This document shows, piece after piece, positions 1 through 38,930 of a stretch of 38,930 bases of DNA. The DNA is taken from positions 1 to 38,930 of IMG/VR virus record IMGVR_UViG_3300035670_000582. The stretch is one strand, 5' to 3'. The notes beneath the pieces are model-generated. The model worked only from the letters and a program-made list of their open reading frames with translations, did not search any database and was not told where the DNA came from. Position 1 is the first letter of the stretch, and each line of letters opens with the position of its first letter. This DNA comes from a virus. The position numbers were made by a program, and so were the translations under genes.

Positions 1-350
1 CCTTCGCTCCGCTCCGCTCCGCTGCCGTCCACGGTAGCCCTGATCGCAGCGAGCAGGTCGTCCCATTCGTCGAGCAGCGCCCTGGCCTCGGCCACGCCCG
101 GGCATACGGCCCGCTTCGAGGGAGGGCAGTAGCAGACGGTGACCCTGCCTGCCGCCTTCACCCCGGGCAGGGTGCGGTCGAGGCAGGACTCGATGCGGCC
201 CACCCTGAGAGCCCATGCCCTGATCGCCGCATAGGTCTTCAACTTGGCCGGGACGACATGGACCCTGCCGGGCTGCTCGATCAGGTGGTCGAGGATCTCG
301 ACCTCGGCCTTCGTCCAGCCGTCGGTGTCGGGGCGCTCGATCTCAGACAT
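1..350 (-). CDS. Partial hypothetical protein (start present, 3' end beyond the window)
   Basis: The reading frame opens with ATG at 350 and stays open for 116 codons to the left edge, so the C-terminus is missing. It begins MSEIERPDTDGWTKAEVEIL. The ATG lies inside the last codons of the upstream primase gene (8-nt overlap), the same tight coupling seen through the early operon, which supports it as real. A basic, Cys-containing stretch (around residues 73-85, CYCPPSKRAVC) could bind metal, but I see no complete zinc finger. I do not recognise the family. The position directly after the primase-helicase suggests DNA metabolism or regulation; that is inference. The last codons in the window are a short GGAGC-type tandem repeat, so the frame near the edge could be low complexity. 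Confidence 0.7.
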   Translation of the reverse strand, partial: MSEIERPDTDGWTKAEVEILDHLIEQPGRVHVVPAKLKTYAAIRAWALRVGRIESCLDRTLPGVKAAGRVTVCYCPPSKRAVCPGVAEARALLDEWDDLLAAIRATVDGSGAERSE

Positions 351-2700
351 CGAGGGTGATCTTCGGCGTGTGCTCGTCGCAGTAGACGAAGCCCGGCTTG
401 GAGGTCTTCTCTCCACAGGTTCGGCAGAACCCTCTCGGTGCTTCCGCTTCCGCCTTCGATTCTGCTGCCACCGCTGCCGCGCCGCCTGCTAGTGCTTCCG
501 CTTCCCCTCCCTTACAGGGAGGGGGAAGCGTGGAAGCAGTCGGTTCGGGTGCTTCCATCTGCTTCCCCGGAAGCACTTCGGAAGCAGCGGAAGCAGGGGC
601 CAATCGGTACCCCTTCCCGGTCTCTGGACTGTCGGCGATCCCGTCGTTGTAGAGGCGGACGAGCGCCGCTTTCACCTCCTCATTCCGGCGTCCCTGCCGG
701 ATCCCCGCCGCCCCCATGACGGACCGGAGCGACTGCCATTCCTCGGTCAGCACCCCGGCCACCTGTGCGTCGAGTTCGGCCTCTTTCGCCAGCCGGACCT
801 CCGAGACGGCTTCCCCCTGACGGCGCTCCCCGAGGGTGACCTCCCGGGTCAGGTCGTCGTAGAGGATCTGCGTCTTGGCGATCGCTACGTCACGGCCTCG
901 GGCCGAGAAGTGCCGGGTCTCCCCCCTGCCGCTGATCTGCCAGATCGCGTCCGGCCACTCCTCCCACTTCGCTGCGCCCTTGGCCCCCCGGTCGTCGTCC
1001 TTGCCGAGATGGTGGACGACCATCACCCGCCTGATCCCGGCCCTGGCGGCGATCTCGTTCACTCCTCGGAGCCACGCTTGAATGATCGGGTTCGGATCCC
1101 CTCCCGACAGATCCCCGAGGAGCGGCTGTGCCGGGTCGATGATGAGGGTCGTCGCCCCGACGGCCGCCAGTTCGGCGACCCACAGATCCCTGCTGGCCTT
1201 GTCGGTCGGGATGAACGACGACTCGTAGCCCCGCAGGCTCTTGATCAGCACCTTGTCGGGGTCGACCCCCAGATCGTTGTGCCATTCGGCCAACTTCGAC
1301 GGAGCCATCTCGGCGTCGAGCAGGACGATCCTGCCCGGGTGCTCGGCCACGATGAAGTCGCCGAGGAACCTCCGGTCGGTCTCCGAGCAGAGGGCGCTCA
1401 GAAGGTTGCCGAGGATGGTCGTCTTGCCCGCCTTGGCGGATCCGAGCAGCAGGACGTTGCCGACCTCCGGCCAGAGGTGCTCGACGAGCATCGGGGCCGG
1501 TCCCTCCTGCGCCGAACGGTCGAGCCATTCGGGGATCGGCTGACGATCCTGCGCCAGCAGGGCGAGCCGTGCCTCGGCCCGAAGGGTGAGGTTGGCGACC
1601 TCGGCCATGAGATCGGCATAGGGCATCTGCTCGGGGTCGACCTCGAAGACGAAGCCCATCTCGCGGGCCTCAGAGACCGTCAGACGCCCCGGAGGAGCCT
1701 CCTGCGTAGGGACACCCTCAGACGGCTCCGAACGGCGCTCTGGCGCTGCGAGGGGGCCAGGAGCGGCCGTGATCGGGTCAGTGACCCCCTTGGCGATCAG
1801 CAGGTCGATCTCCTCGGGGATCCGCCGGATCTCCGACGGCTCCAACCCGGCCTCGGCCGCAGCGCCGGACAGCGCCATGACGGCCTCGTTCCTGTCGAGC
1901 ACTCCGCCGACGATCGCCCGGGTGACGTCGACCACGGCTTCGGTCGCCAGGGTGATCCAGCGGGCTCCGCTCGGCGCTCGCCTGACCTCCTCGACGCACC
2001 TCCGCAGCACGGCGGCTCCATACGCCTCCGGCGAGCCCGGCCGGGTGAACTGATCCCAGACGTCCGGCTGCTTGGGCGTCGGCTGCGTGCTCGCCCGTTC
2101 CCGCTTCGGAGCCCGCTCTGACAGCGCCCGGTGGAACTCCGGCCAGGAGACGTCCCCGGCGGCGTTGTTCAGATCGAAGCGGACCATCGAGTAGAGGTTG
2201 CCGGAGACGTGCCTGCTCGGCGGCAGGACGATGTAGCCGCCCTCGCCCTTGACGTCGATCCCTGCCGGGGCCGTCCGGCCGCCTTGGAGGATCTTCTGCC
2301 CCGGCGGGGCGACGAGGTAGTGCCTGCCCCCCTCGGCCCGTCCGGTCCGCAGTTCGCCGACCGTCTTCGGCCGACCGACCTCGGCGACCACCGCCTCGAA
2401 GGCGGCGAGGTCGTCCACGTCGATCACGTCGAAGACCTTGCCTGTCGGAGTCGCGATGTTCGCGTCCGGCCAGCGGGTCCACCATTCGGCGACCTGCTGC
2501 TCGTCGAGGGTCGCCGACTTGAAGCCGTCGGCCGTCCTCGGATGCTTCGCGGGCGAGGCGCATTCCTCGCCGCAGGAGCAGACCAGAACGCCCCCACGCT
2601 CGACCGGCTCGAAGACCGGGAACACCGGGACGCCCTGGCGGACCCACCACAGGGCGGAGTCCCTCATTGACGCTTGTCGTGCTGCTGGCGCTACACTCAC
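343..2700 (-). CDS. Bifunctional primase-polymerase / RecA-fold helicase
   Basis: This is probably the phage replication initiator, priming and unwinding DNA. The N-terminal part (about residues 12-200) is a prim-pol (AEP) domain. It has the acidic FDVIDVDD motif near 93, GGRHY carrying the catalytic His, and the GIDVKGEGGYIVLPPS segment typical of the family. The C-terminal half is a RepA/AAA_25-type ATPase: Walker A GSAKAGKTT at about 420-428, Walker B LIIDPA near 520, and the VVHHLGKDDDRG sensor-like loop. An Ala/Glu-rich linker follows, and the protein ends with a likely zinc ribbon (CRTC...CDEH). The GTG at 2700 is preceded by AGGAAGG at 7-nt spacing; an ATG 11 codons in is an alternative start. 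At 785 aa it has the full primase-plus-helicase architecture. It is separated from the upstream SSB-like gene by a strong hairpin. Domain assignment is confident; the in vivo role is inferred. Confidence 0.93.
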   Translation of the reverse strand: MSVAPAARQASMRDSALWWVRQGVPVFPVFEPVERGGVLVCSCGEECASPAKHPRTADGFKSATLDEQQVAEWWTRWPDANIATPTGKVFDVIDVDDLAAFEAVVAEVGRPKTVGELRTGRAEGGRHYLVAPPGQKILQGGRTAPAGIDVKGEGGYIVLPPSRHVSGNLYSMVRFDLNNAAGDVSWPEFHRALSERAPKRERASTQPTPKQPDVWDQFTRPGSPEAYGAAVLRRCVEEVRRAPSGARWITLATEAVVDVTRAIVGGVLDRNEAVMALSGAAAEAGLEPSEIRRIPEEIDLLIAKGVTDPITAAPGPLAAPERRSEPSEGVPTQEAPPGRLTVSEAREMGFVFEVDPEQMPYADLMAEVANLTLRAEARLALLAQDRQPIPEWLDRSAQEGPAPMLVEHLWPEVGNVLLLGSAKAGKTTILGNLLSALCSETDRRFLGDFIVAEHPGRIVLLDAEMAPSKLAEWHNDLGVDPDKVLIKSLRGYESSFIPTDKASRDLWVAELAAVGATTLIIDPAQPLLGDLSGGDPNPIIQAWLRGVNEIAARAGIRRVMVVHHLGKDDDRGAKGAAKWEEWPDAIWQISGRGETRHFSARGRDVAIAKTQILYDDLTREVTLGERRQGEAVSEVRLAKEAELDAQVAGVLTEEWQSLRSVMGAAGIRQGRRNEEVKAALVRLYNDGIADSPETGKGYRLAPASAASEVLPGKQMEAPEPTASTLPPPCKGGEAEALAGGAAAVAAESKAEAEAPRGFCRTCGEKTSKPGFVYCDEHTPKITLDV
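440..594. repeat. Cluster of GGAAGC hexamers in both orientations
   Basis: Eleven copies of GGAAGC or its complement GCTTCC lie within 155 bp. GCTTCC starts at 440, 446, 494, 500, 551 and 561; GGAAGC starts at 524, 532, 569, 580 and 589. They form inverted repeats, including TGCTTCC-CC-GGAAGCA (560-575) and a hairpin at 500-529 (13-bp stem with a one-base bulge and a 3-nt loop). The cluster sits in the part of the primase gene that encodes an Ala/Glu-rich linker. Low-complexity Glu-Ala codons explain some copies. The use of GAA rather than GAG and the symmetric layout leave room for a DNA or RNA role such as an origin or initiator binding sites. That role is speculative. Confidence 0.55.
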
Positions 2701-2733
2701 GGCCGTACCTTCCTCGTTCCCTCGGGGTCGGTT

Positions 2734-2741
2734 CTCCCTAG
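2734..2741 (-). promoter_or_regulatory. Orphan copy of the CTAGGGAG start-associated element
   Basis: This is an exact CTAGGGAG on the minus strand, just downstream of the 2743-2780 hairpin. At the other exact copies an ATG follows after 6 nt. Here the corresponding triplet is CCC, and the primase start lies 33 nt further on with its own AGGAAGG. It is either a relic or a sign that the element does more than bind ribosomes. Confidence 0.45.
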
Positions 2742-2742
2742 T

Positions 2743-2780
2743 CGACAGGGGCCGGAGTCACCGTACTCCGGCCCCTGTCG
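2743..2780 (-). terminator. Perfect 16-bp hairpin after the SSB-like gene
   Basis: The arms 2743-2758 and 2765-2780 are exact inverted repeats with a 6-nt loop, beginning 11 nt after the SSB-like stop codon in the direction of transcription. No U-tract follows, so it may be an I-shaped actinobacterial-type terminator, an attenuator limiting primase expression, or an mRNA-stabilising structure. Confidence 0.7.
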
Positions 2781-2791
2781 CATGTCAGGTG

Positions 2792-3145
2792 TCAGAACGG
2801 AGGAGTGTCCTCCGACTGTCCACCGACGTCCACCTTGATCTCGAAGACCTTCTTCATGCCCTTCTCGGCCTTCTCGTCCCGGGCGTACTTGACCCAGATC
2901 CGGTCCCCGACCTTCGGCCGGATCTCACGGAACTGAGCGGCGAGGTTGGCCTGAGCGACCGTGATCGACCGCTTCGTGCCCTCGTCCGTTTCGAGGTCGA
3001 CCTGTGGCACGGTGTTCCCGTCGAAGTCCTTGCCGGGGCCGATCTTCGTGATCCGGCCGACGACCTGATCGCCGGGCTTCTGCCACTTGACGAACTCCCC
3101 GCCGGTGTCCCACTCGTCCCACGGGTCGACTGCTGAGTTACTCAT
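2792..3145 (-). CDS. Probable single-stranded DNA-binding protein (small OB-fold type)
   Basis: This 117-aa protein has a Trp-rich N-terminus (DPWDEWD), a strand-rich middle compatible with an OB fold, and a short acidic tail ending EDTPPF. The tail resembles the conserved SSB tip (DDDIPF-like) that recruits replication and repair partners. The ATG at 3145 overlaps the previous stop by 8 nt. Its neighbours fit: a recombination nuclease and resolvase upstream, the primase-helicase downstream across a hairpin. The fold is inferred from size, tail and context; sequence similarity to bacterial SSB is not obvious by eye. A transcription-linked or unrelated OB protein is the alternative. Confidence 0.62.
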   Translation of the reverse strand: MSNSAVDPWDEWDTGGEFVKWQKPGDQVVGRITKIGPGKDFDGNTVPQVDLETDEGTKRSITVAQANLAAQFREIRPKVGDRIWVKYARDEKAEKGMKKVFEIKVDVGGQSEDTPPF

Positions 3146-3377
3146 GTGCGTCTGCCTTTCGTGTGTGCGTTCGTTCCCCCGGCTGACTGCCGGAAGCCTG
3201 TGCGCCGTGATCGTGAACCATCACGGCATGTGAGGCGAAGCCCGTAGTGTGCTCCTCCCGGTGGCACTCCCTCAACCCGGTCTCGGTCTTGACGTCATCG
3301 ACGTAGAGCCCGTGGACGTAGCCGAGGTGCCATCGCATCTCGGTCTCGTTCCTCGGCTTGATGTCGGCGAGTTTCAC
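3138..3377 (-). CDS. Small hypothetical protein, His-rich (79 aa)
   Basis: The chosen start is the GTG at 3377, which overlaps the TGA of the nuclease gene (GTGA). The frame is open further upstream, but that part lies inside the nuclease gene and is a shadow. The protein starts VKLADIKPRNETEMRWHLGY. Residues 14-60 contain several His and one Cys (WHLGYVHG, RECHREEH, ASHAVMVHDHG), suggestive of metal binding, followed by a charged tail. Related short phage proteins are annotated only as hypothetical as far as I know. It is translationally coupled on both sides, between the RecB/Cas4-like nuclease and the SSB-like gene, so a role in recombination or replication is plausible but unproven. Confidence 0.7.
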   Translation of the reverse strand: MKLADIKPRNETEMRWHLGYVHGLYVDDVKTETGLRECHREEHTTGFASHAVMVHDHGAQASGSQPGERTHTRKADAHE

Positions 3378-4261
3378 GCCGCCCCCTCGATCAGCCGCAC
3401 CTTCGCCTCGATGATGCGGCGCTGCCCCGGAGTGCCGTCCAGCCAGAGCCGCCGCAGTTGGTCGAGGTCGTCGGGCAGGTGCGTCGGCAGGAACTCCTCG
3501 GCCATGAGGTCGCGCCGCTTCCGCAGCCCTCGCACCTTGGCCGCCACCTCGACCGCCTCCCACCCGGCCACGAGGTCGAGCCGCAGCAGCCGCCCCCTCG
3601 CCTGTCCGGCCGGGAGCCAGACGATGAAGCCCGTCGTCTTCGAGGCCGGGTTCTCCGACCGCTCCCCGGTCACGGGGTCGTAGATCTTGGAGTTGGCGTA
3701 GATCGCCAGTTGCGCGGCCCATGCCAACTGCTTGTAGCGGACGCGCTCGTCGTCAGCGGGGCCGGTCTTCAAGTCGACGATCACCTCCTGCTCGTGCCAC
3801 GGGGTCATCGAGATCCGGTCCGGCGTGCCGCCGATCTGGTACTCGTCGTTGACGACCGCCTGCTCGATGAACCGATGCTCGAAGCCGAGGGTGAGGTTCT
3901 CGTAGACCGCCAGATCGGCGAGGTCGACCTCGTTCGCCGCCCACGGTTCGAGCCCGGAGTCGATCTCCTCGGTCATCTTGTGGAGGCTCGATCCACGCTC
4001 GGCCGCCCGTGACGATCCGGCGTGCTCGGCCGCCTGCTCGGCGATCCGGCGCACCGCCTTGATGTCGTCGCGATTGTTGATGACGGCCCGCCGTAGATCC
4101 TCGCGCTCGGTCAACCCGAGAGCGACGAGCCCGGCCTTCCACGGGATCAGCCCGCCCTTGTCGTCGAGCGCGTCGATGAAGGTGGTCGCTCGGGTGTACG
4201 CCGTGCCGTCCACGATCGGCCGCTTGAAGCGGTCGCGCTGATCGTCAGTCCACGTCGTCAT
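3374..4261 (-). CDS. RecB/Cas4-like PD-(D/E)XK exonuclease
   Basis: Likely a phage recombination or DNA-end-processing nuclease. The ATG at 4261 (MTTWTDDQRDRFKRP) overlaps the previous stop as ATGA, giving 295 aa; the longer upstream frame is a shadow. The nuclease core shows a His in RGSSLHKMTEEI, the acidic GGTPDRIS (Asp about 148) and VIVDLKTG (Asp 163, Lys 165), followed by a YKQLAWAAQLAIYAN helix matching the RecB-family Q-x-x-x-Y motif. No Cys cluster for a Cas4-type iron-sulfur centre is visible, so RecB-like exonuclease is the better name. It is coupled to a small gene upstream and a His-rich small gene downstream, and lies between the Holliday junction resolvase and SSB-like genes, a coherent recombination module. 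Confidence 0.88.
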   Translation of the reverse strand: MTTWTDDQRDRFKRPIVDGTAYTRATTFIDALDDKGGLIPWKAGLVALGLTEREDLRRAVINNRDDIKAVRRIAEQAAEHAGSSRAAERGSSLHKMTEEIDSGLEPWAANEVDLADLAVYENLTLGFEHRFIEQAVVNDEYQIGGTPDRISMTPWHEQEVIVDLKTGPADDERVRYKQLAWAAQLAIYANSKIYDPVTGERSENPASKTTGFIVWLPAGQARGRLLRLDLVAGWEAVEVAAKVRGLRKRRDLMAEEFLPTHLPDDLDQLRRLWLDGTPGQRRIIEAKVRLIEGAA

Positions 4262-4422
4262 TCGCCCGTACCCCCGTTCAGGTAGTTGACCGCCGACTCG
4301 GCGTCGGAGATCAGGAGGTACCGCTGATGCGTGACCCACGTCCCGCCGGGCTCGAAGTAGCCGACGAGGAACGCGCCGACGGTGCCTTCCTCGGTGTAGG
4401 TCTTCCTGATGAGCCAGTTCAT
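4258..4422 (-). CDS. Small hypothetical protein (54 aa)
   Basis: The start is the ATG at 4422, giving MNWLIRKTYTEEGTVGAFLV. It is preceded by CTAGGGAG exactly 6 nt upstream, the element found at other unit starts, so this start is preferred to a longer upstream frame. The protein is short, with aromatic and small residues (YFEPGGTWVTHQRYLLISD) suggesting a compact beta-rich fold. No family is recognised. It overlaps the nuclease start by ATGA. The start-associated element here falls across the stop of the preceding zinc-finger gene rather than in an intergenic gap. Confidence 0.72.
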   Translation of the reverse strand: MNWLIRKTYTEEGTVGAFLVGYFEPGGTWVTHQRYLLISDAESAVNYLNGGTGE

Positions 4423-4428
4423 GTCGTC

Positions 4429-4436
4429 CTCCCTAG
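4429..4436 (-). promoter_or_regulatory. CTAGGGAG start-associated element
   Basis: An exact copy, separated by 6 nt from the ATG at 4422. It includes a GGGAGG ribosome-binding core, and its TAG is also the stop codon of the upstream 54-aa zinc-finger gene. Confidence 0.6.
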
Positions 4437-4597
4437 TCGTTGCGTCCATCTTGCCGAGGGGGTCCGACACGGAACCCCTCAACGTGCCGCCGGAGACAGC
4501 CGTAGACCCGCCATCTCGTCGAGTACCACCGGCCGCAGGTCGGGCAGATCCATCCCTGACCGAGCCCGCCTCGCCGGATCTTCACCGGCCGCCTCAT
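4433..4597 (-). CDS. Small zinc-finger protein (54 aa)
   Basis: Read directly from the sequence: ATG at 4597 overlaps the resolvase stop (ATGA), and the frame runs 54 codons to TAG at 4433. The protein starts MRRPVKIRRGGLGQGWIC. It contains CPTCGRWYS followed after a spacer by CLRRH, a single C2H2-like treble-clef or zinc-finger pattern on a very basic background, suggesting nucleic-acid binding. Short zinc-finger genes of this type are common in actinophage early regions. There is no gap between it and its neighbours, and without it the 4437-4593 stretch would be empty in an otherwise gapless operon. Confidence 0.75.
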   Translation of the reverse strand: MRRPVKIRRGGLGQGWICPTCGRWYSTRWRVYGCLRRHVEGFRVGPPRQDGRND

Positions 4598-4956
4598 CGC
4601 ACGTCGAACCAATGCGCCAGCAGAGCCGCAGCGTCACACCCCCGGAAGGCGACGTACCACTCGCCCTGCCGGTCGAGCCCGACACCTCGCGGCTTCATCA
4701 CGAGAGCGCCGATCGGAGGTGGCCCTGCCGGGTGCGTGGCGTTGCCGACCTCGTTCTCCAACTCCCGCATCCACGCCGGGAGGGCGATCGTCTGCTGCCA
4801 CTTCACCTCGGTCACGAGCCCCGGTGTGCCGGTGACGTCGCCGGTGTCGGCCCGTCCTCGCAGCGCCGCACGCTCCGCGCCGTCGAAGCCGAAGGTCCGC
4901 AGGTAGTTGACCCACGCGGTCTCCGCCTTCGTGCCCTTGTCCCGTTGCTTGCTCAC
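4594..4956 (-). CDS. Holliday junction resolvase-like nuclease (PD-(D/E)XK)
   Basis: It would cut branched DNA in recombination or before packaging. The 120-aa protein begins MSKQRDKGTKAETAWVNYL. Glu12, Asp40 in the ADTGDVTG segment, and Glu50-x-Lys52 in TEVKW match the PD-(D/E)XK layout. The pattern of N-terminal K-G-x-x-A-E, then R-x-x-L-R-G-x-x-D-x-G-D-V, is the one I know from actinophage proteins annotated as Holliday junction resolvases. The ATG at 4956 overlaps the preceding stop. A mismatch- or restriction-type nuclease of the same fold is the alternative, but the context (recombination nuclease, SSB-like protein) supports resolvase. Confidence 0.85.
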   Translation of the reverse strand: MSKQRDKGTKAETAWVNYLRTFGFDGAERAALRGRADTGDVTGTPGLVTEVKWQQTIALPAWMRELENEVGNATHPAGPPPIGALVMKPRGVGLDRQGEWYVAFRGCDAAALLAHWFDVR

Positions 4957-5366
4957 GCGCCCTCCCCCGAAGCCAGCGCGTCACGCCATCCGGCCTGATA
5001 GCCCTCGGTGTAGGTCCGTCGGTTCCGATAGGGGCTCTCGTCCCTCCCGAGGACGTAGTTCGGCAGGACGTAGACATGGGAGTCGCCCCGCCGCTCGGCC
5101 AGCCGGGAGATCCGACCGACCTTGTGAAGCACCGACAGTGCCCCGGACGCCTGCCCGTGGTGCCAGCCCCGGATCTCGGCCAACTCGAACCACGTCAGCC
5201 CGGGCGCTCCGGCCCGCGCGAGCAGCAGCAGCACGGCCCGCTGACGCTCCGATGTCGTGCCGTCGGCATCGTCCCGCTCGGCGCGGTCCTCTGACGCCTC
5301 CGACCCGGACCACCCGGACGTCCCCCCGTAGGGAAGGAACGGCTCCTCGAACTCGTCCTCGCTCAT
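4953..5366 (-). CDS. Winged-helix DNA-binding protein
   Basis: The start is the ATG at 5366 (MSEDEFEEPFLPYGG), which overlaps the preceding stop as ATGA; the longer frame upstream is not used. An acidic N-terminal tail (1-40) leads to a helix-turn-helix-like region around 40-100: helices QRAVLLLLARA, TWFELAEIRGW and QASGALSVLHKVGRI, then a hairpin 'wing' (RLAERRGDSHVYVLP). The ending VLPNYVLGRDESPYRNRR resembles actinophage HTH proteins of unknown target. It could be an early transcription regulator or a replication accessory protein. 137 aa; coupled to the resolvase downstream. Confidence 0.75.
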   Translation of the reverse strand: MSEDEFEEPFLPYGGTSGWSGSEASEDRAERDDADGTTSERQRAVLLLLARAGAPGLTWFELAEIRGWHHGQASGALSVLHKVGRISRLAERRGDSHVYVLPNYVLGRDESPYRNRRTYTEGYQAGWRDALASGEGA

Positions 5367-5665
5367 ACCCCGGCCTCTCCCTTGAAGGGCAACTCCTGCT
5401 GCCCGTCGATCGGTTCCTCCGACGGCTCCACCTTGTCGAGCCGCCCGTCTCGGATCATCTCCACCTCGCCGAGCAGCCCGAGGGCCGCTTGCCCGAGGAT
5501 CCAGCCGATCGCCTCCGAGTTGGCGAGCGCCTGCGCGTAGGTCGTGCCCGACGCCTTCGCCGTCTCGGAGACGATCCGGGGATCGGTCGCGATCGTGGCC
5601 CGCCTTCGCAGCCAGTCGGCCGCCCGAGCCCGCCACGCGATCTCGACAGTCGCCCGGTCAGCCAC
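5363..5665 (-). CDS. Hypothetical alpha-helical protein (100 aa)
   Basis: The start chosen is the GTG at 5665 (VADRATVEIAWRARAADWLR), which overlaps the end of the small membrane gene by 8 nt. The longer frame to 5725 would run through that gene. The protein is mainly helical: a basic N-terminal half with many Arg/Ala, a central ASGTTYAQALANSEAIGWIL helix, and an acidic C-terminal tail with an EEPIDGQQELPF segment. QELPF resembles short clamp- or partner-binding peptides, but I cannot show that. No family recognised. It is coupled to the winged-helix gene downstream. Confidence 0.72.
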   Translation of the reverse strand: MADRATVEIAWRARAADWLRRRATIATDPRIVSETAKASGTTYAQALANSEAIGWILGQAALGLLGEVEMIRDGRLDKVEPSEEPIDGQQELPFKGEAGV

Positions 5666-5819
5666 GACGCGCCCCCTTCCGGCGGTTCTGCCATCCCTCG
5701 ACTCCCTGAGCCGCCAGGGCGACACCGCCGAACAGGACGGTCAGGACGACCACGACCTCACCGAAGATAAGGAAGGCCAGCAGCCATGCGATCACGCCGA
5801 GCCATGCGTTCGTACTCAT
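5658..5819 (-). CDS. Small membrane protein (53 aa)
   Basis: The ATG at 5819 (MSTNAWLGVIAWLLAFLIFG) overlaps the previous stop as ATGA. A hydrophobic stretch from about residue 6 to 37 is long enough for one long or two tight membrane helices. It is followed by a basic C-terminus (WQNRRKGARRG), so the tail is predicted to be cytoplasmic by the positive-inside rule. The adjacent upstream gene also encodes a membrane protein, so the two may act together in the host envelope, for instance in exclusion of other phages. That is inference; neither matches a family I recognise. Confidence 0.7.
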   Translation of the reverse strand: MSTNAWLGVIAWLLAFLIFGEVVVVLTVLFGGVALAAQGVEGWQNRRKGARRG

Positions 5820-6133
5820 CGCTCCTCCTCGCCGAGCCAGTACCGCGACGACAGGACGACCGACTTGCCGTCGTCGTCGCGCCACGCGATTGCCTCTCCC
5901 CGGATCAGTTCCTCGGCCGCTTGGTCGAGGTACCGCCGCCACGCGATCGCCGGTGCCCTGTCCGGCGCACCGATGACGGTGAGGCGGAGTTCGGAGCCGA
6001 AGCCCTCCAACTCGCGCTGGACGAACCGCCGTGTCCACTCGTACCCGATGAGCCAGCCGGTGAGCCCGAAGACCGCCGCCGTCAGCAGCAGCATCCCGGC
6101 GAGCACGATCTCGTCGACATACATCGCCGTCAC
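5816..6133 (-). CDS. Single-pass membrane protein with cytoplasmic domain (105 aa)
   Basis: It starts with GTG at 6133, overlapping the RHH gene stop as GTGA; an ATG three codons later is the alternative. One strongly hydrophobic helix spans about residues 8-30 (VLAGMLLLTAAVFGLTGWLI). A charged, mixed alpha/beta region of about 70 residues follows, with RRYLDQAAEELIRGEAIAWR and VVLSSRYWLGEEER. It directly precedes the 53-aa membrane gene. No enzymatic motif is visible. An early-expressed envelope or exclusion protein would fit, without proof. Confidence 0.7.
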   Translation of the reverse strand: MTAMYVDEIVLAGMLLLTAAVFGLTGWLIGYEWTRRFVQRELEGFGSELRLTVIGAPDRAPAIAWRRYLDQAAEELIRGEAIAWRDDDGKSVVLSSRYWLGEEER

Positions 6134-6369
6134 CCCTTGACCACGGTCGGCGGCTTCATCACGGCGGTCTCCTCGCCGATCGGCACCGTCTCCTCGCGCA
6201 CCATGTCGAGCATCTGCCTCGGCAGGACGCCGCCTCCGGCGTAGTACCGGAGGATGCCCCGCACGAGAGCAGACACGGTGATCCGGTCCTTCCGGGCTCG
6301 CCGGTGCGCCGCCTCTCGGACGCTCCGGTCGACCCGGGTGCTGAACTGATCGCTTCGCGGGATGCTCAT
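6130..6369 (-). CDS. Ribbon-helix-helix-like DNA-binding protein
   Basis: The ATG at 6369 (MSIPRSDQFSTRVDRSVREA) overlaps the preceding stop as ATGA, giving 79 aa; the longer frame is a shadow. Residues 7-48 follow an Arc/CopG-type pattern: a short strand with alternating residues (DQFSTRVD), helix A (RSVREAAHRRARKD), a turn (RITVS), and helix B (ALVRGILRYYAGG). Such proteins are dimeric repressors. An autoregulatory or early-operon role is plausible. A binding site is not assignable, though the symmetric element at 8342-8373 is a candidate. Confidence 0.68.
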   Translation of the reverse strand: MSIPRSDQFSTRVDRSVREAAHRRARKDRITVSALVRGILRYYAGGGVLPRQMLDMVREETVPIGEETAVMKPPTVVKG

Positions 6370-6971
6370 TCCTCTCCCTCCTCGTCGTCGTCGATGAACC
6401 ACCGGAGTCCGGCCCTCGACCACGACAGCCCGATCCGAGCCATCGCCTCGTCAGGGTCGACCCGGGAGATCTGTGCCACGAGGTCGATGACCCCGGCGGC
6501 GTACCCGGAGAGCATGAGCATCACGAGCCGGGCGAACTCCGGGCTGCTCGACGCCTCGGTCACGAGTTCGCGGGTCGCGACGTCGAACTCGTTCCACTCG
6601 GGCCGTCCGTCGCGGCCGAGGTTCGTCGACTTGTGGACGGCGGTGATGAGCCCGGACGTCAACTCCGACGCCCGGCTCGCGTTCGCCCGCCACTCCTCGT
6701 CGCTCCAATCGGACAGAAGCCCGAGCAGCGAGCCCACGTCGTCGTTGTGCTCGTCGCCTCCGACGAGGAAGACGGCCGCGCCCATCTCGGCCGACGACCG
6801 CTTGATCGCCTCGGCGAACTCGGTGGCAGCCTGTCGCAGTTCATCCGGGTTGCCACCGATGACGGCGACTCCGTGAGCGGCGTCCTGCTCGGCCGCCTCG
6901 ATGATGTGCGCCAGAGCGGAGTCGCGGTCGGCGAAACTGATGTCGCACTCCTCGCAGACGTACTCGATCAT
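6366..6971 (-). CDS. Hypothetical protein with N-terminal C2H2-like zinc finger (201 aa)
   Basis: The start is the ATG at 6971 (MIEYVCEECDISFADRDSAL), overlapping the previous stop as ATGA. The first 30 residues carry C-x2-C followed by a His (ALAHI), a C2H2/C2HC-like finger without an obvious fourth ligand. The rest is mostly helical and acidic, with an AVIGGNPDELRQAATEFAEA segment and a very acidic C-terminus (DDDEEGEE). The family is not recognised. It sits first among several coupled small early genes, upstream of the RHH protein. Confidence 0.72.
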   Translation of the reverse strand: MIEYVCEECDISFADRDSALAHIIEAAEQDAAHGVAVIGGNPDELRQAATEFAEAIKRSSAEMGAAVFLVGGDEHNDDVGSLLGLLSDWSDEEWRANASRASELTSGLITAVHKSTNLGRDGRPEWNEFDVATRELVTEASSSPEFARLVMLMLSGYAAGVIDLVAQISRVDPDEAMARIGLSWSRAGLRWFIDDDEEGEE

Positions 6972-7270
6972 GCTGCCCCTCCCTCGTAGCGTCCGGCGCG
7001 GATCCCGGCGATGAAGCCGTCGGTCCACGTCGCACCGTAGGTGGCAACGATGTCGTCGAGCGACCTCGGCGCGGGCGCTTCGTTGATCGCCCGCATCGCC
7101 CGCTGCGTCGCCATGTAGATCAGCGCCTCGACGGTGTACCCGGTGTCGGCGAAGATCGCCTCGATGTCGCCCTCGGAGTCGGCGTCGAGCCCGAGGATGA
7201 CCTCGGAGAGCCGCCAGAAGTCCGGCCCGTCCGGTGCGCCCGGAGGGCGCGAGTCCTTGATGCTGTCCAT
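6968..7270 (-). CDS. Hypothetical early protein (100 aa)
   Basis: It starts MDSIKDSRPPGAPDGPDFWR. The ATG at 7270 is preceded by CTAGGGAG with 6-nt spacing and by a strong hairpin further upstream, so it looks like the first gene of a translation or transcription unit. The protein is acidic and helical (ILGLDADSEGDIEAIFADTG), ending with a small conserved-looking ATYGATWTDGFIAGIRAGRY segment. The ending resembles the last segments of the nearby winged-helix protein (TYTEGYQAGWRDAL), an early-region tail motif of unknown meaning. No function recognised. Confidence 0.74.
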   Translation of the reverse strand: MDSIKDSRPPGAPDGPDFWRLSEVILGLDADSEGDIEAIFADTGYTVEALIYMATQRAMRAINEAPAPRSLDDIVATYGATWTDGFIAGIRAGRYEGGAA

Positions 7271-7276
7271 CTCGTT

Positions 7277-7284
7277 CTCCCTAG
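7277..7284 (-). promoter_or_regulatory. CTAGGGAG start-associated element
   Basis: An exact copy, 6 nt upstream of the ATG at 7270 and 12 nt after the hairpin at 7297-7339. Confidence 0.6.
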
Positions 7285-7296
7285 TGTGTGAAGTGA

Positions 7297-7339
7297 CCCG
7301 GGGCCGGGCCGGGCTTCCCCTCCGCAGCCCGACCCCGGG
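7297..7339 (-). terminator. 13-bp GC-rich hairpin after the DUF932 gene
   Basis: The arms 7297-7309 and 7327-7339 pair along 13 bp in the minus-strand RNA (one G-U), with a 17-nt loop. It begins 6 nt after the DUF932 stop codon. No U-tract follows; partial termination or 3'-end protection is likely. Confidence 0.65.
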
Positions 7340-7345
7340 AGTCGA

Positions 7346-8302
7346 TCATCCGACGAGCGCGACTCGCTCGACGGCCTCGCGGATCTTCGCGGTCCGGCTG
7401 TCGTTCCGGCCTTCCAGCGTCCGGCGAGCCCGCAGCGTGTCGGGGTCGTCGGCACCGCGAACCGGCCGCATCCACTCGTCGGCCTCGGTGATCGCCTGGA
7501 AGACGTCCCACGCGGTCATCCGGCCCCGGCGGGTGGTCAGCAGCGCCCGGTTGACGCGCTGGCGGCTCCGCTCCCGGCCGCCGACCTCACGGGCCGACAG
7601 GCGCGGGTCGAACGGGTCGCCGTAGACCTCGTTCGTGATGTCGCGAACGTCGGAGATCGACAGGTCGATCTCGCTCGTGATCCGGGCGAAGCCCTCGATG
7701 TCGTCCATCATCTGCTCCGACTGACGGAGCAGGTCCGCCCCGAGGTGGACAGCGACCCGGGCGTTGGCCGTGTGCCGGATCGACACCTTGGCCTTGGCCC
7801 GGCCGAACGCGCCGCGCATCCCGTTCGAGCAGAGGAGCACCTGGGGAGTCATGGCGACGGTCAGAGCGCCGGAGCCATCGTGCGACGTCTTGGCGAGCAG
7901 GTAGCCCTCGATGACATCGCCGTTGAAGGTGCGGTCGAGCGACGGGACGCGCATCTGGACGAAGGGAACCGTGCCCTTCCGCAGCGTGCCCGCGCTGACG
8001 TACTCGGCACCGAACTCGTCGCGGAGGTAGTTCAGCGGGGCGAGCAGTTCGGCGTTCTGAATGACGTGGTAGCCCTTGCCGACGATCCCGAGGGTCGTGG
8101 TCTCGCCACCCTTGACGTAGTACGTCGCCTTCCAGTCGGAGAGGTCGACACCGGCCAGCGTGGCGGGCGAGTAGCGGCCTTCCGGTGCGATGTCGGTGGT
8201 CTCGACGTGCCAGTCGAGCCCGGCCATGTCGATAGCCTCGGCCACGTTGTCGGCACCGAGGACGCGGGTTCCGGCGAGGATGCCGGTGTTCGTGCGGGTC
8301 AT
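7346..8302 (-). CDS. DUF932 domain-containing phage protein
   Basis: 318 aa, covering essentially the whole DUF932 (phage/plasmid-like TIGR03299) family. It has the N-terminal LGADNVAEAIDMAGLDWHVE segment, the YYVKGGETTTLGIVGKGYHV strand pair, QNAELLAPL, and the central TPQVLLCSNGMRGAF motif. The biochemical role of the family is not established; members occur in phages and plasmids near replication genes. The ATG at 8302 has GGGAG in a near-copy of the start-associated element at the standard 6-nt spacing. It is the first gene after the lysis cassette and probably the first gene of the early operon, given the symmetric promoter-like region upstream and the hairpin behind it. Confidence 0.92.
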   Translation of the reverse strand: MTRTNTGILAGTRVLGADNVAEAIDMAGLDWHVETTDIAPEGRYSPATLAGVDLSDWKATYYVKGGETTTLGIVGKGYHVIQNAELLAPLNYLRDEFGAEYVSAGTLRKGTVPFVQMRVPSLDRTFNGDVIEGYLLAKTSHDGSGALTVAMTPQVLLCSNGMRGAFGRAKAKVSIRHTANARVAVHLGADLLRQSEQMMDDIEGFARITSEIDLSISDVRDITNEVYGDPFDPRLSAREVGGRERSRQRVNRALLTTRRGRMTAWDVFQAITEADEWMRPVRGADDPDTLRARRTLEGRNDSRTAKIREAVERVALVG

Positions 8303-8308
8303 CGTGTT

Positions 8309-8316
8309 CTCCCTGA
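8309..8316 (-). promoter_or_regulatory. Variant start-associated element (TCAGGGAG)
   Basis: This differs in two bases from CTAGGGAG but keeps the exact 6-nt spacing to the ATG at 8302. The flanks (CGACTCAGGGAGAAC) resemble the orphan copy at 2734 (CGACTAGGGAGAAC). Confidence 0.5.
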
Positions 8317-8341
8317 GTCGATCTCCCTGCCGCCTCCCTGA

Positions 8342-8383
8342 CGGCTAGTCAGAGCCTAGCAGACTCCTAGCCGCGTCCGTCAA
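8342..8383 (-). promoter_or_regulatory. Candidate early promoter with symmetric operator
   Basis: On the minus strand there is TTGACG (8378-8383) and TAGGCT (8353-8358), a sigma70-like pair, though with a long 19-nt spacer. A 7-bp inverted repeat (CGGCTAG, 8342-8348 and 8367-8373) flanks the -10-like hexamer, so a dimeric repressor such as the RHH protein could bind here. It lies 40-80 nt upstream of the DUF932 start. Confidence 0.45.
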
Positions 8384-8403
8384 CTCCGGCGTGTCGGGAC
8401 AGG

Positions 8404-8452
8404 GACCGGCCCCCTACTCCGCGCCGGGGGAAGGACAGAGAGGGGGCCGGTC
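8404..8452 (-). terminator. Perfect 12-bp hairpin after the holin gene
   Basis: The arms 8404-8415 (GACCGGCCCCCT) and 8441-8452 are exact complements with a 25-nt loop. It starts 10 nt past the holin stop codon, at the boundary between the late and early genes. There is no U-tract on either strand, and the structure is symmetric. Confidence 0.68.
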
Positions 8453-8462
8453 GATCAGGGGG

Positions 8463-8690
8463 TCAGCCCTCGCGGTTGGAGCCGACTCCATAGAGGGTCA
8501 TGCCGGGGTCGAGGTACGCCAGGAGCGTCCGGGCGACTCCGGCCAGCAGCGTCAGCCAGCCGATCCACTCGGTCGGGATGGCGAGCCCGGCCGGGGAGAG
8601 CCCCTCCGCCACGAGCAGCAGCAGCCCGAGGACCGCGAGCGCGGTCGTCAGGAACGAGCGAGCCATCGCCTTGAACTTGTCGACGGTCAT
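8463..8690 (-). CDS. Putative holin (two membrane helices)
   Basis: 75 aa: a short charged N-terminus (MTVDKFKAMARS), one hydrophobic helix around residues 13-30 (LTTALAVLGLLLLVAEG), a polar turn, a second around 42-60 (WIGWLTLLAGVARTLLAYL), and a soluble tail. The size, the two-helix layout and the position immediately after the endolysin gene fit a class II-type holin that permeabilises the membrane at lysis. The start is set by AGGAAGGG shortly upstream of the ATG at 8690. Sequence alone does not exclude another small lysis membrane protein. Confidence 0.75.
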   Translation of the reverse strand: MTVDKFKAMARSFLTTALAVLGLLLLVAEGLSPAGLAIPTEWIGWLTLLAGVARTLLAYLDPGMTLYGVGSNREG

Positions 8691-8702
8691 GGTGATCCCT
8701 TC

Positions 8703-9347
8703 CTATGCCGGTACAACGGGGTAGGTCCGGGCGATGCCCGTCCATGCGGCCGAGGTCGCCACCTTCCAGAGCGGCATCCCGCCCGCCTTCGCATTGAGCG
8801 CCGAGCCTGCGTCGAGGGAGACGAGGTGCCCCCCATGAAGCAGCCAGTAGGAGCCGTTCGGTGCTTGGAGAACCATCGGGTCATCCCCTTTCGAGGGAGT
8901 GTTGGGTGTCGGTGTCGGAGGCGGTTCGGGCGGCTGACCGAGGTCTTGCGCGGAGATCAGCCACGGCACTCGGAGGTCGGCGCACGTCTGCGTCACCGAG
9001 AGGTGCGTGTGCCGGTCGTGCGGCGTCCCGTCGTAGGACCGCCACGCCCACTTGCCCTTCGCCGACGCGATCCGGCCGTTCGAGATGACGTACTTGACGC
9101 GGCAGTCGCCCATCGCGCCGAGCACCCGCAGCCGCTCGGCCAACTTGTAGGCATCGCAGCCGCCCGCCGGATCGTGCGTGATGTCGATGGCGCACACCCG
9201 GCCGTAGTCGTCGGGATTGTGGTCGCTGACCCGAGACGAGTGCGCCTCGTCGCCGATCGTCCCGTCGCTCGCCGTCGAGCGAGCCGGAGCCAACTCGTCG
9301 ATGAGCGTCCGCAGGTCGGCGATCGAGTACGCCAGTCGCCATGTCAT
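8703..9347 (-). CDS. Endolysin, M15-type (DD/LD-carboxypeptidase-like) peptidase
   Basis: It would cleave stem peptides of the host cell wall at the end of infection. The ATG at 9347 (MTWRLAYSIADLRTLIDELA) is chosen; the frame upstream is a shadow. The catalytic domain (about 1-130) shows His43 in SRVSDHN, Asp55 in CAIDIT and His113-x-His115 in DRHTHLSV, the zinc ligand arrangement of phage M15-like peptidases. A Pro/Thr linker (EPPPTPTPNTP, about 145) leads to a C-terminal segment of about 55 residues (APNGSYWLLHGGHLVSL...), probably wall-binding. It is followed by the holin gene, forming a two-gene lysis cassette. Exact bond specificity cannot be read from sequence. Confidence 0.86.
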   Translation of the reverse strand: MTWRLAYSIADLRTLIDELAPARSTASDGTIGDEAHSSRVSDHNPDDYGRVCAIDITHDPAGGCDAYKLAERLRVLGAMGDCRVKYVISNGRIASAKGKWAWRSYDGTPHDRHTHLSVTQTCADLRVPWLISAQDLGQPPEPPPTPTPNTPSKGDDPMVLQAPNGSYWLLHGGHLVSLDAGSALNAKAGGMPLWKVATSAAWTGIARTYPVVPA

Positions 9348-9360
9348 GCCGCCCCCTCTC

Positions 9361-9876
9361 CTACTGCGCGACGTCCTTCGCCATGATGGCGAGGACGCAA
9401 GGCCGCGACGACGTGGCCCCGATGGTGACGTCGCCGCCGCCGGTGACGACCTGAGCATCGGCGGAGACGGTGTAGGTGCCGTTCAGTCCGGCCGCCGTGG
9501 TGACGAGTCCGGTACACACGAGCCCGCCCGCCTGCGTCGAGGTGACCGCCCCGGTGTAGATGGCGGCGTAACCCACCTCCGTCCCGTTCGCCGTGATGCG
9601 GAAGGCGACGGTCCGGGCCGCAGCGGTGCTCTGCGTGACGTAGGGGATCGAGAACTGAATGAGGTACTCGACCCCGGTCTCGAAGTCGTAGGAGCCGGAG
9701 CAGATTCCGGTGACCCATGACGCGGCGATGAGCCCGCTACTCGTCGTCCGGCGGTGCGTCACGATCTGCGCCGCTTTCTTCAACGCCAGCGGATTGTCCC
9801 TCAGTTCAGCGTTGAGATCCGCGACGGCCGGGACGTCGTTCGTCGCCCAGGTGGTCGGGGTCGTCCAGAGTGCCAT
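9361..9876 (-). CDS. Minor structural / tail-tip associated protein
   Basis: 171 aa. It begins MALWTTPTTWATNDVPAVAD and continues LNAELRDNPLAL, a motif common at the start of actinophage tail-region structural proteins. The rest is beta-rich with Gly/Thr/Ser (a C-terminal jelly-roll-like region about 55-171: SGSYDFETGVEYLIQFSIPY, ITANGTEVGYAAIYTGA, CVLAIMAKD). It lies between the minor tail protein and the endolysin, where tail-fibre or receptor-contact proteins usually are. The exact role is inferred from position. Confidence 0.75.
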   Translation of the reverse strand: MALWTTPTTWATNDVPAVADLNAELRDNPLALKKAAQIVTHRRTTSSGLIAASWVTGICSGSYDFETGVEYLIQFSIPYVTQSTAAARTVAFRITANGTEVGYAAIYTGAVTSTQAGGLVCTGLVTTAAGLNGTYTVSADAQVVTGGGDVTIGATSSRPCVLAIMAKDVAQ

Positions 9877-9886
9877 CTCGCTCCTC

Positions 9887-11851
9887 CTAGTAGGCCAGCA
9901 CCGGCGTCGTCGAGGTCAACTTGCCAGCCGTCGCATCCCCGAGGATCCACCGCGACTCGGTGGCGGTCGGGGAGGTGGCGATCGAGACGGCGTGCCTGCC
10001 CTTGTTGACCGAGTGAGTGATGCCCTCGACCCACAGGTCGACCGTGCTGCTCGTCGAGATCACCGACGGGATGCCGGAGACCCGCAGCACGTCGCCGATG
10101 TCGAGCGACAGGACACCGGCCGCGACCGCCGCCGGGACCGCCGACAGGTCGATGACCAAGTTGTCCCATCGCAGCGACTCGGAGTCGGTCTTGCCCGCCT
10201 GCCACTGAGCCCGGGCTCGCGCCTCGTGATAGGAGAGCGAGTTCACGCTGACGCTCGCGCCGTACTCGCCGTACTGCGCGATCGACGCCGTGTTCCGGTG
10301 GACGAACGTCGACCCGGTGTCGGCGTGGGAGCAGGAGACCGCGTTGCCCCGCTCCGACAGAGACGAGTCGTCGAGCGTCGGGTTGGGGGAGACGATGTAG
10401 TCCATCGCCAGCGAGTAGGTGTAGGTCGACGGCACCCGGCGGCGGAACCGCGAGTGGAACTTGACCGTGCCGTCACGGCCCGCCCACACGACACCGGCGT
10501 CGGTGGTCGCGACCTCTTGGAGCAGCGCGTGGACGGTCTTGCCCGCCACCTCGGCGCGGCCCATCCGAGAGACGCCGACGTCGGCGATCGTCGAGGTGCT
10601 CGCGAAGGCCGACGGTACTCCGGCCCACTCGCAGAGCCGGACGATCCGATCCTCCGGCCGCTCCCCCCGGAAGCCGTTGTATCCGGCGGCGTGGAACTCG
10701 GCGACGTCAGCCGCGCTCCATGCCGGGGCCTTGCCGACGTAGGCCAGCGCGCCGTGGTACATGCCGTCGGTGGCGTTGCCACCGAAGCGGACCCCGTACT
10801 TCGGGAACGCCATCGTCAGCGCCCCGGTCCATGTGTCCCGCAGCACGCCGTTGACGTACAGGTTGAAGGTCTTGTTCGTGATGTCGCCGGTCATCACGAG
10901 GGCGACGCTCGTCCACCCGGACAGTTCGGTCGACAGCGCCTTGACCCCGGAGTGGTGCGTCACCGTGCCGCCGTAGAGCGTCGGAGTGCCGCCCTCGATG
11001 ACGGCCGACAGTCCACCGGCCGTGTCGATCCGAAAGAACACCGAGTCGCTCGTCGTGAACAGGCTCCCGGCGAACGCCGCGACCTCGCAGGCGGGGAAGT
11101 CTGCGCCCTCGGCGGCGTCCGGGTCGCCGTCGGAGTTCAGCCAGAAGAACAGCGTCCCCTCGTAGGCGTCGGCGATCGTGACGCCACGGGCGATCGCTTG
11201 GAGGTACGCCCCGTCGGTCGACGAGGCGGGCTCGAACAGGGCCGCCCCCGCCTCGCCGTCCGGCCCCGACACCGCCAGCGGCGTGACCTTGCCGCCCCAC
11301 CCGACCGATCGACGGGTCAGCGCCCAATAGGTGCTCTGCGTCAGCGAGCCGAACAGCGAAGCGTCCTCACCGTCGCCGCCCTCCCACAACGGCCAGAGCA
11401 CCGTCGCCCCGAGCGTCAGCGCCGTGTGCGCGACGCGGGTGAGGAGCGTGTTCTTGTCGAGCACCCCGAGCAGATCCGACATCTCGAACGAGACGACCGA
11501 GCCGGTGTCGACCGAGCCGGGGAACATCGGCGTCCACTTCGTCGCCCATCCCCGGAAGACGTCGTAGGTCGTCGAGTTCGCCGTGGCCCGGACCCGCACC
11601 GGGACCGACCGCTTGATGTTCGGGTAGTACGCCCCGGTCGACAGCCCGGGAGTGAACCGGCCGTCGCGATTGTCGAGGGTGAACGAGCCCGTCCCCGGCT
11701 GAACCTCGGAGAACTGCCCGCGCCTCCCGCGCCGCAGCGACATCGAGTCGCCCGCCCGGACGTAGGCCGTGACGTCGGTCCACGTCGGCGTCGTGTCGAA
11801 GATCTGATCGCCGAAGGCCATCTCGATCGTCCATGCCACCGGGCCGCTCAT
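9887..11851 (-). CDS. Minor tail protein with an inserted LamG/concanavalin-like domain
   Basis: 654 aa, directly after the tape measure gene (ATGA overlap at 11848), the position of distal-tail/baseplate hub proteins. The N-terminal part (about 1-150) has features of siphovirus minor tail proteins (TGSFTLDNRDGRFTP, YDVFRGWATKW). Residues of about 165-385 form an insertion with LamG-like features (WTSVALVMTGD followed by FNLYVNGVLRDTWTG, then GGNATDGMYHGALAYVGKA), a carbohydrate-binding fold. The C-terminal part (390-654) resumes with RIVRLCEWAGVPSAF, VVWAGRDGTVKFHSR and VWVEGITHSVNKGRHAVSIA, typical of phage tail-tip proteins. It is likely involved in host contact. Domain boundaries are estimated by eye. 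Confidence 0.82.
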   Translation of the reverse strand: MSGPVAWTIEMAFGDQIFDTTPTWTDVTAYVRAGDSMSLRRGRRGQFSEVQPGTGSFTLDNRDGRFTPGLSTGAYYPNIKRSVPVRVRATANSTTYDVFRGWATKWTPMFPGSVDTGSVVSFEMSDLLGVLDKNTLLTRVAHTALTLGATVLWPLWEGGDGEDASLFGSLTQSTYWALTRRSVGWGGKVTPLAVSGPDGEAGAALFEPASSTDGAYLQAIARGVTIADAYEGTLFFWLNSDGDPDAAEGADFPACEVAAFAGSLFTTSDSVFFRIDTAGGLSAVIEGGTPTLYGGTVTHHSGVKALSTELSGWTSVALVMTGDITNKTFNLYVNGVLRDTWTGALTMAFPKYGVRFGGNATDGMYHGALAYVGKAPAWSAADVAEFHAAGYNGFRGERPEDRIVRLCEWAGVPSAFASTSTIADVGVSRMGRAEVAGKTVHALLQEVATTDAGVVWAGRDGTVKFHSRFRRRVPSTYTYSLAMDYIVSPNPTLDDSSLSERGNAVSCSHADTGSTFVHRNTASIAQYGEYGASVSVNSLSYHEARARAQWQAGKTDSESLRWDNLVIDLSAVPAAVAAGVLSLDIGDVLRVSGIPSVISTSSTVDLWVEGITHSVNKGRHAVSIATSPTATESRWILGDATAGKLTSTTPVLAY

Positions 11852-14247
11852 CCGGCCATCACCGTCACCCCTCGGCGCGACGCCTTCGTCAGCGACGAGG
11901 CGAGCACCTCGCCGTCGAGGACGACTTGGACGAGCATCGGGTCACCGCCGCCACCGGACGTGACCGAGCGCGGGAACGACTTCGGCTTCGGCGTCGGCTC
12001 GCCGCCGATCTTGCGGCCGGAGTTGAGCGCGTTCAGAACGTCGACTCCGATCCGGTCCGTCGCCTCGGCCGACATCATGTATTCGCCGTTCGAGGCGAGG
12101 ATCGGGATGCGGTCGTCCTTCGGGCCGCCCGGCCCGTCGATGAGACCGCCCTCGGCGAACTGCCCGTAGTTGTAGGTCTCTTTCGTGCCGTCCGGCCGGA
12201 CGATCGTGAATCGGCCGACCGGGACACGGACGTCGATCCGAGCCTCGACCGCCATCTGCCCCAACTTGGTCAGCGTCGCCTTCAACTCGTCGGCCCGCTT
12301 CTGCGCGGTTGCGGAGTCGACGCCGACGTAAGCCCACGTCTCCTCGGGGATCGCATCGAGCCCGCCGATGAGAGCGAGCACCGCTTCGAGATCCTTCCCC
12401 CGCAGCCCGGTCATCTTGGAGATCTGCTCGATCGCGTCGGCGCGGATCTCGGCTGCCTTCGCCTCGGCTCCGGCTGCGTCCTCGGTGCGACGCCCCTCCT
12501 CCATCACCGCGTCGATCTGCTTCAAGGTCTCGTCGCGGAGACCCCTCAGCGCCTCGCGGTTCTCCGTCACCTCGGCCCGCTGCTTGGCGGTCATCTCCGT
12601 CAGGTCGCCGAGCACCTTCCGGCCGTCCTTCATCTCCTCCTTGGCAGCGTCGAGCGCGGCGAGCCGGGCCTCCTCCGCCTCGGCGAGTGAGCGGGTCTGG
12701 CCGGACAACTGATTCATCACGTCGAGCAGTTCGACGCCCTCGTCGGCAGCCTGAGAGAACTGGAAGGCGACGTTCTCGGTCACCTCGGCGACCTCCTCCT
12801 CGCCCTCCCTCGCCTCCTTCGCGGCGACCGCTAGGCCGTGGAGGTAGTCGCCCATCTGCGCGGTCGGCGTGATGCCGTCCTCGGCGACCATGTTGAAGGC
12901 GGCGGCGACCCCTTCGAGAGCCTCAAACTCCGCCGACGAAAGTCCGGCGACGGCAGCCGCCTCATCGACGGCAGCCCGCCACCCCGCCAACCTCTGCTCG
13001 CCCTGCTCGATCGTCATGCCGAAGTCGCGGCCGACGGAGGTGAGGTAGTTCAGCGAACTGCTCAGATTCCCGAAGACGTGGACGACGCTCGTGATCGGGG
13101 CGGTCCACTCGCCCATCCCGAAGATGCCGGATTCGAGGTGGGCGTCCCACTCCTCCGACCACTTCGTTCGCTCGCGCATCTTGTCCATCGCGGCGGTGAA
13201 CTCGGCCATCTCGGCTGTCGTGTCGGAGATGGCGTTCTGCGTGTCGTTCCAGCCCTTGACCCTCGCGCCCGCGTCGATGGCGAGCAGGAGGGCGGTCAGG
13301 ACGGCGGTGACTTTCGCGCTCTTGGCCGCGATAGCCGTGAAAGAGGTGTTCAACTCAGCGACCGCCGCCTTCGCCGAGACGAGCGCCGGTGCGAGCGCGA
13401 TCGCGGCCGACGCCATGAGCGCGAACGACACCGCCCCGGTCTTCACCGGGCCGGGGATGCCCTGCGTGGCGACGACCATCTTGTCCATCACCTGAACTCC
13501 GGCGGTGACCACCGGCAGCAGCCCCTCGCCCATCGACACCTTCAAGTTCTCGATGTCGGCGGCGAGGATCCTCTGGGAGTTGGCAAGTCCCGAGGAAGTG
13601 AGGGCGAAATCCCCTTGAATCGTTTTTGTGTCCTTCAATATGACCGCGAGTGCCCCGGCCGCTTTCGCTTGCCGGTCCATCTGCCCGGTGCCGTCGTAGA
13701 GGCCTTTCTTCATGGCCTCGCCCTTGATGGCGGTCTCGTCGAGGAAGATCCCGAAGCGGCGCAGACTTTCGTACTCGCCCCTCAATCCGGCTTGAAGCGC
13801 GAACAGCGCGTCCGGCACCTCCTTATTGAAAGCACTGGCCATGTCTCCGGCGAGTTGAATCAGCGTCTTCGTGTGATCCCCGGCCTCGTCCATGTCGTAG
13901 CCGAGGTTCATCAACGTATTGCCGATCTCGTTCACCGCGTCGAGCGTCGCAGCCTTCGAGAGACCGAACGCCTTCGCGCCGCCCTCGGCGAACGAGATCA
14001 TCTCCTCCTGTGCGCCCCGGAAGATCCGGCCCGTCAGCGATGTCGCCTCGTTGACGTCGGAGGCGGCCTGAGCGAACGAGTACGCCTGCCGGGCGACGAG
14101 CCCGAACGACAGAGCACCGGCCGCAGTCGTCAGCGCCTTCGTCGCCATCGTCGAGCCCTCGATGGCCCCGGTGACTTTCTTGAAGACGGCGGAGGCGTGG
14201 TCGAGCGCCAGAATGTCGTAGACCATCGACACGCGGTTACCGGCCAT
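11848..14247 (-). CDS. Tape measure protein
   Basis: 799 aa. It sets tail length and is ejected during infection. It begins MAGNRVSMVYDILALDHASAV and follows the usual plan: an N-terminal helical region with FKKVTGAIEGSTMATKALTT, a hydrophobic middle (SFALMASAAIALAPALVSA and VTAVLTALLLAID, about 270-330), and long charged coiled-coil stretches at 510-610 (LAEAEEARLAALDAAKEEM). The C-terminus has FAEGGLIDGPGGPKDDRIPI, a motif common at the end of phage tape measures. At roughly 1.5 angstrom per residue it implies a tail near 120 nm. It overlaps the frameshifted chaperone gene by 11 nt. A patch around 13560-13890 uses AT-richer codons than the rest. Confidence 0.95.
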   Translation of the reverse strand: MAGNRVSMVYDILALDHASAVFKKVTGAIEGSTMATKALTTAAGALSFGLVARQAYSFAQAASDVNEATSLTGRIFRGAQEEMISFAEGGAKAFGLSKAATLDAVNEIGNTLMNLGYDMDEAGDHTKTLIQLAGDMASAFNKEVPDALFALQAGLRGEYESLRRFGIFLDETAIKGEAMKKGLYDGTGQMDRQAKAAGALAVILKDTKTIQGDFALTSSGLANSQRILAADIENLKVSMGEGLLPVVTAGVQVMDKMVVATQGIPGPVKTGAVSFALMASAAIALAPALVSAKAAVAELNTSFTAIAAKSAKVTAVLTALLLAIDAGARVKGWNDTQNAISDTTAEMAEFTAAMDKMRERTKWSEEWDAHLESGIFGMGEWTAPITSVVHVFGNLSSSLNYLTSVGRDFGMTIEQGEQRLAGWRAAVDEAAAVAGLSSAEFEALEGVAAAFNMVAEDGITPTAQMGDYLHGLAVAAKEAREGEEEVAEVTENVAFQFSQAADEGVELLDVMNQLSGQTRSLAEAEEARLAALDAAKEEMKDGRKVLGDLTEMTAKQRAEVTENREALRGLRDETLKQIDAVMEEGRRTEDAAGAEAKAAEIRADAIEQISKMTGLRGKDLEAVLALIGGLDAIPEETWAYVGVDSATAQKRADELKATLTKLGQMAVEARIDVRVPVGRFTIVRPDGTKETYNYGQFAEGGLIDGPGGPKDDRIPILASNGEYMMSAEATDRIGVDVLNALNSGRKIGGEPTPKPKSFPRSVTSGGGGDPMLVQVVLDGEVLASSLTKASRRGVTVMAG

Positions 14248-14772
14248 CGCCGCCCCACTTTCCGCCGTTAGCGAGCCATTCCTCTGTCCGGTCCATCATC
14301 GCCTCTAAGACGTCGAACTCGTAGCGTTCAACCTCCCACAACTTGACGCCGAACAGGTGCGCCAGCCAAGGCGACAGCCGACGGGCTCGTTGTGTCGGGA
14401 GTTCTACGCCGCCGTCTCGCCCCCTTCCTGGCCGGAGGTAGTAGGGACCGCCCCCTCGTCGCCGACCTCGTTGTCCCCGTCGGCGACGTAGCCCGGCTCC
14501 CCGGGCTCGCGCTCGATCCGCAGCACATAGGACGTCAGGTCGAAGTCGGCGTCGCCCCATGCGATGTCGACCCCGTTGCGCGAGTGGAACCAGATCCACA
14601 GCCAGCGGAGGGTCGTCGGGTCGCGGTCATCGACGAGAGCCGTGAACTCCCCGGGCTTCGCCCCGGTCTTGCGAACGAAGTCCTCGGCTTCCTTGACAGT
14701 GAAGGGCGGATAGGTCGTCGACAACTCGACCTCGTTCCCCTCGACGTCTCGGGCGTACATGGTCAACTTCAT
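14237..14772 (-). CDS. Tail assembly chaperone, frameshifted long form (G-T type)
   Basis: A second frame ends at 14237 in the -1 frame relative to the 122-aa chaperone. Its unique part is clearly coding (LSPWLAHLFGVKLWEVERYE, then FDVLEAMMDRTEEWLANGGK) but has no convincing start codon, so it is most simply read as a ribosomal-frameshift extension, as in lambda gpG-T and most siphoviruses. Both frames are open together from before 14599 down to 14404. G-runs at 14420-14424 (zero-frame GAA GGG GGC) and 14451-14455 are candidate slip sites, though neither is a canonical X-XXY-YYZ heptamer. The product would help the tape measure protein assemble the tail tube. The exact slip position is unknown. 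Confidence 0.72.
14404..14772 (-). CDS. Tail assembly chaperone, short form
   Basis: 122 aa, MKLTMYARDVEGNEVELSTT at the start, with GGGGAGG a few nt before the ATG at 14772. It lies between the tail completion protein and the tape measure gene, the invariant place of the tail assembly chaperone in siphoviruses. It is an acidic small domain (EAEDFVRKTGAKPGEFTALV, LRWLWIWFHSRNGVDIAWGD) with a Gly/Glu-rich C-terminal end. The stop at 14404 falls inside the open -1 frame that yields the longer form. Confidence 0.82.
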   Translation of the reverse strand: MKLTMYARDVEGNEVELSTTYPPFTVKEAEDFVRKTGAKPGEFTALVDDRDPTTLRWLWIWFHSRNGVDIAWGDADFDLTSYVLRIEREPGEPGYVADGDNEVGDEGAVPTTSGQEGGETAA

Positions 14773-14785
14773 GGTGCCTCCCCGG

Positions 14786-15292
14786 CTAGGTGCGTGCGGC
14801 CTCCCGCATCGTGGCGTCCATCGCCGCCTTGACTGCTGCCGACCAGAACGGCCGGAAGGCGTCGAGGGTCGAGTAGAAGTACGGGTGCCCCGGCTGCCGG
14901 ACCCACTTCTCGCGGTTGCCGTAGACCGGGTGCCGCCAGCCCTTCGCCCGCTCCATGTGACGCGGGAGGGTCCGCTGCCCCGGCGGCATCTTGTTCGCGT
15001 CGATGAGCACCGCGACGGTCGACTGCCGCTGCGCGAGCATCCCGCCCCGGATCTCCGTCTTCGTCCCGGTCGCGGCGGCCATGCGGGCTCGCAGGTTCGT
15101 CGTCTCGCCGGAGGTGTTCGGGATCTGCCGGATGGCGTTCCGCAGCGCGACGGCCGCGTTCTTGGAGACCGCCTCCAACCGAGGCGTGACCTCGTGGTCG
15201 AACGACCGCCGATTCGCCCTGTCCAGCGAACGCATCAACTGAACAGGGTCGGGGGTCACCCGGACGTCGAGAGTCCGCGCCTCGTTCGGCAC
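14786..15292 (-). CDS. HK97 gp10-like tail completion / neck protein
   Basis: 168 aa starting with GTG at 15292 (VPNEARTLDVRVTPDPVQLM). It has a basic N-terminal helical half (LRNAIRQIPNTSGETTNLRA), then the characteristic GWRHPVYGNREKWVRQPGHP segment followed by YFYSTLDAF, found in phage HK97 gp10-type proteins that complete the head-tail joint, and a final amphipathic helix. Here it lies after the tail tube gene rather than before the tail terminator. No strong ribosome-binding site is seen in the 3-nt gap, so translation may depend on coupling to the tail tube gene. Confidence 0.8.
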   Translation of the reverse strand: MPNEARTLDVRVTPDPVQLMRSLDRANRRSFDHEVTPRLEAVSKNAAVALRNAIRQIPNTSGETTNLRARMAAATGTKTEIRGGMLAQRQSTVAVLIDANKMPPGQRTLPRHMERAKGWRHPVYGNREKWVRQPGHPYFYSTLDAFRPFWSAAVKAAMDATMREAART

Positions 15293-15295
15293 CGA

Positions 15296-16279
15296 TCAGC
15301 CCGCACCGACGGTCGCGCCCGTGTTCGCCCGGCGGAGGCTCAGCATGTCGCCGGTGCCGGACCACTGACCGACGAAGTTGAACGTCTGCTTCACCGTGTC
15401 GGGGCCGGTGACCGGGACGTCGTAGTCCTGGAACCGGACCGTCGGGACAACGATGTCCAACTCGTAGATCTTGGCGTTGACGGTCCGGTCGAACTCGATG
15501 TCGAGGTCGACTGCGGTGTCGCCGGTGACGTACCCGAGCAGAGTCGAGTTCAGCAGGTCGACGGTGACCGAGCCGGACACCTCGACGAAGCCGTTCGGGA
15601 TCTGCTCCAACTTCGTGCCGCCACCACCGAACGAGTACCGCTCGGTGTCGTAGGGCCGCGAGATTCGGATGCTCCACTCGCGGACGCCGGTGAGGGCCGT
15701 GTTGTTGATCTTGAATGCGCCGGAGTTCCACGGGAAGACCGACAGGTCCGTCGCGTAGGAGGCGGTCGAGACGGCGGTCGCGTCGTTCGTCGTCTGCTTG
15801 CCGTCGACCTCGACGGAGCACATCAGCAGGCCGCCGACCGAGCAGGAGAACTCCATCGACGTCACCTTGCCACCGGCGAGCCGGTGCCGCTGGACGGTGC
15901 CGTCCTGCTGCGGGATGCCCCCCTCGATCGTGATGCCCTTCCCGAAGTTGTCGCCGATCGGGAAGGTCGCGGAGTAGATCGAGCCCGTGACGATGCTCGG
16001 AGTCGGGGTCGCGCCGGTGAAGTTCTGGAACAGGTGGTCCCATCCGGCGGTCGGAGCCTCGAACGAGAACGAGCCCGTCGACCCCTCATGCGTCTCTGCG
16101 TAGTTGCCGGACAGTGGGCCGTAGCCGCCCGCCCGGATGCCCTGCCCTTGGACCTTGTTGCCCTGTCGCTTCAAGTTGAAGGAGCCGACCGGGAGGAACG
16201 TGGTCGCGGCGACGGCCGTCCCCCACGTCACCTCCTTGCCGATTCCCAACTGCGAACCGAGGCCAGAACCGATCGCCAT
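15296..16279 (-). CDS. Major tail (tube) protein
   Basis: 327 aa, MAIGSGLGSQLGIGKEVTWG at the start, a form typical of actinophage tail tube proteins (xLGIGxExxWGT). It is beta-rich throughout, with GSFSFEAPTAGWDHLFQNFT, YSFGGGGTKLEQIPNGFVEV and FDRTVNAKIYELDIVVPTVR, and continues into a C-terminal strand pair. It polymerises around the tape measure to form the tail tube. The place between the terminator-like gene and the chaperones is canonical. Confidence 0.9.
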   Translation of the reverse strand: MAIGSGLGSQLGIGKEVTWGTAVAATTFLPVGSFNLKRQGNKVQGQGIRAGGYGPLSGNYAETHEGSTGSFSFEAPTAGWDHLFQNFTGATPTPSIVTGSIYSATFPIGDNFGKGITIEGGIPQQDGTVQRHRLAGGKVTSMEFSCSVGGLLMCSVEVDGKQTTNDATAVSTASYATDLSVFPWNSGAFKINNTALTGVREWSIRISRPYDTERYSFGGGGTKLEQIPNGFVEVSGSVTVDLLNSTLLGYVTGDTAVDLDIEFDRTVNAKIYELDIVVPTVRFQDYDVPVTGPDTVKQTFNFVGQWSGTGDMLSLRRANTGATVGAG

Positions 16280-16285
16280 GCCGGA

Positions 16286-16477
16286 TCACCCTTCCGTCTT
16301 GGCCGAGGTGCCTCGGCCCTGCTGAACCGGCTCCCAGAGGGCTTCCTGCCCTTCGAGCCCGGCGATGATGTAGTCGTCGCTGATCTCGACGACCTCCCCG
16401 GCCTTGACCACCTTGAAGACCCCGGACTTCTCGACCATGAGGTTCCGGTCCTGCCCCGATGCGTTGACGTACTTCAT
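16286..16477 (-). CDS. Small virion-module protein (63 aa)
   Basis: The ATG at 16477 (MKYVNASGQDRNLMVEKSGV) overlaps the previous stop as ATGA; the longer frame upstream is a shadow. A compact beta-rich domain (FKVVKAGEVVEISDDYIIAG, then LEGQEALWEPVQ) resembles short head-tail or tail-associated proteins found before the tail tube gene in actinophages. No exact function can be assigned. Confidence 0.75.
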   Translation of the reverse strand: MKYVNASGQDRNLMVEKSGVFKVVKAGEVVEISDDYIIAGLEGQEALWEPVQQGRGTSAKTEG

Positions 16478-16980
16478 GTCCCCTGCTCCCATGCCAGTCG
16501 TGCCCGGTAGTCGACGGCGAACTCGAAGACGACGGCGACGCCCGCGTCGGATGCGACCTGCGTCACGGATCCTCCCCGCAACTCCAACCAGAGCACCTCG
16601 GCGATCCCGAGATCCTGCCCCGATGGTATCGCCGTCGCCAGCGCGGACAGGATCGCAGCGCCCTGTGTCCTTGCGGCGGACAGTCCGGTCTCGTTGCCGG
16701 AGGAGACGACGACGTAGCCGTTGACGGTGCCCGACTCCTCGACCGGAGCCATCGTCCCGATCGACGCCCACTCCCGGGCGTAGTTGCCGGAGTTCGCCTC
16801 CTGCTCGCCGTAGCCCGCGCCGATGATGACCGCCTCCGGCGCGGTCCAGTCGCCCGGCTCCCCGCCGTCGAACACCGGGATCTGATCGCCGACCGTGGTC
16901 GGAGCCCGGAAGTCGGTGTCGGCCCGCAGCGTCGTCACGAGGGCGTCGACCACCTCCGGCCAGACGGTCGCCTTGCTCAC
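16474..16980 (-). CDS. Probable tail terminator protein
   Basis: 168 aa starting with GTG at 16980 (VSKATVWPEVVDALVTTLRA), overlapping the adaptor stop as GTGA. The pattern of an N-terminal helix followed by VFDGGEPGDWTAPEAVIIGA, a central GTVNGYVVVSSGNETG, a helix AARTQGAAILSALATAI, and a final strand (ASDAGVAVVFEFAVDYRARL) matches the alpha/beta fold plan of tail terminator proteins of the lambda gpU/HK97 type. Its position between the adaptor and the tail tube gene agrees. A connector of the stopper type is the alternative. Confidence 0.72.
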   Translation of the reverse strand: MSKATVWPEVVDALVTTLRADTDFRAPTTVGDQIPVFDGGEPGDWTAPEAVIIGAGYGEQEANSGNYAREWASIGTMAPVEESGTVNGYVVVSSGNETGLSAARTQGAAILSALATAIPSGQDLGIAEVLWLELRGGSVTQVASDAGVAVVFEFAVDYRARLAWEQGT

Positions 16981-17807
16981 GAGACCGCCCCCATGTAGCG
17001 GTCGAGGAGTTCGAGCGCGGCCCTCGGCATCGCGAAGCCCTGGCCCGGCTGCCAGTCGACAGCGCCGTCGGCCCGGGGAACTCCGACCGCTCCGCGCTGC
17101 GTCGACCACAGGTGCTTCGCCACGGTGCGAGTCGCCCGGCGGATCGCGGGCGGCACCTCGCCCCCGAGCCCGGCGAGGTACTCGACCTTCACGATCGGAG
17201 CCCACGGGTACGGCAGGTAGCCGAGCCGCCGGACGAGCGTCTGCCCGTCGGGGCCGTCCTTGTAGAAGTAGTGCCCGGAGGAGGCGACGAGCCCGGACTG
17301 CTCGGCGACCGTCTGCGCCCTCGGGAACTCCGTCACCGTCGTCACCGAGACGACCCGATCCTTGACGACGACCGTCTCCGAGCCGCCCCGCAGCACCTCG
17401 ATCCGAGTCGTCGGCAGCACCGGCCCGATCCGGTCGACGATCATCGCCGAGGCGACGGCCAGCGTCTCCCGCAGTTCCTCGTCGTCGGTCGTGTTCGTCT
17501 TGTTGAGGTGGCCCTTGAAGTCGTCGAGGGAGATGAGCGTCTGCTCGTATGCCCCCCGGACCGTGAAGGTCTGCTCGTAGGCGACGGCCGGTCCGGTCCC
17601 CGCCCACCGGGCGATGAACGTGCCCGCGACCGTCGGCGCGTAGTCGTAGTGGTAGAGCCCCGTCGAGTCCTTCACCGGCGTCGGCGTTGTCGTCGTCTTG
17701 TCGGGGAGGAGGATCGTCAGCACGAGCGCGGACGGATCAGCCAGGGCGTTGTTCGCGTCACGGATCACAACGGAGAGCGGGATCGTGTCCCCGAGGTCGT
17801 AATACAT
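16977..17807 (-). CDS. Head-tail adaptor fused to an N-terminal Ig-like domain
   Basis: 276 aa. Residues 1-85 form a beta-sandwich-like segment (MYYDLGDTIPLSVVIRDANN, then YAPTVAGTFIARWAGTGPA), an Ig-like or BppU-type fold. The rest resembles HK97 gp6-like head-tail adaptors: LISLDDFKGHLNKTNTTDDE, LRETLAVASAMIVDRIGPVL, PIVKVEYLAGLGGEVPPAIR, and a last helix RAALELLDRYMG. The adaptor joins portal to neck. The ATG at 17807 follows the TAG of the repeat-protein gene without a gap. Adaptors are normally about 100-190 aa, so the N-terminal domain is an addition, perhaps displayed at the neck. Confidence 0.78.
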   Translation of the reverse strand: MYYDLGDTIPLSVVIRDANNALADPSALVLTILLPDKTTTTPTPVKDSTGLYHYDYAPTVAGTFIARWAGTGPAVAYEQTFTVRGAYEQTLISLDDFKGHLNKTNTTDDEELRETLAVASAMIVDRIGPVLPTTRIEVLRGGSETVVVKDRVVSVTTVTEFPRAQTVAEQSGLVASSGHYFYKDGPDGQTLVRRLGYLPYPWAPIVKVEYLAGLGGEVPPAIRRATRTVAKHLWSTQRGAVGVPRADGAVDWQPGQGFAMPRAALELLDRYMGAVS

Positions 17808-20800
17808 CTACTCGCCCCTCATCGTCGGCCCGCTGCGGCTTCCTTCGGCCATGATAGGCCGCCCCCTCGTTCCAGCACCGGCACCGGGACCGGCCCTGTC
17901 GCCACCCTTCGCAGCCGCCGCCGTTCGAGTTCCCCCGTCGGCGTCCGGTGCCCCGCGCGTACCCGGGTAGGCGGTGAGCAGGACAGAGGAGACGGCGGGA
18001 GACCCGAACCACGTCGCAGCGGTCAGGGTCGCGGCGGAGACGAGGTAGGAGGAGGTCGTGCCGACAGTCGGAGTCGGGATCGAGGTGGTCGCCGCGACCG
18101 TGGTCGCGTCGAGCGTCTGACTCGCGGTCACGGCCGGAGTCGGCAGCGCCGTGACCGTGGCGACGACGACCGGGGCGACCCTCCAACCGGAGAGCGTCGC
18201 GGCCGACGGCAGGGCCGCGACTCCCGCGACGACCGAGGCGGAGACGGTCGTCGAGGTCGAGGTCGTGACCGTGGGCGTCGGGATGGCGGCGACTGACGCC
18301 AGGACGGACGCCGAGACCGTAGCGTTGCTCGACGCCGTGACCGTGGGCGTCGGGATGGCGGCGATGGCCGCGACGACGGTGGCCGAGGCGGTGGCGCTGC
18401 TCGTCGCCGTGACCGTGGGCGTCGGGATGGCGGCGATGGCCGAGACGGCCGAGACCGAGACCGTCGAGTTGCCCTGCGCCGAGATCGACGGGTTCGGAAT
18501 GGCGGCGGCCCCGGCGAGCACCGAGACGGAGACGGTGGCGTTGCGCTCCGCTGCGACGGTGGGAGTCGGGACTGCCGCGACCGCCGCCAGCACCGAGACG
18601 GAGACGGTGGCGTTGCCCTCCGCTGCGACGGTGGGAGTCGGGATGGCGACGACTACCGCCAGCACCGAGGCGGAGACCGTGGCGTCGCTCGTCGCCGTGA
18701 CGGTCGGAGTCGGGATGGCGACGTCGGAGGTGATCGGGGAGTCGATGACGTACTCGGCCCCGACTCGCGGGTAGGAGCCGACCGCGACCGCCGCGATCGC
18801 CGCGATCCGCGAGACCGAGACGGTGGCGTTGCCCTCCGCTGCGACGGTGGGAGTCGGGATTGCCGTGACCGCCTCGACGACCGTCGCGCCGACCGTCGAG
18901 TTGCCCTCGGTCTGAATGCCGGGCGTCGGGATCGCCGCGACCGCCTCGGCGACCGTCGGCGAAGTCGTCCACGAGAGCAGCGTCGTCGGAGTCGGGACGG
19001 CAGCCGCAGCCGCGAACACCGTGGCGGAGACGGTCGCGTGACCCGCAGCAGCGGCCTGGGGGATGGCGACCACCCCGGCGACGACCGTCGCGCTGACGTC
19101 CTTGCCGACCGTCCGGGTCGCAGTCGGGGTCGCAGCCGTAGCGACGAGGACCGTCGGGGCGACCGTCCAGCCCGCCTGCGTCGTGACGGCCGGAGTCGCA
19201 GCCGCAGCCGCGACGACCGAGGCGGCGACCGTCCAACCCGCCTGCTTCGTCGGAGTCGGGACGGCCGCGAGCGCGGCGACGACTCCGGGGCTTCGCGTCG
19301 CGTCCGGGGTCGAGGCGACGGCCTGCGGAACTGCGACGAGCGCGGCGACAGCCGAGGCGGTGACCGTCCAACTCGTCTGCGTCGTGACGGCCGGAGTGGC
19401 GGCAGTCGCAGCGACGACCGAGGCGGCGACCGTCCAGCCCGCCTGCGTCGTGACGGCCGGAGTCGCAGCCGCAGCCGCGACGACCGAGGGGCTCGCGGTC
19501 GCGTTCGTCGACTCCGATGCGGCGGTCGCCTGCGGGATGGCGACGAGCACGGCGACGACCGAGGGGCTCCGCTCCGCGCCCGCCCGCGTCGTGACAGCCG
19601 GAGTCGCAGCCGTAGCCGCGACGACAGAGGGGCTTCGCGTTGCGCCAGCCTGCGTCGTGACGGCCGGAGTCGCGGCAGTCGCCACGAGGACGGAGGCCGA
19701 GACCGTCCACCCGATCTGCCGCGTCGGAGTCGGGACGGCCGTCGTCGCAGCGAGGACGGAGACGGAGACCGTCCATCCGGCCTGCGTCGTCGGAGTCGGG
19801 ATGGCGGTCGTGGCAGGGAGCACCGCCGGGGAGACGCCGGTCGAGATCGTCGGCTGCGGGACGGCGGTCGTCGCAGCCAGGACCGAGGCGGAGACCGTCC
19901 ACCCGGCCTGCTTCGTGACCGCCGGAACTGCGGCGACCGCCGCGAGCACCGAGGGGGTCTTGGTCGCGTCGTTGCTCGACCCCTCCCCGCCGATAGGCAG
20001 CGGGCCGGTCTTGATGTGGTCGAAGTAGAACCCGGTCGAACTCGCTGCTGCGCATCCGATCGCCGGGTCGTAGCCGGACGAGAACCCGGCCTCGATCAAC
20101 ACGGTCCAGGTGTTATCCGCCGTCGTTCCGTTGATGTTGGAGCCAGAGAACACCGAGACTGTCTGCGTCGTCCCGTCCGTTAGCGATTCAATCCGGTGCC
20201 AGGTGTCCCCGGCCAGGGTGAACGACGATTCCTTCGTCCCATCGAGAGTGAAGCCAGCGCCCTCACCGACAATCTCGTACCCCGCAACGAGTTTCCTGTC
20301 AGACGCCCGAACGAAGAGGCCGTTTAAGAAGACCGAGGTATAGGGGAAGATGCCTCCGCCGACTAGCGCATACCCGGCACCAGACGACGGGACGTAGACG
20401 TAGCAGCGGATCGGCTGTGGAGCAGTGGCGTAGAAGTCTCGGTCGATGATTACGATGCCGTCCTTGAAGGACGTTGATCCAACCGCCGCCTGCGTGTTCG
20501 AGTAGACCGCCCCAGGGTTCCCGCCAGCGTGACCCGTCATGGAGAGTGTGTAGCCGTCGCCGTCAGTCCCCGACGACGTTGGAAAGGTGTTCCCGCTTGT
20601 CCCCTCAACGGGAACGACTGCCGGGAAGATGGGGGATCGTGGAGTAGCGACTGCGGCGATGACGGCGGGAGTGACTTGCGCCCCGTTGATGAGGTTCGGC
20701 TGATAGAAGCAGGTGCCGTTGTCGGAACTGACCGGGGCATCCGACAGGGTGAATGATCCTGTCGAGTGGCCGCCGTTCTGCGCGTAGCCCCAATTCAGGA

Positions 20801-21242
20801 GAAGTTGGTCGTTCCGGGTCCGGCTGCCGTTGCTATTGACGTTCGACCAAGTGCTCGACCCGGTGATCGTCTTCAATCCCGTGGTGCTTCCGTCTACCGC
20901 CCCGGCATAGAAGTTGGACATCTCAGTACCGCCCGGCTCGTAGCGGTAGCAGTAGAGGTTGATGTTCCCCATGTTGGCCGTAGCCGAGATGTTGACGGTG
21001 ATCGCGGCGTTCGACCCGGACGCCCATCCGTTCGCAGGCCAGTCAGCCGACCAATGGGCGGCGGCATTGACCCATGTAGAGACGTAGCCAACCGTGTCCT
21101 TGGCGACAGAGGCGACGGAGTGAGTGCCGCTCCCTCCGTTCGCGGAGTTGCCTTCCGCCCAGACTGCCGAACGGTCACCATTAGCACCTGGTCGGGGGGA
21201 AGTAGTCGAAGTCCCGAAGCGGGAGTGGAATGACCTAGCCAC
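17808..21242 (-). CDS. Giant repeat virion protein (probable head fibre/decoration or adhesin)
   Basis: 1144 aa with a GTG start at 21242 that overlaps the previous stop. The N-terminal region (about 1-185) has a beta-rich fold with WVNAAAHWSADWPANGW. Residues of about 220-425 look like a concanavalin/LamG-type jelly roll (SFKDGIVIIDRDFY, FVRASDRKLVAGYEIVGEGA, a closing FYFDHIKTG). From about 430 to 1085 there are 27-28 tandem units of 21-25 residues with the theme SVLAAVAAIPTPTVTA...ATVSA, and a last basic Gly-rich tail. No signal peptide or catalytic motif is seen. The gene lies between capsid and head-tail genes, unlike tail fibres, so a fibre on the head or neck is my preferred reading. 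The domain fold is by eye. Confidence 0.78.
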   Translation of the reverse strand: MARSFHSRFGTSTTSPRPGANGDRSAVWAEGNSANGGSGTHSVASVAKDTVGYVSTWVNAAAHWSADWPANGWASGSNAAITVNISATANMGNINLYCYRYEPGGTEMSNFYAGAVDGSTTGLKTITGSSTWSNVNSNGSRTRNDQLLLNWGYAQNGGHSTGSFTLSDAPVSSDNGTCFYQPNLINGAQVTPAVIAAVATPRSPIFPAVVPVEGTSGNTFPTSSGTDGDGYTLSMTGHAGGNPGAVYSNTQAAVGSTSFKDGIVIIDRDFYATAPQPIRCYVYVPSSGAGYALVGGGIFPYTSVFLNGLFVRASDRKLVAGYEIVGEGAGFTLDGTKESSFTLAGDTWHRIESLTDGTTQTVSVFSGSNINGTTADNTWTVLIEAGFSSGYDPAIGCAAASSTGFYFDHIKTGPLPIGGEGSSNDATKTPSVLAAVAAVPAVTKQAGWTVSASVLAATTAVPQPTISTGVSPAVLPATTAIPTPTTQAGWTVSVSVLAATTAVPTPTRQIGWTVSASVLVATAATPAVTTQAGATRSPSVVAATAATPAVTTRAGAERSPSVVAVLVAIPQATAASESTNATASPSVVAAAAATPAVTTQAGWTVAASVVAATAATPAVTTQTSWTVTASAVAALVAVPQAVASTPDATRSPGVVAALAAVPTPTKQAGWTVAASVVAAAAATPAVTTQAGWTVAPTVLVATAATPTATRTVGKDVSATVVAGVVAIPQAAAAGHATVSATVFAAAAAVPTPTTLLSWTTSPTVAEAVAAIPTPGIQTEGNSTVGATVVEAVTAIPTPTVAAEGNATVSVSRIAAIAAVAVGSYPRVGAEYVIDSPITSDVAIPTPTVTATSDATVSASVLAVVVAIPTPTVAAEGNATVSVSVLAAVAAVPTPTVAAERNATVSVSVLAGAAAIPNPSISAQGNSTVSVSAVSAIAAIPTPTVTATSSATASATVVAAIAAIPTPTVTASSNATVSASVLASVAAIPTPTVTTSTSTTVSASVVAGVAALPSAATLSGWRVAPVVVATVTALPTPAVTASQTLDATTVAATTSIPTPTVGTTSSYLVSAATLTAATWFGSPAVSSVLLTAYPGTRGAPDADGGTRTAAAAKGGDRAGPGAGAGTRGRPIMAEGSRSGPTMRGE
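17985..19953 (-). repeat. Tandem 63-75 bp repeats encoding a 21-25 residue unit
   Basis: Units follow V-x-A-x-x-A-x-P-x-x-T with a variable second half. Two subtypes alternate along the array: one with TQAGWTVxA (mainly 19100-19950) and one with TAxSxATVSA (mainly 18000-18950). Copies are nearly identical at DNA level in places: the block beginning GTGACCGTGGGCGTCGGG on the plus strand recurs at 18265, 18337 and 18409, exactly 72 bp apart. This suggests recent expansion by unequal recombination. Confidence 0.85.
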
Positions 21243-21816
21243 CGATCCACTCCATCCATTCGTGCCGGGATTGAAGTGCTACATGGGCGTCCCACGTCAC
21301 CTGATCGACCCAGATACCGTGGAAGACGTTGCGGGAGTCAGGCATCGGCAGTGACGTGAATGGCTGGTAGTTGAACGTCGGGATTTCTGCTTTCAAGGCG
21401 TCCCACTTGGTCGCTATCTCCCCACCCGCGTCGGCGTATCGGGTGATCGTCTGCCGTGTGTTCGTCGCCCCATCGAAAGCCGGGTCCGGTGCCGGGGGGA
21501 GGAACGTCCACACTTGCGCCCACCGCTCTCCCACCGGCCAGTCATCCGGGTCGTCGTTCCAGCAGGTGAGAGTCAACCTGTCCTGAGCCGAAGGGCCGGT
21601 GCCGACCTTCGCGTGCTCCAAGCCAACGTGGTCGTAGCCGGACACCCCGACACCCTGAATGTTGGCGGCGACGAGCCAGCCAGGAGTCTGATCCAGCACT
21701 TCCCCGCCGACCGGTTCCGCTTTCTTGGCAGCGTTGCGGATCAGCGTGTTGCTGGTCACGTCCCACGACTGCCAGCCCTCGGGGACCGCCAGCGCCCATT
21801 GAAGGTAGACGATCAT
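21235..21816 (-). CDS. Hypothetical protein in the virion module (193 aa)
   Basis: It begins MIVYLQWALAVPEGWQSWDV; the ATG overlaps the previous gene's stop (ATGA). It contains a long strand-rich middle (GVGVSGYDHVGLEHAKVGTG, LTLTCWNDDPDDWPVGERWA) and an aromatic C-terminal half (FNYQPFTSLPMP...VFHGIWVDQVTWDAHVAL). Its base composition is less GC-rich than the capsid and tail genes. It lies between two genes with the same repeat family, so it may be an assembly partner or a distinct fibre part. No family recognised. Confidence 0.7.
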   Translation of the reverse strand: MIVYLQWALAVPEGWQSWDVTSNTLIRNAAKKAEPVGGEVLDQTPGWLVAANIQGVGVSGYDHVGLEHAKVGTGPSAQDRLTLTCWNDDPDDWPVGERWAQVWTFLPPAPDPAFDGATNTRQTITRYADAGGEIATKWDALKAEIPTFNYQPFTSLPMPDSRNVFHGIWVDQVTWDAHVALQSRHEWMEWIGG

Positions 21817-22910
21817 GCGATCACCATGACGAGCCCGGTCGAGATGAGCAGGTCGGGGCCGCTCGGCGCGTCACCCGTGACGGTCGGAGTCGGGATCGCT
21901 GCCGTGACGGTGACCGTCGAGGCCGAGACGATCCACTCCGTCGTCCGCGTCGTCGAGGGAACGGCGACCGCCGCCGACAGGCTCGCCGGGGAGGTGGTCG
22001 CGTGCTGCTCCGCGACGACGGTCGGAGTCGGGAACGCCGCCGCAGCGGTGACGACCGTCGCGGAGACAAGGTAACTGCCCGAGGCGGTCGCGGTCGGAGT
22101 GGCGACGACGGCAGCGGCAACCGAGACGGAGGCGGTCCACCCGGCCTGCTCCGTCGGCGACGGGAGGGCGGTGACCGCTGCGACAACTGCCGGAGTGGCG
22201 GTCGCGTCCGGGGAGGCGAGACGGAGACGGGTCTGCCACGCCGCACCCGATTCGGTGGTGTCGTTCGTGTGAGTGACGACGGCGGCGGCGCTCGACGTTC
22301 CAGCCGTCGCCAGCCGGTACCCGCCATCAGCCGCTATGTCGTTGGAGGTGGTGCTTTCGATAGCGGTTGCCGGGTACTCGGCCACCGTGTCGAACGTGAC
22401 CCCGGCCTGTGTGATCGTCGGGTTCGTCGTCGTGGAGTCATCTCGGGTGACAACGAAGAAGTCCACCATGTCGCCGGAGGCGACCGTGATGTGCGACTCG
22501 ATGGTGGCGGTCTGCGACGTGCGAACCGTGTCATCCCCACCGCCTGCGCCGGTCGGGGTGTCCCACGACTCCCCCGCGCCCTTCTGGTAGCAGACGGCGA
22601 CCGCGACACCGGGGGCCGAGGTGGTGCCCCAGTCGATGACCGGGCTTGTCTCCGATGCCGATGCCGCGATCTTCCAGAACGCGATGATCTCGACCGAGCC
22701 GAGGCCGTTACCCGCGTTCGTCGTGCCGTTCGAGTAGCCGGTGCCGACCGCCGCCCACCCGGACGTGCTGATCGACGGCGTAGCGGTGTACGGCTTACAC
22801 CCGGCCCGGACGATGAGCATGTCCCCTGCGGCGTGCGTCGGCAGGGTGACGGTCTGCGTGGTCGCGTTCGATACGGCCCACGCGCCGACGCTCCTGGCGG
22901 AGATAGCCAC
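21813..22910 (-). CDS. Virion protein with the same repeat family (365 aa)
   Basis: It starts with GTG at 22910 (VAISARSVGAWAVSNATTQT). Residues 1-235 form a beta-sandwich domain of a type seen in phage surface proteins (LPTHAAGDMLIVRAGCKPYT; APGVAVAVCYQKGAG; VDFFVVTRDDSTTTNPTITQ). The C-terminal 125 residues carry five units of the repeat seen in the 1144-aa protein (TPAVVAAVTALPSPTEQAGW, SASTVTVTAAIPTPTVTG). Shared repeats in two adjacent virion genes suggest duplication or co-assembly. The role as a head decoration or fibre is inferred from its place after the capsid gene. Confidence 0.76.
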   Translation of the reverse strand: MAISARSVGAWAVSNATTQTVTLPTHAAGDMLIVRAGCKPYTATPSISTSGWAAVGTGYSNGTTNAGNGLGSVEIIAFWKIAASASETSPVIDWGTTSAPGVAVAVCYQKGAGESWDTPTGAGGGDDTVRTSQTATIESHITVASGDMVDFFVVTRDDSTTTNPTITQAGVTFDTVAEYPATAIESTTSNDIAADGGYRLATAGTSSAAAVVTHTNDTTESGAAWQTRLRLASPDATATPAVVAAVTALPSPTEQAGWTASVSVAAAVVATPTATASGSYLVSATVVTAAAAFPTPTVVAEQHATTSPASLSAAVAVPSTTRTTEWIVSASTVTVTAAIPTPTVTGDAPSGPDLLISTGLVMVIA

Positions 22911-22926
22911 GGGTCAACCCTCCCCT

Positions 22927-22942
22927 CGCTCCCCGGGGAGCG
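22927..22942. repeat. Perfect 16-nt palindrome between two virion genes
   Basis: CGCTCCCCGGGGAGCG is completely self-complementary and lies in the 40-nt gap between the 161-aa and 365-aa genes. As RNA it could fold with a tight loop ahead of the GGGGAGGG ribosome-binding site. It may tune expression; no U-tract is present. Confidence 0.5.
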
Positions 22943-22950
22943 GCGGAGGA

Positions 22951-23436
22951 TCAGCCCGGAACGAGGTCGATGGTGAACACGCCGAGCGCGTCCCAGGTGA
23001 TCCCGAACGTGCCGCTGCTCGTCGTCGCCGCCGTCACGAAGTCGATCAGGCAGATCGCCTCGTTGCCTGCGAGCGCGTCGGCGTAGAGCAGCGCGCCCAT
23101 CGCCGACGTGAGCGAGGTGTTCGCCACCGAGACGTCGCCCATGTCGTACTTCAACTGCCCGGCGTTGCCGAGCCCCCAGGTCGGAGCCGTCGAAGTGCTG
23201 CCCGCAGCCGCCGCCGACAGAGCGACGCCGCCCGACGGCCAGCCTGCGCCACCGGAGACCTCGTTCGCGTTGTACGGGGCGACGCCGTAGGCGGTGTCGG
23301 TGTCGAAGTTCGGGGCCACGGTGTCGTTGAACAGCGCGAACTTGTGCGTCGTCAGCAGCAGGTCGATCCCGAGGTTGGAGGTGTCGAGCGCGTCCCGAAA
23401 GGTCAGGACGTAGAGCCCGGAGGTCGTGATTGCCAT
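22951..23436 (-). CDS. Virion structural protein, possibly head decoration (161 aa)
   Basis: It starts MAITTSGLYVLTFRDALDTS. The run LGIDLLLTTHKFALFNDTVA, PNFDTDTAYGVAPYNANEVS and GGAGWPSGGVALS is a pattern I know from actinophage structural proteins of unassigned role. The C-terminal half is beta-rich (YDMGDVSVANTSLTSAMGAL; GTFGITWDALGVFTIDLVPG). The place is after the capsid and its small companions and before the repeat proteins. Decoration or cement protein is likely; a minor tail protein is less so given the position. Confidence 0.72.
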   Translation of the reverse strand: MAITTSGLYVLTFRDALDTSNLGIDLLLTTHKFALFNDTVAPNFDTDTAYGVAPYNANEVSGGAGWPSGGVALSAAAAGSTSTAPTWGLGNAGQLKYDMGDVSVANTSLTSAMGALLYADALAGNEAICLIDFVTAATTSSGTFGITWDALGVFTIDLVPG

Positions 23437-23440
23437 AGCG

Positions 23441-23680
23441 TCACCCCTGAGTGGTGGTCGTGAGTTTCAAGGTCTTCGGTGCTACGACCGCATCAACACG
23501 GTCGCCCTTGGCGTGCTCGGTGTGAGTGACGTATCCGGCGTCCGGGTCGCCCTCGCGGGTCTCCTTCATCCGGTAGCCCTCCGTCGGGTGCCGGAGGTCG
23601 CGGCTGCGGTTGCCAGCCCCGCTCCGGTCCATGAAGTGAAGCGTCTTGATCTTGTCCTTGAACGGCATCTCGTCGCTCAC
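23441..23680 (-). CDS. Small hypothetical protein (79 aa)
   Basis: The GTG at 23680 overlaps the preceding stop (GTGA) and has GGGAGG upstream; the ATG at 23668 is an alternative. It begins VSDEMPFKDKIKTLHFMDRS. A charged and polar small protein, with GAGNRSRDLRHPTEGYRMKE and a Thr-rich end (TLKLTTTTQG). No function recognised. It is coupled to a membrane protein gene upstream and followed by a structural gene. Confidence 0.68.
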   Translation of the reverse strand: MSDEMPFKDKIKTLHFMDRSGAGNRSRDLRHPTEGYRMKETREGDPDAGYVTHTEHAKGDRVDAVVAPKTLKLTTTTQG

Positions 23681-24126
23681 CCTGGCAACCTCCCTGTGCT
23701 CACCCGTGAGGATACAGCCGAGGTTGCCACGAGCAGCAGAAGCAGCAGCAGAATCGGCACGGCGACTTGGAAGACCTGCGGCCAGGAGTTCTCGAAGTCG
23801 ATCAGGTAGAGGACCGTGGCGAACAGCCAGCCGCCGAGCGCCAGGGTCGCCCCGATCCCGACGACCCGGGTCCGGTTCGCGATCGCACCGGCGAGGATGA
23901 CGACGCCGGACCAGAGCATGAAGTGGCCCCAGAACCGGGGGTCGACGACATCGACGAGCAGCCGGTAGAGCGCGGTCCGCTCCCGGGCTCCCTCGGGCTG
24001 CGTGATGTAGACGACCCCGAGGGCGACCATCCAGTAGCCCATGACGTAGGCGAACGTCCTCGGCCAGCCGACCCGGGTCTGAATCCACCCGAGCGGCCCG
24101 CGCATCTTGTGGTCATCAAGGCTCAT
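23677..24126 (-). CDS. Four-helix membrane protein (149 aa)
   Basis: The ATG at 24126 (MSLDDHKMRGPLGWIQTRVG) is used, giving an 11-nt overlap with the upstream coiled-coil membrane gene; ATG at 24105 is an alternative. Four hydrophobic helices are visible: FAYVMGYWMVALGVVYI, FWGHFMLWSGVVILAGAIA, GIGATLALGGWLFATVLYLI and a Leu-rich last one (VPILLLLLLLVATSAV). Its position inside the head gene cluster is unusual. It could be an envelope protein for DNA entry, superinfection exclusion, or an additional holin-like protein. Sequence gives no decision. Confidence 0.75.
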   Translation of the reverse strand: MSLDDHKMRGPLGWIQTRVGWPRTFAYVMGYWMVALGVVYITQPEGARERTALYRLLVDVVDPRFWGHFMLWSGVVILAGAIANRTRVVGIGATLALGGWLFATVLYLIDFENSWPQVFQVAVPILLLLLLLVATSAVSSRVSTGRLPG

Positions 24127-24382
24127 CGAACGGGACTCCGTAGTGAGCGAGAAGACGATCGAGCCGAGAGCGTGTCGCGAGGTGGGCGTCCCGGCACGCG
24201 GCCAACTCGGCCCGGAGGCGGTCCGCGTCCCCCTGTGCCCGCTCCAAGAGGACGATGAGGTCGTCACGGAACTCAGCCTCCCGTGAGCCGATCGCCGAAC
24301 GGGCTCCCGGCCGCGAAGCGAACCACGCCGCTGCGGATCCGCCGACGGCCGTGACGACCGCGACCATGACAGCGACGTCCAC
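24116..24382 (-). CDS. Membrane-anchored coiled-coil protein (88 aa)
   Basis: It starts with GTG at 24382 (VDVAVMVAVVTAVGGSAAAW) immediately after the previous TGA. There is one N-terminal membrane helix (3-22), then a charged helical stretch of about 55 residues (EFRDDLIVLLERAQGDADRL, RAELAACRDAHLATRSRLDR) likely to form a coiled coil. The architecture resembles membrane-anchored accessory or spanin-like i-subunits, but the location in the head module, next to a four-helix membrane protein, argues for a shared and different job. No name assigned. Confidence 0.72.
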   Translation of the reverse strand: MDVAVMVAVVTAVGGSAAAWFASRPGARSAIGSREAEFRDDLIVLLERAQGDADRLRAELAACRDAHLATRSRLDRLLAHYGVPFDEP

Positions 24383-24622
24383 TCACGCCTCGTCCTCTGC
24401 CACCTTCGCCGCCTTCGCCGCCACCTTGCGGGCTGCGGGCTTCGGCTCGGGGATCTCGTCGAACAGCGACTCGCGGCCCTTCACGATCGCGGCGTCCTCG
24501 ACGACCGACCCTGCGACGACCGTCACGTTGTCGGGGAGGAACAGCGTCTCCCTTGCCTGGAACTTCGGCACCTTCGGCTCCTCTGTCGTCGGAGTGGGAG
24601 GGGGCGGCAGGCTGCGCGCCAC
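24383..24622 (-). CDS. Small protein after the capsid gene (79 aa)
   Basis: GTG start at 24622 (VARSLPPPPTPTTEEPKVPK), with GGAGGGGG about 10 nt before it. A proline-rich N-terminus leads to a short beta-type segment (FQARETLFLPDNVTVVAGSV, VEDAAIVKGRESLFDEIPEP) and a Lys/Ala-rich C-terminal helix (KVAAKAAKVAEDEA). It might be a capsid-associated or head completion peptide. I recognise no family with certainty. Confidence 0.7.
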   Translation of the reverse strand: MARSLPPPPTPTTEEPKVPKFQARETLFLPDNVTVVAGSVVEDAAIVKGRESLFDEIPEPKPAARKVAAKAAKVAEDEA

Positions 24623-24653
24623 GGGTCGGGCCGCCGCCCCCTCCCGGTCACCG

Positions 24654-26093
24654 TCAGGTGACGTTGAGCACGCGGCCGGAGTTGGCCGCGTCGATCAGGT
24701 CCGCGCCGACTCGCCAGTAGGCGAACCAACCGGCCTGCCCGGTGGGCCGACCGTTCGCGGTCGACTTCACCATCGGCTCGTACATGACGGTCATCCCCAC
24801 GCGGTCGACGATGACGTAGTTGCTCATGTCGACGTAGCCGAGGACGTAGTTCTCGGCCGTCCCGTTGATGACGCCATCCATGTCGGACGACTCGTAGATC
24901 GGCCGACCGAGCAGCGTCTCCGGCTGCGAGGCACCGAGGTTGGCCCAGAACGACGAGCCGCCGTAGGTGTCGAACTGCCGGATCTTCGCCATGATCGCCT
25001 GATTCGCGTACCACACGGCCTTCGAGCGGTGACGCGGGTTCACGGCCGTCTGCGTCGCGTAGACGTCGCCGACTGCGAAGGTGTCCGTCGCCGCCGAGGT
25101 CGTGATGGCGGAGCCGTCGATCAGCGAGTCGATGACGCCGTGCGGCTGACCGGAGCCGGTGCCGAGCGCGAAGGCGGTGCCTTCGAGCCGGTCCTTGGCG
25201 TCGCCGAGCAGCCGGGACACCTCGGAGGCGAAGCCGGAGTCGGCCAGCACCTCGTAGGAGCCGAACAGCCACGCGGCGGCCTTGTGCGCCGTGATGGACG
25301 GCTGCGCGAAGGTCGGCGTGTTGTCGCTGACCTCGGTGCCTTCCGCCAGCCACGCCGCCGTGACACCGGCCGACGTGACGCCGTTCCAGTCGTCCGTCGT
25401 GATCGTCTTCACGTTCGCCTGCGACCGGAACGGGTTCGCGGTGCCGGTGTTCGTGAGGATGATCGTCGGGTCGAGGGTGAACGGCACGAGGTAGCCACCG
25501 TTCGCCGCCGTAAGGCTCATCGCCGCACGGAAGGCCCGAGCCTCGTCGTCTTCCAGCAGCGCCGGGAACGAGGTCGGGTTGGCGATCAACTTCTCGAAGG
25601 CGGAGCGGTACGCCGGGCTGCCGGTGAGCAGCGCGTGACGGGCGATCGCCGGGCTGTCGTCGACCAGAGACAGGGCCTTGGCCCGCTCCGAGTCGCCGAA
25701 GTAGCCGGACTCGGGGATCGACTCGACGAACGAGACGGCCCGACGACGCATGTCGTCGCCGCCCATGAAGCCGCTGCGGACCGCCTCGATGACGTCAGCA
25801 GCGAACGGGTCGTCGGCCGGGCGACGCCCGCCGCCGACCGGGATGATCGAGCGGACGCCGGAGTCGGCACCACTCTCGGTCTCGCCCGCGACCTGCTGCG
25901 CGATGGCAGCAGAGCGGCGGGTCTCGAAGGTCTGGCCTTCCTCGACCTTGCGGGACACCTCGTCGAACTCGTCGAGCGCCGCGCGGGCGGACTCGATCTG
26001 CTCGTCAGTCGGCTCGTCGATCGAGTCGAACTCGGTCAACTGAGCGCGGAGGGACTCCTGCTTGGCGAGGAGGTCCGTCAGCCACTTGGGCAT
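24654..26093 (-). CDS. Major capsid protein (HK97 fold)
   Basis: 479 aa, with ATG at 26093 sharing one base with the protease stop (TGATG). Residues 1-75 form a charged coiled-coil delta/scaffold domain (LLAKQESLRAQLTEFDSIDE, ARAALDEFDEVSRKVEEGQT), normally removed by the prohead protease. The mature part shows HK97-family features: GGYLVPFTLDPTIILT, the E-loop/spine region (AWLAEGTEVSDNTPTFAQPS), AAWLFGSYEVLADSGF, GTGSGQPHGVIDSL, LLGRPIYESSDMDG and FAYWRVGADLIDA. It forms the icosahedral shell. The longer upstream frame is not used. Confidence 0.96.
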   Translation of the reverse strand: MPKWLTDLLAKQESLRAQLTEFDSIDEPTDEQIESARAALDEFDEVSRKVEEGQTFETRRSAAIAQQVAGETESGADSGVRSIIPVGGGRRPADDPFAADVIEAVRSGFMGGDDMRRRAVSFVESIPESGYFGDSERAKALSLVDDSPAIARHALLTGSPAYRSAFEKLIANPTSFPALLEDDEARAFRAAMSLTAANGGYLVPFTLDPTIILTNTGTANPFRSQANVKTITTDDWNGVTSAGVTAAWLAEGTEVSDNTPTFAQPSITAHKAAAWLFGSYEVLADSGFASEVSRLLGDAKDRLEGTAFALGTGSGQPHGVIDSLIDGSAITTSAATDTFAVGDVYATQTAVNPRHRSKAVWYANQAIMAKIRQFDTYGGSSFWANLGASQPETLLGRPIYESSDMDGVINGTAENYVLGYVDMSNYVIVDRVGMTVMYEPMVKSTANGRPTGQAGWFAYWRVGADLIDAANSGRVLNVT

Positions 26094-27415
26094 CAGACGA
26101 TTCCTCTCGAACGGAGTTGAGCGCGAAGCCGGACGGCTTCCGCGCGAAGCGACGAGTGCGACTGCGAGTCGCCGCCTACGGCGAGTCCCTCCTCGGGAGT
26201 GCCGTGAATCCCGAGGTAGTCGAGCGCCCGTCGGCGTTCGTCCTCGGGAAGCCTGTCGAAGATGGAGCGTACTCCGAGGATCCGCGCGTCCTTGTAGACC
26301 GGCGCGGGTGTCGGGCCGAACTCCTTCATGGCGACTTCGAGCCGCCGGACCCGGGTGAGGGAGCCATCGCTGCGGCGGTTCCACTTCGCCCCGAAGCGGG
26401 AGCGGCTCGGCTCGCTCTGGACGAAGCGGCCGGTGAACGACTGCCCCGTGACCTCACCGTTACGGATCGAGGCCAGCACCTCGGAGGCGTGGTCGCCGTC
26501 GTTGTAGAGGGCCGTGGTCAGGACACCCCGGCGGTCTTCCTTGACGTCGATCGCCCGGCCGATCGGGACAGCGAACCGCTCGCTCGGAGTCCCGTAGAGA
26601 GTGAGCGCGTGGTTGTAGTAGACGTTGAGCCCGGCGAAGTCGTTGCGACGGTGGTGCTCGATCGTCCGGCTGAACGAGCGGCGGTCGAGCACCTCCTCGT
26701 ACTCGCCGTCCTTGTCGACCACCGAGGCGGGCGTGTCGAAGACGGCGGCGTAGGCGGTGACCGTCCGGCCCTTCACTTCGAGGTCGTCAACTGCGAACGC
26801 CCGAACCCGGATATCGCCGCGCAAGATCTCGTCGAGATGGAAGGCTCGCGAGGAGTTCAGAGGAGCACCGACGACGTGAGGCTGAACGGTCTCGATGTTG
26901 AACCCGTGCCGCGCCTTGATCGACTCCTCCGCTTTCGCCGCCTCCGCCCCTTCCAGTTTCTTGCCGCCCATCATCTTATTGAACTCGGCCCCGCTGATCT
27001 CGGTGACCTTCGAGCCCTCCTGTACGAAGACTCGCTTCTCGGTGACGGCGAAGGTCTCACTTGGCCGAGTCAGCCCGCCCTCCTGATCGACCTTCATCGT
27101 CCGGCTAACGACAACGACGTCCTTCGTCGCGCCCTTGTAGGTGGCGACCTCGGCGCCGGGCTTCGACGCCGCGACCTTCGCCTCTCCGACGGGGGCGACC
27201 TTCGGCCCCCTCCCGTTCGGGCCGAAGCCGTGCGGACCGTAGTAGTTGCCGTCGGAGGCAGGCTGCGCGTGGAGCCGGGAACCGGGAGTCGCTATCTTGG
27301 CGGTCGCCTGCTTCACCCGCTCCATGTGCGCGCCACCGTAGGACGACCCGCTGCCACCGCCATCGCCGCCGTGCGACTTCTGATCGTGCTGCCCGTGCCG
27401 AAGTGAGTCGCTCAC
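26093..27415 (-). CDS. HK97-type prohead protease with long N-terminal extension and HDQKSHG motif
   Basis: The GTG at 27415 (VSDSLRHGQHDQKSHGGDGG) overlaps the previous stop as GTGA. The protease domain occupies about 195-375: AYAAVFDTPASVVDKDGEYE, YYNHALTLYGTPSERFAVPI with the catalytic His at about 269, and GEVTGQSFTGRF with Ser at about 326, as in HK97 gp4/U35 proteases. It should cleave the capsid delta domain and itself. The first 190 residues are extra: the HDQKSHG peptide (10-16), a Gly-rich stretch, and a region with VVVVSRTMKVDQEGG of unknown fold. 440 aa is about double the usual length. The C-terminus has LPEDERRRALDYLGIHGTPE. Confidence 0.93.
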   Translation of the reverse strand: MSDSLRHGQHDQKSHGGDGGGSGSSYGGAHMERVKQATAKIATPGSRLHAQPASDGNYYGPHGFGPNGRGPKVAPVGEAKVAASKPGAEVATYKGATKDVVVVSRTMKVDQEGGLTRPSETFAVTEKRVFVQEGSKVTEISGAEFNKMMGGKKLEGAEAAKAEESIKARHGFNIETVQPHVVGAPLNSSRAFHLDEILRGDIRVRAFAVDDLEVKGRTVTAYAAVFDTPASVVDKDGEYEEVLDRRSFSRTIEHHRRNDFAGLNVYYNHALTLYGTPSERFAVPIGRAIDVKEDRRGVLTTALYNDGDHASEVLASIRNGEVTGQSFTGRFVQSEPSRSRFGAKWNRRSDGSLTRVRRLEVAMKEFGPTPAPVYKDARILGVRSIFDRLPEDERRRALDYLGIHGTPEEGLAVGGDSQSHSSLRAEAVRLRAQLRSRGIV

Positions 27416-27567
27416 GCCTCGTCCTCCCGCCCCCCGGCGTCCTCGGCTTCGGTCGGCTCCATCGTATCGCCGTCGCCCTTCAATGCCCGGAACAGCGCCG
27501 TGATCTGATCGGAGTCCGGCGCGGCCCCCTCCTCGGCATGGCCGACGACCATGTACCGCCCGCTCAT
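27412..27567 (-). CDS. Small acidic protein (51 aa)
   Basis: The ATG at 27567 (MSGRYMVVGHAEEGAAPDSD) overlaps the preceding stop as ATGA. It is very acidic: QITALFRALKGDGDTMEPTE, ending AEDAGGREDEA. It is coupled to the protease start at 27415 (GTGA). It could be a small regulatory or structural peptide; no function recognised. The surrounding frame, longer upstream, is a shadow of the next gene. Confidence 0.68.
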   Translation of the reverse strand: MSGRYMVVGHAEEGAAPDSDQITALFRALKGDGDTMEPTEAEDAGGREDEA

Positions 27568-28145
27568 TCGCCTGTCCCTCCGAGTTGTACCTCGTGCTTG
27601 TGCGTCAGATCCCACGCGGCGATCTGATTCGCCTTCGCCTCGGAGTTGAGGGTACGGGCTGCTGCGACCGTCGTCGTCCTCACCGAGACGTCGAGGTAGA
27701 CGTGGCCCTCCTCCTCCCACGCCCCGATGTAGTGGTCCCGCTTCACGAGCAGGTCGGCGTTGCGGGCGGCGAACCGCTCGATGTCGGCCTCTTGAAGATC
27801 CTCCTTGCGGATCTTCGTCGTCCGCTTCGGGTACGGGCTGACCATGACCCCGGACTTCGGCGAGTGCGCGTCGACCGCGTGATACGAGAAGCCGCCCTCG
27901 CTGCGGACCTTGCCGACCAACTCCTCGGCGACCTGCTCGCCGATGTGCGCCGGGTCGCCGGAGCCGCCCTTGCGGCCGTGCGACTTCTGATCGTGCTGGC
28001 CGTGGCGCATCCCGAAGTCCGGCGTGGCGTAGTCGAGGTCGTCGACCGGCTCGGGGCCGGGATCGTAGGGCGTGTCGAGCCACTCCTGCGTCGGCTTCCA
28101 GTTCGGATCCGGCTTCCAGCCGGGCGGTGCGATCCTCGTGGTCAT
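27564..28145 (-). CDS. HDQKSHG-tagged protein of unknown function (193 aa)
   Basis: The ATG at 28145 (MTTRIAPPGWKPDPNWKPTQ) overlaps the previous stop and has GGGGGAAC upstream. A Pro/Trp/Asp-rich first 45 residues are followed by RHGQHDQKSHGRKGG (about 47-61) and a folded region of about 130 residues: GGFSYHAVDAHSPKSGVMVS, a helix, RDHYIGAWEEEGHVYLDVSV and NQIAAWDLTHKHEVQLGG. I associate this last pattern with phage proteins that accompany ART and ParB-like modules, without a known activity. It lies between the ART and protease genes. Confidence 0.76.
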   Translation of the reverse strand: MTTRIAPPGWKPDPNWKPTQEWLDTPYDPGPEPVDDLDYATPDFGMRHGQHDQKSHGRKGGSGDPAHIGEQVAEELVGKVRSEGGFSYHAVDAHSPKSGVMVSPYPKRTTKIRKEDLQEADIERFAARNADLLVKRDHYIGAWEEEGHVYLDVSVRTTTVAAARTLNSEAKANQIAAWDLTHKHEVQLGGTGE

Positions 28146-28321
28146 CGTTCCCCCTTCGGTGGCAGCGTAACGGCGGTCGGCTCTGCGAGCGCCTCGGCTC
28201 GTGGCATCCGACCCGCCTCCGAGGCGGGCTTGCCGAACCACTCCTCGGCCTCGGTCGACTCGCCGTTGACGTACTTGATCCAGTCGGATCCCGCCTTCGT
28301 GTCGAGCAGCACGCGCTTCAT
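28142..28321 (-). CDS. Small hypothetical protein (59 aa)
   Basis: I use ATG at 28321 (MKRVLLDTKAGSDWIKYVNG), with GGAG just upstream; a GTG four codons earlier (28333) is the alternative. It is a short basic strand followed by a helical segment (STEAEEWFGKPASEAGRMPR) and a Pro-rich end. It lies in the gap between the second ART and the 193-aa protein, with ATGA coupling to the latter. No function recognised. Confidence 0.66.
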   Translation of the reverse strand: MKRVLLDTKAGSDWIKYVNGESTEAEEWFGKPASEAGRMPRAEALAEPTAVTLPPKGER

Positions 28322-28334
28322 CGGCTCCGCCACC

Positions 28335-29564
28335 TCACACTCCCACGTTGACACTCTGCGGCCCGGGCTCGCCATAGGAACCGCCCCAGATCTCCGAGAA
28401 CGCCGTGTCCCAATCGGGCTCTCCCGCATCGGCGTAGGTCACCGTCGCCTGGACGGACGGCCCGATGACGACGACCTCGTTCTCCCCGTAGCAGCCCGGG
28501 CCGGTCGCGGCGGCGGAGAAGATCTGGGACCGAGGAACGTCGGCCTCGATCACGACCTTCGTCACGCCGGATCCAACGTCCGGGTCGTCGCCGAACTGCG
28601 ACGCAATCCCGCGAGAAGTCGAGAACGACGACGCCGGTCGCAACTCCCCCTGGAACCGGGTGCCCTGCCGGTAACCGTAGTTGTCTACGACGGTCATCCC
28701 CCGGTGGACGGTGATGAGGTCGCCCTTGCCGATGCCTGCGGCTTCGAGGGTCGACTGAGTGCGCCGGTAGGTCGTCTGAACGTAGCCGTCGAGCGCCCGG
28801 GTATGGCTGCCGTAGAACGAAGTGCCGATGGAGCCGTCGAACATGCCGTCGGCGTCCATCGTGTCCCCGACGTTGAAGTTGGCGCGGATCGCCTCTTGGA
28901 GCCCGAGTGACAGCGGGTTCGAGTCGTTCGAGGTGGACGCCCAAGTGTGCGTCAACTGCGAGGCGGCGTAGAAGCGGGTCGCCGACTCCGCCGACTTCTC
29001 CCCCACCGAGAACGCACCGACGGGGCGGTCCGTCTCGTAGCCGATCCGCAGCGTGAGGTCGCCCCTCCGGTTGCCCTCGTCGACCCACTCGTCGAACGAC
29101 TTCTTCCCGCCCTCGTACTCGGCGTCCTCGTCCCAGATTGCTCCGTTGCGGTAAAGGGTCTGCGTCAACTTGTAGCGAGCGGTGCCGGACGTCAGTTCTC
29201 CCTTCACGATGCCGACGCCCTGGCCCTCGATGAGCAGATCGACGTCGCGGTCGCCGGTCGCATCGCGGACGAGATCGTTCAAGTCCCAGATCGGAACCGC
29301 CGCCATGTCGTCGGCCACGTCCCGGGCAACGCGGTCCTTCAAGGTCTCGCGGAAGTTGTCGTAGGTCGGCCCCTCCCGCCGGGCCACCGTCTCCCTCGCG
29401 ACTTCCTCGTCCGCCAGATAGGCGGTTCTGCCGTCATCTCCCCATGCCGTGACGTCGCCGACGGAGGCTGCGAAGTCGGCGGCGGGCATGGGGCCGCCTG
29501 CGCCCTTGCGGCCGTGCGACTTCTGATCGTGCTGTCCGCCGAGATGGCGGAGGGAGTCGCTCAT
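28335..29564 (-). CDS. ADP-ribosyltransferase-domain virion protein (R-S-E class)
   Basis: It would transfer ADP-ribose from NAD to host targets. The ATG at 29564 (MSDSLRHLGGQHDQKSHGRK) overlaps the previous stop as ATGA. After the HDQKSHG tag there is a long region of about 200 residues (EVARETVARREGPTYDNFRE; KGELTSGTARYKLTQTLYRN), then the catalytic domain: VHRGMTV with Arg288, ASSFSTSRGIASQF (S-T-S), and GENEVVVIGP with Glu361-x-Glu363, matching R-S-E ARTs. 409 aa. Its C-terminal domain resembles the ART module of the neighbouring 1277-aa protein, so they are paralogues. Target specificity cannot be read. T4 Alt and ModA are the known phage precedents for injected or early ARTs. Confidence 0.86.
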   Translation of the reverse strand: MSDSLRHLGGQHDQKSHGRKGAGGPMPAADFAASVGDVTAWGDDGRTAYLADEEVARETVARREGPTYDNFRETLKDRVARDVADDMAAVPIWDLNDLVRDATGDRDVDLLIEGQGVGIVKGELTSGTARYKLTQTLYRNGAIWDEDAEYEGGKKSFDEWVDEGNRRGDLTLRIGYETDRPVGAFSVGEKSAESATRFYAASQLTHTWASTSNDSNPLSLGLQEAIRANFNVGDTMDADGMFDGSIGTSFYGSHTRALDGYVQTTYRRTQSTLEAAGIGKGDLITVHRGMTVVDNYGYRQGTRFQGELRPASSFSTSRGIASQFGDDPDVGSGVTKVVIEADVPRSQIFSAAATGPGCYGENEVVVIGPSVQATVTYADAGEPDWDTAFSEIWGGSYGEPGPQSVNVGV

Positions 29565-32500
29565 CCGAACGCCTCCCGCCACTCCTGCTGATCGTCCGTC
29601 ATCGCCCAAGTGTCCTCCTCGCCGATCTCGCCCCGCTTGAACGCGGCGTCGAGGATCTCCTCGGTCATCGACCCGGCCTCCATCTCGGAGTACCACTGTC
29701 CCGGCCCCTGCTGCGCCCACGCGGAGGCAGGCGGCCCCATCATGCCGACCATCGTCGTGTCCGGGTCTCCGGCCTCGGCGTAGCGCTCTTTCAGCAGGTT
29801 CTCGCCGCCGCCGCCGTTCCGCTGCTCCTGGCGGTAGGACTCTGCGAGCACCATGCCGTAGATGCGGGCCGAGCGGACCGTCGGCCCCTCGAAGTCGCCG
29901 TTGAACGCCTCGAAGTCGTGGCCGTACTCGCTCGACGGATCGAAGGCGTCCCGCAGTCTGCGCCCGGCGGACTCCTCCGTCCAGAGCCGGGAGTTGTAGA
30001 CGATGCCGGTGTCGTCGGCCATCGCGAGCCGGGGCTTGTCGTCGACATGGAGGAGCGGCGCGAAGTCGACTCGCCCGGGCGCTTCGGCCATAAGCCCCCC
30101 GTAGGGGGAGACGCCGTACTTCTGGCCGTTCGGGTTCCTCGCGAGCAGATCGACGTCCCGCAGCATCTCGACCTGCTTGTCCTTCGGGATCGTCGGGTCG
30201 AAGTGGACCCGCAGCCCGCCGTTGACGAGGACTTCGCCGTAGTCGTCGGTCGTCTTGTGCCACACGCCGGGCTTGTAGCCGAAGTCGTTCCCCGGCCCCC
30301 ACACCTCCGGTTCGAGGTAGACCGCCGAGTAGGTGCCCTGCTGCGCCACCGACGCTGCGGAGATCAGCGCGTCGCCCGCGTACTCCGGCGAGCCGCTGTC
30401 GCCCCCTGCGCCCTTCCGGCCGTGCGACTTCTGATCGTGCTGGCCGGGCTGATGCCGCTTCGCCTCCTCGACGCTGCGGAGCCAGTCGGCGTTGTCGCCG
30501 TCGTCGATGATGACCTCGTAGTTGTCCATCGTCAGCCAGGTCGCCCGGAGTCCCTCCCCGTAGAGTTCATCGAAGTCCAGTTGTGCGTCGAAGATGGCGC
30601 GGACCTGCGGCCCAAGGACGACGACCTCGGACTCCCGCAGGCACCCGATCCCGATGCCGGGCACAGAGAAGATCTGCTCGACCGGAACTCGGGCGGTGAT
30701 GACTCGGCCGTCGCTACCATTCGCGAACGACTGCGCCATCTCCGGGTTCGTCGAGAACGACGACAGCGGCCGGAGATGTGCGACCCGATCAGCACCGTCG
30801 CTCGGGAAGTCGCCGTGGACCCCCCGATAGAGCGTGATCTCGCCCTCGATGCCGCTCTCGCGGAGGAACTCCTGCGTCCGGTCGTACTGCGAGCGGACAA
30901 CGCCGTCCCAGAAGTCGTCGTCGCCGATGAGCCTGTCTGGCGGAGTGTAGGTGTAGGACTGCCCCCAATCGTCAGGGATCAGCGTCCGCTCGGCCGCTGC
31001 CATCATGGACCGTGCGCCGTTCGTGTAGGTGCTCCCCGCCCACTCGCGGATCATGCCGGAGGCTGCGGCGTCGAGCAGCACCTTCCGCCCGGCAGGAGTC
31101 CCGGCGAGGGCGAACGTCGACTCGGGCCACTTCCCGGTCTCCCGCGCCAGGATCGAGGCGATCTCCTTCGCGCCAGCGCCCCGCTCGATCGCGGCGTAGG
31201 CGTCGAAGGAGACGTCGGCGACCGACCAGACGTTGAGGTTGCCGTTCGGCCCCCACTCGTAGACGGCGGCGTCGGCGTATCCGGCGTCCTTCGGGTAGGT
31301 GATCTGCGGCAAGTCGTCGCGGAGCGTGACGTCGCGGTCGACGTACTCGCGCTCGATCGCCGCCTTGATGAGATCGTCGCCCTTGCCCTGCCGCTCCATG
31401 TCGTCGGCGAGGTCGCGAGCAGCCTTCCGCTTCAAGGCGTGGTCGAGCGCCTCCCCCTCGAAGCCCCCGTCGACCGGGCCGTAGATCCGCGCCGCCTGCG
31501 TCTGAGCGAACTGCGTCACCCGGTCGCGCATCCGATCGAGCATCTGCTTGGCGGCCGACTGCTTCGACCCCTTGGCCCCGCCGCCCTGCGGCCGACCGTG
31601 TTTCTTCTGATCGTGGAGCCCGGTCATGTGCCGACGAACTCCGGCGAGGACGGCGCTGCGGGCCGCGAGATCCCCGCCGAGGGCCAGGGCGAGCAGCAGC
31701 ATCCGGTTCCGCCGAACGATGTCCGGGCTCGCGAGCGCCTGCCGGACTCCCTCCTCGACCTCGGCCGGGGCGGTCCCCATCGCGACAGCGGAGAACGCAT
31801 CGGCGAACGCCTCGACCGGGCTCCGCTGCCCGTAGCCGGTGGAGACGTAGGAGGCCGGGGTCCGGGTGAACTCGGCCGTCATCGGCCAGCCGGTCGGGTT
31901 GCGGAAGACCGCGTTGAGGTCGCTGCCGACGCCTGTCCCTTGCTGACCGGAGGACTTGTCGACAGCGTGCGCCCACTCATGCGCGACCGTCGCCTCGACG
32001 AGCCCGGCGCTCGTCTTCGAGCGGAGCGGGTAGTGGAAGCCGTTCGCGTGCGCCTCCGCCGAGCCGTCGTGCGTGTAGGTGCCGGACCGCGACAGATCCC
32101 GGTTGACGGAGACCCGGATGTCGCCCGCCTCGCTAGCAGTCGTGCGACCGCAGACGCCTTCCGACAGCGCCGAGGAGACGGAGAGGCCGACCCGGGTGTT
32201 CTTCGGAATGTCGGCGACCGCCCGGCCCCGGTCGATGCCGGAGACGACGCCCTCCTTCATGGCGCGGTCGGTGTCCTTCGGGAACAGGACGACGATCTCG
32301 CGCCCGTCGGCGTCGCGGTAGACCATGCCGCCGTCGAGGCGTCCGGCCTGCCGCTCGGCGGCGTAGAGGTTGGCGAGCGCCGTCGGCTGATCCAAGTCCT
32401 CGACCCGCGCCAGCGACGCCTTGTCCTTGAAGCCGAGCCCGTAGAGAGCGACCCCCTGCGGCGTCATGTTCGTCCAGCCCTCGGCTGCGGCCCATGCCTG

Positions 32501-33394
32501 CTGCGGCTGCGACAGCGCCGAGGATGCGGGGCCGGAGCCGCCCTTCCGGCCGTGGGCCTTCTGATCGTGCTGGCCGCCGAGGTGGCGGGAGGAGTCGCCC
32601 GCGATGGCGGCAAGGACGGCCTTCGCGACCTTCGGCTTCACCGTGCCGTAGACCGAGCCCGCGTAGGCATCGGCGAACGCCTCGTCCGGGCTGCGCTGCC
32701 CGTAGCCGGACGTGAACTCGTCCATGAGATGAACCCCGGCGTAGGGGTCCTTCATCGCGACGTAGCGGGCTCTGACGTCCCGGGCGAAGCCGCGCGCAAC
32801 GTCAGCCCTGCCGGTGTCGCCTCCGGCCCCCGCAACGACATGGCCGAACTCGTGGGCGGTGACAAGGCGAACGATGCCGGAGGGCGACTCCTCCGGCGGG
32901 CGGAAGTGAAAGCCGCTCTGACTGTCCCGCAGGACTCCCTTGTAGAGATCGGAGTCCGGGTCGCCGAGGTCGCGGGAGACCTCGATCGTCCACCCGATCT
33001 TCGACTCCCCGCCGACGAAGATGATCCCGTCCACCGTCAACCCCGGAATCCCCGACCCCGACGTCTTCACGAAGACGTCGGTGCCCTCCGGTACGTCGGC
33101 GAACCGACGGGCGTCGCTAATCCCGTCGAGGATCCCCTGCCGGATCTCCGGGCTGTCGGTGGAGTTGAAGGCCGCCCGGATCCGCGTCTCGCCGGGGCCG
33201 GTCATCGTGAAGGTCAGCCCGTCGGGGGAGCCCTCCCACGTCGGCCCGCCCCCCTTGCGCCCGTGCGACTTCTGATCGTGCTGGCCGCCGAGGTGACGAC
33301 GAACTCCGGCGGCGACCTCGGCCTGCGCGGTCGCGCTGCCAGCAGCCGCCAGACTCAGCAGCGCGAGCCGGTCATCCCTCGTCGAGCCACGCAC
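29561..33394 (-). CDS. Multi-module 'polyvalent' protein: two zinc-peptidase modules, an ART, and an unknown module
   Basis: 1277 aa from GTG at 33394, overlapping the portal by 23 nt. Four HDQKSHG-type motifs (about residues 39, 276, 594, 986) divide it. Module 1 has HEFGH at 181-185 and GYGQRSPDEAFADAYA; module 2 has HEWAH at 472-476 and GYGQRSPVEAFADAFS. These are HExxH zincin patterns with a likely third Glu ligand, so two duplicated metallopeptidases. Module 3 (600-975) is an R-S-E ART: TLYRGVHGDF (Arg857), SSFSTNPEMA, RESEVVVLG (Glu921, Glu923). Module 4 (990-1277) is unknown (VYLEPEVWGPGNDFGYKPGV). The N-terminal 35 residues are Ala-rich. Large fusions of such domains are known as phage polyvalent proteins. 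Injection into the host is inferred. Confidence 0.85.
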   Translation of the reverse strand: MRGSTRDDRLALLSLAAAGSATAQAEVAAGVRRHLGGQHDQKSHGRKGGGPTWEGSPDGLTFTMTGPGETRIRAAFNSTDSPEIRQGILDGISDARRFADVPEGTDVFVKTSGSGIPGLTVDGIIFVGGESKIGWTIEVSRDLGDPDSDLYKGVLRDSQSGFHFRPPEESPSGIVRLVTAHEFGHVVAGAGGDTGRADVARGFARDVRARYVAMKDPYAGVHLMDEFTSGYGQRSPDEAFADAYAGSVYGTVKPKVAKAVLAAIAGDSSRHLGGQHDQKAHGRKGGSGPASSALSQPQQAWAAAEGWTNMTPQGVALYGLGFKDKASLARVEDLDQPTALANLYAAERQAGRLDGGMVYRDADGREIVVLFPKDTDRAMKEGVVSGIDRGRAVADIPKNTRVGLSVSSALSEGVCGRTTASEAGDIRVSVNRDLSRSGTYTHDGSAEAHANGFHYPLRSKTSAGLVEATVAHEWAHAVDKSSGQQGTGVGSDLNAVFRNPTGWPMTAEFTRTPASYVSTGYGQRSPVEAFADAFSAVAMGTAPAEVEEGVRQALASPDIVRRNRMLLLALALGGDLAARSAVLAGVRRHMTGLHDQKKHGRPQGGGAKGSKQSAAKQMLDRMRDRVTQFAQTQAARIYGPVDGGFEGEALDHALKRKAARDLADDMERQGKGDDLIKAAIEREYVDRDVTLRDDLPQITYPKDAGYADAAVYEWGPNGNLNVWSVADVSFDAYAAIERGAGAKEIASILARETGKWPESTFALAGTPAGRKVLLDAAASGMIREWAGSTYTNGARSMMAAAERTLIPDDWGQSYTYTPPDRLIGDDDFWDGVVRSQYDRTQEFLRESGIEGEITLYRGVHGDFPSDGADRVAHLRPLSSFSTNPEMAQSFANGSDGRVITARVPVEQIFSVPGIGIGCLRESEVVVLGPQVRAIFDAQLDFDELYGEGLRATWLTMDNYEVIIDDGDNADWLRSVEEAKRHQPGQHDQKSHGRKGAGGDSGSPEYAGDALISAASVAQQGTYSAVYLEPEVWGPGNDFGYKPGVWHKTTDDYGEVLVNGGLRVHFDPTIPKDKQVEMLRDVDLLARNPNGQKYGVSPYGGLMAEAPGRVDFAPLLHVDDKPRLAMADDTGIVYNSRLWTEESAGRRLRDAFDPSSEYGHDFEAFNGDFEGPTVRSARIYGMVLAESYRQEQRNGGGGENLLKERYAEAGDPDTTMVGMMGPPASAWAQQGPGQWYSEMEAGSMTEEILDAAFKRGEIGEEDTWAMTDDQQEWREAFG

Positions 33395-35606
33395 GAACCG
33401 CCTCCATCACGTCGAGCAGCGGCAGCGAGCGCCCGTCCTTGTTGAAGACGGACGCCTGCGGAATCCCCATCTCGGCGGCGAACTCGTTGCTCTCCCGCAG
33501 CAGCGTCGTGATGTCGGCGTCGAGTCGGCGGACCGGCATGGAGACGTCGCCGATCTTGCCGTCGTCGAGGTCGACGGCGACCTTCGCCGCCCATCGGTGG
33601 TGCCCGTCCACGACGTAGTTGTCGCGGCTGACGAAGATCGGGGAGTCGGCGATCTTGCCCTCGCGCATCGCCTGAGCGATGCCGACGACCTTGCCCCCGG
33701 CGATCTCCGACTGCGACGCCTTCAAGTAGGACGCCTGCTCGGTCGTCTCCTCCATCGCGACGCCCCTGCTCCGCATCCTCTCGATGAACGCCGGACCGAG
33801 GTCGACCTCGCCCTTGGCGTTCTTCGGCAGCCGGTCGGCCGGTGAGCCCGGCAGCGGCTTGCCGGACAACTGCGGCATCTCGGCCCGGGGAATCCCCTTG
33901 TTCTGCGAGCAGAACAGGTTGGTCCCCTTCAAGGACGCCCGGCAGAGGTCGATGTTCGGCTTGTCCTTGCCCGCCGCCTCCGCCTCGTCGACCTGCTTCT
34001 TGATCTCCGACAGGACGGTGCCCGCCTGCCTCGGCGACAGGAACTCGACGTACTGCCCGTCGGCGAGTGCCTGCTGCGCGACCAAGATGTCGCCGGTGAT
34101 GAGCGGGTCGTCCTTCGTGCCCGAGCCGGTCGTCTTCGCCTTGCCCCCGGCGTGCGCTTTCTGCTCGTGCTTGCCCGCGAGGTGCCGGGCGGACTCGTCG
34201 GCGTCCGGGCCGCAGCCGACGCACCCGCCGGTCTTCGAGCGGATCGGCTGCGGGGCGGCTGCGCCCTGACCGCCGACCGTCTTCGGCTTGCCTTGGAGCG
34301 CGTCACCGCCGCCGGGAACTCCCGAGCCGCCGCCCTCGGCCTTCGCCGCCGGGTCGTAGAGCGACGTCGGCGCGAGCCCGGTGTGCTCCAACTTGGACAG
34401 GTCGGCGGCGTCCACCGCGTCGGCCACCGTCTCGTGCTTGTACCCGGAGCGGAGCAGTTCGCCCGCCGTCACGGCCTTCAACCGGAACGTCTCGGCCCGG
34501 TCCTTCGCCGAGTCCCGCAGCGCGGAGATGTCGGAGGCGTCGAGGATCAGCCGCTTGCCCTGCGGGATCTCGGTGACCGTCGACAGCGCCGAGGCGGCCG
34601 ACCGCCACAGCGGCTTCATCGTCAGGTCGGCGAACCGGCGCATCCCGGTCTCGAAGTTCGAGTAGGTCGCCGCTTGGAGCCCCTCGCGGAAGCCGACGAT
34701 GATCGGAGGAACTCCGGCCGCGCTCGCGAGCCGGTTCTCCGTCGCAGCCGAGACGGCGGTGAAGGCCATGTCGTTGAACGACGAGCCGACGACCGTCATG
34801 TCGCCACCGGCGTCGAGGACGACCGTCTTGTAGGCGTTGTCGATGCCGCCGTAGCGGGCGGTGAGCATGTCGCTGATCTCGTCGCGCTTCGGCTTGCCGA
34901 GCGGCTGCGCGTACTTGACGATCATGTTCGGCGTCGCGGCGTGCTCGTAGAACTTGTTTTGATACGTCGTCATCGCCAGGTCGGCGCGGATCTCCCGGGC
35001 GACCGGCGTCAGCCAGGTCATTCCCCGGAACGAGGCCAGCGGGTCCGGCAGCGGAGCCCAATGCGCCACCTCGTCGGCGTCGTAGAGCACCGGCTCCAAC
35101 TTGTCGCCGCCGTAGGAGTAGAGGTAGCCGAGCGGCTCCCGCCACTTCCGGCCCTTGGAGTCGGAGTGCTCGACCGACACGATGTCGACCCAATCGGGCC
35201 GCAGCCGGGTCAGGCCGCCGTCGGCCGTCCGGGCGATGAAGGCGTTCCCGGCGAGGTCGACATCCATGAGCATCCGGGCGAGCAGTTCGCCGGAGTGGCC
35301 TCCCGGCCACGGCACGTCGAGCGACTCGACGCGGCCCTTGTCGGCGCGGTTGCTCTCGTCGTCGAACAGTCGAGGCACCGCCTCGCTGAATAGCAGCAGC
35401 CGGGCGGAGATCAGCGCGAAGACCGGGCCGGAGTTGGCGGCGACGGTGCCGAACTCGTTCAGCGTCGGCAGGACGGGCTCGGAGTCGCCCATGCCGTAGG
35501 TCGACGAGAAGACCATCGCGCCGGAGAGGTCGTATTCGCTCTGCGGGATGACTGCCGCCCGCTCGACGAACCCGAGCGTCTCGCCGAGCGTTCGGAGTAG
35601 AGCCAT
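33372..35606 (-). CDS. Portal protein fused to a ParB-like domain
   Basis: 744 aa; the portal part covers about 1-440 (MDVDLAGNAFIARTADGGLT, VAREIRADLAMTTYQNKFYE, AATPNMIVKYAQPLG, SAAGVPPIIVGFREGLQAAT) as in HK97-family portals, which form the 12-subunit DNA gate. A Gly-rich linker with CVGCG leads to KHEQKAHA at about 480. The C-terminal 250 residues are an extra domain: GTNLFCSQNKGIPRAEMPQL, ASYLKASQSEIAGGKVVGIA and FVSRDNYVVDGHHRWAAKVA (DGHHR at about 667-671), a ParB/sulfiredoxin-type motif found in phage polyvalent proteins. The ATG at 35606 has CTAGGGAG 6 nt upstream. The extra domain would be present in about 12 copies per virion, or released by proteolysis. Confidence 0.92.
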   Translation of the reverse strand: MALLRTLGETLGFVERAAVIPQSEYDLSGAMVFSSTYGMGDSEPVLPTLNEFGTVAANSGPVFALISARLLLFSEAVPRLFDDESNRADKGRVESLDVPWPGGHSGELLARMLMDVDLAGNAFIARTADGGLTRLRPDWVDIVSVEHSDSKGRKWREPLGYLYSYGGDKLEPVLYDADEVAHWAPLPDPLASFRGMTWLTPVAREIRADLAMTTYQNKFYEHAATPNMIVKYAQPLGKPKRDEISDMLTARYGGIDNAYKTVVLDAGGDMTVVGSSFNDMAFTAVSAATENRLASAAGVPPIIVGFREGLQAATYSNFETGMRRFADLTMKPLWRSAASALSTVTEIPQGKRLILDASDISALRDSAKDRAETFRLKAVTAGELLRSGYKHETVADAVDAADLSKLEHTGLAPTSLYDPAAKAEGGGSGVPGGGDALQGKPKTVGGQGAAAPQPIRSKTGGCVGCGPDADESARHLAGKHEQKAHAGGKAKTTGSGTKDDPLITGDILVAQQALADGQYVEFLSPRQAGTVLSEIKKQVDEAEAAGKDKPNIDLCRASLKGTNLFCSQNKGIPRAEMPQLSGKPLPGSPADRLPKNAKGEVDLGPAFIERMRSRGVAMEETTEQASYLKASQSEIAGGKVVGIAQAMREGKIADSPIFVSRDNYVVDGHHRWAAKVAVDLDDGKIGDVSMPVRRLDADITTLLRESNEFAAEMGIPQASVFNKDGRSLPLLDVMEAVRAWLDEG

Positions 35607-35612
35607 GCGTCC

Positions 35613-35620
35613 CTCCCTAG
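35613..35620 (-). promoter_or_regulatory. CTAGGGAG start-associated element before the portal gene
   Basis: An exact copy, 6 nt from the portal ATG at 35606. The TAG within it is also the stop codon of the large terminase. Confidence 0.6.
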
Positions 35621-37341
35621 ACGAGTGTGATCGAAGGACCGCTGCCCGGCTCGGCGATCATCGCCCTGTCGAGCGCCATGATAAGGGCGACCACTCCGTC
35701 GATCCGGTCAGCGGCGCGGGTCTTCGCAGGCTTGACGTTGCCCTCCCCGTCCAACTGGACGGCGAAGTTGTCCGCGTTCCACCTCGCGACCGGGTGACCG
35801 CCGTGCCGCAGCAGCGGGGCGTCCGGGCGGCTTCCCCGTAGCAGCCGGGCCAGTTCCCGGGTCGCGTCGTTCATCGCGACGGTGCTCTGCGGCTTCAAGA
35901 CGACCGGCAGCCCCTCGTTGCCGAGTTGGACGGCCAACTGCGTCGCGTTCCAGCGGTCGATCCCGATGCCCCCGACGACGAAGTGCTCGGCGTCGCGCAT
36001 GACGTCGGCCTTGATGAAGTCGTAGTCGCTGACGTTGCCGGGCGTGACGGTGAGGAAGCCCTGCGACGCCCAGACGTCGGCGGCCCCGTGCGTCCGCTTC
36101 GAGAGGTCGGCCATCCCCTCCTCCGGCATGTAGAACCGCCAGACGACATCGAAGCCGCCACGGTGAGTGTCGGGGAGCGCCCACGCCACGGCACACAGGT
36201 CATGCGTGTTCGCCAGGTCGATCCCGCCGTAGGCCACCCGCCCGGCCAGGTCGTCCCACTCCGGCGGGATCCCGGCGCACGAGTCCCAATCGGCCATATC
36301 GAGGAAGCGGACGTCCTGCTTCGTCCTGACGTTGAGGTGGAGCCGCAGGAACTTGGACAGTTCCGCCGGGCTCTGCTGCGCCTCCGACGACGCCGACCTC
36401 ATGTAAGCCCGGGTCGGCGCGATCGGGTAGCCGGGATTCGCCTTCGCCCACGTCGACTCGTCGAACGGGTCGTCGCCCTCCTCGGCGTACCAGATCGCGC
36501 CGTACTGCGTGAGGTCGCGGATCGACCCGTTCGCGACCTGCTCGACGTAGCGGTGGCGGCGGTCGTAGATCGTCTCGTGCCGGGAGTCGTCGGCCGTCGT
36601 GATGATGAAGATGAGCGGCTGCCGCCGAGCGCCGGTGCCGGTCTCGATCGCCTCGACGAGATCCGGCGTCTTGTGGACGTGAAGTTCGTCGACCAAAGCG
36701 CCGTGAAGGTTCGCGCCGTGCTGCGCCTCCGCCGACGAGGAAACGACCTCGATGTACGAGGACGACCGGAGGTGGACGACCCGCTGCTTGAAGACCCGGA
36801 CGTGCGGCTTCAACGACGGCGACTCGGTGGACAACTTGCGGATCGGGTCGAAGGCGAAGCGGGCTTGCTTCTCGCCGGTCGCCGCACAGACGACCTGCGC
36901 CCCCATCTCACCGTCGGCGAAGGCGAGGTAGAGGAGGATGCCCCCGGCCATCGTCGTCTTGCCGTTCTTGCGCGGCACCTCGACATACGCCTTGCGGAAG
37001 ACCCTGACCAACTCGCCGCTGTCGCCCGGCTGCTTCCAGCCGAAGATCGGCGCGATGACGTAGGCGACCTGCCACGGGTCGGGGTCGAGCGGGCGGCCGT
37101 ACCACTCGCCCTGCGTGTGCCGCAGCCGGTGGAACGTGCCGAGCACCCGGTCGACCGCCTCGGCGTCGAAGACGGCTCCGCGATCCGTCGGCTCCGGCGT
37201 CTTGATCTGCGGCGGCGACGTCGGCGGGTCGAAGCCCCTCGACTCCATGTACCACGCGACCTCGGGCGACACCTTCAAGGCGTCGATGTCGACCCCGGCC
37301 CACGCGCTCCTAGCCGAACGGGTTGTCGTCGTCGGGCTCAT
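35617..37341 (-). CDS. terL: Terminase large subunit
   Basis: 574 aa: the ATP-driven motor and nuclease that packages DNA through the portal. The ATPase has EVPRKNGKTTMAGG (Walker A, 122-130), GALVDELH (Walker B, Asp218-Glu219) and IFIITTADDSR (motif III-like). The nuclease half has VAYGGIDLANTHDLCAVAWA (first acidic residue near 375), followed by GGIGIDRWNATQLAVQLGNE and, at the end, KTRAADRIDGVVALIMALDR. The ATG at 37341 overlaps the small subunit by 32 nt; no better start is obvious. The gene follows the P27-type small subunit, as usual. Confidence 0.96.
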   Translation of the reverse strand: MSPTTTTRSARSAWAGVDIDALKVSPEVAWYMESRGFDPPTSPPQIKTPEPTDRGAVFDAEAVDRVLGTFHRLRHTQGEWYGRPLDPDPWQVAYVIAPIFGWKQPGDSGELVRVFRKAYVEVPRKNGKTTMAGGILLYLAFADGEMGAQVVCAATGEKQARFAFDPIRKLSTESPSLKPHVRVFKQRVVHLRSSSYIEVVSSSAEAQHGANLHGALVDELHVHKTPDLVEAIETGTGARRQPLIFIITTADDSRHETIYDRRHRYVEQVANGSIRDLTQYGAIWYAEEGDDPFDESTWAKANPGYPIAPTRAYMRSASSEAQQSPAELSKFLRLHLNVRTKQDVRFLDMADWDSCAGIPPEWDDLAGRVAYGGIDLANTHDLCAVAWALPDTHRGGFDVVWRFYMPEEGMADLSKRTHGAADVWASQGFLTVTPGNVSDYDFIKADVMRDAEHFVVGGIGIDRWNATQLAVQLGNEGLPVVLKPQSTVAMNDATRELARLLRGSRPDAPLLRHGGHPVARWNADNFAVQLDGEGNVKPAKTRAADRIDGVVALIMALDRAMIAEPGSGPSITLV

Positions 37342-37744
37342 CGGCGGGCTGCCTCTCCCAGATCGACTCCGCTGACGGCGAGAAGCCGAGTTCCCTGACC
37401 CATCGGTGGAGCGCCCGGTCGGCGTCGGTGCGGATCTTCCATGCTCGCGGGCTCCGCTCCTCGCGGTAGAGGTCGACGGCGTGTGCGTAGTCGGCCCACG
37501 CCAGACAGTAGGCGGCGACCGAGGCGCGGTCCTCGTGCTTCAAGAGGTCGAGGCGCTCCATCGAGCCGACGATCCGGTCCCACTCGTCGAGCGCCACCGG
37601 GTCGGCCCGGACGCTCGCCGGTGCTTCGCCGACGCCACGCCGGAACGGCGGAGTCGGAGCGATCGGCCGTCCACCGGAGTCGGTGCCCTCGCCGCGCTTG
37701 CCGCCTTCGAGCAGCCGCAGCGCCCTCGGCTTCCGCGCCGTCAT
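37310..37744 (-). CDS. terS: Terminase small subunit (P27 family)
   Basis: 144 aa; it recognises the packaging site and loads the large subunit. The protein starts MTARKPRALRLLEGGKRGEG, the 'RKPRALRLLEG' type of N-terminus of P27-family proteins. It continues PPFRRGVGEAPASVRADPVA, LDEWDRIVGSMERLDLLKHE, and DRASVAAYCLAWADYAHAVD, with a helical C-terminal part and an acidic tail (ADEPDDDNPFG). The ATG overlaps the previous stop as ATGA. The gene order with terL and portal supports the call. Confidence 0.93.
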   Translation of the reverse strand: MTARKPRALRLLEGGKRGEGTDSGGRPIAPTPPFRRGVGEAPASVRADPVALDEWDRIVGSMERLDLLKHEDRASVAAYCLAWADYAHAVDLYREERSPRAWKIRTDADRALHRWVRELGFSPSAESIWERQPADEPDDDNPFG

Positions 37745-38040
37745 CGGAGCACCGTCACGCCGTCGAGGTCCGCCAGCGCCTTCGCCATGAGATCGCGCAC
37801 CTCGGTCTTCTGAGCGAACCGGCCGGAGAGGTGCCAGAGCAGCAGATCCACCTCGAAGCCCTCGGCCGTCTCCTTGAAGCGGGCCTCAGCGAACTCGTAC
37901 TCGCTCATCCCCCACTCGCCGAGCCCGCCGACGTCGATCGCCCGCAGCGCCGTCTCGATGTCGTCGCGGCGCTCCGGCGAGCAGAGCACCTCGACCCCGG
38001 CCAGCAGCCCGCTCGGCAGACCTTCCTTGCCGCCCGCCAT
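37741..38040 (-). CDS. Hypothetical protein before the terminase genes (99 aa)
   Basis: It starts MAGGKEGLPSGLLAGVEVLC at ATG 38040, with AGGGAGG about 5 nt upstream. It is acidic and helical: SPERRDDIETALRAIDVGGL, YEFAEARFKETAEGFEVDLL, LWHLSGRFAQKTEVRDLMAK, and a short last strand. I do not recognise it. The position directly before terS, after a strong hairpin, suggests it opens the late operon. Confidence 0.75.
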   Translation of the reverse strand: MAGGKEGLPSGLLAGVEVLCSPERRDDIETALRAIDVGGLGEWGMSEYEFAEARFKETAEGFEVDLLLWHLSGRFAQKTEVRDLMAKALADLDGVTVLR

Positions 38041-38078
38041 CCGGCCTCCCTTCGCCTTGCCCCCGAGTGTGCCACAAC

Positions 38079-38112
38079 GGCGAGAGGCCCGGCCGAAGCC
38101 GAGCCCCTCGCC
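38079..38112 (-). terminator. 15-bp hairpin with UUCG tetraloop
   Basis: The arms 38079-38093 and 38098-38112 pair along 15 bp in the minus-strand RNA (two G-U pairs) around a C(UUCG)G loop, an unusually stable cap. It begins 6 nt after the stop of the 86-aa gene and is followed by GTTGTGG rather than a U-run. Terminator or processing barrier before the terminase operon. Confidence 0.72.
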
Positions 38113-38118
38113 ACCTTC

Positions 38119-38379
38119 TCACCCGTCGCCGAGGATCCAGCGACGCGCCTCCTCCTTCGCCTCGGCCAGCGTCGGGCGGCCGAAGCCGACCATCGCCCCG
38201 CTGCCGGTGACGTACTGCCACGCCTCGAACCGGCGCTCCGTTGCCTTGCCCCGGTAGTCGCGGAAGACGACGGTCCTCGGCTCCTGCCGGACGATGCCGC
38301 CCCACCCCTCGTCGCCGTCCAGCCGGACCGCGTAGCGGCCGGGCTCGATCCGGTGGAAGGTGACCCGCCGGGCGCTCAC
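38119..38379 (-). CDS. Hypothetical protein (86 aa)
   Basis: The GTG at 38379 (VSARRVTFHRIEPGRYAVRL) overlaps the previous stop as GTGA; the longer upstream frame is a shadow. Strand-rich N-terminus (YAVRLDGDEGWGGIVRQEPR, TVVFRDYRGKATERRFEAWQ), then GFGRPTLAEAKEEARRWILG, the type of helix found at the end of small phage proteins with a beta-hairpin/helix plan. A similar pattern (YFGFGATEEEARASRRKHGG) is in the preceding gene's product, so the two may share a fold. Function unknown. Confidence 0.74.
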   Translation of the reverse strand: MSARRVTFHRIEPGRYAVRLDGDEGWGGIVRQEPRTVVFRDYRGKATERRFEAWQYVTGSGAMVGFGRPTLAEAKEEARRWILGDG

Positions 38380-38798
38380 GGCCGGTACTCCCGCCAGATC
38401 GGTGCGCCCGGGTGGCGAACCTTGTCGATCCCCACCTCGTCGAGCGTGTAGCCCTCGGCCGCCGTCCACTGGACGTTGCCGAGGAAGTCGACCTCGACCT
38501 CGGCGGTGCCGTCCTTGAAGCGGAGCACCGTCGGGCGGCCCCGGCCGCCGTGCTTGCGCCTGCTGGCCCGGGCCTCCTCCTCGGTCGCCCCGAAGCCGAA
38601 GTAGTTCTCGCCGATCGCCAGGTAGCGGCGGTCGTCCTTGGCCTTCCGGCCCTCGTCGTGCTCCTCACAGTGAGGCATCGCCTTGTCGAGCGGCTCGCCG
38701 TCCCACCGGCTCGCCCACTTCGAGCAGCCGATGACGGAGCAGCGGCGCTCGCCCTCCTCGATGATCCGGCGGTCCTCGATCTCCTGCTTCGTGGTCAT
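38376..38798 (-). CDS. Zinc-binding hypothetical protein (140 aa), first gene of the leftward operon
   Basis: The ATG at 38798 (MTTKQEIEDRRIIEEGERRC) has CTAGGGAG 6 nt upstream, and a promoter lies about 45-75 nt further. Cysteines and histidines in CSVIGCSKWASRWDGE and AMPHCEEHDEGRK suggest a C2-CH/H zinc site in the first 60 residues. The second half is strand-rich (YLAIGENYFGFGATEEEARA; TVLRFKDGTAEVEVDFLGNV) with an unassigned fold. It could be a regulatory or DNA-binding protein. The small gene after it is coupled by GTGA. Confidence 0.76.
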   Translation of the reverse strand: MTTKQEIEDRRIIEEGERRCSVIGCSKWASRWDGEPLDKAMPHCEEHDEGRKAKDDRRYLAIGENYFGFGATEEEARASRRKHGGRGRPTVLRFKDGTAEVEVDFLGNVQWTAAEGYTLDEVGIDKVRHPGAPIWREYRP

Positions 38799-38804
38799 GT
38801 CGGC

Positions 38805-38812
38805 CTCCCTAG
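38805..38812 (-). promoter_or_regulatory. CTAGGGAG start-associated element
   Basis: An exact copy with 6 nt to the ATG at 38798, downstream of the hairpin 38820-38841 and the promoter. Confidence 0.6.
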
Positions 38813-38819
38813 CCTCGCC

Positions 38820-38841
38820 GCCTCCCTGGCGGCCAGGAGGC
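38820..38841 (-). repeat. Inverted repeat in the leader of the first gene
   Basis: The arms 38820-38829 and 38833-38841 pair along 9 bp with one bulged base and a 3-nt loop. The position between promoter and start-associated element means it would lie in the 5' untranslated mRNA or serve as a binding site next to the -10 hexamer. Confidence 0.5.
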
Positions 38842-38842
38842 C

Positions 38843-38871
38843 ATTCTATCATAGCCAGGGCATAGCCACAA
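38843..38871 (-). promoter_or_regulatory. Sigma70-like promoter
   Basis: TTGTGG (38866-38871) and TAGAAT (38843-38848) are separated by exactly 17 bp in minus-strand sense, in a locally AT-richer island. It would start transcription a few bases below 38840 and serve the 140-aa gene and probably the downstream genes. Confidence 0.65.
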
Positions 38872-38926
38872 ATCGGCTCTGGGGGCGTCCGGGGCGCTCA
38901 GAGGCCGATTCGGCCCCCTGGGGCCG
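38871..38926. repeat. Nested inverted repeats at the right edge
   Basis: Three overlapping structures: AATCGGCTCT (38871-38880) with AGAGGCCGATT (38900-38910, one bulge); GGCCG-ATT-CGGCC (38903-38915); and CGGCCCC-CT-GGGGCCG (38911-38926). No gene is visible in 38799-38930. The repeats might end transcription from outside the window, or mark a packaging or genome-end region near the terminase genes. Confidence 0.5.
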
Positions 38927-38930
38927 TTTC

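Follow-up and report, generated by a model that had tools for sequence, protein, structure and literature searches.

The window, by which we mean the whole 38,930-nucleotide stretch of viral DNA that was analysed, carries a set of phage head genes in which eight copies of a short peptide motif, with HDQKSHG as its core, are distributed over five proteins. This count had been made in the initial annotation, and every copy is present, all on the minus strand. The genes and the tag copies, as we shall call them, are listed below.

35617..37341, minus strand: terminase large subunit (TerL), without the tag
33372..35606, minus strand: portal protein, 744 aa (Pfam PF04860, E = 1.3e-34; phrog_12, phrog_2859, phrog_1033), laid out as core, tag at residue 479 and extra C-terminal module at residues 487-744 (ParB-like stretch, phrog_2859)
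34149..34169, minus strand: tag 1, HEQKAHA, at the border of portal core and extra module
29561..33394, minus strand: 1277-aa polyprotein, ordered as tag-zincin1, tag-zincin2, tag-ART1 and tag-unknown module, with HEFGH and HEWAH motifs in its translation
33260..33280, minus strand: tag 2, HDQKSHG, residue 38 of the 1277-aa protein, preceding zincin1
32549..32569, minus strand: tag 3, HDQKAHG, residue 275 of the same protein, preceding zincin2
31595..31615, minus strand: tag 4, HDQKKHG, residue 593, preceding ART1
30419..30439, minus strand: tag 5, HDQKSHG, residue 985, preceding the last module
28335..29570, minus strand: ART2, ~411 aa, with a tag at residue 13 and an ADP-ribosyltransferase domain from about residue 190
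29511..29531, minus strand: tag 6, HDQKSHG, N-terminal in ART2
27564..28145, minus strand: 193-aa protein, comprising a ~50-aa leader, a tag and a compact domain (phrog_3170-related)
27975..27995, minus strand: tag 7, HDQKSHG, ~50 residues into the 193-aa protein
26093..27415, minus strand: prohead (maturation) protease, S78 family (Pfam PF04586, E = 3.5e-10; phrog_80), with a tag at residue 9
27368..27388, minus strand: tag 8, HDQKSHG, N-terminal in the prohead protease
24654..26096, minus strand: major capsid protein, HK97 fold (Pfam PF05065, E = 4.3e-41), tagless and hence a negative control inside the head region

The family assignments of TerL, portal (PF04860), S78 protease (PF04586) and HK97 capsid (PF05065) can be relied on, and a scan of the window finds both TerL and the capsid free of the tag motif. 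Tag 1, in the portal, is a degenerate copy, and ART2 and the prohead protease have the leader MSDSLRH in common. The placement originally described holds for the N-termini of the protease and ART2 and for the portal border; it needs correction for the 193-aa protein, in which the tag is not terminal, and for the 1277-aa protein, whose four tags each precede one of four modules.

Several kinds of putative effector stand behind these tags. The 1277-aa protein joins several effector domains in one polypeptide, namely two zincin-like modules that are homologous to each other (E = 1.8e-17), an ADP-ribosyltransferase (ART) and one further module; its relatives bear ART, GNAT, NUDIX and kinase-like domains. 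ART1 is homologous to ART2, and both give weak matches to Pfam DRAT (E = 0.0034-0.01, under the Pfam cut-off). In an alignment of 30 homologues the R and E of an R-S-E signature are invariant and the S is conserved in at least 90%. The ART2 domain is modelled by AF2 with a pLDDT of ~90, and the best Foldseek match of the model is the Vis ART toxin (probability 0.93-0.95, with an E of 3.7e-3 that is not below 1e-3). Signature and predicted fold together point to both modules being ADP-ribosyltransferases. The domain of the 193-aa protein has no relative in the PDB, by sequence or by fold. AF2 predicts it with a pLDDT of 94-98, compared with ~40 for its tag region, and the tag lies upstream of the domain in 52 of 58 homologues. 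In the AF2 models the tag falls in a disordered segment that adjoins a confidently predicted domain.

The tag recurs, likewise placed, in ~195 environmental phage stretches, and public viral contigs yielded 413 tags in 255 non-redundant proteins. Its conserved part covers ~14-17 residues around the HDQKSHG core and can be written as [K/R]H-x2 or x4-HDQ[K/S][T/S]HG[N/S/R][W/R][A/K], although most loci were recruited by tag-seeded searches, so that part of the core conservation is selection of data. The upstream histidine lies 3 or 5, almost never 4, residues ahead of the core histidine (363 of 395), and the core is very commonly followed through as HGNWA or HGSWA, which is not basic; some lineages have basic flanks (HGRRK). 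Since conservation is limited to about -6 to +12, with the leaders and flanks of N-terminal tags near background, the tag is the sole shared N-terminal signal. Chance does not account for the tags: ORFs of at least 120 aa in the fetched loci contain 694 matches to the core pattern, compared with 4 in shuffled proteins, and 35 whole virus records gave ~130 matches to a degenerate DNA pattern, against 0 for the reversed pattern; the tags in the whole-record scans lie on one strand, in one cluster.

Codon differences between tags within a genome are mostly synonymous (191 vs 63, 139 vs 44 and 103 vs 7, for example), which argues that it is the peptide that is under selection. The copies in the window are near-identical as DNA, CACGATCAGAAG being found in seven of the eight, and they use GAT, although GAC outnumbers GAT by 277 to 44 across the same genes. 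This near-identity suggests recent duplication or conversion of the window copies; in other genomes, the same peptide is encoded by differing DNA.

The first tag lies no more than 70 aa from the start in 150 of 231 ORFs whose 5' end is complete, and the last tag comes as close to the C-terminus in just 4 of 228. As many as five tags occur per ORF, at least 115 aa apart, or about one per domain, and the internal tags, which make up 255 of the 405 scored, score like the N-terminal ones (25.0 vs 25.7). Portal, MuF and head morphogenesis domains are found ahead of first tags. Behind the tags are ART-PolyVal, DRAT, ADPrib_exo_Tox, zeta toxin/AAA, GNAT, NUDIX, PARP, topoisomerase IB and Alt-like ART domains, together with the zincins and kinase-like effectors of 'polyvalent' virion proteins. 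The tag thus precedes many unrelated effector families, whose presence in the virion we infer from gene context alone. The neighbours of tag genes are portal, TerL, maturation protease and head morphogenesis genes, with replication and other genes lying at a distance, and the tagged effectors are encoded with, or fused to, portal, MuF or packaging genes. Some copies belong to proteins that a portal or MuF part already holds in place and that would seem to need no loading signal, an observation that speaks against a role in cargo loading. The element is tag-like, as had been suspected from the window, in being short, disordered, conserved at the peptide level and located at module borders. The restriction check that the initial annotation had called for, a motif search beyond the window, finds it confined to head-associated, probably head-packaged proteins at hundreds of phage loci.

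The tag is described nowhere in the literature searched, no Pfam, PHROG or NCBIfam model matches across it in the proteins scanned, and nothing in the PDB resembles the tag peptide in sequence. A tblastn search of isolate phages with 20-aa motif queries gave no matches, such a query being probably too short for the tblastn statistic, and an exact 20-mer scan also gave none. Similar peptides had initially been suggested for the head proteins of other actinophages. In isolates whose MuF, protease, ART or other effector domains are homologous, the HDQ tag is absent from the regions read, which were those of ValentiniPuff, RDJL2, Salgado, Ottawa, SP-15, REQ1, DSL-LC01, Phrappuccino, Mannheimia 1152AP2, prophiGD02-2, phiGT1, Tunturi_5 and vir555, so that no isolate locus checked bears this out. 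From a scan of genome contigs, 17 stretches were obtained, of which L111 and L114 alone look real by context; the rest look like chance matches. L114 is probably a provirus of Sphaerisporangium album (NZ_QOIL01000003.1), and its protein is also encoded by the viral contig L045.

Among known systems, those closest to the tag and the proteins that carry it are the loading signals of phage T4 and the polyvalent virion effectors. Encapsulin cargo-loading peptides, which are also short and disordered and direct cargo into a shell of HK97 fold, provide a likeness by analogy, although they are usually C-terminal and serve cellular compartments. The internal proteins of T4 are diverse and share only the capsid targeting sequence (CTS), of which the first 10 residues suffice, and the propeptides of the T4 gp21 protease are suspected of the same targeting (PMC3012670; PMC9026906). 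Like the CTS of IPI-III, the tag is a short peptide that precedes unrelated effectors presumed to be packaged in the head, and the prohead protease may be one of its bearers. The CTS is nevertheless a removable propeptide, single in each protein and located at its very N-terminus, whereas the tag stands before each polyprotein module and also behind portal, MuF and protease, and exists in several dialects; we see no resemblance in sequence. The head-packaged antirestriction protein DarA of phage P1 also has its N-terminus handled at the prohead stage, but it has a folded hexon-binding region and a cleaved N-terminus of ~70 residues, with no repeated short tag (PMC12810830). Polyvalent proteins and MuF toxins share with the present proteins the presence of several effector domains per polypeptide, fusion to portal or MuF, and a location near head genes; in the parts of the two papers that we consulted, no such tag or linker motif was found (Iyer et al. 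2017, PMC5512222; Jamet et al. 2017, PMC5576092).

What, then, might the tag do? Of the three roles proposed at the outset, packing or docking fits best, and we give about an even chance to the HDQKSHG element being a short linear cargo tag for prohead loading. A flexible stretch bearing the tag would stand N-terminal to each module destined for the head interior, whether a stand-alone effector, a polyprotein module or a module behind portal, MuF or prohead protease, and in this phage the protease too would be cargo. During prohead assembly the tag would most likely be bound by a partner on the inner face, for which the scaffold or capsid delta domain, the portal or MuF, and the protease are candidates. 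Diverse enzymes could be loaded in this way and later ejected with the DNA, much as the T4 CTS acts, though through a sequence that is unrelated to it, varied in dialect and repeated inside polyproteins.

The cargo reading gains from the exchangeability of the tag. At least three unrelated peptides, FNPNHDxxGRF, GSGNFGHxGRPGxxGGS and PRxPxGxPxGGQW, can stand where the tag stands, and homologous modules carry any of the four dialects (395 HDQ/GRPG pairs, with E down to 1.9e-88). Thus the 193-aa domain is found with HDQ 47 times, GRPG 4, NPxHD 1 and GGQW 1, and the extra module of the portal with HDQ 21 times, GRPG 4, GGQW 2 and NPxHD 1. Among loci with two or more tags, 128 of 136 HDQ loci and 43 of 46 GRPG loci keep to a single dialect, although mixed ones exist. 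The homologous proteases of G011 (HDQ) and G054 (GRPG) each have their own dialect on both sides of the catalytic domain. G033 mixes two dialects in one protein and has a protease without a tag, yet its capsid shares 93% identity with the G011 capsid and 68% with the G054 capsid, making a strict dialect-specific capsid reader unlikely. Capsid replacement as the cause of the G011 dialect, relative to its GRPG relatives, was dropped, the capsids being 66-93% identical. We tentatively propose, at somewhat less than even confidence, that a wide range of injected enzymes enters the heads of tailed phages by means of interchangeable short address tags (~11-20 residues, with no fewer than four mutually unrelated dialects), that a newly acquired effector cassette tends to be converted to the dialect of the phage receiving it, and that the partner of the tag is some conserved part of the inside of the prohead.

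The main rival, also among the roles first proposed and in our judgement possible but unlikely, is that the tag is a processing site, at or beside which the prohead or another protease cuts, freeing modules from portal, MuF, protease and one another inside the prohead as small ejectable pieces. Tags stand at every polyprotein border and behind portal, MuF and protease, their predicted disorder would suit cleavage, a maturation-protease-like protein is encoded close to many tag clusters, and prohead proteases do trim the N-termini of P1 DarA and of the T4 internal proteins. The T4 site is L/I-x-E (PMC9026906), however, and no such element is present in the conserved -6 to +12 columns of the tag. 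Known prohead protease sites are also shorter than the stretch conserved in each dialect (~11-20 residues). The window capsid, the main substrate of the protease, has no tag-like site and so shares no maturation site with the tag. Cleavage would bring little gain to stand-alone genes with a mere 9-26 residue leader, and no one known protease family is common to all tagged phages, S78 having been detected in 5 of the 77 records, of which many are fragmentary.

Less likely again is a role other than loading, as a metal-binding clip (H..HD...H), a DNA-contact segment or a post-ejection signal for unfolding, release or host factor binding. Three conserved histidines and one aspartate, an upstream-histidine spacing suggestive of a structured bound state, and the basic flanks of some lineages would fit such roles. 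In the other dialects ahead of homologous modules, however, histidines are scarce or missing, and the metal-dependent version of docking that was first suggested is therefore disfavoured as a common mechanism; these dialects also lack a common basic flank, and the very common HGNWA and HGSWA forms are not basic. It is very improbable that the tags are recombination sites or cassette borders, whose DNA spreads with effector modules and aids their shuffling while the peptide has no role, since, for all the near-identical GAT-bearing DNA of the window, the leader common to protease and ART2 and the shuffling of modules among contexts, most other genomes have copies that differ synonymously, and phages that are very unlike one another have the peptide in conserved form.

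Finally, to our knowledge it is largely unclear how proteins are selected for packaging and injection in phages other than T4, and we know of no way in which the injected effectors of most environmental phages can be recognised from sequence. If the tags are indeed common cargo tags, any tagged protein becomes a predicted virion effector, including the many domains of unknown function found here. The dialects, with their natural swaps in homologous head proteins, would constitute a testable code, and the tag could yield short loading peptides for placing chosen proteins in phage heads.

The eight copies of H[D/E]QK[S/A/K]H[G/A] that the initial annotation placed in five head-region proteins of the window, a viral metagenome record 38,930 bases long, are all present, and the rest of the record has none. 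The head genes run on the minus strand in the order terminase large subunit, portal, 1277-aa protein, ART2, 193-aa protein, prohead protease (S78) and HK97-type capsid. Of these, terminase and capsid are untagged.

Tags and associated features of the window (minus strand)
Portal: tag at the border of portal core and extra module
33372-34146: this extra module, which contains a ParB-like stretch (VDGHHRWAA) and has relatives in many phages (phrog_2859)
1277-aa protein: one tag ahead of each of four modules, namely two zincin-like metallopeptidases (HEFGH, HEWAH), an ART and a module of unknown kind
31616-33257: the two zincin-like modules, homologous and in tandem (residues 46-593)
ART2: tag about 13 residues from the start
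27564-28145: 193-aa protein, tag 50 residues from the start; residues 66-189 form a compact domain, predicted with high confidence and occurring at least 58 times, for which the PDB gave no significant match by sequence or by fold
Prohead protease: tag 9 residues from the start
27368-29564: leader MSDSLRH, common to prohead protease and ART2, ahead of the tag

The reading that fits best by analogy is that of a prohead loading tag, which would dock its protein into the prohead as the capsid targeting sequence (CTS) of T4 does. The internal proteins of T4 are diverse, and a common CTS puts them into the prohead core (PMC3012670); its first ten residues are enough, and a like role is suspected for the propeptide of the protease itself (PMC9026906). 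The N-terminal tag on the window's prohead protease agrees with such a picture. The tag differs from the CTS, however, in that the two have no sequence relation, it is not limited to the N-terminus and its conserved columns contain no L/I-x-E; by sequence and position it falls outside the CTS class. The chief competing reading is that of a processing site, with cleavage at or beside the tag. The conserved stretch is too long to favour this and the window capsid is without any such site, although cleavage beside the tag may still take place. Metal-dependent docking, proposed in the initial annotation, is disfavoured as a common mechanism.

Information is limited to about 17 residues, from -6 to +12 relative to the first core His, and both the leader and the sequence behind are near background, even for N-terminal tags. 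Conservation is 96% or higher at H0, D1, Q2, H5 and G6, and +8 is usually W or R. Of 395 distinct tags, 363 have an upstream His at -3 or -5 and two have it at -4. For the 193-aa protein with 12 relatives, AlphaFold2 predicts the domain at pLDDT 94-98 and the tag region at about 40; in ART2, too, confidence is low from the tag onward, ahead of a confident ART domain. These predictions indicate a linear motif, not a fold. The tag precedes modules: among ORFs with complete ends, 150 of 231 have their first tag no more than 70 residues from the start, and only 4 of 228 have their last tag that close to the end. The spacing from one tag to the next ranges from 115 to 810 residues (median 238), and internal tags equal N-terminal ones in conservation (core score 25.0 vs 25.7). 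In a 2100-aa protein of G013 (locus L030), three degenerate tags, GGTDDQSSHGNWA, stand beside a normal one; in these, Asp takes the place of the first core His.

Within one genome, silent codon differences among copies mostly exceed amino-acid differences (191:63, 139:44, 103:7 and 52:29 in the better-sampled genomes). The peptide is thus the target of selection, and a pure recombination site is disfavoured because of these silent differences. The window is an exception, its copies being almost identical as DNA: seven of the eight share CACGATCAGAAG, including the rare codon GAT for Asp, where adjoining genes prefer GAC (277 vs 44). In this lineage tag and leader were probably copied recently as DNA.

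How widespread is the tag? A degenerate DNA pattern matched 91 stretches of the viral collection, the core usually embedded as [K/R]H-x2/x4-HDQ[K/S][T/S]HG. In 35 whole records a looser pattern matched about 130 times, and not once when reversed, in one cluster on one strand per record with a single exception; scoring their proteins with a matrix yielded 138 sites against 1 in shuffled proteins. The HDQSTHG form matched at least 120 stretches; among the matches listed, copies number up to 13 in one 14.5-kb locus. The pooled set, recruited by tag-seeded searches and hence not of independent samples, comprises 195 loci, 255 non-redundant proteins and 413 tags; the core pattern occurs 694 times in its ORFs against 4 after shuffling. 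Two cellular records carry HDQ, an actinobacterial MAG contig and Sphaerisporangium album. The initial annotation mentioned similar peptides in other actinophage head proteins; the isolate phage loci examined are without HDQ, even where homologous modules are present. Nothing in Pfam, PHROGs or NCBIfam matched over the tag, and no description of the searched tag peptides was found in the open-access literature, although an account in a subscription journal is possible.

Beyond the window, too, tag clusters adjoin genes for head morphogenesis, maturation protease, portal and terminase; genes lying farther off in these records serve replication or are miscellaneous. MuF (104 loci) and the phrog_113 portal (75 loci) are the commonest untagged neighbours. 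Portal, MuF and head-morphogenesis families match ahead of first tags; behind tags the matches are to ART-PolyVal, DRAT, ADPrib_exo_Tox, zeta toxin/AAA_33, GNAT, NUDIX, PARP, topoisomerase IB, Alt-like ART and unknown families, in a tag-seeded sample of short contigs and single-linkage clusters with weak family matches for several modules. Homologues of the window's ART1 (in the 1277-aa protein), ART2, 193-aa and portal-extra modules stand directly behind tags in other contigs. A typical relative, locus L271, its modules named from motifs in translation, reads MuF, then tag-zincin-tag-GNAT-tag-ART-tag-module, tag-module-tag-module and tag-ART in successive proteins; its polyprotein opens with an HEWGH module similar to the window's zincin-like ones, which are possibly injected proteases. 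Pfam matches of the window's ART modules are weak, so their identity rests on an R-S-E pattern across 30 homologues and on a Foldseek match to the Vis ART toxin (probability 0.93-0.95, E 3.7e-3). By domain type the tagged proteins would be 'polyvalent' virion effectors (PMC5512222), and gene context, too, suggests their presence in the virion.

Some homologues of the 193-aa domain have other short peptides in place of HDQ. Three further elements, or dialects, occupy the same type of border: FNPNHDxxGRF[A/T/S] (NPxHD), GSGNFGHxGRPGxxGGS (GRPG; 98 stretches, up to 8 per protein) and PRxPxGxPxGGQ[W/F] (GGQW). Example loci are L374-L470 (L421, L411, L434, L457) and L357-L373 (L365, L371). Homologous modules follow different dialects, in 395 HDQ/GRPG pairs (E down to 1.9e-88) and 128 HDQ/NPxHD pairs. 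HDQ, GRPG, NPxHD and GGQW precede the 193-aa domain 47, 4, 1 and 1 times and the portal-extra module 21, 4, 1 and 2 times, respectively. Loci with at least two tags almost always keep one dialect (128 of 136 for HDQ, 43 of 46 for GRPG), with genuine exceptions such as L014 and L095; NPxHD loci commonly mix with GGQW (5/7). The annotated capsid maturation protease of Actinomycetia phage DSL-LC01 (L182, about 20.2 kb) has QPRDAKGQF about 30 residues into its frame, perhaps a fifth tag type.

One clade has HDQ and GRPG members with terminases 68% identical. In this clade the protease of virus G011 has HDQ tags on both sides of its catalytic domain, the homologous protease of G054 is flanked there by tags of GRPG type, and the two capsids are 66% identical. 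G033 shares 93% capsid identity with G011; it uses both dialects in mixture, and its protease is without a tag. We conclude that dialects swap between homologous head proteins and that two can coexist, which makes a strict dialect-specific capsid reader unlikely. The 983-aa protein of L014 and the 1009-aa protein of L095, with two dialects at successive borders of one protein, offer natural tests of whether one dialect can stand in for another.
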